Assembly: GCA_902728285.1 (NCBI GenBank) | Contig: CACVBU010000948.1 | Location: 77,190 to 141,189 of the forward strand | Length of the DNA stretch: 64,000 nucleotides | Reading direction: 5' to 3' | From: Clytia hemisphaerica | Taxonomy: Eukaryota > Cnidaria > Hydrozoa > Leptothecata > Clytiidae | Shown here: in pieces, positions 1-64,000 of the stretch | Layout: the number at the start of each line of letters is the position of its first letter | Position numbering within the stretch: position 1 is the first letter of the stretch | Made by a program: the position numbers and the translations under genes | The notes under the pieces: model-generated | Seen by the model: the letters and a program-made list of their open reading frames with translations, nothing else | What the model was told of the DNA's origin: nothing | Database searches by the model: none

Positions 1-1132
1 CCAAACCATTTTGATTCTCCCAGAGATTTTCAGAATACTTCCAGACCAAAGATTTCAGAACACCATTTGGAAATCATTTTTGAGGATTTTAGCCTGAGAA
101 AACCAAGTTTTAGCTTGAATATGGTATTTAATGAAACTCAATTTATGGCGCCCATTATGGATTTATAGGAAATTTTGAAAAATCAAAATTGATTTTCCTG
201 GAGCTTTCTTGAAGTTTTCATTGCTGAAATTTCAGTGTATCCTTAAAAAGTTAAAGTTGGGGTCCTCAAAAATGCTTTCATGCATTTGTCCCAGAATCCG
301 AGAAACTCGGCCTTTTAGCTGAAATTGAACATTGAGCGATTGCGGGGTGATTTTTTGTCTTTTTGTGTGAATATTAGACAAACACCATTTAGAAACCATT
401 AGACCATTTCCTGGCTTTTATAGTCTTAAAATGGGCAAAAAATGCCATTTTTACTCATTTTTCGCTTTAGTGCGAATCAAAGACCCCCCTGGGGAATGCT
501 GGATTTTTGACCTAGGAGGTTAAAATTTGCGCAAAATGTCTTACAATAGATTAAATTTTCACAAAAAAATACTACACTTTGAATTTTTTGACTTTGCCAT
601 TTGACGATCTACCCTAATATCGTCAGTCCAAAATCCGACTGCCCCCCCCCCCCCTGTCTGAAGCTTACTTTTTCACTTTGTTTTACGCTCCTAAAATTAC
701 CGGCAAACTGAAATTTCCCTATTTGCAGTGCTGACTATACTGTAAGGCAGGGTCAGAAATGGTCGGTAAAACTGGGTAAAATACACTGTAAATGTACCAC
801 TGCTCAAGGGCTGCACTGTAAGGCTCTAATTTTGAATGCAATCTTTTTACAATCCATGTCCATGCCTTCAGGACCACTTTATACTCGTCCCCTCCATAAC
901 AAAATCTTACAGGCTTACTCTAAAGCTAAAGAATAACATCTAATAACATGAAACCAGAATATGAAAGTTGAGAAATCAATGGATTGCGGATAGATGAAGA
1001 CCAAAGTCTTGCATCAGGTGTGGCCATGAGTAAGCATGCCCTGCTACTTAAGTTACTTACTAAATACTGCTTGACTTACTAACTTACTGCTACTTATATA
1101 TACTTTTGATATTTTATTTTGTTTTATTTTAG
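1..1132. other. unassigned AT-rich sequence upstream of the selenoprotein W Sec exon
   Basis: No exon with a convincing donor and reading frame is visible here. The missing first coding exon of the downstream selenoprotein W gene should end in a split Cys codon (TG before the intron); no good candidate was found, so it probably lies left of the window. A C-run of about 13 bases lies near 643-655. Confidence 0.5.
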
Positions 1133-3690
1133 TGGTGGATGAGGATACAGGCCAAAGGTAAGAAACTTCAATTTAAATTGATTCCTGTTTTATTTTTTCT
1201 CCAACTAGGATTGTTTTGTTGAAATGTAAAAATAGAAGATTTTAAAAACTTTTTTGAGAGAGAGCCCACCGATTAGGCCTGGCAAAAGTTTTATGGCCAA
1301 AAAAACTGATGTTGTTATGCAAACTTAACCCTCAAAATGAGCAATTTTGCAAAATCTGAATTTAGCAATTTTGATTGTTATCATTGGATAGAGCCTTGGT
1401 TGTTGGTACTCATTTGTGGGATAATTTTTGGTTGCTTAATTTAAGCATTTAGGAGGATTCCCGGACAATTCCCCCCTGGTGAATCCCCCCCCCAGTAAAT
1501 TCCTCCTGGTGAATTCCCCCCTGAAAATTTCCCCCTGAAAATTCCCACCTGGTGAATTCCCCCCTGGTGTTGGTCATACCCCCACAAGCTCAGCGAAGTA
1601 GATATCAGGATTGCAACCAGCGTATCATGACCATTGTTGAGGATTACCCAAATCGTGAAACAGTACCATATTTGAGAGCTATTGCCCACAACATTGCTTT
1701 TTGATTAGACTATGATATTCGTATCGTACATATGACTTTGAGACTTTTGAAATAAGCGATTTTACTATTTATCTTATAAAAATCTGTAGGGGGCGCTTAT
1801 ACAAATTTTGTTATAGATTGAATAAGATATTGAGTAGATACTTGTGTCTTAAAAAGAAAGAGAGCGATTAAGAATAAAATGATAGAAACTGTCAATTGGA
1901 TTTTTCCAATTTTTCTTTTATTCATGCTTTTTTGAAAAATCAACCCTTTGAAACAGTTAAGATTAAGTAGATTCCAAATTTGTTGATATACGAATTTCTG
2001 AAATTAAAAAATAAGCGCCCCGCTCAATAAGCGCCCCGCTCGAATTAGCGCTCCGCTTGAATAAGCGCCCCCCTTAGAGCCTGAAAAATTAAATAAGCGC
2101 CCAGGCGCTCATTCGAGGATTTACGGTAAACGACTATCATGTAAAAATCTTTCAGTTCTTTTCTCAGAATCAAAACAAATGGGCGTTGTGATTCTTAAAA
2201 CTTTGTAGACTATCATGTAAAAATCCTTGACCCTAAAATTGGAGGTTTGTTTCGATTTTAAAGAGTTTTAGAGAAAAAATAAAAAATAAAAATTTGTTTC
2301 GAGACTACTACAAGCTGTGTAATAAAATAGCGGATTTAGAAAACAATATCCCACTAGAATTAATGTTCTGTAATAAGAACATTTTTATCACCGGACTTTT
2401 CTTATACAAAAAATGAAATATTATCAATGGAATGGAATCACTCTTTTATAAGAAAACTTCATTGTTACAGTCCATGATTTTGAAACTTAAAAACACATAT
2501 GAAAATAAATCACCAGGGGGGATTCACCGGGTGGGAATTTTCCGGGGGGGATTCACCAGGGGGAATTTACTGGGGGGGGTTCACCGGGGGGGATTCACCA
2601 GGGGTGAATTGTCCGGACACGGAAACAATTAAAAATGAGGAAATTAAAAGAAAAGTAAAATTTTACCACTCTAGATTATTCTAAGATAATCTTCCAACAG
2701 TGATGTTCAAAGGTTTACAAACCCAGAAATGCCAAAAAATATTCTTTTACTTAATTTTGAATTATTTAAAATCGACTATCTCTGATAGGCTGAGCGGATC
2801 AAGAATGACGTTTCAAAAGCTGTCAAAGGACAACCTGAACTTGAATTTGTAAGTCAATTACTTAATTTAACTGTGAATACCAAACTATCCCCCAGCAACA
2901 AAAGCTTCTCACAAAAATGCCGAATCTTTGCTAAAGGTATATATTTTAGATGCTAGATTTTGGCTGGGTTAGATCCTAATTTAAGAATATACCATAATAC
3001 CTTAAAAGAATATTTAAGATGATTTCCCCCAAAAAGCTAAGAAAATCCATTATGAAATGAAAAAACACCATTCTTATTAAAAAAACGTGGAGTTTCGGAC
3101 AGCAGGAAATGGCTATGGTGTTGTCTATTTCTGTTTTAATTTTATTCGTAGAAGTTTATCACATTTTGAATTAGAGAATTTATTACGGTTTGTTCGTATT
3201 CTAAGTAAGAGGAACCAAATTAAAGTGTTTGACAGGTGAAAATGCAACATGACCGAATGTGAGAGTTAATGTTTTCTAGTGAAGAGTTCAGCACATATTT
3301 TTAGTTTTCTCAATATCTAAATGCAAACACCCTGTTTTATCTTCTCAAACTATCCTTTCTCTACTTAGAGCTTGATCGCAACGCCTGAAATATCCGGATT
3401 CTTGGAAGTATCTGTTAATGGGACCCTCATCCATTCAAAAAAGGTATGCCATCGCAATCTTATGATTTGATTAAAAATTTATAAAATTGGCTTGGAGATT
3501 TGATTGGTCTTAAAAAGGCTCGCACTCTTTGTTGAGGTTACAATTTAGATTCAGATTGGTGTAGTATTCTTACATTACTGGTCATCACTAATGACTACCA
3601 CACGTTTTGGTCATTTTCTAGAATGGAGATGGGTATGTTGACAGCGATGCGAAGACGAAGAAGATCATCGATGCTGTCCTTTCTTGTTAA
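1133..3690 (+). CDS. SELENOW: selenoprotein W (Rdx family), spliced, TGA-encoded selenocysteine; 5' exon missing
   Basis: Small thioredoxin-fold redox protein of the SelW/Rdx family; family members act as thiol oxidoreductases in the cytosol. Four coding exons are supported by splice sites and continuous frame: 1133-1157, 2789-2848, 3369-3443 and 3622-3690 (stop TAA), the last exon running on to a donor at 3697. The first exon seen encodes the end of the CxxU active site: a split Cys codon (the T at 1133 completes TG|T), then GGUGYRPK, with U being the in-frame TGA at 1140-1142. Later exons give AERIKNDVSKAV..., then GFLEVSVNGTLIHSKK, then NGDGYVDSDAK, the typical SelW core where the family has E/D-V-x-V-x-G-x-L-I-H-S-K-K followed by GDGYVD. 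The initiator exon was not found. Reading TGA as Sec is inferred from the family motif and from the SECIS-like element in the 3' UTR exon. Confidence 0.93.
1459..2619. repeat. inverted pair of GGGGGATTCACCAG-tiled arms in SelW intron 1
   Basis: Two arms, 1459-1570 (minus orientation) and 2511-2619 (plus orientation), are each built from four to five variants of a G-rich 14-16 base unit (GGGGGGATTCACCAG and relatives). Each arm ends at a matching GAATTGTCCGG outer edge. The arms form one inverted-repeat element of about 1.16 kb, and a second tiled repeat lies between them. Short open frames here (82, 66 and 61 codons) are products of the G-rich tiling and are not genes. Confidence 0.7.
1751..2128. 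repeat. AATAAGCGCCCCGCTC-tiled repeat nested in the 1459-2619 element
   Basis: At least five copies of an AATAAGCGCC(CCGCTC) unit, in both orientations (1751, 1787 inverted, 2011, 2026, 2053, 2093). The right end reads CGAGGATTTACGGTA, so a TA may close the element there. Its left end is unclear. Confidence 0.6.
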
Positions 3691-4379
3691 TTAAAGGTAG
3701 GACTAGTCAGTACACTACAATCTTCAATGGCTAGCATCTTGTGTAGAAATTCACCGTCGAAACCCTGTAAAATGTCTCAGATCGGTCCAAGTAGCTTTAG
3801 ACCTACCTGGAGGTCCGTAAACTAAGTTAATCTGCGTTTTGTTCGTTCGTTGGTTAGTAGCTTTTCTCGGGATTAGGTAGACTGGAGTCGTTTATAATGC
3901 GTGTAATACTAATAGTACCAATACTAATAATAATAATACGGGATTTAGTTTGTATAAACGACTGGAAGAATCCGGTGTTCCAGTCTTATAGATACCCCGG
4001 CTAGCTACGCAGAAACTTGCGTAGCGAGAAAACAATTTATCAAGCAACAACAAACTCTCAAAACGAAATCAACTCAAATGAAAAACTTTCAATACACAAA
4101 TCCATACATTTTTTTTCTCAAGAATTATTTTGAGCAGGAAAAAATTGTAATTGCAATATTGACACTTTTCTTTTGTTTGGAGTTAGTGCACAAAGGTTTC
4201 TAGACGACTAAAATTGTTCCATTCATTACTTTTTGCTTTATTTCTACTATGTATAAATTTGTCGTCTAGCTTACTAGACTAGGGATTAGGACATAGGAAT
4301 TTTCAAGAATTCGTCACAAAGATGCAAAAAAATGTCGAGAATGTGACGGTGCCCGATTTTCAAAAAAAGTTATGTGGTA

Positions 4380-4647
4380 CTCTTAGGTTCCAAATATTCG
4401 TCCCCCCCCCGCTTGCTAATTTTTCAAAAAATTTCCAACTCCCCCCCCCCCCCGGACCTTATTAGGACCCCCCGTTTATTAATCTCTAAGAATATTCTCA
4501 GCTGTCAAAGAGAAGGCCCCTTATTTTGCTCTAAATAGCTTGATTTTAGCCTATTTTTACCTTATTTTTGGGTTTCAGAAGTACAATTTCCAACCCCCCC
4601 CCCCCCCCCGGCAATTAGGTCCCCCCCGTTTATTTGGAACCTAAGAG
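4380..4647. mobile_element. MITE with CTCTTAGGTTCCAAATA terminal repeats and TA duplication
   Basis: Terminal inverted repeats CTCTTAGGTTCCAAATA (left) and TATTTGGAACCTAAGAG (right) are perfect over 17 bases and flanked by TA on each side (4378-4379, 4648-4649). The interior has several long C-runs beside CCCGTTTATT motifs. It lies in the last intron of the selenoprotein W gene. A right-half copy is found at 43112-43174 and a left-end remnant at 18503-18580. Confidence 0.85.
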
Positions 4648-4648
4648 T

Positions 4649-4999
4649 AATTCGCCGTGTCAATTCAAGACAGACTTAAGTCCATTTTTTCGAAAATTGA
4701 CTTAAGACTATAACCCCCTATTTCAGCATGCACGCTTTCCAAAAACGGCCTTAAGTCCACAGAATTCTAATGGGAAAGAGGTGTATTTTGCAATTCAAAA
4801 AAAATCAGAATTTAGAATGTTCCATAATATATCAACCATAAACAGCCTTAAGTCCTAAATTTTAGTGCAAATTTTATTTTCTATGAAGCATTGACATTAA
4901 ATGTGTAGCCTTAAGTCCAACACATCTCAACCTTTAAAATCAATTATCTCAAAATGGAAAAAATGGACTTAAGGCTGTCTTGAATTGACACGGCGAATT
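4649..4999. mobile_element. MITE tiled with CCTTAAGTCCA, abutting the previous element
   Basis: Near-perfect terminal inverted repeats of about 40 bases begin AATTCGCCGTGTCAATTCAA. The interior holds six or more copies of (G)CCTTAAGTCCA in both orientations (about 4673, 4697, 4752, 4848, 4907, 4969). It starts directly at the edge of the 4380-4647 element. Confidence 0.85.
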
Positions 5000-5392
5000 G
5001 CAGCCGTTAAAACGGGTTCTTTGATCGTTGCGCAAAATCGAGTCATTAATTTTTTCTTATTTTTTGTGTAAAATTAGTATACAGTCAATTTTAAAAGATT
5101 TTAATTTTTTTGGGGCATGGCACTAGTTTTTCGCCAAGTCGAGGTGGTCAGATTTGGCTAAAGTTTGGGTGAAATTCTTTCAGCTCATTAGTTTGTTTTA
5201 TGCTTAGGCTATTAGGCTTTTCGAGCCTTTGAATAATTTGAAGCTACTTAAGTTGCATTGCATACATTCGACTATGTATCATCATCGGTGAATGATGGTT
5301 GAAGCAGGATTTTTCGGCCGGAAATTGTAATGCCAAAACATGCAAATAGTGCACAGTACAAATAATAACTCATTTCCTTTATTCTATTTTAG

Positions 5393-5525
5393 GAACTTCA
5401 TTCTTCAACAAATGATTGGATGAAGAGGTTCAACTCAACTTGTCATCGTAATATGGCGAAAGTGAACGTCTGATATCGTTCATACGAATCATTATTTGCT
5501 GAGAATAAACTTCTTTACTTACAGA
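5393..5525 (+). other. 3' UTR exon of selenoprotein W with polyadenylation signal
   Basis: Preceded by a polypyrimidine tract and AG at 5391-5392. The last coding exon ends with a donor (AAAG|GTAGG, 3697) after the stop codon, so this is a purely untranslated exon. AATAAA lies at 5504-5509. It carries the SECIS-like element. Confidence 0.75.
5408..5498 (+). ncRNA. SECIS-like element of selenoprotein W
   Basis: A lower helix pairs CAAATGATT near 5410-5417 with AATCATTATTTG at 5487-5498 (two-base bulge). The 5' quartet is ATGA at 5420-5423. An upper helix pairs AGAGGTTCA (5424-5432) with TGAACGTCT (5463-5471) with one mismatch. AA at 5437-5438 sits 13 bases after ATGA, and the 3' GA is at 5472-5473. 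This is the order of a eukaryotic SECIS (helix, ATGA, helix, AA loop, GA). Its place in the UTR of a gene with an in-frame TGA in CxxU supports the call. The upper part of the apical stem is irregular. Confidence 0.72.
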
Positions 5526-6098
5526 AAGTGAATCAAATGTCTCCATTTTTCTTCTTGCAAAGGCCCGTCTCCACTGTCACTCGTGTAAAGTAGGGGATAA
5601 AAATCATTAAATGTCAGTATCATTTTTGAGATTGCCTGATTTTTATGGTCTTAGATTTGTCTGGAAGTGCAACCCTATTTGTTACCCAGCCCAAATGAAA
5701 ACATCTCAAAAGTGACATTTGTTCAGTTTTGGTGCGAGTTTAATGGTCTTGAAGAGACTAGTGGGTAAAGAAAATTTTCTTGCCTTTTTCTGCGTGATTT
5801 TTATGTGCCAATCGAAAACAAAGAAACCACTATACTTTACTAAGAGAAGTCAGCGCATTGATTACGTCGTAGATCTTAAGGCCTCGATGTCTTCCTTTCC
5901 TATGTAAAGGTTGAACTTTCCTATCTAGCCTGTTGGACTTTGAACTCAATCGTCAATACAAAATATATATTCTAGGGACCCATTGCTAGAACAATTTTTT
6001 GGGCAATCCCCCTTTTACTCAGGCAGAATCCTGTGGTGTTTGGGTCAGTTTTTTGTTGCTTTTTTTTCATGATCCAATCTTTTACTGAGCGATATTAA

Positions 6099-6709
6099 CC
6101 CTAAGTGCCGATGTCGTATATATACGACATGGGCTATATAGGAGGGCGAAGCCCTCCTGTAATGCCCAGTTTGAGTTAGAAATCGTTATTTTTGGTCGAA
6201 CTCGTAGGAATTAGATTGTCCTTTATGGTCAAGCAAAAAAAAATTCAAAAGTGAGTCTTTCCAGCGAAATTTTAAGCAAAAAAGTCAAAAAAATGCAAAA
6301 AATTGACAAAAATTCACTTTTTTGAGATTCTGACCGTTTTTTGACTAGTTTTGGTCACGAGTGATCCAAGAACCTCCAAATTTGGCCCTGTTTTACTTTA
6401 TTCTGGTCTTCTAGGAATTGATTTGAAATTTTACACGGGCACCTTTCATCAGTCCAGTCAGGGGTCCGCGCAGCGGGCCTGACTGCTTTAATTCCCTAAC
6501 CTACCCCCCCCCCCCTTGCCGCCGCCCACCACGCCCTTCCTAAATCGGGCGGCGCCGAAGGCGCCAAAAGAAAGAAGAGACTCTAAGCTATCCAACGAGC
6601 TATATACGAGCTTCTAATTCCTTCTAGATCAGGAGATATAAGCCCTTAAAGTTTGAACTAGCGATTTTTTAAAAAAAACTTAGAAAAAAGGACCCTGGCA
6701 CTCAAAGGG
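6099..6709. mobile_element. piggyBac-like MITE, copy 1
   Basis: Begins CCCTAAGTGCC and ends GGCACTCAAAGGG, flanked on both sides by TTAA (6095-6098, 6710-6713), the target duplication and CCCT start of piggyBac-type elements. It has no coding capacity. Just inside the left end is an 18-base perfect palindrome (TGTCGTATATATACGACA), then a GAGGGCGAAGCCCTC hairpin. Confidence 0.88.
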
Positions 6710-6837
6710 TTAAGAGAAAAATTGCAAAAAAATTATTTTTTTTTTTAGATTTCTCAATTTTTGGCCTAAACTCACTCAAAAATGCTGAAAAACACCAAAA
6801 AATCACATTTTCAAAATTTTTTTTTCACTTTGTTTAA

Positions 6838-7458
6838 CCCTTTAAGTGCCGATGTCGTATATATACGACATGGGCTATATAGGAGGGCGAAGCCCTCCTG
6901 TAATGCCCAGTTTGAGTTAGAAATCGTTATTTTTGGTCGAACTCGTAGGAATTAGATTGTCCTTTATGGTCAAGCAAAAAAAAATTCAAAAGTGAGTCTT
7001 TCCAGCGAAATTTTAAGCAAAAAAGTCAAAAAAATTGCAAAAAAAAATTGACAAAAATTCACTTTTTTGAGATTCTGACCGTTTTTTGACTATTTTTGGT
7101 CAACGAGTGATCCAAGAACCTCCAAATTTGGCCCTGTTTTACTTTATTCTGTCTTCTAGTGAATTGATTTGAAATTTTACCACTGGGCACCTTTTCATCA
7201 GTCCAGTCAGGTCCGCGCAGCGGGCCTGACTGCTTTAATTCCCTAAACCTACCCCCCCCCCCTTGGCCGCCGCCCACCACGCCCTTCCTAAATCGGGCGG
7301 CGCCGAAGGCGCCCAAAAGAAAGAAGAGACTCTAAGCTATCCAACGAGCTATATACGAGCTTCTAATTCCTTCTAGATCAGGAGATATAAGCCCTTAAAG
7401 TTTGAACTAGCGATTTTTTAAAAAAAACTTAGAAAAAAGGACCCTGGCACTCAAAGGG
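6838..7458. mobile_element. piggyBac-like MITE, copy 2
   Basis: Second copy in the same orientation, near-identical to the 6099-6709 copy apart from scattered single-base insertions and substitutions. It starts CCCTTTAAGTGCC, ends GGCACTCAAAGGG, and is flanked by TTAA at 6834-6837 and 7459-7462. The 85-codon minus-strand frame across its right half is an artefact. Only about 120 bases separate the two copies. Confidence 0.88.
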
Positions 7459-7839
7459 TTAAAACTTTTTCTTTTAATCGTTTCTTTTTTAAGACTTCTT
7501 CCTCGTAAAAGTGGCGAAAAAATCCGAGATTTACAGCATTTATAAAATGCAGTAGGTTCTCGAATGATTTGCACTAGCCTGGGTATCCAGGCTAGATTTG
7601 CTCAGGAACGCTTTCCATGCGAGCTATTATGAAAATAGTTCCGAGCACACGCAAGAAGTATTTCACACGCCTTTTTGCATGCGCTCAATTTAGTTGACTT
7701 CCTCCTATAGCACAAATTTACCGATAGTTTGACAACTAATTTTACGATTTAAAAATTTCAAGTCCCGGAGGGTAGGCACTCCTGGTAAGCAACCTACCGT
7801 AAGTGCAGCCCGTCAGTAGTGTCTTCATGTACTGTAATT

Positions 7840-7998
7840 AGTTCCATTTATACTGAGACGGAAAAATCGTCTGAGACGAGAAGTTTGTAAAATGTGATCT
7901 GTGGAGGATATCCTATTTATTGAAACATGAATGGAAAGTACAGTCCTCCATATAATGCTCATTTTCTAAATTAATCGTCTCAGTCTAAATAGAACCAA
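7840..7998. repeat. short inverted-repeat element (GAGACG type)
   Basis: Left end GTTCCATTTATACTGAGACG mirrors right end CGTCTCAGTCTAAATAGAAC; an inner GTCTGAGACGA motif repeats the theme. About 160 bases, non-coding. Confidence 0.7.
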
Positions 7999-8788
7999 TT
8001 TCTCTGAATTGTTGAGAAAAATAAAACTTTTTGGGCTTTTTTTAGAGATCGAGTGCTCCCCTCCCCCAGATATAATTAACATACTTACTTTACTTAAGAA
8101 AGATCTTTTGCGAAAAGTTAAGAAATATGCATAAGGGCACAAGTCTGTGATCTTTTCTATTCTTCTATTGAACCCAGGAATCGTTTTCTATTAATTTCAA
8201 AGTAACATTGTGTTATCAAAAATTCATCATAGTAGGGGCCATTCTTTAAGAACCCTGGCAATAATTTCCACAGTGGAATTGGTTTAGCTCATTCGAAAAA
8301 AGAATGTATTTTTAATTTAAAAACTTTTTGAGAAGGGGTAATCAAATGAGGCCCAGAAAATTATTTAATGTGCAAAGGACTGACGTCACAAGCAAAAACC
8401 CTTGGGATCTGAAATTTGACGAAAATTCAAAGTTTTTAAAACGCTAGGCTACTGGCATCCACTAACGGAGTCGTGCTCCTTATAGAGCACTCGAGAAAAA
8501 CGGTATCAAATCAAAGTGACGTTTTCTAAATGTATGGCGTTCATTTTCCTCTCCCCCCCCCTCAAAAAATTCCCAAACAATTACCTTCGATACAATTCTT
8601 GATCGTTACAGTTAAGTCTTGGGGACACGAGAAGTTTTTTTCGCGTTGGTGCAATTTCGAGCTGTGAACTACTGTTTATGAATTATTAGAATGTTCACGG
8701 AGGCAAAAACTTTTTGACGGAAAAAAAGCAAGTCATCGTAAATGGAAATCTGGTCTAGTAGAAAACTGTTAATTTTTAATTAAGGTTT

Positions 8789-9424
8789 AAGTGGATAAAT
8801 TTTGGCAGGGATTAAATTTGGCGAAAGTTTCCAAATTCACTTATTCGCCAAATTAAATCCCCGCCAAAATTAAAGAAAAATCATATTTTTTATCGAGAAA
8901 TTTCAGAAAACTTTTTGGCCTTGGGGCCGTCCACATAGTACGCACGCACTAAAATGTCGAAAATCGAGTACCCCTCCCCCCTGTACGCAAGCGTACGCAA
9001 ATGGCTATATCCCCTGGTAAGTACGTACTTTTTCATTCACCCCCCCCCCTCGGTTGATGGAAATTTCAAATTCAAATCGCTTGGTTTGGACCTTTATTTT
9101 ATACATGAAACTCAAATGTTTATTAAGAAATTTTTTCTTTTCCTTGATGCGTATAAGAAGCGTAAAAGTCGACAAAAAAACAAGCAAAATAGAACTATGA
9201 AAATTTTTTCCTCTGCTTTGGCCCCTCCCCTCTCCCTGTACGCAAGCAAACGCTTTTGAGAATACCCCCCCCCTTAGTGCGTACGTACTATGTGGACGGC
9301 CGCTTTCGCCAAATTAAATCACTGCCAAATTTTCAAAAATCGTCCATTCGCCAAATTAAATCCCCGCCAAAAATTGCATTTTGGTCATTCACCAAATTAA
9401 ATCCACGCCAAAATTTATCCACTT
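8789..9424. mobile_element. MITE tiled with TTCGCCAAATTAAATC, interrupted by a second MITE
   Basis: Terminal repeats AAGTGGATAAATTTTGGC (left) and GCCAAAATTTATCCACTT (right). Interior copies of a TTCGCCAAATTAAATCCCCG unit lie at about 8847, 9306, 9349 and 9389, and inverted at about 8809. Another element (8925-9301) sits inside it. Confidence 0.8.
8925..9301. mobile_element. nested MITE with GGCCGTCCACATAGTACG ends
   Basis: Perfect inverted ends GGCCGTCCACATAGTACG and CGTACTATGTGGACGGCC. It lies wholly within the 8789-9424 element, so it inserted later. Open frames of 101, 60 and 66 codons over this region come from the two elements and are not genes. Confidence 0.85.
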
Positions 9425-9688
9425 CAGATATTTCACTTTACACCTTCTGTTTTTGATTTTATATTTAACAGTCGAAAATATTGACTAACCTGGAGCATTT
9501 TCAATTTTTTCGGAGGACTGATCATTCATGAAGTCTCCAGGCTGCCCTAAAAATTTTTGGACGGACATTCTTATATTCTGAAATAACTGAATGAAATTGA
9601 GAAGAATGGAATAAATTATCAGTAAGATTATTAACTTGTTTCACGAGCTTTACAAGAATTCCCTTTAATATAATTTTAATAAAATAAT

Positions 9689-12600
9689 TTAATCAATATC
9701 ACTTTCGTTAGAGATGGAGACTTTACTGTTCGAATTTCTACTCCTTTTCATTTTCTTCGCTGATTTTGCTTCTTTGAAAATGTTTTCGAAGAAGTCTTGT
9801 GATTGGACTTGAATATCTTCCAGCACATTGGGATTGTCAATGGAATCAATGAGGCTTGCAGAAGTCAGCAATAACTGTTTTATGTTTTTACGTGTTTCAT
9901 TCATTAAAGTCTCTTTTTCGTTGACAGTAGTCATTTTTGAAGTTTGAACATCAATATCAAAGAACTCGGTCGTAGTGAGGTTTTCATTTGATGGCGAGTT
10001 CAATGGTGGGTTAAAATGATCAATAGTTTGTACAATGCTCTCATCCTCTACCGATTCTTTTGGGTCGTGAAATGGTAGATGTGCTGAAAGTTTTGGAACA
10101 GTAACCTCCAGACTTTTCCAGCCGTCTTTCGTTTCCAGCAATCTCGTATGAATCACTGCAGAACATCCAATCAATTTGGATTCTCTCTCTTTACGCTTTG
10201 GTATCGACTCTACATGTTTTCGCTTTCTAGGACGACCACCCAAAGCACAATTATAGAGTTGGGTTTCTATGGTACTGTATGAAATGATATTACCGTTGTG
10301 GTTAGCCAGTCCGTGATGATCCATCTTTTTATTGACGCGTTTTCCGGTTCGAATACGGTAATTTGTGCCCGTTTCTGTTGAAAAGTCTTTCAGCCATTGT
10401 TTCCACCTTTCTGGTGTGTATGGGTAAAGATAACCACGCGCGTAATCAGTTGGTTTGCGCATATTGGCGACTTTATCAGTTGTCGACTGCTCTTCATCAG
10501 CTGGACAAGATTTCCTTCTGGGTGCAACAAAGGTTATGTCCGCATGATGGATCACTATGCTGTGCAATTCTGCAAAGCAGGATGGCAAATAATTTCGCAT
10601 ACACAATTGCTTGACGTTATCAGGAATTTGTAACGCGGTGTTGATCACGATATTCAAAGGTTGAGCGTTCGGTGCCGTATGGTTACGTTTACGCCGACAA
10701 ACGACGGTACTCAAGCCAAGTTGCTCACAGTCCCCGCAAACGTTGGCCTTTGGCTCGCGATGGTTTTTTTCAGAACGACAGTAAGAAATCGTACGACTAA
10801 AACGAAAACAATGTGTACATCGTCCCAAAACTTCAAAAAATTGACCAGACTCTAAAAGTGGTACGGTGTTCGAAGGATAATTTATTGGTTTTAAAAGTGA
10901 CTTTCCAATCCCTAGACTAGCATGTGCCCCAGCATAAAGTGGTAACGTTTGAAGTCTTGGAGCAAGTGTTCTCAAATTGCTTTTGTCGACATTGATATAA
11001 GTTCCGTGCGAAGCATCGGTTTTAGAGACTATACTTTCAGCAGAATTACTTTTAATTGAAGCATCATTCAGAAATTCTTCCTTTTGATTGCACTTTTGCA
11101 TATCGATTGCATGGTCTGTCTGTTGCGTAACCATTTCTTCTGAATCATCATCCGCTAGATGCATGTATACGATGGAAGTCATTGCATCACTCGTCCCATC
11201 AACTGTCACTTCTTTTTTGGCAACACGTGATGAAGAACATTCTGATTTCACATTCCCTTTTGATTTATCAATATGTTGTTTGCTTTCTCTTAATTCGTTT
11301 TTGATAAATAGATCATTTCTATCCTCCGAAATTATATTTGACGAATCATTAGATAGAAACTGTTTCGATTCGCCCACTATATCATTTTTAGCTCTTTGCA
11401 TGGAGGTATTTGGCGAAAGAAACCCTTGTTTTCTCATGCTATCGTCATGTATGACTGCTTGACTCATCAAAACATTTTCGTTGGTGATCTTTTGCAAATG
11501 GTTCATGTCACCTATTGACATTTGTACTTGGAATTGTGTCAAATTGTTAGCATAATTGATTTCTTGACGACTTTCAATGACCGGCGGCTCAATAGTGAAA
11601 GTATCTGCCACAACACATGATTCTACAGAACAGGGAATCCTTTGTTCGTCGTCAGAATTCAAAGAGCGATCTGCATTAACTTTCAACCCATATTCAGTGC
11701 CACTTTCATTTTGTCTTATGTGGGCGACACCAGACTCGTGTAAGCTTTGTATCTCATCCTGTGTCAGCATCAACGTTTCACCTGGAAATGAAAAAGACAA
11801 CGACTTGGTGAATAGTATTTCAGCATAATTTCTTCCCTAATTGGTTTCAGCATGGAGATAATAAAAATATAGATGGAGATACCACTCCTACTATTCTATT
11901 GTATTGTATCGTTGATAGCAAACTGTTGCTTTGTTGCTTTGGGAAAAAGCCATGAACTTTGCTTTCCCATGAGATAATACTTGAGTTGAAGAGAATTTGA
12001 ATAAAAGCACGCTACATTTTTAATTTGTTCATCTTGTGATGACAGTTTTGTTTATAAAACATAAGAAAACCTTGCAAGAATAAGCACAGAATATCGAATT
12101 TGAAATGTTCGCTGCTCAGGGAATCCTCGGCAAATTTGGTCAATTTCTACATATTTACTAAAGTCTGTCCAGATATAATTGGCAGTGGAAACAAGAATGC
12201 CTGTAACTTTTGATAGTCAAATATAATTATGGAAATTTTTTTTGCTTGTTTTAGAGAATCAAAAGCGTTATATTTAAATGTATTTTTGCTTGAAAAATTC
12301 GCGATTTTTAGTGGTTAAATTTGCGATTGCAAAAATTGAGCTTTTTTTCTACTTATGCTATAACGTTCATTTTTACATCAGTGGTAGTTCAACCTTAGGT
12401 TAAGAAGTTTCTTAAATTTCAAGGGAAACAGAAAAGTCCTTCGGAAGATATGGGACCCGAAATACCCCTTGGTAGCACTTTTCTGTGAAATATCAAATCT
12501 CCAACTTATTACTTAAAACGGGGGTAGTGATATGATTGATAAAACAGTTTTTCGATCATAACACATTTTACGATCTTTTTAATGACCTCATAGCCAAACT

Positions 12601-14302
12601 GTGTTTGGTATTTTGGGAATTAGCAAAGTTCTTTAATGGCTTAAAAATAACAAAGGCAATATAAGTTCATGCTTATCTTTTCAATAAAAGCAATTATACT
12701 GTGATTTCACTTCGTTTCGAAATAATCCATGATACCAATAGTATCAATGAACCAACACTTAACATTTTCCAACTTTTAATTGCACTGTTCAAAAAACATG
12801 ATAACATATAACCCCCGTTTTTAGTAATAAGTTGGAGATTTGATATTTCACAGAAAAGTGCTACCAAGGGGTATTTCGGGTCCCATATCTTCCGAAGGGC
12901 TTTTCTGTTTGCCTTGAAATTTAAGAAACTTCTTAAGCTAAGGTTGAACTACCACTGATGTAAAAATGAACGTTATAGCATAAGTAGAAAAAACGCTCAA
13001 TTTTTGCAATCGCAAATTTAACCACTAAAAATTGCGAATTTTTCAACCAAAAATACATTCAAATATAGCGCTTTTGATTCTCTAAAACAATCAAAAAAAA
13101 TTTCCATAATTAAATTTGACTATCAAAAGTTACAGGCCTTTTTGTTTCCACTGCCAATTATATCTGGACAGACTTTAATACCAATCTTTCAACTATATTC
13201 TATCAAAATTTTGAGGCAGCTGCTATTTTAGATCTAAAGATATTTATAGCAAAGAACCTTCCACAAACAACAAAGAATTCGCAAAAGTTTACCTCTCGAA
13301 AGTTTCCCGATAAAATAAAAACTTCTTTCAAAACTATAAAGAAATTATTACTCGAAAAAAATTCGCATTTTACCTAAAAATACGAGGTTTCGTTGGACAG
13401 AATAACTTTACTTTAGTTCTTATAATCTATATCTTGACTGATTTTTGCTATCAAGGATTGGTAATCAAAGGAGGCCGATTTGAAAGAAATTTCTAAAGAG
13501 TTTTATAACTTCTCTCGCTATTACAGAAAAGTTGTTACTCCATCTAACTTTTATTATCTCTATAGTTTCAGGAAGAAAACCCTCTTATGCCTTATCGTTT
13601 GGGGGAAATATAGTGGACTTACTCTTAAAAACACCTTTGCTTGTTAAAACGAAAAAAAAACACTTAAGAATACTCTCGCGAGCATCATCAACGTTCTTAT
13701 TTTGTTGTTATTTGATGAGTTTTAGGCCTGGTCTAGATGGACAAATATCCGGAACCAAAAAGTAAATTTGGGTAAAATCAAATATTAACCGATAACCTCG
13801 TTAGATTTGATTGAAATTTCTTTCAGAACAATTCAGGCTATTTTGTCAAATAAAAGAGAAAGTTAATGGAGAAATTTGTTTCCGAGCGTGTTTGGTACTT
13901 TCCAGACCGGTCCTAAAATGATCACTTTCAGCACTTCCCTGGTCTAATTTTGATGGAATTTTGGCTATAAGCTTGCATTTCCAATACCTAACACTTATTA
14001 AAATCTTAAGTCAATAGCATTTTCGAATCCCTGGATACCGTATCCTAGGACTGATTTCAGCAAAAAGGACGGTGGTGGTGAAAAATTGATTGCGTGCCTC
14101 AACTGCAAAAGCTTTGACTAAAAAAGATCTTACTGCAGATTTTACCTGGTGCCCAAACGATTCCGTCTTGCGTCAGTAATATCTGTGCATTGGTTTGGAC
14201 AGGTTCAGCGTTCTCCAAAGAATGTGATATGGATGTCATGTTGTCTGAATGACTTGGTTCATCTTCCCTAGGTTCCACTGTTAAGTTTTTGCTCAGTGAC
14301 AT
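9689..14302 (-). CDS. two-exon nuclear regulator-like protein with Cys-rich segment and CARF-like basic domain
   Basis: Coding exons 14302-14146 and 11781-9689 join at a phase-1 intron (donor CACCAG|GTAAA, acceptor TTTCCAG|GTGAA), giving 749 residues. An AG after a polypyrimidine tract near 14333 suggests an upstream untranslated exon. Both sides of the splice carry the same theme (LLTQDGIVWAPG then ETLMLTQDEIQSL), which supports the join. The first 350 residues are polar and low-complexity. The middle has Cys/His pairs (CTHCF, CRSEKNH, CGDCEQ, CRRKRNH). Then follow ERWKQWLKDFSTETGTNYRI, a basic stretch (GGRPRKRK, PKRKERESK), GCSAVI and PKLSAHLPFHDP. The GC...H...H pattern after a basic stretch resembles the DNA-binding core of CARF (ALS2CR8) and FAR1/MULE-type domains; that is a guess from memory. 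A nuclear role is inferred. A foldback transposon occupies the intron. Confidence 0.8.
11935..13490. repeat. duplicated segment, copy A (contains a foldback insertion)
   Basis: The outer parts (about 11935-12160 and 13176-13490) match 21885-22470 in the same order and orientation at roughly 85 percent by eye. Shared anchors include GAAATGTTCGCTGCTCAGGG, CTCGAAAGTTTCCCGATAAA and CGAGGTTTCGTTGGACAGAA. Copy B lacks the intervening 12161-13175 element. Confidence 0.8.
12161..13175. mobile_element. foldback element with ~370-base inverted arms, TA duplication
   Basis: Left arm about 12161-12535 and right arm about 12810-13175 are near-perfect inverted copies around a spacer of about 275 bases. 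Ends are AAGTCTGTCCAGATATAATT and its complement, flanked by TA at 12159-12160 and 13176-13177. Copy B of the surrounding duplication has a single TA (ACTAATGCC) at this point. It is non-coding and lies in the intron of the - strand gene. Confidence 0.9.
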
Positions 14303-14479
14303 TTCTCTTTAATTCTTTAATCTATCTACCTGAAAACAAAAAAACAAAAAATAAGATTGGCATATATTTTTATTAAAGCTTTTTTAGGCAGAGAAATACG
14401 AATTAGGTTAATGTATTTTTAACGCTTTTATATTCAGAGAAATATCGTAAGCTGGTAATGTTTACCTGGCTCTTCTAAT

Positions 14480-14812
14480 CACAGGAAAAAATCCGTGAAT
14501 CACATGCGTGTGAAAACCAATTTCCGAGCATGTGATCCTGCAAAAAATCACATTCGTGTGAAAATGTAATTCACGATCCTTCTTTTCTCACTGTTAAATA
14601 GAATAGAAGTGAGTTACTTTTAGGGTATTAAACCTCTCTCTCTAAGAAAGACAAACAATCCTATTTGTGATTTTAGATCTAGTCAGACACTCCATTTAAG
14701 TTGAGAAAAGATGGCTTGTGAATTGCATTTTCACACGCATGTGATTCTTTTCAGGATCACATGCTCGGAAATCAGTTTTACCAAGCATGTGATTTCCATA
14801 CTTTTTCCTGTG
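14480..14812. mobile_element. foldback MITE tiled with CACATGCGTGTGAAAA, in the upstream region of the 9689-14302 gene
   Basis: Ends CACAGGAAAAA and TTTTTCCTGTG. The arms repeat units such as ATCACATGCGTGTGAAAA and CCGAGCATGTGATCC in opposite orientation. No clear target duplication seen. It lies about 150 bases upstream of the first coding exon, where it could lie in the promoter or 5' UTR intron. Confidence 0.75.
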
Positions 14813-14827
14813 AATTTCGTCACAGGC

Positions 14828-14961
14828 CTTCTTTAGAGATAGGAAATAATCAATAATAAGAAGGTCAGAATTGCTGATTGAAACTCATCTTGTTTGCTCA
14901 GCAATCAGTTGGGGAGTCAATCAGTGTTTCTGACCTTCCTTTTTCCTATCTTGAAAGAAGG
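14828..14961. repeat. small hairpin element
   Basis: Left arm CTTCTTTAGAGATAGGAAA with AAGGTCAGAA and TGCTGATTGA is mirrored by TCAATCAGTG, TTTCTGACCTT and TTTCCTATCTTGAAAGAAG. About 130 bases, directly beside the foldback element at 14480-14812. Confidence 0.65.
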
Positions 14962-15180
14962 GTGTCGAAATTAGATGAGGGATGTCAACATTATTAGACC
15001 ATCTTACGGTATATACGCGAATTTAGGTTGGTGTATTTTTTAACACACGCAAGATGCTAGGCAATTCAATCTACCTAGCCAGGGTGCAGTATGCAGTGCT
15101 GAAGAGTCCTAACGGACACTTTCAAATCAATTGTACAAAAAATGGGTGTTTTTGCACCATTTCTAGTCATGCCATGGTTA

Positions 15181-15953
15181 CCGTCAACTGCTCTAACTTG
15201 GGAGACGATTGGTCAAAACATGGGACTGTTGATATCTGGCCTGTATTTTCACTTACTGTTAAATCTCTTTGACAACAAATTTGTTTTGATAACTCCACCA
15301 AGTTTATCAATCATACTTTCTGTCATAACATGTCACAATAACTTTCACTGATAGTGCGCCCTTTTTAACTTTTTTGTTTTCATTCAAAATGACCGAACGC
15401 TGATTGGAGAATTAGAGAACCTCCGCCATCTAACCGCCTATCGTCTGATGGGATTAACACATAGTGAGTAACTTGCCACGCGAGTGACGTCAAACCCTCC
15501 ATCGTTTTGCTACCATGAGATCAGGTAACTTGCATCAGTGGAGGCTAACATGCATAGCCCTCAAATGAATGACCCAGCTGGTCATTAAAATACAAAATTA
15601 AATCAAAACAAAAATGGTAGAGTAGAGTTGCGAGCAGAGCTACGTAGTTCAATTGTTTTGAAATTTTGTTGCTTTGATTGGTCAATCATTTGATGGCTAT
15701 GCAAGTTTCCCTCCACTGATGCAAGTTACCCGACTTAACGGTACTAATTTGTTCTTCTTCCTTCTAGACACTCGTGTGTGTTCCACTACTACGGATTTTT
15801 TTTCACAATTTGATTTAAAAGCCTACTCTGTGCGAAAGAGAAATCGTGTATTTTTTAAGCACTGCTCATAACTCAAATCAAATGACTTTGGGGGTTCGGT
15901 ATAATGGCCGTCCCATGTTTTGTCAAATAGTCCCAAGTTAGAGCAGTTGACGG
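15181..15953. mobile_element. MITE with CCGTCAACTGCTCTAACTTG ends, TA duplication
   Basis: Ends CCGTCAACTGCTCTAACTTGG and complement are perfect for 20+ bases with TA on both sides (15179-15180, 15954-15955). The middle contains inverted copies of a segment with GGTAACTTGCATCAGTGGAG (about 15525-15605 against 15665-15735). The same segment recurs inverted at 18712-18840. Open frames of 60-72 codons here show no domain. Confidence 0.82.
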
Positions 15954-16104
15954 TAAATACATTTTTGAGCTGCAACTTATGAAAAGATATATGTTCTTGA
16001 CTGTTTGTTGGTAAAATAAAAGATCCAAAATTTAGATTTGCTTATCATAGTGGTGAGATAGATTAGTTTAAAGGCGATCCAAATTGGAACAAAAAATTGT
16101 CCTG

Positions 16105-19005
16105 AGCTGAGCACGACCCTGGACACCACCGTACATTGTATATGAGCATGAATCTGGTAATGTCACCCAAATAGGTGAAAAAATTTGGTAAAAATAAAGT
16201 TTTGAATTACATTTTTATTCCTGGATAATATTTTTATTAATGACTTCAATTTTCAGAAAACATAAATATCAGGGCTTAATCAAACTGGCTTGGTCCAGAC
16301 ATTTGACCTAGAGTAGTTATTATCAGACAAATTTGGCAAAAAACTTTCTGTTGTTTACACTTCATTTGAGATAAAATATGCTAATCTAATACTTGTCTTG
16401 GATTTCAGTCCATGGCTAATATATTAAGCTGCATTGAAAAGCAATTTTTACCGTCCAGTATGTTATACTTTTCAAATTCTGGCACTTATTTCCAGACGAA
16501 AATCTAAAATATTAAAAAATATTCCAATAAAGTTTGATTTCATGAAAAGAAAACTGGCTATGATCAGGTAACTTCATTCTAGATTTGAAGGACTCATTAT
16601 AAGTTTTCAAAAAAACCAAAAGTTTGCTATATTTCAGTTGATCAATAAAAAATTAGAATATGAAACCTTGTTGGTTGCGGACATAACTTTTTGTCAAATT
16701 TACTTTAAAATCAGCAATAAACATTAAACTGAGTAATTATTCGGCTTTTAATACTTTGCTGTACTTGAACCAAAACTTAATCATTGAAATTTGTTGTCTT
16801 GAAAGGTCTTCGTAACTATGATTTCCTGAAAATTGAAGATCTATCTGTAAAATAAAATCCAATCATATATCATTTTTTGTCATAATCTAATTTTAAAAGT
16901 TAAATTTTGAGCTTGACATTAACTGTTGTACATCTTCATAATCAGTAACCTTTTCAATAGAAAGGGTTAAAAATGGGTAATAATGCTATGTTGCGGACAT
17001 AACTTTTTTTCTTCCAGGGTAGAACCATAGAACATTTTACATCATTTATTTAAAATTTTGGAGTGTCTTTTTCTGTTTCCAAAATTTAAGGAATATTTGA
17101 GACTAAATCAATATAAAACCAAAAGATTTGGTTTGGTTTGATTTCAGTTATTACATGTTTTTCTTCATGAAAAAAACAAAAGAAGACTCCACAATGATAT
17201 TAAAACTTTCTAATATTTCTAATAGAAGAACAACCCTAGAGGAAAAATTGAAAAAAGCAAGTAAATGCATATGGTACTTACAAATGTAATTTAGTATTGT
17301 CAAGGTGTTAGCATAACTGCTTAAGAGGGTTAAAAATCTGATAAATACTTTAAATAGTTATGTCCGCAACATACAATTTGCTAATGGAATATGACTCTGT
17401 TTTGAACTAATTGGAGCAATTCTAACTAGTCTGTAAGTGAATGTGTAGTAGATTATGTTGTGTGAACACTACACAATGAATTTAATATGCAAATTAATGC
17501 ATGATTTATTCTTTATTCAAGCTCACAGGTTCAGAACCATCATTTTCAAAGAAACAAAAGGTTTATTTTTCTGTTAAAATTTTCATTTTGGACCTTAACT
17601 TGACATCAGAGTATTTGTTTTCTATTTCTAATAGATCGTATAATAAAACATCATGCCAGCTTGCAAATACACTTTATCAACAACATTTTAGACAAAATAG
17701 CTATGTCTGCAACATGAAATACATATGAAAGAAGTAAATAAACTGGAAACCTTGCCAATGGAAAATTATGAAACTTTTTTCTGGTTGTAACCAACTTAAA
17801 ATGACCTTAGATGCATTAATTTGTCAAAGAAACCTAAAATTGGTGTTTGGAGGTTGAGAAAACTTCATGATTTGTTGCGGACATAACTTTTTGTTGCAGA
17901 CATAACTGATTTTTGGAGAAACTGTTTTGTTTCACTGTAGTCAAGCAAAAAAATGCGCCGCAAAACTTCTAAAGGGATTCATGAAAAAATAACCCGGCGC
18001 TTTTTAATGAAATTAACATTTTCAGGCGAACTTTGAGAAATTGCCTAAAATTTGTGCCATAGTTGAAAAAATTTGAGCCAAGCCAACGTTGAAAACTAAT
18101 TTGAAGATCAACTTTCCAAGAAAAAGATCTACGGGGGAGGCAGAACCCACCTGGATCCGCGCACCGCCGGAAAGGCTATCTCCCGGAAATTTTGCCGGAC
18201 CTCAAACAATGACCCATTTACATGTGTGTAATTGTTTTACTTTAGCGTATAAACAAGGCCTTAAAAATTGAAGCGCTGTCTCGGGAATTATGGTATGACA
18301 AATTTTAGTTGGTTGATTTTGGCTGCTGCATGTTTTATTTTGTTTCCAACTTTTAGTTTTAATTATTATTGTCTTGCGAACTTGATTCAGGTAACTCTCA
18401 TCCTTGTTGTTGAAATGTATCCTGTAGATGACTGATGTTGTTTTTTCTGAAAGCTAGATTTCCTAGTGTGACTAACTGGTAGGGTGGCATGTTTCTACCT
18501 ACTCTTAGGTGCCAAGTAAACGGGCCCCCTGCTTGTTAATTTTTCGAAAATTTTCCGGCCCTCCCCCTGGACTCAGAAAACAATCTTAGTAAGTCTGATC
18601 AGGTTCAATCTTTTTTCGTGTGGTTTGTTTTCTCCTCAGTCAAAGGCGGCTACACCGGGAATAAATCTTTGAGGAATCGCTCCCACCGTACATTGGACGT
18701 ACCGTGAGATTGGGGTAACTTGTAATTTTTGTTTTGATTTAATTTTGCATTTTAATGACCAGCCAGGTCTTTCATATTGTTGAGGGCTATGCATGTTAGC
18801 CTCCCCTACTGGCACTGATGCAAATTACCCAATCAGAATTGTTTCAGAAACAAGAACAGGTCTACTGTCACGGTACAGTGTAGCCGGCGTACGTACCTTG
18901 TACAGTGGTCAAAATAGGTTGACTTGTTCCCACCGTACACCCACCGGACAACACCATACGATGTACGACGGTGTCCAGGGTCGTATTGTATGGTCAGCTG
19001 AGCCA
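16105..19005. repeat. repeat-rich block with GTTGCGGACATAACTTTTT tiles
   Basis: The motif GTTGCGGACATAACTTTTT occurs forward at about 16674, 16990, 17875 and (variant) 17893, and inverted at about 17357 and 17700. The edges near 16118-16140 and 18950-18985 carry an inverted GACCCTGGACACC / GGTGTCCAGGGTC pair. This fits one degenerate tiled element of up to 2.9 kb, but its limits are uncertain. No coding frame is credible inside. Confidence 0.5.
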
Positions 19006-19489
19006 AAGAACTAAAAATTGTCTTTTTTTGTGAACCTTTCGAGTCTCAATCTTGGCAACCCATACAATGACACATAATTAACTTACCATGAAACCTCTTT
19101 AACAAACTTTCAAAATTCTCATCAAAATAAAAGTCTTTTTTAAAAGCTACACAAAACATTAGCAGAATTCTACTGTCGGCCATTTTGTTATAAAATTACA
19201 AAAATGAACTTCTCTTTGCTGTTTGCTCTTCGGTGAAGACTTCTTCATAAACGCGAAAGACATATATCTATTTTTCGGATCCGTTATGCAGGAAGTCAGG
19301 ACCTGCAGCCGACCTAGTAGGCGGTTGGGTATGGGTTGTGGTTTGGGTGTGGTTACGTACCAGATTGACTAGGAATTTGGTTATTATCAGTTAGGGTTAG
19401 GGTTGGAGCTCGAAAAAAGCACTCTTTTGTGATTTTCTCTTCATATAGTCTAGGCTTCTGCTCATCCTCTAGCGAAAAAAGTTTCTTAT

Positions 19490-20375
19490 AGTTTCTATAG
19501 CGGCAGGTACAAAATGCATAAAACATAATGCATATTGCATAATGCATAATAGTATTGTGTAATTTACAGAACAATTTTTTATTTTCTAAAACTCTCCTTT
19601 GCAGAGGATAAAACCGCGAAAACCTCTTTAGAAGAGTTTCTTGTAAAGGCCTGTAAACATTCCAATCAGAGGGATTTTCCCCAGACATATTTATTTTTCG
19701 AATCCGAAAGAAAGAGAAAATATTCGAATCATAACAACAAAGGATTTTCCGTCAGCATAAATAATAAGAATATGCAACAGATCTGAAAGGTACTGAAAGG
19801 TTTCCCCCTTCTTCTTTCTCAAAAAAAACCATAAACATTCGAATGTAAAAAGATTCGAAGTCTATTTTCTTTGATCTAGCTTCCGGATGAAGCTCTTTAA
19901 TTTATATTGGCTGGGTATTGGCTTATCTAACAAAAAGCATTCACATGGTTAATGCTTTGTAAGAGGGTAAACCCGTTGAAATTTATTAGCAATTGTTCGA
20001 AAAAATCTCTGAGAAAACCCAAAAAGATCTTGCTTTAAAATTTACGTTTTCGAGTTAGAAAAGTAATATAGGGAGGAGATATTTTCGTGTTTTTTCTACA
20101 TTATACTACGTTCTGTAAAATACAACTATGAAAATCAAAATGGCGGCAAGCATTTTCAGTGGATCATGGATTTTTTTCATCATCCGAAATTCAAATTCAA
20201 AGCTTTCTACCCTTTATTTTCTGGTAGAAAATGGTATATTTGTTTTGTTGAAAGTATTATCTTTCAAATTCTCCTTATTATAGCCTCTAAAATTGACATT
20301 TTCCAAATATTATGCATTATGCATTATTTAATATGCATTATGTTTTATGCATTTTGGACCTGCCGGTTTCTATAG
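19490..20375. repeat. inverted repeat with TGCATAATGCATA tiles
   Basis: 19490-19553 (CTATAG...CAGGTACAAAATGCATAAAACATAATGC) is mirrored by 20309-20375 (GCATTATGTTTTATGCATTTTGG...CTATAG). Outer inverted matches (CTTCTTCATAAACGCGAAAG near 19242, complement near 20745) suggest the full element runs about 19240-20770. No coding potential recognised. Confidence 0.6.
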
Positions 20376-20471
20376 GGGGCTATAGGAAGTAGAGGTCTGC
20401 GAATCAGACTACATATAGTCTGGTCTGCAGTTTGTACAATTTAAATAGCCGTCAGAAACACTTTCTCGTCA

Positions 20472-20632
20472 TGAACCCGTGGCGCAGTGGATAAGGCATT
20501 GGGTTTCCATACGATGTTTTATATATGGTTTTATCTATATTCAAATTTATAAAAATTTCAAAACAAGTGTGAAAAAAAAATATACGATGATGGAACTTTG
20601 CATTTGGTGGGTTCGAATCCCACCGGTGGCGA
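20472..20632 (+). pseudogene. tRNA-like (SINE head or tRNA pseudogene) split by a 65-base insertion
   Basis: A pol III A-box-like D-arm, GTGGCGCAGTGGATAAGGC (20480-20498), and a perfect B box in GGTGGGTTCGAATCCCACC are separated by an A/T-rich insertion at 20517-20581. The insertion ends in an A-run and is flanked by the direct repeat ATACGATG (20509-20516 and 20582-20589). Removing it restores a normal tRNA-like spacing. The acceptor stem pairs poorly (GAACCCG against CGGTGGC), so this is not a functional tRNA. Confidence 0.6.
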
Positions 20633-20861
20633 TCTTTCGGTAAGTCAATCAGTCAGTTAGAAAACATAGAAAATAACTCACATAATAGAACCAGGAAGTC
20701 AGAAAAACTACAAACAAGAGACTGGAAAGTACGGAATAAGTCCAGATATGTCTTTCGTCTTTATGAAGAAGCCACGACCTTGCTCTTCCCGTGTTTTCAT
20801 TTGTTTTCTTTTTTCTGCCATGTCAGCATTTTCTATAAATTTTGTGAGCCCCGCATGAAAA

Positions 20862-21195
20862 ATATTAACTAATTTTCGCGGGTTTTAATTTTAGCGTTTT
20901 TCGCGGTTTTTCGTCAAAATCGCGAAAATTTGACCCCGCAAAATATTTTGAGAGCTGAAAACCGCGAAAATTAATTCCCGCAAAATACAATTTTTTCCAA
21001 TTTTATCGAAATATTTGAAAAATCCCTAGGAAAATGAAAGAAATTTGTCCAAAAAAGGGCAAAATCGCGAAAATTAAAACCCGCGAAAATTCCAGAATGG
21101 AAAAAACCGCGAAAATTAAAACCCGCGAAATGCAATTTTCCGGATATTTTTTTTCGACCGCGAAAATTAGTTCCCGCGAAAATTAGTTCCAATAA
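20862..21195. mobile_element. MITE tiled with CCCGCGAAAATTA
   Basis: Seven or more units of the type CCGCGAAAATTAAAACCCGC in both orientations. Left end TTAACTAATTTTCGCGGG is mirrored by CCCGCGAAAATTAGTTCCAA. The 73-codon minus-strand frame here is a tiling artefact. Confidence 0.75.
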
Positions 21196-21221
21196 GGTAT
21201 GCGTAAGTCATTTTTCTAGCG

Positions 21222-21309
21222 GAAACACCCTAAAAAAAGCCGGGATTTGACCTCTCTCTGTTCCTAAAAATATATAAAGAGGTCAAAAACCGGCTTTTTT
21301 GGTGCTTTC
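21222..21309. repeat. hairpin of about 88 bases
   Basis: GAAACACCCTAAAAAAAGCC and GGGATTTGACCTCT pair with AGAGGTCAAAAACC and GGCTTTTTTGGTGCTTTC. Non-coding. Confidence 0.7.
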
Positions 21310-21884
21310 ATTAAAAAATATGACGTCATCTTGACTTCGCATATCAAGAATCCTGCGAAAATTATTGGGTGCGTATTCGAGTTGACCAAATCAGATGCAC
21401 TCGCATATACAGAGTCACCGTAACGTAAACTAGAGTCAATTCAGTTGCAGAGATACGGTGTCAAAAATACCATGCGGCGATACAAGAAAACGGTGATCCG
21501 AGAAGGATGCATCGGGTTACCCTGGGTACCAGAGGCCAAGTTTTAGTAAGAAGACTCCCGGTCATTCAAATCTCCAAGGGGTAAAAATTTACTTTGAATA
21601 ACCAGGAGTTCAAATAACTGGATAATCCGTTTTCCTACCACTGCCAGATTTTCAACTAACATTAATATAATAATGGGTGGGATGGACTGTTTTGAAGTAA
21701 TCGAGGCATTGTGACCCAATCAATAAGAAATATTCGAATAACAAGAAATCGCTTCGAATAAAGAGATAAGCATCAAAAAAGCTGATAATACGCAGGGAAC
21801 GAGGTTAGACTCCTGGTCATTCGAACCTGCACTTATTCGAAAAATTAAAAGCTTTACCTCACTCAGGCAAAAACACTTAACAAA

Positions 21885-22470
21885 CTGTTGCTTTGAGAGA
21901 AAGCATGGCGTTCTAAATTTAAAACACCATGGGAGAAAGCCATTAATTTTGCTTTCACACTATGGGAATACTTAAGTCGAAGAGAATTTAAATAAAATTA
22001 TGCTACATTTTTTATTTGTTCATTGTGTGATGACAGTTTTGTTGATAATAGAACAAAAGAAAGAAAACCTTTCAAGAATAAGCATACATTGAATTTGAAA
22101 TGTTCGTTGCTCAGGGAATCCTCGGGAAAATTTTATTAATTTTAACGTATTTACTAATGCCAATCTTTCAACTATATTCTATCGAAATCTTGAGGCAGCT
22201 GCTGTTTTAGATCTAAAGATTTTATAGCAAAGAAACTTCCACAAACAACAAAGAAATTGAAGAAGTTTACCTCTCGAAAGTTTCCCGATAAAATGAAAAA
22301 CTTCTTTTAAAACTATAAAGAAATTGTTACTCGAAAAAATTTATCTTAAAATACGAGGTTTCGTTGGACAGAATAACTTTACTTTAGTTCTTATAATCTA
22401 TATCTTGACTGATTTTTGCTATCAATGATTGGTAATCAAAGGAGACCGATTTGATTGAAATTTCTTTTTT
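21885..22470. repeat. duplicated segment, copy B (empty site)
   Basis: Same order and orientation as the outer parts of 11935-13490, but TTTACTAATGCCAATC runs uninterrupted at 22150-22165 where copy A has the foldback element. What the segment originally encoded is not recognisable. Confidence 0.8.
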
Positions 22471-23036
22471 GAATTCTTTGGCTATTTACTTTTATTACCT
22501 CTAAGGACCAAAAACTTTTCAACAGTCTACCATTTGACATTTGAATCATCACATACAGGCCACTTAAAGAATGCATCCAAGAAAATTTCTCCACAAGTAT
22601 ATGTACACTAAACCCGGCGGGCGAGAGCACACCACCGCTACTAGAAAAACAAGATTGGCGGAATCAAATACACTATACGATCAAAAAACAGTAATAATGT
22701 TGGACTAAACGACCTTGACAGATAAATATCGAAGAAAATCATCAAAACAAACTGAAGTATACTGAAGTAAGTCAGAGTAAGTATATCTTTCCGAACTTTT
22801 TCTATTAGAACGGGTTGCTCTGTATCACTGATCAGGGAACCCTTTAGCCAAGGTACAAATTTATAAAAATTGAATCCAAAATGTAAAATTACACTTTTTT
22901 TAAAGCTGTAGAAGTATCACACCGGAATTTAAACATTTAGAAAAATGCATACAAAATGCATGTAAATTTCTCTTTCCATTTATTAATCTTTCCTCAGAAT
23001 TAGCTTGTAATCGTTCAAGAATCTATTCTTCCGCAA

Positions 23037-26000
23037 TTAATACTTCTTTGCTTTCCGAGCAACCTTTTTATCAATCGCCTTTTTCGTTTGCGCTTTAGTT
23101 TCGGCCTTTCCAGTACGGCTAGCTCCATCATTATTTTCATTATAAGGATCTTTGGACAAGATGCTGACATCGGGTAACTCTTCCTCTTCTTTAGTTTCGC
23201 CAGCCATGTCTGGATCATCAACCACAGATTTCTTCTTTCGTCGTTTCTTGCGATATCCTTCAGGCTTCAAGTTAAATTAACAGCAATTTAACTTTGTATT
23301 TTAGCGAAAGTAGTAGCTCGAGTTTAATGGTGAAAACGAGAACAAGAAAGTCATTTTCAACCTCACTCATAACATAAGAGGTTACCTTAAGGGAATAAAT
23401 TAATGCGACAATTAATTAATGCAGAATAAATTAATGCGAGCAACCCCCCAAAAAAATTATGTTTTGCGGAATTTATTAATGCTAATGGCCGAATTTTTTT
23501 AAGTTTTGCGGAATTTAGTTTTGCGAAAAAGGGCCAAATTCGTATTAATCAATTCCGCATTAATTAATTCCGCATTAATTTATTCCGCATTAATTAATTC
23601 TCACAATAATTTATTCCCTTAAGGTATCATCAAAGATTATGTTGGCAGTGGATTCAAATATTTGAGGGTCTGTGTAGGAGGGGTGCCGGCGGTAAGACCG
23701 GCATAAGTAGCACAGGTGTAAAAAGAACCAAAATCAAAAAGGTACGGTAAAGAAATTCGATCGTATGAATAAAGTAACTAAAAGTAAATACCAACCAGTT
23801 TCTCCTTTTCTTTTTGACTTTCTTCTTGTTTTTTCTTAATCAGCTAACAAAGTGAAAGAAGAAAAATTAATTCTCAAAGCAAAAAAATTTTAATGATTTT
23901 ATAGTGCGGAAAGGGGTCTGATCAACCCCTTCTTGGCATTCCCCAACTTTTAAAAACGCCTATCCCCAAAGGATTTTGGACAGAAATAACTAACAAATAT
24001 ATGTGAAATACCTTTAGAAAGAGAAAGCGAAATAATAAACTTCTTTCATCTTTTTGACTCAGACTACTTTAACAGAAAACTTCCTTTTCGTGAAGACCAA
24101 TTTTCATAACAGTGCTTGAAAATAATCTACAATATATATGTAAGCCCTCCCCCCCTTCCTTGCTATCCCCCTTTTTTCGTGAAAACTTCTGATTCCCCTT
24201 CTTCATTAGTTCAGAAGGTGTCACCACCCCCCCCCCCTTAAAAAAGGGGGGAGTCCGCTGGAAATTTCCTCGCTCAAAGAACTTTTTCAGCTAGATTCAA
24301 ACACCACACCCATTCTATTGTACATGTACATATTTTTGCGGGTACTAAATTTTCACGGGTGTACTAATTTTTCGCAGGTACTTAATTTTACGAGTTTTTA
24401 GGTAAAATTTCACGAATATAGTACTGTTTAAATTTTTCAAAAACACAAAATCGCGAAATTTAATACACGCGAAAAGTTCCAGAAAGTGACATTCGCGAAA
24501 TTTAGTACCCGGGAAAATATATACCCTTAAGGTAGCCAAATATACTTGTAGGTGTCTCTTGGGGAAGGGGTGTTAAAACTAAAATTTCAATAAACGGGTG
24601 AGTCCTAATTGCATTTATAAGGCACCTGAGACTATCATATATTCAGATTTTTATAACGTGATTAAAGGCTTTTTGGACACACTTTGAACTTCAAGTCTAC
24701 TTTGTTTAAATGTTGGGAATTGTACCGCCACATCTTTACTTTAGACATTGTGTGGTTGCAATCGTTTAAATATTATATACTTAAAATACTTAATATACCG
24801 TCTGATCAGAATGTTTATATTAATCAGCATCATGGTCAGAAGATTTCCCTTAGGCATGGCTCTCGATGCTTCAAATTGTTGATAAACTAAACTCAAATGT
24901 TATAACTAATTCGGTGCAATAAAGTGTCATTTGTTCCCCTTAATTGGCTACTTCTGAAAATTACTGATCAAAAAGGCTGTGACAACGTCAAATAATAAGG
25001 GAACTTATATATTTTGGCGTGAACTAATTTTAACGTGCAGCAAAACTCCAGAACATTTTTAATTTTGGCGAGAACTTATTTTATGGTGAATGATCAAACT
25101 TTTTAACTTCGGCAAAGCTAATCTTGACGAATGACAGGCTGAATATGTTCTATTGTGTCTTATTTTGAGAAATTTTGATGAATTTTAGGGCTTTCTTCTT
25201 ATGGCAAAATACAAAAAGAAAAAAACCCTTAATGTATGTGAAAGATTTGTTTACCTCTTTCTCTTCTTTCTCTCGTTCAATTCTCTTTTTCTCCTTCTGT
25301 ATTTTAAGGTCTTCCATTAATTTTTGTCTTTCTCTCTGATATTCCGTCTTGTCTTTCCCACGTGGTGAAGTCACCCACCTTGAAGGATGAGAAAGAAAAA
25401 GGCTGTGATTTCAATTCTTAAAGAGATTCAGTGGCGGATCTGAGGTAGTTCACAACTTATAATTTCCTTATGTAGGATGAAAAATTTAAAATACATACAA
25501 ATATATACCAAAATATTCACAGAAGGAAGACTTCCAACAAAGAAGAACTTTTCTTCACTTTGTCTTGAAACAAAAATTTACGTCGATTTAAGTCAGACTT
25601 TAATACTGTGTGGGCCAATTACTGTAAATTACAAATTCCCTCAGACCCGCCACTTGAGATAACCAGATATTTTACATTTTCACATAGTTTGTTAAGCGGC
25701 TGATTCTAAGAAGAAAACTCGCTAAAATCGTAAATTGAACAAGTTGCAAATAAAAGTTATCGATAAAAGAGGAATCACAAAGGAATCAATCTCAGGGCTA
25801 TTTTTTTCTGACGTTGGATTGGAATTTTTTTGAAAGAAGTGACGCTAAAAATCTATTGACATTGAAATCGCTTCAATTTAGGGAGAATCCCTCGTTCAAT
25901 TTATAATTTTGATGCTATTCTGGCTGTAACTATTAATTGCGTCATTTCAAATCATTACTGCAGATCGTCGTTGAAAAAAGTAATGACAAGAAGGTATTTT

Positions 26001-29000
26001 GATGGGATAAGGCTTCGCAAGGATGAAACTTCCCTACTGACAATATTTGAAGAAAATATTTTAACGAATTTGTGCTTCTTTACAACTCATGTAGTTGAAA
26101 TATACGTTAACACTTCTTTAGTCACTGTAATGATTATGTGGATCTCTTTAAAGAATCAAATACAAACCATCGGGATAAGCCTTCTGGATCATCAGGTTTC
26201 TTGCGACCTTTTCCTTTTTGAATGTCTTGCAGTTTGTGGTGTAGACGGCGATTCTCTTTTATTCTCTCGTCCTCACACCTTGAAGATTTTGGATCTTTTG
26301 CGTCACTGTCCAACTCCATTGCCTAACATGGGAGTTCAATGAAAAGTATAAATGCATTGCAACTCGATCATTGTAGAAAGATAAAAATTGTAATCGAATA
26401 CCTCGATAGGAAGGGACTAATTTTGGCCAATAAGTTCTCGTTGAGTTTACGTTGAAATTAGAACAATTGTTGTTGATGTTTCAATGTCAGCATGTTTAGC
26501 TTGCAAAATATCTACTTACAAAAGTGTATTTCTAAAGAAGGTTTTTCTTCCTACAAAATGCATCGATAGACTGGTATTTTAATATATCAAATTTTTCAAA
26601 TTCTACTGTTTATTTAAATTTGTCGGTAAGAACAAGCAAATTCAATTATTAGAAAGTCACCTCCATTTCTTGGCGTAATGCTTCTTGAGCCTTTTTGATT
26701 GCTTCAATACTGAAAAAATCAATGCAGAGCAAATGACATTTATATCTGAAATCATGAGACTCTAAAGTAACTCTAAACTAAAAAGTAAGAAAGAAAGTAT
26801 AAAAAGTTCATTTTTTTCTTCTTCATTTTCATTGTCATTTTGAAGTTACTCTTCTCAAAAATTATACTTTGAATTATCTTTTCAAAGATGTATAATTTTT
26901 GAAATATTGACGTCATATAAAATGAAGCTATTGAATTCTTTTTTTTTAAATAGATAATGTAACGTATATTTTTTATTTTTAGTTGCCTGAAGATTGTCAC
27001 AAAAAGCGGTATGAAACTGCCAGTAGCAGAATAAAAAAGTGTCTTTTCTTTCTGACTAATTTTTGATATCGAAATTTTTGTTGAATAATAGCAATTTAAG
27101 CAAATATTGATACATACTTAAGACAAATGAACTAATACTAATGCTCGAATACACGCTTTTTTTTTATAAGAATGGTGTTTTTTCATTTCATCATGGATAT
27201 TCTTAACTTTTTGGCGAAAATCATCCAAAAATATTCTTACGGTATTCTTAGGTTAATATCGAAATTGGCAATCTACAGGTTAAAAGGCATTAAAAATGGC
27301 ATTCTTAGGTTCAGTTGCTAAATTCCATGATGGTGATATTCTTACCATATTCTTAATTTTTTGGCCATTTTCATCATGGACATTCTTATAAAGTGTATTC
27401 TTATAAAAAAAAAAGCGTGTAGGCCACTATGGTCAGAAACGAATATCTCTCCAGCCGTACCTATCGACTGTAATTACAATAACTGAAAAACACGCTTGGA
27501 TATTTACACACCTTCCATCATTGTTTTCACTCTTCTGCAGACTTTTGAGAGTTCTTCGTAAATGACGGTCAAGCTTCTCATTTTCGTCTTTTAGCGTATC
27601 CGCACCAAGCTCATTCATTAAATTTTTTCTCTGGAATTCTTCCAAAGCTGCTTCACGCTTAGCTTCCTGAATATCAAAGGAAAATAGAAATTGAAAGATT
27701 TTTCAATAATTCATCTGACAGCTGCAACCTTCTGTTTCTTTTTTACCTACATCTAAACTATATAACTAACTGCCAATAGAAAAAGCCAATAAAGGCTACA
27801 AAAATTTGTTCTTCGTTAATTGAAGCGATTCATACATTGTCCATACCTTTGCTTCTTTCTTACGTTGTCTTAGTTTTTCTTTTTCTTCTCTTTTCGACCT
27901 TCTCCTTTCTGCTTTTGTCGATTCATCCTGAAACCAAACAAATGAAGAAAGAATAGCTCAAAGACCGAAGGATTTTCAAGATTCAAAAATGTCAGTTAAT
28001 GTCTACTCGAAAGACTGTAAGATAGCACGTTTGGAAAGGGACATTGTTGTTTTGTTTTCATTTATACAACAGAAAAGATAACGGATGACATCAATGACAT
28101 CGAATTGAAAATGTTCTTCGCATCATAACATGGGGCGTACGAGGTCAAGGTAAATTGTCCAGGCATACTTTGACATTCAATCAACATCAACATTGGGTGA
28201 AGAGTAAACGATTGATCAACAAATACCAACGATTGATAAACAGAAGTCAATGAGGGGGGACAAGTCCGAATTCGTTCTGGTAGAGTCGATTACTTGAATT
28301 GTCCAGTATACTGAAAATTGTCAAATCCATTCCTTACCTCGCTTTCCGCGTGTTCCGATTCTGATTCACTTTCACTTTCGCTTTCCGATTCGGAAGACTG
28401 GAAAAAAGAAGAATTCTATCTACCAAAGAGCCATAATTAAAAGATGTTTTAACCGAGAAGTAATTGATGGAAAACTCATTTTGGGCAAAATAGTTTCACA
28501 TGAAAGGTTTTGTAGCAATTTTACTACACAAGATACTTACGGAGAATGACGGGCCTTCACCCTCTGCATCAAGCTTCTCCCTAGAACAGAAAAACACAAG
28601 TTTAAATTTGACCCTGCATAATAATTGTTGAAGCCTCTTGTTTAACAGATAAGATAACAACTGGCTTTTCGACTGCTGCTTAAAAACGAGGATTTGGATG
28701 AAAAATGGGTTGCCATTTTGAAGAAAGTTAAAAGGATTATCTTACAAATACGGTTTGTTATAATAATCAGGATTAGACTTGTTTTCGATGCGCGTAATGT
28801 TTTCCAACAAACGGCGATTCTCGTAATCAATTGTGGCAATTCTGTCTTCATGAAGCTGAAAAAAAATAAAAGATATCGTCAGGTCGGAAGGTGGATATAT
28901 GACAGACAGTACCCTTCCCATTCAGAATACAGTGGTCTTACTGAAGATTTTCATCATTAAATATTGTTTGATGTCATGAATTTTAGCAGTCATTAAATTT

Positions 29001-29729
29001 CGTTAGTCAAGCTATATGTTTCCTCTCGAAAGGTAGTTTAAGCTTTAAAGCATGTCTAGGCTGAATTCTTGGAAAAGCTTCTACTTAGGAGCTCAAAAGT
29101 AAGAATCAATCGCAAGTTTGCAAGTTCGTTTTCAAGCGAAAGCATCGCCGCAGAATGTCGGATAATCACATTTGACGAATCCTTTCATAGTAGAGCGTGA
29201 TGCGCACAGAATGAAGTGCCCGTTATTTAGATTGGTTATTTGTTACAATGAACTCGTAAACTTATAATAAACTTTTTCCAACGTTTCACCTAACGGATGA
29301 TTCAAGTACAAGTTTGTAATGAACTCCTTGGGAATCAATTTTTGCGAATTAAGTGGTCATTGTACGAAATTTCCAACCTTGAAATACAAGTTTATGAACA
29401 GATTCACAGACCTGTAATCGTTTGAGCTTCAATCTGGTATGAATGTGTTTATCCATTTCATTTTTATTTACAATAGTGGGCTTGACTGATTTCACCTGCA
29501 ATAGAAAAGAAAAAAGTGAAGCAACTCTTTAACATACCAAAAGTCACTTTCTTATAGCTTAATACACAGTAAAACATGCCACAGCAATCGTTTTATTCAC
29601 AGTTTTTAAAAGGATTTCATTAATAATGAAAACTGCACATACATTGTTCTTATGTTTGGATAAATGGTCTTTCCACATTCGTTCTTCTTCCCTCTTTTGA
29701 AAAGACATTTTACCCTTCCGTCTTGCATA
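23037..29729 (-). CDS. CFAP97/Hemingway-domain coiled-coil protein, 12 coding exons
   Basis: Exons (minus): 29729-29643, 29495-29412, 28855-28752, 28580-28541, 28397-28338, 27927-27847, 27666-27512, 26709-26661, 26322-26168, 25378-25255, 23843-23796, 23264-23037. All joins keep frame at GT-AG sites and give 404 residues. The N-terminal 100 residues (WKDHLSKHKNN, VKSVKPTIVNK, LKLKRLQLHEDRIATIDYEN, NRRLLENITRIE) follow the CFAP97 (KIAA1430, Drosophila hemingway) domain, which serves motile cilia and sperm flagella. Next comes an acidic Ser-Glu run (SSESESESESESEHAESE), then about 250 residues of K/E/R-rich coiled coil and a basic C-terminus (KKVARKAKKY). The start is the ATG in frame with the domain; an out-of-frame ATG lies 10 bases upstream, so the true start could be in an earlier exon. 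CFAP97D proteins are much shorter; the coiled-coil tail is extra. Four introns hold different MITEs. Confidence 0.9.
23385..23624. mobile_element. MITE tiled with GCGGAATTAATTAATGC, TA duplication (last intron of the CFAP97-like gene)
   Basis: Perfect 18-base ends CCTTAAGGGAATAAATTA and complement, flanked by TA (23383-23384, 23625-23626). The interior consists of AATTAATGCGGAATAAATTA-like units in both orientations. Confidence 0.88.
24326..24533. mobile_element. MITE tiled with GCGGGTACTAAATTT
   Basis: Left TATTTTTGCGGGTACTAAAT is mirrored by AAATTTAGTACCCGGGAAAA. Inner copies of CGCGAAATTTAGTAC and CGGGTACTAAATTTTC occur. The right edge ...ACCCTTAAGGTA resembles the CCTTAAGG|TA end of the 23385-23624 element. 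Lies in an intron of the CFAP97-like gene. Confidence 0.72.
25429..25656. mobile_element. hAT-like MITE (CAGTGGCGGATC ends) in a CFAP97-like intron
   Basis: Left CAGTGGCGGATCTGAGG and right CCTCAGACCCGCCACTTG form inverted ends with one or two differences; CAGTGGCGGA-type ends are typical of hAT non-autonomous elements. No clear 8-base duplication remains. Confidence 0.65.
27152..27419. mobile_element. MITE tiled with TATTCTTA, TA duplication, in a CFAP97-like intron
   Basis: Ends CACGCTTTTTTTTTATAAGA and complement, flanked by TA (27150-27151, 27420-27421). The interior repeats ATATTCTTA, GGTATTCTTAGGTT and CATCATGGA motifs in the same sense. A second, interrupted copy of this family is at 51911-52440. 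Confidence 0.85.
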
Positions 29730-29946
29730 GTGCGCCATCTTGAAAATTTGAAAATATCTTTGTTGTTTTTTCCTATGTAGTCGTCACTGTATTAACTTCA
29801 GAGCCTTGGTGATTTCGATTTGAATGAAACAAAATAACTTCTCAAAAATGTCACTAAATAATTCATATCCACTCTATGAATATTTCATTTTCAACTTGAA
29901 ACAAAAAAAGTGATTTTTGAATTTGAAGAAATTATTTTCAATACTT

Positions 29947-29952
29947 TTTATT
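29947..29952 (-). promoter_or_regulatory. polyadenylation signal for the exons ending at 30023
   Basis: AATAAA on the minus strand (TTTATT on +), about 70 bases after the TGA stop at 30023-30025, at the distance expected for a 3' end. Confidence 0.5.
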
Positions 29953-30022
29953 CATGTAAAACAAGAGTGTTTTGAGCATAATTCGTTCAATCATTATCCC
30001 TGTGCCCAATAGATTGTGCTGA

Positions 30023-30396
<374 letters not shown>

Positions 30397-30844
30397 CTAG
30401 AATAAAAGATGTAAGGATGCAGGCATATGAATACGAAGGGTCTGTTATCTAAATCTCAAAACAGAGCAGAAAATTTTAACTTTTTACAAGCCCAGGAATC
30501 TAAGCATCCAAAATCTACGCCATAATTCTATTTCCATTTAATACAATCGCTGGTGCGATTCCTAGAAAGGCGGGTAGCATGTAAGAAAGCAACTAAAAAT
30601 GCACTTTTTCTGCTGTTCATAGATAAATACATAATTAAAATACACTTTACTCAAAAATGACGCTTTTTCGAATAAGAACTTTTGAAAACGTGAAGCAAAT
30701 TTAAAGTATGATAGTTCAAAATTTAAGTTAACCTTTCTATGGCTGGCCGCATGTAGCAAAATTCAATACTTTTTTATTTTTATTCAATATCCGTATTTAT
30801 ATTCAATTTTCTATATTCATGTTCAATTATTTCATATTTCCATT

Positions 30845-32010
30845 CAATAATTATTGCCAATAAAAAAAATATTGCCAATAAAAAAATATTGCCAATAAAA
30901 AAAATTATTGCCAATAAAAAAGATATTGCCAATAAAAGAAATATTGTCAATAAAAAAATATTGCCAATAAAAAAAATTGGCCAATAAAAATTCTTGCCAA
31001 TAATTTTTTTTATTCAAAATTTTTGCAACGTTGTGTATTTTGTCTCTCAAAAAATACGTGAAAATTTCACATTTTTTACACGGTCACGTGATATAATTCG
31101 TGATTCCTTCGCACGAAAAATAAACATGTGAGTTTCTTGCAAAGCAAAACTTGAGAAAAGGACTGAAGGAGGTTGGCTGGTTGGCTGTCGGACTGTTGGT
31201 AAACTTGCTTGATAACCTTCTGTAATGCAATTTAACAGTTTAGATTGGGTACTTTTCTTGACCCTCCAGGGTAAGTATCTGTCTCCCCCAGTGCAGTAGG
31301 TAATGCTGTTCAGACAGCCAGCACCAGTACAGTGCAAAAAACAGGTAGTTCTTTTCTCTGTTCTTAAGAATTACCCTGGGATATTTAAAAACGGTGAGAA
31401 TCATACAAATATGGGCTTTTTGAAAGTAAAAAGAAGAGAATGAAAATTTTTAGTAAGTTTGGTTTAGTCTTGAATTATCATTTTTGCCCAAAAATATATC
31501 CATGCTTACAGTGCACTTCCTCAAAAGTACACCCTTACAATGGCATGCTAGACCAAAAACCTACCGGCGGCGTGCCGGGTCGGACCATAATGATGAAGTG
31601 CCCCAGGGTTATAAGGTAGTGTGCACCAAATGACGACGGATTGAATCTGGCGGTTTCATTCTTTTCCAGTAGCACATATTTCAAATTAATATCGATTTTA
31701 CCTTCAATCCGTCGGTTTGTGTGAAAACCAACCCGAGCTGAATGAAATGAGTAGAAAATTCCTTTGGCGATTTTTTTTAGCTTTATCTAGCGCACTGTGG
31801 CTTTTCAATCATTGTTGTATGGCTGAGGTTCCAAGTAACAATCACGAATTCCTTAAGTGATCCGTATATATCTATGTGGAGACCTTCATTCAACCTTTAC
31901 TGAAAACTTATTGAATGAGAAATTTATTGCAATAATTTTTTACTGCCAATACTTTTTTTATTGGCAAGACTTTTTTTGGCAATACTTTTTTTTGGCAATA
32001 TCTTTTTTNT
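30845..32010. repeat. ATTGCCAATAAAAAA tandem array with inverted counterpart
   Basis: About nine direct copies of a 14-16 base ATTGCCAATAAAAAA unit at 30850-31010. Three to five inverted copies (TTTTATTGGCAA type) lie at 31945-32010, around 0.9 kb of unassigned sequence. The outer layout matches the other tiled elements. The one ambiguous base (N) of the window is at 32010. Minus-strand frames of 68 and 96 codons here are artefacts. Confidence 0.65.
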
Positions 32011-32369
32011 TCAGTTACACAGAGTAACTACATCATTTGATACACATTTTCTCCAAAATAAAAAAACTCTCAGCATAATAAATGTAAACCTCAAAACATC
32101 CGTGGTTACAAAACTTGTAAAAAATATTTAAAAAATTTAAAATCAATTGTAAAAGGGGTTACGCACGATACAAAAATCTCGTGTTCGCAAGCGAAATGTT
32201 TTTTACACTACACTACATACCGTAGGATTGCTAAACTTCTTTATTCCCAGCGAAACTTTCTACACAATAGACAGGCTTTTAGGTCTTACTCTTGGTCTAT
32301 AGGCACTGCTATAGGCGGCCACTAGTGACCCCCACCGGGAATTGCTTATTAATAGGTTTAAACATAATA

Positions 32370-32649
32370 CTTTAAGGGCAGAAAGTTTCGCGGGAAGAAA
32401 GTTCCGCGAAGTCAAAAACTCGCGAAATTTAGCGAATTTAAGTTTCGCGAATTATGGTTTTAGCCGAAATTTCACAGGTAGAAATTTCGCGAACTCATAT
32501 AAAATTTAAGTAAAACTGAAACTGAGTAGGAAAGTTTATTTTTCGCGAAAAAAACGTTGGCGTTTTTCAGGTTTAATTTCTTACCTGGCAGAAACTTTCG
32601 CGAAAAAGGATCAAAATCGCGAAAAACGCCAAAGTGTCTGCCCTTAAAG
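32370..32649. mobile_element. MITE tiled with TTTCGCGAA, TA duplication
   Basis: Ends CTTTAAGGGCAGA and complement flanked by TA (32368-32369, 32650-32651). The interior is rich in GAAATTTCGCGAA and GAAACTTTCGCGAAAA in both orientations. Close in style to the 57234-57648 element (CTTTAGGCG ends). Confidence 0.85.
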
Positions 32650-32999
32650 TAGACAACATTCACATAAGATGTTTATCAATAGAGATTTTAAATAAAAGAA
32701 TGTTTAAAACACAGCTGATTGGCTTAGGTTTCGAAACTCTCTATTGTTTCATTAAAACCTCAGTGCACATGCGATTTATCTGGAGAATTTCAATATTCAA
32801 AACAAGACGACTTGAAGTCGAAAATTTCGCCAAATATTTGTAAAAAAGTATGCTAAAATGCTGGCTCTGAAAAAGCTATTAAGAAAATTACGAGGTGGAT
32901 TAGAAAAAAAGGTTTAGGTCGAGTCATGAGAAATGATTCGGACACGGTCATTTTTTATAATGAATAAGCGAGGCTGAACCATATTAAAACTGGTGCAAC

Positions 33000-33760
33000 C
33001 AGTAGTCCCCTGTCTACCTTGCAAGAACTAATTACTTAAAAGTATATCCCCAGCTATCAAAAGTTATTGATTTGATTTTTATAAAGTATATGCTTATAAG
33101 AAAAATAAATGTGCTCAAATTGTGCGTCATCCCTTGTTTACTTTGTAAAAACTAATTACCAAAGGGTATATCACCGTGTTTTAAGAGTTATTGATTAGAT
33201 TCTTATAAAGTAAATGCTTATAAGAAAAATAAATATGCTCAAATTGTGCGTCATCCCTCGTTTACTTTGTAAAGTAAATGCTTATAAGAAAAATAAACAT
33301 TCTCATATTGTGCACTGCCCCCTGTTTGCTTTGTAAGAACTACTCTCGGGTACCTAATAGCCGTCCCCCCACTAATTAATTTTTCGAAAATTTTCCACCC
33401 AGGACATTCTTATTCCAACCCCCCCCCCGCTTATTAATTTTTGGGAAAATGTTTTTGAAAGTTCCCCCTTTTGTCCTAATTCAGCTGTATTAGCCACCTT
33501 TTCAAAAATTTTCCACCCAGGACATTTTTATTCCAAACCCCCCCCGCCGCTTATTAAGTTTTGAGATTTTTTCCACCCCCCCCGGCTATTAGGTACCCGA
33601 GAGTAATTACCGAAAGGTATATTTACCGTTATTGATTAGATTCTTATAACATAGATGCCTATATGATAAATAAAAAGTTCCCGCATATTATGCCATCCTT
33701 TGTTTACTTTGTAGGAACTAATATCGGAATAGTATATTGTCATACTATCAAACTTCAAAG
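33000..33760. repeat. degenerate ~123-base tandem repeat
   Basis: Units carry the ordered marks GCTTATAAGAAAAATAAA, CTCAAATTGTGCGTCATCCC, TTTACTTTGTAA and AACTAATTACC. Three to four units are visible (starts near 33020, 33145, 33265 and 33625), one shortened and one interrupted by a MITE. Confidence 0.75.
33343..33603. mobile_element. MITE with CTCTCGGGTACCTAATAGCC ends, TA duplication, inside the tandem array
   Basis: Ends CTCTCGGGTACCTAATAGCC and complement flanked by TA (33341-33342, 33604-33605). The interior has C-runs and two CTTATTAATTTT(T/G)GG-type blocks. It is related in layout to the 4380-4647 element. Neighbouring tandem units keep the empty site AACTAATTACC. Confidence 0.9.
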
Positions 33761-34904
33761 CTTTTCAACCAAATCCTCTTTATTTTAAACGCATAATAAC
33801 CACTCTCTGTTTTTCATTTACGCATGTCAAGTAGAACATTCATAAGAAAAAAAAATAAAAGAATAAAGTGTTTGTTTAAAGTACAATGAAGATGAGCAAA
33901 TAATATTAATGATATTTGAATTGTTTCAAAATTGTACGTTTTATATTTATTATTTTTCTTTTTGAAAAAAAAAACGACCACAATATTTATGCATGGTAAG
34001 TGTGAGCGAGGAAAGGTAAAAAAACAAATTAAATTTAGTGAGTTTGTCCACCGTATCGAGTACTTTCGTTTTCTAATTTTTTTTCCGATGACACCAACAC
34101 CGCCGCCGCCGCGAAAGGCTATCGTAATACTTTCGCTAAGCGAAATTAACAAGAGCAGTGCTCATATCCCGAAGAGTAGGAGTTTACGCTCGAAACATAA
34201 GGAAGATATGACAAAAATTTCTATCAATTCATTTTAAACATGTATTACAAACTCTGCTGAACCAGAAGAAACTTGATATTCTATTTTCAAAACAAACTGT
34301 TTTTTTGAATTTTTTTTTTACTCAAATATCTTAAAATTTCGACCTAAAATAAGAACATAATAAGGATTTTTTGGTATAAAGTGTCTTATGATACTTTGCG
34401 CAAAGTAACGGAATTCGAATCTTGTTCATCAAAAATTGAGAATGTTTTACGATAAGAAAACCAAAGGAAAATTTATATTTTCAAAATAGATGAAATATTT
34501 TTCATATACTTTCATTTATAAAATATTGGAAAAAAGGTTTAATATATAAAATATTAGAGAAAAGGTAAAATATTGAAAATATTGAAAAAAAGGTAAAAAA
34601 TTATAGCATCCAAAAGTTATATTTTTTGAAATGCATGAACATTTTCATAATCTGAAAGAACGTCGAAAGGAAAAAATTTCGATGATCAAAGATTCACTCC
34701 AGTGAAAATGATAGTTGTAACAATTTTCTACAAGATCTTCAATTTTTTCTTCTTCACTTTCATCTTCATTTTTAGAATTTTTTTAAACATTTTTTTATTT
34801 TAAATTGTTCCACTCACTAACATCTTTCCAATGATACCAAAATTATAAAGATTGAAGAATTCCTTCAAAAGTTATAGGTAAAAGAAAAAAGAGTGCACAC
34901 TTAT

Positions 34905-35250
34905 CGTGAATAGACTTTAAAATCTATTAATCATGGAGTTCCTCAGGGCTCAGTCTTGGGTCCTCTGCTGTTCTTGTTGTATATAAACGATCTTCACCGC
35001 TGTATAAGAACCTCCGAAACATATCATTTTGCTGATGATACTTATTTACTAAATTTTTCAAAAATTGTATGGGGTCTTTGTGGGAGGGTTAATGCTGATC
35101 TCAGAGTTTTAGTCAGCTGGCTTAATGCCAACAAAATTTCTTTGAATGCTAGCAAAACTAAGTTTGTTATTTTTCGTTCCCCTTGGAGACCGATGGACTG
35201 TATTCCAAGAAGTAAGCTTTGCGGAAAAATTCTATCACCAAAATTGTAAA
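34905..35250 (+). pseudogene. LINE reverse-transcriptase fragment
   Basis: Encodes NHGVPQGSVLGPLLFLLYIND (start about 34929), then HFADDTYLLNFSK (reverse transcriptase motif C, with the catalytic DD), then WLNANKISLNASKTKFVIF, and stops soon after. This is the palm of a non-LTR (CR1/Jockey-like) reverse transcriptase, truncated at both ends. The last 120 bases (from the FRSPW codons) recur at 35315 and 35690. Confidence 0.8.
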
Positions 35251-36032
35251 CATAAAAAGCATTAAATATTTATTTTCGAATGTCGAAACCAGTAGCGTGG
35301 TGGTTTGTTATTTTTCGTTCCCCTTGGAGAGAGATGGACTGAATTCCAAGAATTAAGCTATGCGGGAAAATTCTATCACCAAAATTGTAAACACAAAAAT
35401 CATTAAATATTTTTTTTCGAATGTCGAAACCAGTAGCGTGGTGGGTCGACTAAAATTCGGCCAAAATGGGGAAGCAATTTTTGAAAATTTTTATTTTTGC
35501 GGCCCCTATAAAAAGTAATTTTTTTTTAAATAACGCGAGCAAAGCAAGCACAAATCTTTTTGGGTATTTTCTCTCTTTTTAGCCGAAAACTGCCATATCT
35601 AAGGTGTAAAAGAGAAAATGGGCGCCATTCGCTCCCCCTGCCACCACACCACAAAATTTCTTGGAATGCTAGCAAAACTGAGTTTGTTATGTTTCGTTCC
35701 CCTTGGAGACAAATGGACTGTATTCCAAGAATTAAGCTATGCGGGAAAATTCCATCACCAAAATTGTAAACACAAAAAGCATTAAATATTTATTTTCGAA
35801 TGTCGAAACCAGTAGCGTGGTGGGTCGACTAAAATTCGGCCAAAATGGGGAGGCAATTTTATAAGATTTTTATTATTGCGGCCCCTATAAAAAGTAAATA
35901 TTTTTTTTAAATAACGCGAGCGAAACAAGTTCAAATTTTTTTGGGTATTTTCTCTCTTTTTGGCCGAAAACTGTCATATCTAAGGTGTAAAAGAGAAAAT
36001 GGGCACCATTCGCTCCCCCTGCCACCACACCA
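35176..36032 (+). repeat. three tandem copies of a LINE 3' segment with CAGTAGCGTGGTGG repeats
   Basis: A block starting TTTGTTATTTTTCGTTCCCC and running to CGAAACCAGTAGCGTGGTGG occurs three times (35167-35305, 35300-35440, 35682-35825). Copies two and three continue into a shared 200-base tail that includes GTCGACTAAAATTCGGCC and ends CCCCCTGCCACCACACCAC. The CAGTAGCGTGGTGG / CCACCACACCAC pair looks like hAT-type ends in each tail. Small open frames here are remnants. Confidence 0.65.
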
Positions 36033-36123
36033 CAGGTCGAAATATGAATGTGGATCTAAAAAAACAACATGGAAGGAGTGTTTACTTTTCTATATAAGGA
36101 TGTATGAATAATACTTCTATGCA

Positions 36124-36131
36124 CTATAAAA
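36124..36131 (+). promoter_or_regulatory. TATA box of the eight-cysteine peptide gene
   Basis: ACTATAAAAAAG lies about 100 bases before the ATG at 36227, leaving room for a short 5' UTR. A second TATA-like run (CTATATAAGG) is at about 36090. Confidence 0.5.
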
Positions 36132-36226
36132 AAGAGGCAAAGCATTGGTGAAATATCTTCAAAAACTGTTCACCTGCGATAAACCCACTACAACCCTTTT
36201 AAAAAGCACGGAAAATATATTCAAAA

Positions 36227-36923
36227 ATGAAGTTATCAACTACAGGGATTATCTTTATTGTTCTAATTTTTACCTGTATGGAAGTGACCCATGCCGGTAC
36301 TTCGTATCAGATCTATGACGGTCACAAACTTGGATTCGGATGTCATAAAGGGTATTGTTGGTCTTATTGTGGTGATTCATACGTAAGTTCTTTTTTATTT
36401 ATTTATTCATTTATTTTTCTTTCATTCATCAATTAAACCACCATACAGTATTTCAAAATCAGCCACATTTCAATCAAAACAAAACAAGATTTGGGCTATC
36501 AGTTTGATTCTGGAAAGGATTGACGGAAGCTTAGTTTTTAATTGAAATCAATAATGTTTTTCGGCGTCATCCAATCACAACCATCCAATTACAATTCATG
36601 ATATTCATAACGTAATGTTTTCTACGGAAATACCCCGGTTTTAGCCAGTAGTGGCAAATTTAAACTAAACAAAAGTTTAAAAAGTATAAAATTTGCCACT
36701 ATTGGCAAAAACCGGGGTCTTTCTGTAGAAAACATTACGTCATGAATATCATGAATTCCATGTCATTTATTTTTATTATTATTTTAATCTTCATATTTTT
36801 CAGGTTGACGGAAAATGGTGTTACACCAGAGAAAAAGGTTTCCATGAGGGTAAAATGTCATGCTCAAGTGACTGGAGTTGCTCTAATAAAGTTTTCAAAT
36901 GTGTAGGTGCTTGTGGAAACTGA
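36227..36923 (+). CDS. secreted eight-cysteine peptide, two exons
   Basis: Exons 36227-36382 and 36804-36923 join in phase 0 (TCATAC|GTAAGT and TTTTTCAG|GTTGAC) to give 91 residues. Residues 1-23 are a signal peptide (hydrophobic GIIFIVLIFTCM, cleavage probably after THA). The mature part has eight cysteines in GFGCHKGYCWSYCGDSY, GKWCYT, KMSC, SDWSC, VFKC and GAC, enough for four disulfides. The CHKGYCWxxC...WCYT pattern is, from memory, seen in small secreted proteins of arthropods; no function is established here. A defence or other secreted role is inferred only from size, secretion and cysteine density. The intron splits the first three cysteines from the rest and contains a hairpin MITE. 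Confidence 0.9.
36594..36757. mobile_element. hairpin MITE in the peptide gene intron
   Basis: ATTCATGATATTCATAACGT, GTTTTCTAC and CCCCGGTTTTAGCCA are mirrored by TGGCAAAAACCGGGG, GTAGAAAAC and ACGTCATGAATATCATGAAT. The arms are about 70 bases with a short loop. It fills about 40 percent of the 421-base intron. Confidence 0.8.
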
Positions 36924-37136
36924 GTTATCTGGAATCAATCTGTTCTGCTACTTTCCATTAATGTGGTTATCGTAATATCTAATCAAAATTTTGTTATTTT
37001 GTAATTTAGAATTGTTTATTATATTTCTTAATATTTTTGCTTATTTCCTTATGATTCAGTATCTTGAACTTTTTAGGCTCAGTGAGCTTTTTTTGGAATG
37101 GAGAAAGTATTATAGTCTATATATGCCCTCCCAGCG

Positions 37137-37255
37137 GTTTGCGTGAATGCGTGAATGGGCTTTTTCACTTGCGCGAATGCGTGAATTAGAAAGCTTTGCG
37201 TGAATGCGTGAATTTGGGAAAAAAATTGCATTATTGCGTGAATCGAAGGTCTGCT
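37137..37255 (+). repeat. GCGTGAATGCGTGAAT minisatellite-like tile array
   Basis: Six or so copies of TTTGCGTGAATGCGTGAAT and variants in direct orientation; possibly one half of a tiled element whose other half is absent. Confidence 0.6.
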
Positions 37256-37776
37256 GGGGGTCTCATATTTACAGGGACGGAATAGTTGCCTCTAAGCTTT
37301 ATTGGTTTATAATTTTGAGAACTTTGATTTTCTATATCTTATTATGAATTTCTACCTTAACCATACTCTCTTACCTTCTGAGATTATTTGAGCAGCTGTA
37401 GATGATCAAAAAAGTATGCTCTGAAGGGTATTCCTAGCGAGAGTTAAATGCTAGTTTAATCATAATTTATCATTCAATTTGTAATAATTGTAATAATTGT
37501 TAGAGGGAAAAAATATGAAAAAAACAACTAAAAAAGTACGTTTCTATGTAACATTTTCTAATGGTTTGAATTTGAATTATATTGAATTTTTATATAAAAG
37601 GGTTATTCTGTCTTAAAAAAGTTCTCAAGGCTTTTTGGAAAACACGTGACCGAAAAATTCGATAGAGTCCTTTAAAAAGTCACATTTAGCTAAATTAATA
37701 CACGTTTTTTTAAGAAACTAGTTTTACCAAGAAGCCTCAATAGCGAGGTTAATCACGGGTTTATATTGACCGTAAA

Positions 37777-37858
37777 GTGCGATACCGTAGGCCTGTACAT
37801 AACTTGCCAAAGCAAACCATGCAAGTGAAATCTTATATACAGGCCTATGATATCGCAT
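37777..37858. repeat. hairpin of about 80 bases
   Basis: GTGCGATACCGTAGGCCTGTA is mirrored by TACAGGCCTATGATATCGCA. It abuts the next element. Confidence 0.7.
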
Positions 37859-37860
37859 TG

Positions 37861-38300
37861 GGCCATTCCAAAAAAAACCATACAGGGGTGTGGACGAATC
37901 TTTTTAGGGTAAATTATTTTCTCTGAAAATGTGTCTATACCCCCTGGAAAAATGGTAAAATCTGAAAAAGCCCCTGGAAAAAATTCTTCCACCATCCCCT
38001 GGAAATTTTTTTCCCATGGTTCTGGTGGTAGGGTGGACGAAGTAAAATTTGGTATTAACCCCCTGGAAAAATTCATATTATCATTTAGCCCTCTGGAAAT
38101 TGGTCATAAATTTTTTTTATACCCTGCAAAATTTTGTAACTGCGACTTGACCCCTGGAAAATCAAATATCTGGAGGACGATGCTTACTTGTCTAACCCCC
38201 CGGAAAATAGTCTCAATTTTACAGGAACCCCTGGAATTTCTTCAAATACCCCCTGGAAAAGTTCGTCCACCCCTATGTATTGACATAAAATGGAATGGCC
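37861..38300. mobile_element. MITE tiled with CCCCTGGAAAA
   Basis: Ends GGCCATTCCA and TGGAATGGCC, with a second inner pair GGGGTGTGGACGAA / TTCGTCCACCCC. Between them lie ten or more CCCCTGGAAAA units. The 183-codon + frame and the 107-codon - frame across it arise from the tiling. Confidence 0.8.
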
Positions 38301-38341
38301 CATTGGGCTCCTTCCAGAAAATGTCCGTACATGGTGGGGGA

Positions 38342-38506
38342 GGGGGGGGGTGGAGGATATATTGTCCGAGGGTAGCGAAAAATCATCAAAATTTGCCTTG
38401 TCCTGGGGTAAATTTACTCTGTCCGGGGGTAATTTGGGTTGTCCAGGGGTCAACTGATACTTGTCCTGAGGTAAATCACTGAAAATTGTTATATCCTCCA
38501 CCCCCC
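38342..38506. mobile_element. MITE tiled with TTGTCCGGGGGTAAATTT
   Basis: Ends GGGGGGGTGGAGGATATA and TATCCTCCACCCCCC enclose about five copies of TTGTCC(A/G/T)GGGGTAAATTT-like units in one orientation. The 105-codon minus frame is an artefact. Confidence 0.75.
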
Positions 38507-39960
38507 ATATTCAAGTTTTTTCTGGAAAAGCCCATTTCCCAGACAGTTTGAAAAGATTATATAAAATATTTTCATATTTCTTAAATATAAGGTTTTCATG
38601 CTTTGTCAAGTTACATAATTTCCTCCGTTTTACGTTACGGAACGTTAGAATCTGTACAGGCGATCGCTTATGTAAATGAAACGTTATCTTCCATAATGGT
38701 GTAGAAGTTATGTAACTTAACAAAACAAGAAAATCCTCTCTAATGATTTGAATATGATAGTATGATGACAGAACCATACTCTATTTTTGAATAAACATAT
38801 TTTCATTTGTTCATTTATTCAAAGGTCATACTTAATTTTCCCACCAAAAGATTGCATAAAGTTAAGGGTCTATGATCAGTATATTGTTTAAATAATCACT
38901 GGCAAAAATGCAACAAGCCCAACAAATTTACAATTTACCAAACTTTGGCATTTCTGCTTATTTCCACAAGTTTCTACTAATATTTTCCAACGTACGTAAA
39001 TTTACCACTTGTAGTTTAAAGAGGAAATTTCTGGAATCTTTTAGATTTTTTAAACTTTCAAAATAGGAAAGTTCATACAAGGATTATTTTTAAATCAGTT
39101 TTTCTTAAAAAATCTATATATTAATACACTAAAACGTGTGTGTTTACAACGTTCTGTAAAAAGTTTTCGAAATTCTAACAAAGCTCTAAAAAGCCTCTTC
39201 TTTACGGCGTTGAACCATCGTCTTTTTGCACCATATGCAGTTTTCCTACCACTAGACTAACTTTGAGACGCCAGTATACTATTTTCTTTACAGCAGCATT
39301 GGAGCTGGATGGGTTAAAATCAACCTTTTTCACAAACATAATTTTTGCTTTTGAAGATTCCTTATTCAGATGCTCTTTAAAACTTTCTGTTTACTATAGC
39401 GGCTCCCTATCACTTTCAAGTCTCTCAAAGTCACTCTCGAATGTCCAGCCACGATGTCCAGCCACGATGGCTAGCCACGATGGCTAAAAAGACCGAAAAT
39501 ATAACCCGCCATAGAGCTCTAGGGTTAAGTAAAAACGCTATTTTTGGATTCTATTTCCAGACCAATTACAGTTCAGCGTCTTCCGTGTTTGTCAAACACT
39601 TTCAAATAAAGGCTTACAAAAGATATTTTCAGAAAAATGACGGGTGCGAGGGCGATAAGATTCTTTGGGAAGTGATTTAGATGGGACAAGATGGAGTTTT
39701 TACAAGCTGTTATTTGATTTGGTTGGTCGTTAACATGTAGTAAAAACAATTTTGTCACTTTTTCTAAAGAACGCGTCATCTCTATTACCTCAACTGACCA
39801 ATTAGTGAAGTATCTTATAAAAACTCCAGCTCAACCCATTTTGATCAACAGGAAATTACTTAACGAACTGCAAGATTTATTTGAAAACATTATTTCCCGA
39901 AGAATATATTTACAAGTCGTTGTTCCCACCTTTAGCCCTTCTCGTTTCCTTTTCCCTGTC
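38507..39960. other. unassigned region with a possible SINE head and a short minisatellite
   Basis: On the minus strand near 39260-39190, AGTTAGTCTAGTGGTAGGA (A-box-like) and ATGGTTCAACGCC (weak B-box) hint at a decayed tRNA-derived SINE. At about 39440-39485 a 15-base unit (TGTCCAGCCACGATG) repeats about three times. The 60-88 codon frames show no recognisable domain. Confidence 0.35.
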
Positions 39961-39967
39961 TCCATTC

Positions 39968-40052
39968 TAGCTTTTTCAGTGTCTCACTAGCTTTTTCAGT
40001 GTCTCACTTGCTTTTTCAGTGTCTCACTTGCTTTTTCAGTGTCTCACTTGCT
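39968..40052 (+). repeat. 20-base tandem repeat, about 4 copies
   Basis: Unit GCTTTTTCAGTGTCTCACTT (A/T variation at one or two positions) in direct tandem. Confidence 0.9.
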
Positions 40053-40324
40053 TTTTTTTAAGTGTTTTAAATATTTGCAACAAAATTGACTGGTTAATGA
40101 TCGAATTTCCCTTGGTCTTTTTATCTACAACAATGAAATAACTTGTTAGTGACAGTTAGTGAAAACTCTTTGTGGGAAAAATAATTCTGTTGCGGTTAAT
40201 TTCAAACTTTTTTTAAGCTGATAAACCGGAACACCACGGCCAATATGAAAAATGTTAACTTCTGAAAATGTTTATTGCACTGAATATGGATGTAAACAAT
40301 TGGAAATCACAAATGTACAATTAA

Positions 40325-40565
40325 AATTTTTCTTGAACTTGGTTTGTCGCGTGCATTTAAAACGTTAAACTTTAGTTGTGAATTTATTTGGAGATTTTTT
40401 TCTAAGTGCGTTTTAAACGTGGAAACTTTTGTTGTGAATTTGGAGATCTTCTTATGTGCATTTAAAACGTGGAAGCTTTTGTGATAAATTTGGATATTTT
40501 CTTACACGTGCATTCAAAACTTTTGTCGTAAACTTTTGACACTTGACATTTTCTTCCACATGCAT
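40325..40565 (+). repeat. ~60-base degenerate tandem repeat, about 4 units
   Basis: Units share GTGCATTTAAAACGT, GAAACTTTTGTTGTGAATTT and GGAGATTTTCTT blocks at about 40350, 40410, 40457 and 40506. Confidence 0.65.
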
Positions 40566-40877
40566 TTTAAAAAATGAAGAAAACTCTTTTTCTTTCCTGA
40601 CATTTTTTTGGAAATTATGATTGTTTCCAAGTATGACAGTATGGTACCATGTGACATTGTTTGCTTTTACAGCATGCTTTTGGAAATCAGAAAATGGCTT
40701 CTGTTAGGGGAATTTTTTCCTATCGATATTCTTTCATATTTATTTTTTGCATTCTGTCGGAAATGAAATTGTTTCCCTGTTTTGAAAAATTTTGGCATGT
40801 ATTTCAAAAAATTTAACTCCAAAAGTTACCTTAATTTTTACCTTTTTTCCAATATTTCATATATGAAAGTATATATA

Positions 40878-42159
40878 CAGCACCTGACCCCGAGAATGTA
40901 GGCGAAATTTGAATCAGACCTGAACGATGTAGATTTGCATTTTAAAAGATATTAAATATTTTCAACGAAATTTTGAACTCCCAAAATCCTTTCCCAGGGG
41001 TTAGTTTCATTACTTTTGATAGATAGACCAATTTTGTTGGTCCTTGAAGTTGACTCCCATTTTCGTTATAGCCCCCAGAATGTAGGTTTGGTTTTATGGC
41101 TTTAAATCTAGTAATAGTAAAATGTTGATATTTTTTCAATTGGATTAATTCTAACAGCAAATTTTAGAAATGTTTTATGCGAAAACAATATTCTAAAGAG
41201 AATTTTGTTATTCTGAAAATTGGATTTTTTCACTTTTTAACCCCCAGAATGTAGGTGAAAAGATTCGGTTGTTGAGAATGGAATTTCGGTATTCATCGGA
41301 AATTATTGTTCTCTAAGTGAAATCCATTCTTTAGAAATATACGCTGACAAAAAATTAACAAATATATTAATTTCATCGTACTACAAATGAGGAACAGTAA
41401 AAGGAAGGACGAAAAGAAGAGACAAGAAAGTTGTTTTTATTTTGTAGGTTGAAAATTTTGTGTTGAAATATGTGAATAATGTAACAACACCCCTGCCTCA
41501 CAGCCCCGGTGGAACTTTTTCCCACATCGGGTCCAAAAATTTCTACTTAAGTCCAAATTGGAATAGAAATTCTATTGCTCCAAACTTAGGCAAATTTTCT
41601 GATTGGGCTGGGGCCCAACGGGTCTGGGACAAGTCGTAAAAGCTCAAAATTTCAACATTAATCATCTCTCAGGTAGTACTTTCATGTTATAAAAGTACAA
41701 CAAACAAGTTTTATATAATTTGACAGACTTTTTATGTCGGGTTATAAAGGCCCCTAAATTGTAGGTCAACTAACCCCACAAGTATTAGGTCAAACATTTT
41801 CGTCAAAATATCCAACTCAGAACAGTAAATATTGAAATGGACTATTTTCGCCATTTCCTTAGTTCATTAGGACTAAGAAAATACCCTATCATCATAACTT
41901 AATTCCAATAGATTTCGATTTAGAGAGGATTTATTTAAAAAATGTCCCAGTTCGGGTAATATCCAATCAACTTCCATTCAGATTTTTGTTGGAAAAAATT
42001 AATTCAAGTTTAAATTTTCTGTCCAGAAATAATCAGTAAGATGTAACAGTATGCTCTGAAACAAATTTTTATGAAGTTGAACTATCGTTAGGGCTACAAT
42101 GCTAAAAAATGAGAAACCTACATTCTCGGGGTTTACTACATTCTCGGGGTCAGGTGCTG
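40878..42159. mobile_element. 1.28-kb MITE with 24-base perfect ends, tiled with CCCCGAGAATGTAGG, TA duplication
   Basis: Ends begin CAGCACCTGACCCCGAGAAT; the inverted match is perfect for 24 bases, flanked by TA (40876-40877, 42160-42161). Degenerate inner copies CCCCCAGAATGTAGGT lie at about 41071 and 41241, CCCCTAAATTGTAGGTCA at about 41750, and an inverted doublet lies at the right end. No transposase frame is visible. Confidence 0.88.
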
Positions 42160-43111
42160 TAATAAGCAGTTATTGGACTAAGTCGAATCCAATGAAGCCG
42201 AGTCCAATATCTTTTCTCGTAGCCCAATATTTTTCATATTGGATGAGACTGCGTCCAAATAAATGGTTTATTATCCGTTCATCGCTAAAAGATTTCTCGT
42301 TTTCAAACATAATTCCAATTTATAAGCTCGTAAATCTGGTTGCTTGTGGTAGTTTTTTCGAAATTCTTATTTTTATCTTGTGACGTAACGTCAAAAAGAA
42401 GATGCTCAATTGTCATTGAACTTGTTGTGTGGCGTCAATTTTTGAAATATGCAGCCTCCGTGGAAGCTGAATATTCGAAAATATTGGACAGCAAAGAAGC
42501 CAATCAAATGTCGCTATTTACGCGCGTCGGATAATAATGCAAAACATGTCATCTCATTTTGAAAATATATAAAATTTCCTTTGGTTTTCTTACTGTAAGA
42601 TATTCTCCTTTTGTCATTCTTTCATTTTAGATATTTTGCCCTTTTTGACTATATAATATTTCTGGAAATCAGTGCTTAAAATAATAATGATATAATTACT
42701 AAATTATGCACTATCCCAAGGGCTTTTGATGTGTTCAACAACACTCTACTCGGCGGGTGCGACGCCGGGTGACGGCTAGTATAATATATGAATCCAACTA
42801 AATAAGTCCCCCTTAAAGAAAATTAATTTATTTGTGCATGTACAATTTATTTTATTGGTTACTGCATTGTTATTCCAGTCGGGTTCAGCTTTGATATTCC
42901 GTGATCTGTAGGTTTGAACCTACAGTCATCTTATGAATAATCCTGTAAATACTGGCAATCACATAAATAGATTTTTGCAAATTCTTAGGGGCTTGTGCTG
43001 CTTAATGTTATCTGAGATTTAAAGCACTTTGAATTCTTTTGAGTACATCAATTATTTTATCATTTGTAAAGGAAATATTTATCCGCATCTTTGCGGCACT
43101 TGTTTTGGGTT

Positions 43112-43174
43112 TTCAGAAGTACAATTTCAAACCTCCCGGTAATTAGGCCCCCCGTTTATTTGGAACCTAAGAGT
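43112..43174. repeat. right-end fragment of the 4380-4647 MITE family
   Basis: TTTCAGAAGTACAATTTC, then CCGTTTATTTGGAACCTAAG and AGTA match the right quarter of the 4380-4647 element; the left part is missing. Confidence 0.75.
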
Positions 43175-43619
43175 AATGAGTCAACACTTCAGTTGGGCTC
43201 GGGCAAGCTGGTAAGCATTATAAATATTAGTACGTCAATCTTCAATGTTTAGGCCTCATGAGCGGGGTTGCAAAACGAGCGTTCCATTTTCGCAAAGCGA
43301 AGTATCGTTAACTCACTGCGCCCGCTTCTTTCGAAAGTTAACGCTCGATGCGCTCGCTTCTATCAGTACAATTGGAGTACGTTTTAATATGCCATGCCAC
43401 AGTCAATTCATTATTTCCTGATTTTTTGTTCAAACCACCGAGTAGAATGTAATAAAGATAAGCTTCTTATTACAATAAGAAAACTAAAGGAAATTTTATA
43501 TTTTCAAAAAGGGATGAAATATTTTGCATACTTTCATGTATAAAATATTGGAAAAAGGTAAAAAATTGAAGTATCCTAAAGATGTTTTTTTTGTATTCTT
43601 CACAAAAATGGATCGCCTA

Positions 43620-44005
43620 ACCATGCTTAACAGATTGAATGATGCAACGACGATGGCGGTAATTCTCTCAATGCAATTGGAGTCTCCCGGAATATCATGA
43701 AAATCTGAAAATCCAATAGGAAGCAGATCATACAGGAAAAGCAAAGCATTCTTGGTTGAAGATTATAAAGAATCAAGTGATGCTTATGTAAGAAAGGTGG
43801 AACTTTATAACATGAGGATGAAAGCCGGAGAGAGTTCTAACGACTTTACAAATCGCTTTTTTAAAGCAGCCGAGAAAGTGGACATTGCAGAGAGAGAGAT
43901 TTATTTGTCCTTCTCCAAAGCAAATTACCACCAAATCTGTTGCAAAGCTAGAGGCCAAAAAGGCGACCATAGTGACGGGTGTGGAGGATTCAAGTCATGT
44001 AATTA
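43620..44005 (+). pseudogene. possible retrotransposon gag-like remnant
   Basis: An 84-codon frame from 43752 reads VEDYKESSDAYVRKVELYN then MKAGESSNDFTNRFFKAAEK. It resembles the spacing of Ty3/Copia gag domains (bulky-aromatic, E-S-V-x-D-F). A degraded frame precedes it from about 43620 with a stop near 43697. No protease or zinc knuckle follows. Identification is weak. Confidence 0.3.
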
Positions 44006-45755
44006 ACTGTTGACTGTAACTGTACTGTATTGATTGTATTGGATTGTAACTAGAACCAAACAACAGTTCCAACAGCAATTCTTACCGCTAGAAGCCTTAC
44101 ACGAACCATGAACCATAAAAACAAGAAAAGGATGCACGGTATCACTGCTTCTTATTATAGACTATTTAAAAATATTTTTTTCAATTTTAACTTTAGTTAA
44201 ATTCATTTTTCAAACAGTTATCAAAATAATTTTTCTTTCATTTGTCTGCTAAAATAAATGGTAGCTCCCATAAGTTTGGTTTGAAAAAGTTGTCTAAATT
44301 TTAAGCAATAATAGTTTACACTTGGAAGTTAGACCTGGAAAGTATTTACCTTTAAGTGACGAGTTTTGACGAGAAACTTTGGCAAATGGTAGCTAAAATC
44401 CATTCCATTTTTCATATGAAGTTATGGCAACAAAAAAAATGATATGAAAATCATAAAAACAGTTGATTTTGGCTAAGCACAACAGTAACCATGTTAAGTT
44501 TTGGCAAGTACTATTTGGCCAAATTTTCCAAATTAGTTCCTTAATGTAGTAGTATTTGTTGTCTTACTTTTAATGATAGAAAAGAGCCATGTTTAATAAT
44601 GTAGACTGTCAGCTTTTTTGGAACAAACTTTAATAATAAATTTTTAAACTACTTTTAGCTGAGAATCCAAAACTTGTAGAACAAAAGCATAAGATTAGAA
44701 TATAATCAAAAAAAAACTTTGCGTCGCGTTTTGAACGAGGGATTGAATTTAGTATACCTGTTCTGTTTTCGCATAGTACGAATAGTATAGCGCTTGTGTG
44801 GGAACAACAACTCTACTAAAAAAATCCAAAGCTTGATGGAGATTCTATCCTTAGCTTTGATATAAATTTAAGGTTTAATTCAAGAAAAAGAATAATTCGG
44901 AGTTAAAAATTTATTAAGGAAATACGGTACTCAATACAATGAATATGAATTATTTTAATCAATATATCACATTAAGAGGTTTTGTAGCCACATAATTTTG
45001 AAAATGTTCTCTATTTTGACGTTTTTACGACCCTTAGAGAGGTTATTTTCCCAAAATCTCAGACTTTGGTCAAAATTTCAAGAATCTACCACCCTTTAAG
45101 TTTGAGGGAGTCAATGTTCGATTTTCCCAGTTTTGAAACCCTTAGAGACTAAGTGATTTTTTTATGGTCGTTATAGCCCTTTGAGAGATTTTCAAGGGTG
45201 TGAAAAGGGATCCTTTGTGGCTCGAACAGCCCGGCCCCCATTTTTCCTCAGTGCATCCCTGGGGTTGTAGCTAAGAATATAACTTTTCATCTAGATTCAT
45301 AATATATAATCTTTTTTACAATAAATATATGTTAGATAATATGAGATACTGACCAGCAGTATATTTCGTTAGAAGAAAATTTAAAGAAAATATTCTAGAG
45401 AAACAGGAAGAAACATTTAGAAATGAAACTGTATATTAATTAAATTATTTTCAAGAATTTCTGAGAAAAGATGATTAGCCTGGATCTCCAAGTAATTTCC
45501 AGAAAATGTAGAAGAAAGACTGGTGGGATGATGACAACAGTTTTGAAATTTCAATTAGTTTAGAATGACAAAGTTGTAATAGGGACTAATATGTTAGAAT
45601 TTAAGCAAAAGAAAAACTAAGAAAAAATTAAGGAATGAATATTATATTACCGGTTCAAATTCAGTTTTCAAGAGGGTAAATGAAAATTTAGTTAAAAATT
45701 GAGCTTTTATCCAGACCAGTTTAAAGTTAGGGACTAAGAAAACTTCAGTTCATAC
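44006..45755. other. unassigned AT-rich sequence
   Basis: No exon, domain or clear repeat boundary was recognised in this stretch downstream of the amidase gene. Confidence 0.4.
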
Positions 45756-46595
45756 TTAGTTAAAGTCAATAATGAGTTTCTTGTACTCACCAAAATACTT
45801 ACGTAAGAGAGCTTTCAAGATAGCAAACGTCTCAACGTCCATCACTCCATCAAATTTGCTGTTTCGGAAATGCATTTGGAATCTCTTAACGACAGCTTTG
45901 GTTGCAAGGTCAAAAGCACCTGTAGGTTCGATATTATAACCATACTTCTTCAGGGCCAATTGGTATTCTTTGACGTTGATTTCCATATTTGATGGCATTT
46001 GTTTGATAAAATAATCAACATCCATTTGATCTGGCCATGCTCCAATGCCAGCATCGAACAACTTCTTCCAGGGGAACAATGGCCCTGGATCTTCTTTACG
46101 TAAAGGTGAACAATCTGAGTGACCAATGACATTGTAAGGTTTGATTTTGTACCGCTTGATGATATCTTGTGAAAGCTCGATGACTGATTTGATTTGCGCT
46201 GCATCAAACGGATACCAGATTCGATTTCCGTTGGGAAGGTCGGTGAACCCTTTGTTGACGATTTCAATAGAAATACCTTGATCGTTAAGATTTTGACGTT
46301 TCTGCCATTCGCTGACTCCTTGAGTCCAGGCGCGTTTGTCTTCTGGAACCAGTTGGTAAACGACGCGTTTTCTATTGTGGTAACCTTTAGGGACTAGGTA
46401 GTGTGCGCTGAGATGGTTGGTGAGAAGGTCAACAGATTTGGTGAAGTTGGCAACAGTGTAATGCATTACCAAGAACATCTGGCGATGGTTGAAAGCAGTT
46501 GCTGTGTATTTGTTGCTGAGCTCAAAGCGACGATTTCTTGCAGCCACGGTGATAGTCACAACACATAAGACCAATATGAAGCCTTTAAGGTTCAT
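45756..46595 (-). CDS. secreted AmiD-like N-acetylmuramoyl-L-alanine amidase, intronless
   Basis: Cleaves the bond between MurNAc and L-Ala in bacterial peptidoglycan. The chosen start (46595) gives 279 residues opening with a signal peptide (MNLKGFILVLCVVTITVAA); an in-frame ATG at 46646 would add 17 residues. Zinc ligands of the amidase_2 fold are present: His45 (VMHYT), His159 (VIGHSD) and Asp169 (KEDPG), with the 10-residue spacing seen in E. coli AmiD. Glu111 (GISIEIVN) is at the catalytic site. Whole blocks follow bacterial AmiD closely: AHYLVP, YQLVPE, AWTQGVSEW, DPGPLFPWKKL and GIGAWP. The C-terminal 70 residues match its peptidoglycan-binding-like tail (FQMHFR). The E. coli enzyme is a 276-residue lipoprotein; here there is no clear lipobox. 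It lacks introns, unlike the other host genes here, but has a TATA box and flanking animal-type DNA. Horizontal transfer is inferred. Confidence 0.95.
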   Translation of the reverse strand: MNLKGFILVLCVVTITVAARNRRFELSNKYTATAFNHRQMFLVMHYTVANFTKSVDLLTNHLSAHYLVPKGYHNRKRVVYQLVPEDKRAWTQGVSEWQKRQNLNDQGISIEIVNKGFTDLPNGNRIWYPFDAAQIKSVIELSQDIIKRYKIKPYNVIGHSDCSPLRKEDPGPLFPWKKLFDAGIGAWPDQMDVDYFIKQMPSNMEINVKEYQLALKKYGYNIEPTGAFDLATKAVVKRFQMHFRNSKFDGVMDVETFAILKALLRKYFGEYKKLIIDFN

Positions 46596-46719
46596 TTTGG
46601 CTTTAGTTCCAGATAATATTTTGAGATGGTTCTGCCCGCAGAACATTTTTGTCTCTTCAAGTTTGTCAACAGGTGTTTGAGTTCAAAGCTGGAATGATTT
46701 TCAGTGACAATCTTCAACC

Positions 46720-46726
46720 CTTTATA
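46720..46726 (-). promoter_or_regulatory. TATA box of the amidase gene
   Basis: TATAAAG on the minus strand, 125 bases before the chosen ATG. It suggests a eukaryotic core promoter in front of the bacterial-type coding sequence. Confidence 0.5.
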
Positions 46727-46729
46727 GGT

Positions 46730-49650
46730 TTCCTGCAAGTGTTCTGAAACTAATAGACTGAAATGAAAGACTTTGTACTCATTTACTACTCGGACCTCTC
46801 AATATTGTAAAACTATACTCTGTATTTTAACATCTTTGTTGTAATAAATACTGCATTTATGTATTTAGCTGCATCTGTCTTCGAAATTAATTGAATGGAA
46901 ATCCAAATAAACAAAAAGATTATTTTACAAAATTGATCAGGTCAAGAAACCCTCTAGATACCTTAAAAAGAAATTTATGTGACTGAAAAGGCGACTTATT
47001 AAAGTTATTTTTGGATACTTTGGAAATACAGGCGACACTATTCTAAAAATTGACCTGACCTGTAGTTAACAAAAGGAACAAAAATGGATTTTTTTCTCAA
47101 AAGATGATAAAAAACTTCCGCGATGCGAGTTTCGTTCCGGTTTATTACTAAAAGGAGAGAGCTCCCCTTAAACTTTTTGTGAATCCACAACACGGGAGGT
47201 CCTTACAAGATCCTTTATCCTTGACAGAGCTTAACAAAGAAAATGAACAAAATGACTATTTTTGGTTCCACTATTTTAAGCGAGGGCTAAAAAGGAAGTG
47301 ATTTCAAATTTCTTGACGATCAAAAAGAAAAAATTTAGGATTTTTATAAAGATTTACAAGTTGTAAACGATGACAATAGACCACAGGGTAACTTTTTCGG
47401 ACAAATGGAAAAAAAACCTTGACAGTAGAGCTCGGTATCGAAACTATCATTGATTTGAGTGCCTTAAAAATTCTGTAACACTCACATAACCGTTTTATTA
47501 CAGGATCTGAAAGTAACTTGATCATTGTCGTATAATAAAAATCTTGTTTCAGAAAATCAAATCACATGTTTCAGACTTTCAATCTCGTGGTTTCCAAAGC
47601 CTGAATTTCAGTCAAACTAAATTGAAATTAAAAAAGTCGCGTTAGAAAGAACAACATCTTTTCAATGTACATAAAGCTTCAAAAGTAAAGCTCTTCGAAA
47701 GTTTTAATATTGCAGGAATTATTAAGTTTCCGGACGATTCAGAAGTAGATGTGAAAAATCTTGAGCACAAAATTTTTTATAAAAACAGCTCAGCTTGCAA
47801 GTGAAAAATCTAAAATAAAACTCTTTTAGAAACTCAATCAATCTCAGAACCATATAAATGTATTCTCATAAAATCTGTTCTGGGAAAGCATTAATTCCCC
47901 AGTAGCGTGGCAGTTTGATTGAATTTTGAGCAGCAAGGTAAAGATTTTCTTAATCAAGCAAACTTTGGGCACTGTAAAATGCTTTTTTATGTGAGAAAAA
48001 ATTGAAAAACCTAACATAAAAATGCAGCTGTTAACATTAAAACGCATTTATCTTCAAAAAAAAATAATGCTGAAATCTCGATAAAATGCTCAAAGCTGCT
48101 TTTTACAATCTTTTTTTCCCAAAAAAATCTGGTTCTGTCACATTTTGAGCAAAAGGACGGATCGGAAAAGTTTAGAAAGTTGTCCCTCTGGACACTTTGC
48201 GTGATATTTGAATCTTTTTGGTTGGTAAGAGCTGAAGATTTATCCCACGCGTACGTTTATATTCTGATTGCATAAATATAATTCTCCAAATCATTATAAT
48301 CTGGAATAAATTCTATTTCCAACAATTTAACAAAGAAACGTTTCTGCTTCTACATAATTGATAAGCTAGTACTTTCATATATTGACCTATACAGTACGAA
48401 AGGGAAGAATTAGACAACTTTTTAATAAATGCGTACTAAAACAGTCACGAAAGACCGATTGGGATATACCCAAGGGAACGAACGTACCTAAATATAAGGC
48501 AACTGACTTCTAGTTCAAGTCTTTCCCACTAGTGTTGAAATCTCGGTCTTACGAAATATCTTGTTCCTCTTTTTGCCTGTAAGTGTTTTGAGTGACTTGC
48601 TTTTTTTATTTTTTGAATCAGTCGGATATTTAAGTCCAATCTAACAGATTTAAAACCTTGTAGCTTTTTGCTGAAAATTATAAACAAGCAATGATGATGA
48701 TAATTATTTCAATTAGATTATGCCGACCTATATAACAACAAGACAAGTAGCAGCCCAACATCTAATGAATACTAATGAGGCACCTTATCCATATTTTTAA
48801 GTTTTCTACACTTGAAATTTTCCGCCCAATTTAACGCTGGAATTTTACTTTTACGAAAAAAAAGCAAAAGATAAAACCCAAGCGTAGAAAAAGCCCTAAT
48901 ATTGTAAATACTTTACATTGTCATGCCATAATAAAATTAATAGAACTCTTTTTTAGTTAAGAGCTGCAATAAATTGTCCAAATTGTTTGTTACGAGTGGC
49001 AACTCTGATGGAGAAAACAAAAATATAGGCCTTGCTAATTTATTTTGGAGTTTTTTGTGTAAAGAGGCGTATTGAATTTCCCTTTAATTCAAAAAGAAAG
49101 AATCTTTAATAGCATGAACTACAATTTTTGTATAATATACAAAAATCATCTCTGGACCTCCCATAGGGAATTTTAAAATGCTCTTCGTATTTCTCAAAAA
49201 TATTCACAGGTGCACGACCTCCCAAATCAGGAAAAATGATTTCAATAAAATCTACCTTTAAGTAGAATGGCAAAAGATTGATAAGCTCTAAGGGCGAAAT
49301 TCAATCCCTCTAAATTCTGCCTCAACGAGGGGAAATATTTTGGTGGAAAGAAAAATGGGCGGATCTGGTCAAAATTTGGTCAAATTACTATAATTACTGT
49401 AAGTTATTGTATTCATTCCCCAAATGTGTGCAGATTTTTAAAGCCATCTGCCGAAATTTCTTTCCTCAAGGTATATGATTCCCTCCCTTTTGGTTTCAAC
49501 AAACAGAAAGCCATCATTGAATATAAAATCAAATGCAATGCAACGCCTCAGCATGGGAAATGGTCTAATCGATTGACTCTCACATCAGTCTAAGCAAAAA
49601 ATACTAAAGCAAGTGGTAAAAAGAATCGACTAAAAGACAGATTATTAAAA
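46730..49650. other. unassigned region between the amidase and OCIA-domain genes
   Basis: AT-rich; only short open frames (67-73 codons) without recognisable domains. A final exon of the OCIA-domain gene could lie here because its last visible exon ends in a strong donor, but none was identified. Confidence 0.4.
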
Positions 49651-49651
49651 A

Positions 49652-52600
49652 CTAGAAAAACGACTTACGCGTGAAGCTTTTGGCACGAGCAGCCCGTTTA
49701 GTCGATTCAGAATCGGTTTGTTTATCGGGTTCAAAATGATCTGACCGGAAGCTTGTCATTCGACTGTCATTATCAGCAGAAAAGTTGAGTGCTCGCGATG
49801 ATTTGTCTTCGGTAAAGGTCATTGGTGTGTAGGATTCGATGTCTAGTGGTTTTTTAGTTCGATCTTCAGGTTCCTTTAAAGAGAAAGAAATATTCTTTCA
49901 TTCAGAAAAATATATATAAAAAAAACCATGAGAGAGAATCTCGAAAGTACTTGAAAATTACAGAGAAGCATAGCTTAGAAATGTACCGATTCTTCTGATC
50001 GAGCAGGCGATCCGGGCTGGGATCAGAACCATTATTGTTGCTTTCATGCACAACTCGGTCCAAGCTCCCAAGTGGTAAGCATAGCACCAACTAAATACAA
50101 CAAGTCGTTTACCAAATCTTTAGACTAAACCTCGTTCTCAGAGTATTATCGAGGCTAAATAATGTTCCAGGGCTTATCACTAACGTGAAAGACACAAAAT
50201 AGAAAGGGGCAAGTTTGCAGGCTAATCCGAACTTTGGTAATTAAGAATGTTTTTAACCTCGCTTGTGTCTTCCTGATTAGCTATTCGATTATTGGTAACT
50301 CCAGAAGGTCGGTTTCGTTTTCTTAATTCTTCGTATGTAAGACCTGCGCTTGGTTGATTTGCCGTCGACGAGTTTTTACGGATTTGTTCCCAGGATTTTC
50401 CTTCCTGCATACGATTCAATAAGGGTGAATCGAATTCATTTTTGGTGGATGTTTGTAGTGATAATGGTTGTAGGTGTGCTTCATTGTCTGTTTGTAAGGG
50501 TGTGTCCTCAACTGGTGCGAATTCTTTAAAATATAAAAAAAGACTTGTACACGTTTTAGTAATAGATGTTAGACGGCTTTGTGTCGCTCCAGAATGGTTC
50601 CCCTGGCAGATCGAGAGTGTTCATATTTGTTTCAGAACGTTTCGGAGCAAGAAAACGGAGCAGTTTCGTTCCGACGAGAAAAGTGGAGCGAAACCGATAC
50701 GGAACCGTTACGCCTGAACATGGTCTAAGAGGGTAAATGTACAAGTAGTTAATCACTAGAACAAATAAAGGTGCACTAACCACACCGATAACAATTTTTT
50801 CGGGCAACGCATAATCTTGAAAAGACCCAGCCGAGTTTTTTTATATAAATCATAATGTAAGTAAGGAATAACTTTGTCAAATTTCAAAAGTAACAGCTCA
50901 AAATTCTAAGATAGATTTGGGAACTTTGTTTAGCCTCAATGACACCACCCGAAGTGGTTCTTTTTGTTGATTCCATACCTGATTGCTGATTGGGAAACAT
51001 GCCTCTACTAAAACGAGAAGGAGATATTGAGTATTTAAAACTTTCAGAATAATCGAAAAAAATATTACAATACAGGTTCTACACAGTTTGAGTAAGTTTT
51101 GATTGAAAAACTGGTTTGGAAAGGCCGAATAAGAACGTCTAGAATGTACGTAAAAGTAGCAACAAAGAGTTCTCCTGATTGATTGGTCAAAAAGTACTTT
51201 GTCTTTAGGAGTAAAAAATATCGCAAATTTCAATTACTTTAATATTAATTAAGTTCAGGAAAATATTCAAAATTGAGTGATGGGGAGGTTTACTTACTCT
51301 CTTTGAAATTTGACGAATTGTTCTTTCAAAGATGAATTTTCTAAAGCCATGATTTTCTTGAAGCATGTGTCTTTATATGATGCGATACCAGTGACCATAC
51401 CCATCCCAAAAACACCTGTAACAAAATCAATTTCATAAGTATAAGGAACGTCTATAAAATCAGTGGTTGAAGCAAAGTAGTTCGGTTCAAAAGTAATATG
51501 GTCTCACTCTCTACACAAACTTGTGTAGGGATAGATTGTCGACATTTTACAGATTTGGTATTAACAAAAGAGAAAGCTAACAAAAATTTACAACAATAGG
51601 TTCTAGATCAGGGTTTTTGCACGGACTATGATGACTTTAATATGGCGACCACCCATATTTTAGGACCCATTTCAAGGGTTTCCAGGGTCATTTTGCAACA
51701 ATTTTCAAGGGGCCTTTTGGCAAAATGCTCAAGGGTTTCATGGGTTTGAAAGTCTTGAAAACATAATTTTTTTAAAGTTTCAGGAAAGTTTAAAAAAGTT
51801 CATAAAAACAAACACGAGGCTTCGATGGCCAAAAATTAATTATTGTGTAATAAAAATGACATATTTAAAAGGTTATAATTTGAAGCAAATAGTTTCTTTA
51901 TAAAAAGCAATACACACTTTTTTTTATAAGAATGGTGTTTTTCCTATTCATCATGCTGAATATTCTTAATTTTTTTGGGAATAAAACATCCTCTTAAAGG
52001 GATAATCAGATGGTCTGAGATATTTTGCCTGCAAATAGCTTCTAGGATTTTAGGAAAAACCTCTAAATTTTTCGGTGTACTTATTTTCCTAACTCAAGTT
52101 ATGCCAATTTGAAATCTCGAAAAATGGGACTTTTCAGGGACTTTTCACACTTTTTTCTATTGTTTTCAAAGCAAAGGTTCAAAATTTCAAAGTGGCATAA
52201 CTTGAGTTAGGAAAATAAGTACACCGAAAAATTTAGAGGTTTTTCCTAAAATCCTACAAGCTATCTGCAGGCAAAATATCTCAGACTATCTGATTATCCC
52301 TTTAAGGTATTCTTAGGTTTGGATCCAAACCCACATCAAGCAAAAATTTGGCATTTTTGTGGAAGCTTTTAGCATTTACTAATTGGCAATTTAAGGGTAA
52401 AATGCTCTAAAAATGACATTCTTAGGTTCTGTCTAAAACGATAGAGTTAGCTCATTTTCTTTTATGTAGCTTCAATTTGTTCATTCTTTTAAAGCTATTT
52501 ACTTTTATCCCCATTTTTACAAAAATACTTTTAATGAACAAAAATCCCTTCTAGCTTGCTGAAATTTTTCAAGGGTTTTAAGGGTGTAAATTTCATAGCT

Positions 52601-54592
52601 CAAGGGTCTTCAGAAAATATCATATTTTCAGGGGTTTCAAGAAAATTTTCAAGGGTACAAAAAAACAAGGGTGTTTCAAGGGTTTCAAGGATTTCAAGGG
52701 TCGCTGGCCACAATGCTTTAAGTACATGAACCTACATGATTACTATTTTTGTCTTTCTATCGACCCGTCTGGTTTAATTTTGACCTATCTTTTTAACACC
52801 CCTGTCTCAGTGACTGGGTGGGAATTTTACCGTCATTTGATAAGATATGGGACATATGACAGCGTCAACTTCTTTCAAAATCAAAAGTCTTTCTGAAAGG
52901 GAACTAATTTTGCTAAAAATTGACGCTGTCATAGGTTTACTTTTCCAATTAGCAAATGCAAATCCCCACAGGCTGATACATATCATTAAAATTGTGTTTA
53001 TAAATAAGCTTTCGACTCTTGTTTATCGAGTGTACATTTTTGTAGTGCTCGTTTTCTTAACTCCGTCAAATTAAGATTGTGTTCATGTTCACTTGGTTGA
53101 CGCTTCCAGAGGTACTTATTACTTTTTGCTCTGCTACAAAGATTTCTCCTAAATTAGGTAAAAAAAATTGAAAAAGGTGATGAAAAAGATCACGAGTCAT
53201 TTTGATATTGGATTTCAAAAGCTTAATCATCAACACAGCATTTTGTTGTAATTTTTCGACACGAACTTCCTGTTCTGAATCCATTCTGTGCCGATGTGGG
53301 TATACCGACATGAGTTATGGGAGGGCAAAGATATTCAATCCGATAATGAAAATCGTCACTTCTGCTCAAACAAACTTGGAGATAAATATTGCCCCTTAGT
53401 TCAGTAAAAAAAAAATTTAAGATGTTTTTTTTAGTTAAGCAAAAAAAGAAAAAAAAAGTGCTAAATTTTGACAAAAGAAGTTGTCTGGACAAATTAAAAA
53501 TACAATTAAATAACTTTATTTTTTCTTGGCTTTGAGTTAAGGGTATATTTTCTATCTTTTGTAAATATTTGCAAAAATAACATTTCACACATGTAGAAAT
53601 CTCGTCCATCAGTTGACCGAATTTTGTAAGAAAACTTTACAGCAATTTCAGGGTATATCACATCAAATAAAGTCCCTTATTAAATATTTTAAAGGAATAA
53701 CCAAAACTTACCAAAATAAACAGCTCTGGACCATTTTTTGAGGAACGGAAAATAACCTAAAAGAAAGAAGCACTGTTAGAATTAGCTATTTGTTTAATTT
53801 TCAAAGCCGAAGTGAAGGAAGTAAAAACTAGCCTACGCTTTGAGCCCTTTATACCTCCTTTAAAATAAAATTTCCACCGGCTATAATCTATAAGATTCTC
53901 CAGTTTTTCCATATCCATGGTGGAAAGACATTACTTCGCTCTCCACCGTTTCACTCGATGTCAATCCAGAATCTCTATAATAATTCCATGATAAAATCCA
54001 TCCTAACAGCATAGATAAATTTCATAAATACTTCTATGTTTTTAGTTTTGAACAAAAACGGATAAGTTTTGATTTAGATTTAAAACTTTAATGATAATAC
54101 GATACCTGTGTCAAGGGATGCTTTTGCAATTAAAGCTGAAGCCAATCCAAGCGGGATTCCTATGGTAAAATATTAGGTAGAATTAATGGTAAAATGTTCA
54201 ATTTAATTTCCCAAAAATATTTAAAATCAATTAAAATTAATTTGATAAGAATGTTTGAGACAAATAAATGATACTCTAGAATGAGCAATCTCATTTAGAA
54301 ACTGTATTCATTGTACAATTAATTAATTTATCTATTTATTGACTTTAAAAAAATCAACAAAGTGCTTAATATCCTAATTTGCAGAGCTGCATCATACTTC
54401 TTTTAATAAATGAAGAAACTTTTTCTTTCCAATACTAAAACTTTCTCAGTTTATTAAAGGTTAGAAATCGTATTTACATAGAGATGTGATCTTTGCCAAT
54501 TCCATATGTAAAATTGTATTTAAATTAATACCTCTGTAATACAAACTATTCACTCTGCATTCTTTTAGGACTCGGATCTCATCTTGTGTTAG
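49652..54592 (-). CDS. OCIA-domain protein (OCIAD1/Asrij-like), 5' exon missing
   Basis: Exons (minus): 54592-54532, 54159-54106, 53756-53712, 51415-51298, 51007-50979, 50523-50258, 49873-49669, all in frame at GT-AG sites. OCIA domain over the first four: LTQDEIRVLKECRVNSLYYR, then GIPLGLASALIAKASLDTG, GYFPFLKKWSRAVYFG and GVFGMGMVTGIASYKDTCFKK. This follows the human OCIAD1 order (acidic start, E-C-R, glycine-rich membrane segments). OCIAD proteins sit in mitochondria and endosomes and act in prohibitin/complex III biology; Drosophila Asrij controls blood-cell maintenance. The C-terminal SAGLTYEELRKRNRPSG matches the OCIAD1 tail motif (SYEELRxKNR). The last exon seen either reads on to a stop at 49652-49654 or is spliced at a good donor (ACGC|GTAAGT) to an unseen exon. 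The initiator exon was not found before the retroelements at 54.9 kb. About 260 residues are visible. Confidence 0.9.
51911..52440. mobile_element. second copy of the 27152-27419 MITE family, interrupted
   Basis: Begins CACTTTTTTTTATAAGAATG and shares GGTGTTTTT, CATCATG, ATATTCTTAATTTTTT and GGTATTCTTAGGTT with the 27152-27419 element. At the point where that copy reads CATCC...GGTATTCTTAGG, a foldback element is inserted. Confidence 0.75.
51992..52312. mobile_element. innermost foldback element (CTTAAAGGGATAATCAGA ends)
   Basis: Ends CTTAAAGGGATAATCAGA and complement. The arms run about 110 bases each (TTTTGCCTGCAAATAGCTT, GGAAAAACCTCTAAATTTTT, CTAACTCAAGTTATGCCA and their complements) around a short centre. 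Non-coding. Confidence 0.88.
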
Positions 54593-54959
54593 CTGAAAGT
54601 TGAAAAACAAAAATGAAAATATGATTTACTTTTTTTTCTGAGGTTGTGAAATAACTAAGGCCCACCCCATAGATGGTCCTATAAAACAGGTGGAAGAAGG
54701 ACAAACTTCTTTCAAAAAAGCTAAAAGTTCCAAATTTTGTTAAAATTGGATTTCTTTCATTTTTAGAGTACAGTCAGGACAAGCTGGTGCATTTGGTTTT
54801 TGAGTCCACGCAAAGAAAATGTAAATTAAAGAAAATGTCCTTCCCTAAAATAAACATCAAATTCACTGTTCAGGGATTCCCTAAATTAGGAAGTTTAATA
54901 TCCAAATCTGAAACATCAATTTGTGTAGTGTATAGATTACAGTGAAGTAAAAGGTTTAT

Positions 54960-56055
54960 TACCCTTTTGATGACGTTATTTAGGACCCGAATGACATTAT
55001 CAACCGAAAATTTGCAATATTTTGAGTTTTGTAGGATAACTTGTATACTCGACCAGACAAACAAATCTGAATCTACTGATGTTTTAAGGATTGCTTGGAA
55101 ACTAGTCACGGAGTTAAGCGGGAAGAAAAAGCAGCACTTGTCTCTATCAAAAGTGACGACCCAAAAAAGTTGTGGAAAGATCATTTTGAAACCCTTCTTA
55201 AATAATGTTCCTGAAAACGTAAATGGTGAAGCCAATGTTGAAATTGATCCAGTGTTCCAATTGAACGAGGAAATCAATATTGATGATTTTACACTTGACG
55301 AAGTCAACAAGGCACTTAAACAGATGAAAAACAAAAAAGCTCCTGGACTTGATGGAATTCTTGAAACTTGATTCTCTCAGTACTCATTTTCTACACTTCT
55401 GCAATGCAACCCTAAACGGCAAGTGCCCAGATGAATGGGGCCTATCCTGTATAGTACCTGTACCCAAAAAGGGTGATTTAACCAAAGTTGACAACTATAG
55501 AGGTATTAGACTAACTCAAGTTGCTGCCAAACTTTACAACAGACTAATATTAAACAGAATTCGCCTTGAGATTGATCAAAAGCTTAGTTTCAATCAAAAC
55601 GGTTTTCGTCTGTCCTGATCGACATCATCTCAAGCCCTTTGGCGCCTTGTAGAAGAAGTCAACAACCATGAAGTTGAGGCTTTATTAACATTCATCGACT
55701 TTAAAAAGGCGTTTGATAGTATTAACAGAGAGTCAATGTTCAAAATCCTCCTAGCCTGTGGCATTCCAGATAAGCTTGTTAACACAATCCAAATTATGTA
55801 TACCAACAACAGAGCCAATGTAATGATATCTGAAGGAGAAACCGAATTTTTTGAGGTTGTAACTGGTGATCCATTACAGCTCTTTATTATTGTGCTCGAT
55901 TATGATGCTCTGAGGACAGCCATTACTTCTGAAAATGGAGTCACTATTGAAAAACGCAGAAATAGACGCCATCATGCCGAGAAATTAGCAGATCTAGACT
56001 TCGCAGACGATATATCTCTTCTAAATGACAAGCTAGAGCTATTTGGGCATTTTTA
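54960..56055 (+). pseudogene. decayed LINE reverse transcriptase (RTE/CR1-like)
   Basis: In order: KALKQMKNKKAPGLDGI, VPVPKKGDLTKVDNYRGIRL, NRLILNRIRLEI, LSFNQNGFR, ALLTFIDFKKAFDSINRESM, LDYDALRTA and DLDFADDISLL. These are fingers and palm motifs of a non-LTR reverse transcriptase, with motif A Asp and motif C ADD. The frame shifts at about 55360, a stop falls at 55616, and a deletion removes the usual GVxQGD turn (VTGDPLQLFIIV). No apurinic endonuclease is visible upstream. It is dead. Confidence 0.88.
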
Positions 56056-56062
56056 AATTTTT

Positions 56063-57950
56063 TCAGTTGAAGTGTTTTTTAAGTTTCTTTATGCTCTTTG
56101 GCATTGCATTGAATTGTTTTGCACCTTGTACAGAAAGAGTGCAATCTCTAAGCTTGGATGTTTGATTCTTGGAGATAGACAGTTGACACAGCCGGCCAAG
56201 CTGGGGATTTTTGTAAGCTTTTATACTGCTATTCATGTTAGGTACTATCCCTTCTAACACAGTATTTGGACTCCATAAAACAGAGCAATATTCTAAAAAT
56301 TGGTATCACCAACAATTTGTAGAGTGTAGTCATACATTCAAATGACTGTGATGAAAAAGTTTGCAGTATCCATGAAGTTAAATATTTTTCTTTTTGAATG
56401 GTTGAAATTACTTGTTCTTTAAACAAGCAATCGTTACTCATCAGGATTCCCAAATCTTTTAGAACATTTTTGCTTTCAATGATGATGGCGATGTATAGTT
56501 TGTTTGGTCCTTGATGATTTGATTTTGACCATATCTCAATTTTATGTCGTTAAGTTTCATATTATTGTTGTCTGTCCATTTGTAAATTTTCTTTAAGTCA
56601 GATTGCAGCAAGGCAACATCTTCAATTGTCTTGACTTGTTTTGTTGCACAGGTGTCATCAGAAAAGGACTTCAAAAAGCTGTTTAAGACATCTTTGTCAA
56701 TATCACCAATGAGTATAAGAAAGATCAAAGAACCCAGGACACTTCCTTGAGAGACTCCTGATAAGACATCTTGTGGTTTTGATTTCACACCATTTACAAG
56801 CACTGACTGCTTTCTTCCTGTAAGAAAGGAATTGAGTCATTGTAGTATTTTTCCATCAATTCCTAGTACTTTTTCAAATATTTTTATGACATGAGATGTA
56901 AGCGCTACTGGTCTGTAGTTTACTGCCAGTGATCTGCTACCCCCTTTGTAGATTGGTGTAATTGTGCTTTGCTTCAGTTTCTTTGGGACTATTGTCAAGG
57001 CTTTTCCTCCAAAGGAAGCAAAGGGGAGTGGATAGTTCTTCTTTACATTGTTTTATTAAGAGAATTGCAGGAAAGCCAGGCCAGGAGCTGCACATTGAGA
57101 TAACTCATAATTATTGCTTTGACAAGATCATTCTCTGTGACTTGGAGGTCTGGGATGTTGTTTACATTGATTTCATTATCTTGGCGTTGTGTTGTATTAT
57201 CTAGTTTTGGAACACTGAAGACTTTAACTTTTACTTTAGGCGTACAAACTTTTGCAAGCAGAAACTTTCGCGAGGTCGAAAAATTGCAAAATTCACAATA
57301 TTTACTTTCGCGAATTTGAGGAAAAATTTTTTTTGCGAGCATAAACTTTAAAAATGAAAACTTTCGGATAAAAATTGCCCTAAAAGTGAAAAATATTCCT
57401 TAAATCCGCGAAAGACGGTTGTTCTTCAACTTTAAAAAGGCATTAAAGGACATTAATATGCCGAAAATTAGATACTTATTACGATTTCGAGTTTGTATAG
57501 ATTTCTAACTTTTTTGAAAATTTTTCACGAGCATAAACTTTCGCGAATTGCCCGTCTAGAATTTTCAAAGACATTTACTTTCGCGAAAAAGGCCAAAATT
57601 TGCAAAAATCGCGAAAGTTTCTGCTCGCGAAAGTTTGTACGCCTAAAGTATTGCTTTGATAGGATTTCAGCCATTTCTTTATTTCTTTGTGTCAGTTTAC
57701 CTTTCTCATTCATGAGAGGGCCAATTTTTGTCTTTATCTTTGATTTCTTTTTTACGTAGGAAAAGAAAACTAAAGAATAAAATAACTGTGTAGTCATGAA
57801 TAAGATTTTCATTGTTTGTGAAAACAAAGTCGAGGATGTTCGATGTTTGAGGATTTCCTTCAAAAAGATATCTGATCCAACAACTGGAATCACTTCAAAA
57901 ATCCTATGTGAATGGAATCCCTTCATTTCTATTTCTATTTGGTTGAGTTT
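56063..57950 (-). pseudogene. second decayed LINE reverse transcriptase, interrupted by a MITE
   Basis: Reading the minus strand from 57926: KTKIGPLMNEKGKLTQRNKE, EMAEILSKQY, [MITE 57648-57234], FSVPKLDNTTQRQDNEIN, ITPIYKGGSRS, NYRPVALTSHVIKIFEKVL, SGVSQGSVLGSLIFLILIGD, FSDDTCATK, and a C-terminal RDCTLSVQGAKQFNAMPKS. This is a CR1/Jockey-type element with reading breaks at several points (for example near 56810 and 56455). It faces the LINE at 54960-56055, and the two 3' ends almost touch. Confidence 0.85.
57234..57648. mobile_element. MITE tiled with GCGAAAGTTT, TA duplication, inserted in a LINE
   Basis: Perfect 19-base ends CTTTAGGCGTACAAACTTT and complement, flanked by TA (57232-57233, 57649-57650). 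The interior repeats ACTTTCGCGA(A/G) and GCGAAAGTTTCTGC in both orientations. The LINE reading frame resumes on the far side, which fixes its edges. Confidence 0.9.
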
Positions 57951-58004
57951 CAGGAGGCTTTGAGGCCTATTTTCAATATTTTCACAATGATACTATAGAC
58001 GCTT

Positions 58005-58170
58005 TCAATGAGCGCCCCGTCAGCACCTTGGACTGACTACACAGTTCTCCTCACATGGCATGGGTTGACCCAGGCAAAGGTTCATTCACTAGCCAACAGA
58101 ACCTCTGCCAGTGGGAATCGAACCTCAGTCGCCTGTGCAAAGGTCAATGACCACTATACCACAGCGCCTT
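58005..58170 (-). mobile_element. tRNA-derived SINE
   Basis: On the minus strand the head reads GGCGCTGTGGTATAGTGGTC (A box) and, 35 bases on, GAGGTTCGATTCCCACTGG (B box), then about 90 bases of unrelated tail. The anticodon region is not that of a standard tRNA. It directly abuts the 5' limit of the Penelope-like frame. Confidence 0.75.
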
Positions 58171-58192
58171 AAACTTCACTTTTAATTTAACA

Positions 58193-60455
58193 TCTCAACT
58201 ATATTTTCTACATAACCATCCCCATTGAAAACTTCAATGACCTGACACACAGTCGTAATAATAGAAATAACCATCAAATACTTTCTAGCCACACAGACTT
58301 TTTCAATTTTCTTGACAATCATCTTCAGAATGACATCATTGATTCTTTCTATGATATCAGAGTTGCACTTAACAGGCTAAAGAAATCGACTTTGAAGAAA
58401 ATTGCTTCCGAAATTATCTCACGTGGTCCTTTGGTTTCTCTTGACTCTTTCTCTGAGCAACACTATCTTTACATTTTGGATATCATCGAAACTCTTATTT
58501 ATATTCCACTCCCTAGTAAAGCAAAGAAAGTAGCACCAAAACATATTTGCAATGTATTTTTTGACAACAAAGCCATAGAACTCATTCATCTTCCTTCTAT
58601 TTTAAACCAACCTGACATTTTAGAACTTCTTCCTGAACCTTTGACGACCAAAGAAAATAGACCAGTTGTAACTTATTCTCTACATAAAACTATACGAAAT
58701 AAAATTCTCAATTATCAAGACACTGTAAATTCTATTTTTATCGATGATGAGGTCTCATTTACACTTGACTCTGATCGTTGTGAATGTGTTAATTCAGAAT
58801 TTTGTGATCCTTTCCACCAACACATTATAACTGGTGATTTGAGAATTGTAGAAAATTCTAAATTACGTAAACTTTTAACAAAAGGCCCCAACTACCGTGA
58901 ACCAAAACGTGTAAATTTTAAAAGAGCTTTAGAAAATATCATTACTAGTTTAGATGAATGCATTGATACTTTAGAGCAAAAAACTAAATTCAAAGCTAGG
59001 GCATTTAAATTTTGGAGGGACACAATTATTTCGAAAGTTGAAATTAAGATTAGAAAACTCAAAAAGAAAACGAAAATACATGACACTAAACCTATTCTAA
59101 AGAATCCAGAAGTGCTGGCATATCTGGAAACCTTACAGAAAAGATTTGTCATTGTCACAATCGACAAAGCATCTAAGAACTTTGCTTTGATTTGTAAAAA
59201 GTTTTATGTTTCTAGATTACTGAGAGAAATCTCTGGAAATAACACCTATCAGCCTTCTAATCTTGATTTGAACTCCATTTTAGAAAATAGCGAAAACTTG
59301 TGTAAAACATTTGGATTATCATTATCTGACAAAATGAAAACTCTCCCCATTATGTATTGGATTCCTAAAATGCATAAGAATCCTATTGGTTGCCGCTTCA
59401 TCATTGCTTCCAAATCATGTAGTACCAAACCGCTGTCTCGTGCTGTATCCATGGTCTTCAAAGTTCTATACAAACATGTTGAGCAATTCCATCATAAATC
59501 TCGTTTCTTTTCTAGTTTCAATAAGTTCTGGGTTGTACAAAATTCTTCGCCTGTTATTGGACATCTTAACAGAATCAATGCCAAGAAAAAAGCAAAACGA
59601 ATTTCGACATTCGATTTTGCAACACTGTACACAACCCTTCCACACGATCTTCTCATTGAAATTTTAACCAAAATTATTAACTTTGTGTTTGATTTAGGTT
59701 GTAGAAATAAACTTGGTTTTTCAAATACTTCAGCATACTGGACTACAAAAGGGAAGGATGGCAGGTTCTTTACTAGTACTTCACTGTCTGAGTGTGTGTC
59801 CTTTCTGATAAAAAATTGCTTTTTCAAAGTTGGCAATTCTATTCTTAAACAGTGCATTGGAATTCCCATGGGAATAGATCCTGCTCCTTTTTGGGCAAAT
59901 TTGTTTTTGTACCATTTTGAATCTGAGTATGTCAAAGGCCTCATTTCTGCTAGTTCGCCTAGTGCCTATAACTTCCACTCTGTAGGTAGATTTATTGATG
60001 ATTTGTGTGCCTTAAATGACAGAGATGAGTTTCATAATTGCTACAAACAGATTTACCCTAAAGAACTAGATCTCAAAGTTGAGCACCATGGAAACCATGC
60101 ATCGTTTTTAGATTTAGATATCACCGTTGAAAACAATATTTTTAGATATAAACTTTTTGATAAGAGAGATGCCTTTCCCTTCTTCATTGTAAGGATGCCA
60201 CATGCCGACAGTAACATCCCATCGTGCATTTTTTATGGATCCGTCTTTTCAGAAATTTTACGGATAGCACGTAGCACACTCATGTTTGAAGATCTGACTC
60301 CTAGAGTCACTGAGCTTTTCATTCGAATGCGAAACCAGGGTGCTTCAAACGCTTTCTTGAAGAAGCAAGTTGTCAAATGTTTTTCCAGGTTTCCTGACTG
60401 TTTTATGAAGTATGGGAAAACCGTCGAAGAATTTTTACATATTTTCAAATTGTGA
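58193..60455 (+). CDS. Penelope-like element reverse transcriptase of the CxC (Naiad) type, long intact frame
   Basis: The frame is open from a TAA at about 58190 to TGA at 60453. The ATG-less first 200 bases read through (DFFNFLDNHLQNDIIDSFYD) into a 687-codon stretch conventionally started at a TTG at 58392. The CxC linker motif, DRCECVNSEFCDPFHQHIIT then GDLRIVENSKLRKLL and KGPNYREP, comes before the reverse transcriptase. Palm motifs are whole: motif A STFDFATLYTTLPHDLL, motif B QCIGIPMGIDPAPFWANLF, motif C RFIDDLCALND, and motif D HHGNHASFLDLDI. In Naiad-type elements a GIY-YIG endonuclease lies at the N-terminus, ahead of CxC. None is visible here, so the copy looks 5' truncated, or its endonuclease was replaced at the SINE boundary. 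No stop or frameshift in about 750 codons suggests recent insertion. Confidence 0.88.
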
Positions 60456-60858
60456 AATTGTTTCTTGTGTATTGTATGTGTGTTTGTATGTGTGTTTGTT
60501 TGTTTGTTTTTTTTTTTTTTTTTTTTTTTCTCTGTCTAAAGAATCAGCATTACCATAGGAGGTATTCATTTCCTACTTTTCTTTGCCCTGTGCAGTTCTC
60601 CCGTCGCGGCACGCCGAACCGGGTTCTCGGCCAACTTACGATTCTATTCTTTTCAGTTTTTGTGTGATTTTTTCTATTTCTATGTAAGATTGTGTTTGTT
60701 GTAATGTCTGTTTGTTGTCTGTTATTTATTTGGAAGCTGCTGGTCAGTTCCTTTTTCTATTATGTTTTCCGAAGGCGACTGAGTGTGGGCCCTTAAACAC
60801 GTGGAAAGTCACTATGCCAGTCACAAGTCTGGGACTTCGGGTTTTGTTTTGTTTATGT

Positions 60859-60908
<50 letters not shown>

Positions 60909-61285
60909 TTTGATGTGTTTGCTTTTGTATTTGTCCCCATTTTGTATGTATTTTGATGAACTTACGGAAGTGTGTTTATCAAAAAAGTTTTTTGCAATTC
61001 ATTGTTTCTCCACTATTACTTTTCTTTTGTCTTCATTTGGATTTGGTTTAGGTTTTTCTTCACATACCACTATTTAATTCCCTTTAACTTTTTGCTAAAT
61101 TACCCTCTGTTTCGGAATGATTAAAAAATAAAAAATACCAAAAAAATCGTAAATACACACAATTAACAAAAATATTCTTAACTTTTTTCGTTTTTATCAG
61201 TTTGAGTTATTTATATATCAATACTTTTCTTTTTCTAAAATGACAGATATTACATATCTTCACTATATATATATAAAATTTAAGT
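60456..61285. other. 3' flank of the Penelope-like element: GT-rich and poly-T microsatellites
   Basis: After the stop come TATGTGTGTTTG runs, a T-run of about 23 (60508-60530), a unique stretch with CCGTCGCGGCACGCCGAACC, a T-run of about 33 (60869-60902), and a short (TA)n at 61264-61275 immediately before the next element. Simple repeats fit the microsatellite insertion bias described for Naiads. Confidence 0.55.
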
Positions 61286-61288
61286 ATA

Positions 61289-62086
61289 GACGGATCTGAT
61301 CTTCTCAAATACAAAAACAAATCCAATCGAGACAACAACCAGACACTCTTTATCACCACCTTCAACAAAAACCTACCAAACATACGTGAAGCAATCAATA
61401 AACACTGGGACATACTAAAAATAAATGACGAACTAGCAGATACTTTTAACGAACAACCCAAGATCGTATATAGAAGAAACAAAAACCTTCGTGACCTAAT
61501 AGGTCAAACAACAATAAAAAATAATAAAGTATTTAGAAAATCCCACACACTGAGAGAAGGCAAATGTCGCCCATGTCTCACAAATTCCAGAAACCTTTGC
61601 TGTCGTCAAGTAACCACAACCTCCACGTTCGTGTCACAACAAACAAAACGCCAGTTCAAAATATTCCACAATGTCAACTGTAAAAGCAAATACGTCATCT
61701 ACCTACTAGAATGTCAAATCTGCAAGATCCAATACGTCGGTAAAACTGAAACACCCTTCAACGTCCGTTTAAACAACCACAGAAGCAATGCACTTCATCC
61801 GAAAGAAGACACCATCCCAGCGTGCAAACACTTCAACAAGGAAGGACATAATTTCAATAGAGATGCTAAATTTACGATCATTGAACAGCTAAGAAATATC
61901 GAAGGAAATGAAAGCCAGCTGAAAAACACCATTCTATCACGAGAGAACTTTTGGATCAACAAACTAAAAACCTTAAAACCAAGAACTCAATTTGATAGCG
62001 CCTTAAGTCTGTGTTTACACGTCCATTTTTTCCAGATCACTTACAGACGGCTCATAAATATACGTCACAAAAAAGCGTTTATTTGA
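61289..62086 (+). CDS. C-terminal part of a second Penelope-like element: linker and GIY-YIG endonuclease
   Basis: The frame is open from GAC at 61289 although the first ATG is at 61631. It gives NIREAINKHWDILKINDEL, VYRRNKNLRDLIG and the C-rich GKCRPCLTNSRNLCC, then the endonuclease: KYVIYLLECQICKIQYVGKT (GIY and YIG strands), FNVRLNNHRS (catalytic Arg), ACKHF and ENFWINKLKTLKP. The CCHH set typical of Penelope endonucleases (LEC, QIC, NNH, CKH) is present. The reverse transcriptase part is missing: the copy is cut at the (TA)n tract. This is the canonical order (endonuclease C-terminal), so a different clade from the 58193-60455 element. Confidence 0.9.
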   Translation, partial: DGSDLLKYKNKSNRDNNQTLFITTFNKNLPNIREAINKHWDILKINDELADTFNEQPKIVYRRNKNLRDLIGQTTIKNNKVFRKSHTLREGKCRPCLTNSRNLCCRQVTTTSTFVSQQTKRQFKIFHNVNCKSKYVIYLLECQICKIQYVGKTETPFNVRLNNHRSNALHPKEDTIPACKHFNKEGHNFNRDAKFTIIEQLRNIEGNESQLKNTILSRENFWINKLKTLKPRTQFDSALSLCLHVHFFQITYRRLINIRHKKAFI

Positions 62087-62133
62087 CGTCAAAAAATTTT
62101 TTTTTTTTTTGTTAAAAAAACTGAATTTTTTTA

Positions 62134-62188
62134 GCTAGAAATATACCTTGAAAACGGCCCTGGCCGAAACATGTTGGAAATTTCTAGC
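62134..62188 (+). ncRNA. hammerhead-like ribozyme remnant at the Penelope junction
   Basis: Outer stem GCTAGAAAT (62134-62142) with ATTTCTAGC (62180-62188). Inside it CTTGAAAA stands where CTGATGA is expected, then stem II CGGCC-CT-GGCCG (62155-62166), then GAAAC (62166-62170) and ATGTTGG. The order core-stem II-GAAA within a closing stem matches minimal type I hammerheads known from Penelope-like elements. The CTGATGA core is degenerate, so self-cleavage is doubtful. Confidence 0.45.
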
Positions 62189-63446
62189 ATCTAATGGTAT
62201 TTTTGTCTCGATCCTCCGTCCGATATATTATTTTATTTTCGAGATGACCAATCGTAGCCAATCTGCAACGCATCTGACTGGGAAAATCAACTTCTTTCCA
62301 GCTAGATCAATCAACAATAACCCGTCAAAACGACGTAGACAAGATGAAGTCGAACAGCCAAACACGTCGAACTTCCTTCCTCCACCGCTAATCAACGTGA
62401 CTCCACCACTGCAACAAAGTGATTCAGAAAGAACAATCACCCAATCCATTGGTAATCAAACCCAAAGCCACTACCAAGCAGTTAAATGGGATAGACTCAT
62501 CGACAAAAGTGACAGATATGACTCACATATTGGCTTTTTGAAAAAATGTATAGCCAACAAAGTAATCCCAAATGGTCTTCGCTTAGACCTGGAACCTACC
62601 ATTGGTAATCACGACGATACCTTCCTAAACACATGGTACTCAACCCTTCAAGAGTGTTCACTAAAACTTATGTCACACATCGTCGACTTCTCAGAAAAGA
62701 CAAATGAAGCAACGACTAACAAAATTAAAGAAGCTGAAGAAGCTATGAAAACCAACGCAAGTACAGCCGAATTCGATCAAATCAAAAAAACTCTAAAAGA
62801 TAACCAAGACAATCGAAAACGCCAACTTCAATATAGAAAAAATAACAAATATAACAAACTTAAATACCAACCCCACCAAAACCAAAGACCCCAACAGCAA
62901 ACTAACGCTGAAGTAAGAACTCCCAGACCCATACTGAGCAGAACCGAACAACGTAGCCGATCCCGCAGTAACAGCCGAAACAGATATCCAACCTATGCTT
63001 CCATTGTCAAAAAGGATAGTCGAACAAACAATTCACAAAGACAACGTATGAAGAATGATGTATATGGAAACAAAACTATCCAAAAGCTCCAGCAAGAAAT
63101 AAATGAACTAAAAGCACAATATCATTCAAAAAACTTGCAACCAGCCCCTCACAGAGGGGCTCCCATACCACACTACCAAATACAACAAACCCAACCCCAA
63201 GAGCAACCACAAAACCAACAGCACCCAGCACGTGTTGATGGGTGTTATATTTATACCAAATATATATACCAAACCCTACCCCGAGAACAACTACAAGAAC
63301 AAACAAACGCACCACCGCAAGCACAAACACAAGAAATGACAACAACAGATATACTAAATCTAATACACAGCACTATGCAAACTTTAAACGCATTCGCGAC
63401 ACATTTCGAACAACACAACACGCAACAGACCCTTCAGGGAATGTAA
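62148..63446 (+). CDS. ORF1-like N-terminal polyprotein part of the third Penelope-like element
   Basis: 432 codons; a likely alternative start is the ATG at 62244 (MTNRSQSATHLTGKINFF), just after the junction. Contains a conserved-looking block (WDRLIDKSDRYDSHIGFLKK, GLRLDLEPTIGNHDDTFLN), then a basic, Gln/Asn-rich region (RSRSRSNSRNRYPTYASIVK) and a coiled-coil stretch. Such upstream ORFs occur in some Penelope-like elements; the specific role is unknown, RNA binding being plausible from the Arg/Ser/Gln content. It ends in TAA at 63444-63446 while the reverse transcriptase frame is already open in the -1 frame. Confidence 0.75.
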   Translation: MKTALAETCWKFLASNGIFVSILRPIYYFIFEMTNRSQSATHLTGKINFFPARSINNNPSKRRRQDEVEQPNTSNFLPPPLINVTPPLQQSDSERTITQSIGNQTQSHYQAVKWDRLIDKSDRYDSHIGFLKKCIANKVIPNGLRLDLEPTIGNHDDTFLNTWYSTLQECSLKLMSHIVDFSEKTNEATTNKIKEAEEAMKTNASTAEFDQIKKTLKDNQDNRKRQLQYRKNNKYNKLKYQPHQNQRPQQQTNAEVRTPRPILSRTEQRSRSRSNSRNRYPTYASIVKKDSRTNNSQRQRMKNDVYGNKTIQKLQQEINELKAQYHSKNLQPAPHRGAPIPHYQIQQTQPQEQPQNQQHPARVDGCYIYTKYIYQTLPREQLQEQTNAPPQAQTQEMTTTDILNLIHSTMQTLNAFATHFEQHNTQQTLQGM

Positions 63447-64000
63447 TCAATCTATCCAACAAACTATTCACTAAAGCACAATATGATTTATTAAATAAGA
63501 ATTTAAATTTCTGCCCAGAACCAGGAAAATATAACACCCATCAACTACAAAACGATATTGAACGATTCACACGCAAAATTAAACTTAAAGCACATTTTGG
63601 TAAACCAAATAACGAAGATTCGACCCCAACAAACAAAAAAGAATTCTACATAAAAAGCAGATCGAATTGGACTCCTAGAGAATCTCATCATACAGTAAAC
63701 ACGTTTGCTGAAGCGCTTCAGAAAGAACTAACAACATATTCAGATCCAGATTACAAACGAAAATACAACCTAACACGAGCAGAACGAGAAGCACTTAAAG
63801 AACTTCAACTCAGAGATGACATCATAATTACAAAAGCTGACAAAGGTGGAGCTGTAGTCATACAAGATGTAAAAGATTATATTGCAGAAGCCAACCGCCA
63901 ACTAGAAGATCAAACTTCCTATAGAAAACTTGATTCAAATCTAACCGAACGACACAACAAACTAATCAACGGAACCATAGATTCACTACACGATTCAAAC
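63350..64000 (+). CDS. reverse transcriptase N-terminal part of the third Penelope-like element, cut by the window edge
   Basis: The frame is -1 relative to the upstream ORF and overlaps its last 100 bases. It reads VINLSNKLFTKAQYDLLNKN, NFCPEPGKYNTHQLQNDI, IERFTRKIKLKAHFGK, NLTRAEREALKELQLRDDI, IIITKADKGGAVVIQDVKDY and EANRQLEDQTSYRKLD. These are the conserved fingers motifs of canonical Penelope reverse transcriptases (NLS, GLxFCP, ADKGGAVV, QLxDxxxY). No ATG opens the frame in the overlap, so expression by ribosomal frameshift is possible. It continues beyond 64000. Confidence 0.88.

Follow-up and report, generated by a model that had tools for sequence, protein, structure and literature searches.

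A bacterial AmiD-type amidase gene probably captured by a hydrozoan ancestor

We examined a 64,000-nucleotide stretch of DNA, here called the window, which holds an amidase gene that was probably captured as a bacterial amiD by a hydrozoan ancestor and then domesticated as a secreted peptidoglycan amidase, a reading drawn from sequence comparison. Capture of amiD by animals is already known, having been reported for aphids (PMC2829048, PMC9116674) and for the psyllid Diaphorina citri (PMC9116674); the hydrozoan, and more broadly cnidarian, host group and the changed residues described below appear to be new. A preliminary description of this DNA had proposed that an animal captured a bacterial AmiD, and the capture itself is well supported by a megabase contig, host exons and bacterial relatives, while its statements on introns and on the donor class are less secure.

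The reading frame, its domains and its signals

The amidase gene described earlier corresponds to a minus-strand open reading frame of 279 codons and a stop (Table 1), and an in-frame ATG upstream at 46646 would give a protein of 296 amino acids. The 279-residue frame has the domain layout of AmiD, an Amidase_2 domain followed by a PG_binding_1 domain. The best match among solved structures is AmpDh2 (PDB 4bol, E = 2e-60, aligned residues 5-262), which we take to be the Pseudomonas aeruginosa protein, followed by E. coli AmiD (PDB 2bh7, 6.8e-58, aligned residues 23-267) and AmpDh3 (7.5e-49), with AmpD far weaker at 3e-12. The frame scores 75.6 bits against the NCBIfam AmpD model NF008758, under its curated cut-off of 143. 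Likeness to AmiD along the whole protein, as had been claimed, is borne out by this homology to AmpDh2 and AmiD, which covers nearly the full length and is far beyond chance. Both of these proteins are bacterial lipoproteins; they have the domains and the metal and catalytic residues in common with the hydrozoan frame, and differ from it in their conserved WHAG motif and bacterial gene structure.

Table 1. Features of the AmiD-type gene and its neighbourhood, in window coordinates
Feature	Position	Strand	Basis
AmiD-type amidase frame (P0001), 279 aa	45756..46595	(-)	N-acetylmuramoyl-L-alanine amidase by domains and structure matches
N-terminal signal sequence MNLKG-FILVLCVVTITVA-A, without LxGC lipobox	46539..46595	(-)	By eye from translation
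Amidase_2 catalytic domain, residues 41-172	46080..46475	(-)	Pfam, 2.6e-24
T91-Q92 replacing the near-invariant H-A of WHAG (giving WTQG)	46320..46325	(-)	Alignment
S109 replacing invariant Gly (GIE to SIE)	46269..46271	(-)	Gly in 79/79 bacterial rows
PG_binding_1 domain, residues 207-260	45816..45977	(-)	Pfam, 5.5e-14
Pair of candidate 5' splice donors: GTAAGT (45802), GTGAGT (45790)	45785..45802	(-)	Motifs
Candidate 3' splice acceptor, pyrimidine-rich, TTCTTCCTGTTTCTCTAG, before 45394	45395..45412	(-)	Motif
TATAAA	46721..46726	(-)	Motif
First AATAAA downstream of the frame	44910..44915	(-)	Region 44501-47400 examined
OCIA-domain exon, profile 6-24	54533..54592	(-)	E 0.0016, 18.8 bits, under curated 25
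OCIA-domain exon, profile 63-86	51300..51413	(-)	E 0.00072, 20 bits, under curated 25

Animal PGRPs share their fold class with AmiD, and those that are amidases would work alike, as secreted zinc amidases on peptidoglycan, which lends a divergent animal PGRP what plausibility it has as the identity of the frame. We consider this reading extremely improbable. The seven PDB sequences matched by phmmer at up to E = 10 include no PGRP chain, and AmiD and AmpDh2 are matched at 1e-58 to 1e-60; no relation of animal amidase PGRPs to the frame is thus detected against solved structures, and the distinctness from PGRPs asserted in the preliminary description stands. The frame also carries a C-terminal PG_binding_1 domain, which we know of in no animal amidase PGRP. 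A search of the 417-Mb assembly for the Amidase_2 family finds one locus, the AmiD frame itself, from which the single-copy reading of the gene is taken, and it finds no PGRP, within the reach of a search run exon by exon, which may overlook a PGRP whose coding sequence is divided among short exons. PGRP identity was rejected on this single Amidase_2 locus together with the lack of PGRPs among the PDB matches.

E. coli AmiD and many of its relatives show a lipobox (...LLLAGC) at the N-terminus. At the same place the hydrozoan frame has no L-x-G/A-C but a stretch that looks, on inspection by eye, like a secretory signal, in agreement with the earlier claim that such a signal stands instead of a lipobox. 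The outer-membrane lipoprotein lipobox that the frame lacks is also absent from a signal-less group of bacterial AmiD proteins. Upstream of the frame, a TATA box had been proposed and is found as TATAAA.

Two GTRAGT donors lie within the last 60 nt of the frame, near residues 265 and 269. None of 20,000 codon shuffles had two donors in that interval, a figure that overstates the weight of the pair because the pair was noticed before the shuffle test. Several candidate acceptors follow the donors, the one listed in Table 1 being the richest in pyrimidines. Long bacterial matches mostly end at residues 263-273, which, taken with the donor positions, suggests that the last 11 residues (GEYKKLIIDFN) are probably intron read-through and that the gene probably has an intron near its 3' end. 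In view of the two consensus donors and the shuffle result, the description of the gene as having no introns is doubtful.

Genomic setting and host

The genome examined is a 417.4-Mb assembly of 951 contigs, and the gene lies on a contig of 1,333,610 bp. The same assembly includes a 14,551-bp mitochondrial contig, of which 9,000 bases were read by code 4, and the genes, named from their translations, run on one strand in the order nad2, nad5, nad6, nad3, nad4L, nad1, nad4, cob, cox1. For one hydroidolinan, collinear nad2-nad5 and nad6-nad3-nad4L-nad1-nad4 sets and a cob-cox1 boundary have been described, and a similar organisation is reported for many other non-aplanulatan hydroidolinans (Kayal et al. 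2015, PMC4655093). The order on the mitochondrial contig matches these sets, so the host genome is most likely that of a hydroidolinan hydrozoan. GFP, sought as a further host marker, gave no match, a result that carries no weight either way.

About 5 kb upstream of the AmiD gene and on the same strand, two exon-like stretches match successive parts of the OCIA-domain profile and have splice-type signals around them. The spliced host-gene flank that had been claimed is therefore recovered, with its splicing predicted from motifs and profile order, and the AmiD gene sits beside this OCIA gene within the megabase contig. Among 72,556 plasmid records, none matches the flanks at 42500-45700 and 46650-50000. 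The GC content of the frame is 41.7% vs 34.6% for the window, and the observed/expected CpG ratio is 0.83 in the frame and 0.82 in the window, compared to 1.04-1.19 in three bacterial loci, measured on whole loci and not on the genes alone.

These features bear on whether the gene comes from bacterial contamination or a chimeric contig, which we regard as very improbable and for which no evidence was found. The megabase contig carrying host exons, the flanks without plasmid matches, the signal sequence without a lipobox, the splice-like donors and the host-like CpG all speak against it, as do the bacterial matches, the closest of which, as far as seen, reach only 49% over most of the length, so that none of the sampled sources can have contributed it as a recent contaminant. 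Contamination was rejected on the lone Amidase_2 locus on a megabase contig, the OCIA exons and the flanks without plasmid matches.

The window holds several other features. A Penelope-like element at 58191-63446 joins RT, GIY-YIG and Gln/Asn-rich frames in one array; its RT frame (58392-60455) matches RVT_1 at 1.6e-5, under the Pfam cut-off, its GIY-YIG frame (61631-62086) matches at 2.1e-7, and the Gln/Asn-rich frame has no Pfam match. Frames resembling these RT and GIY-YIG ones were noted by eye in the adjoining stretch of the contig (L101). An apparent two-exon gene at 36227-36923, read by eye, would encode a small secreted cysteine-rich peptide, with a signal sequence and a GCHKGYCWSYCG motif, a donor TAC/GTAAGT and an acceptor TTTTTCAG, and its exon 1 has no Pfam match. 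An uninterrupted frame of 703 amino acids at 9689-11800 likewise has no Pfam match. A long imperfect inverted repeat at 51990-52310 (GATAATCAGATGGTCTGAGATATTTTGCC ... GGCAAAATATCTCAGACTATCTGATTATC) resembles, by eye, a MITE-like palindrome.

Bacterial relatives and the age of the transfer

Matches to the frame occur in 400 of the 72,556 plasmid records, all below 60% identity. Identity is up to 46% for plasmid matches with a query coverage of 80% or more, and up to 55.6%, over 19% of the query, for short matches confined to the C-terminal domain. In the phylum of genome G001, 159 of 398 sampled genomes match at E <= 1e-20 (best among the matches listed, 49%), and in the class of genome G179, 4 of 369 match at E <= 1e-58 (best 49% identity); both sets are samples, and nearer relatives may exist. 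Phage records match in 16 of 50,697 cases, the best among 15 listed being 43.7%. A single-protein scan of genome contigs gave one weak relative, and none of nine pattern matches in viral contigs was confirmed.

A phylogeny of AmiD homologues, suggested in the preliminary description as a check, was built with bacterial rows only. The first tree joins the query to 79 such rows, 11 from named plasmid records and 68 from the 398-genome sample, and places it inside a 63-row AmiD-type group with support of 100/99. A second tree, with 74 rows, puts the query at the base of this AmiD group, in an open fork (100/97). Both trees favour a place with the AmiD proteins. Among partner groups chosen for AU testing after the tree had been seen, the signal-less accessory group was rejected (p 0.0019), while the test retained both the Enterobacterales accessory group (p 0.112) and the alpha-type rows (p 0.155) as partners. 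The claim that the protein is of gammaproteobacterial type is accordingly suggested by scores and trees, but the AU test keeps the alpha-type grouping as well. From these comparisons, the source is bacterial and, as far as sampled, proteobacterial.

The bacterial AmiD subgroup without a signal peptide, whose members start like MY.IDYNSYR (L005, L009, L010, L029, L045, L084), occurs on Arsenophonus, Acinetobacter and Pseudomonas plasmids as well as in other genomes. On a Pseudomonas avellanae plasmid (L010, 983-2762) a gene for an LD-carboxypeptidase is found close to that for AmiD, and aphids captured this same pair of enzymes.

Judged from the sequence and compared with bacterial rows only, the transfer appears to be old and integrated and not contamination: top identity is at most 49%, CpG is host-like and a signal has replaced the lipobox. 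A different history, in which AmiD was present in animals before cnidarians diversified, was inherited vertically and was lost elsewhere, would also suit bacterial matches of at most 49% over most of the length, and an AmiD/AmpD homologue is reported from Trichoplax adhaerens, also a non-bilaterian host, and described as distant from the aphid gene (PMC2829048). We hold this ancient-gene history to be unlikely; the same report infers independent transfers for the aphid and Trichoplax genes (PMC2829048).

Capture by a hydrozoan ancestor has its closest described counterpart in the aphid gene (Acyrthosiphon pisum ACYPI006531), a captured bacterial AmiD that likewise keeps the Zn triad and the C-terminal tail (PMC2829048, PMC9116674) and appears to have one intron (PMC2829048), comparable to the probable hydrozoan one. 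The aphid gene is reported to have its top match in Orientia, to be upregulated in bacteriocytes and to be accompanied by LdcA (PMC2829048, PMC9116674). The hydrozoan gene differs in its cnidarian host, in three changed near-universal residues and in that no LdcA was found with it: a search for PF02016 gave nothing in the genome and, as a control, recovered the family in 6 of 14 control genomes. As far as PF02016 tells, the aphid peptidoglycan set is therefore not repeated here. The D. citri amiD is described as an independent animal capture too, in an insect (PMC9116674).

Active site and possible function

The zinc ligands H45, H159 and D169 are present where the preliminary description had placed them. 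Together with E111 and K167, which we take to be catalytic from work on AmpD and AmiD, they are kept in the frame and invariant in 79 of 79 bacterial rows. The broader statement that all active-site residues are kept is correct for these five, but H91, A92 and G109, three near-invariant residues, have changed. His is found at position 91 in 61 of 62 AmiD-clade rows and 17 of 17 alpha-type rows (78 of 79 in all) and is Thr in the hydrozoan frame, and Ala92, present in 79 of 79 bacterial rows, is Gln. Since they belong to the WHAG and GIE motifs, the three positions would lie near the pocket or the catalytic Glu, so that activity may be altered: H91T, A92Q and G109S may mean a changed substrate or a slower enzyme, or may be neutral. 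A structure prediction made without an alignment had a mean pLDDT of 34.6 and was not used.

Across the protein, 41 of 45 near-invariant columns (at least 95% conserved among 62 bacterial AmiD-group rows) are kept in the frame, and 16 of 77 of the most variable columns agree with the commonest residue. This pattern fits what is expected under selection on the protein, some of which may have acted while the gene was still bacterial. Non-catalytic PGRPs only bind peptidoglycan, and the same captured gene might likewise encode a protein that has lost or changed its catalysis, so that it just binds peptidoglycan or cuts another substrate. The three substitutions point this way, as does R238, at a column that is Ala in 60 of 62 AmiD-clade rows; against this, H45, E111, H159, K167 and D169 are all kept and would be needless for a mere binder, and we think such a loss or change of catalysis unlikely.

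We propose that the ancestor of a hydroidolinan hydrozoan took up a bacterial, probably proteobacterial, amiD that became fixed in the nuclear genome. A eukaryotic secretory signal would then have displaced the lipoprotein signal, and the gene would have gained host-like CpG, a promoter of the TATA type and, towards its 3' end, probably one intron, with promoter use and splicing predicted from motifs. Entry of the protein into the secretory pathway is most likely, and it would be secreted to act at the epithelial surface, in the gut cavity or in phagosomes. There the zinc amidase would cut the MurNAc-L-Ala bond of peptidoglycan and remove stem peptides, and the C-terminal domain may help the protein to hold or dock on the wall. 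Its role could be that of amidase PGRPs in other animals, which deal with fragments of bacterial wall by clearing, detoxifying or digesting them.

The cnidarian Nematostella and the sponge A. queenslandica are reported to lack PGRPs (PMC7308585), and since the family search of the assembly yielded none either, a captured amidase could fill the place of a PGRP. It is possible, and we advance it tentatively, that in a PGRP-less hydrozoan lineage the captured AmiD is now a secreted, intron-bearing amidase of immunity or microbiome control, its pocket remodelled (WHAG to WTQG, GIE to SIE), and an independent replacement of PGRP function. Hydra itself has PPOD, a further family attributed to gene transfer from bacteria (PMC3531485). 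Among the titles and abstracts listed by searches of open-licence papers, none reports a cnidarian amiD.

For the question of how an enzyme acting on the wall is retuned after capture, the three changed residues are a concrete starting point. Laboratory culture and manipulation are possible for hydrozoan polyps such as Hydra and Hydractinia, which makes a role in shaping bacterial partners directly testable. If true, the capture would be one more instance, apparently independent of those in insects, in a series of animals that took up amiD. Provided that the protein is produced and works as an enzyme, the captured gene would have brought peptidoglycan hydrolysis to a cnidarian that may lack the usual animal amidases.
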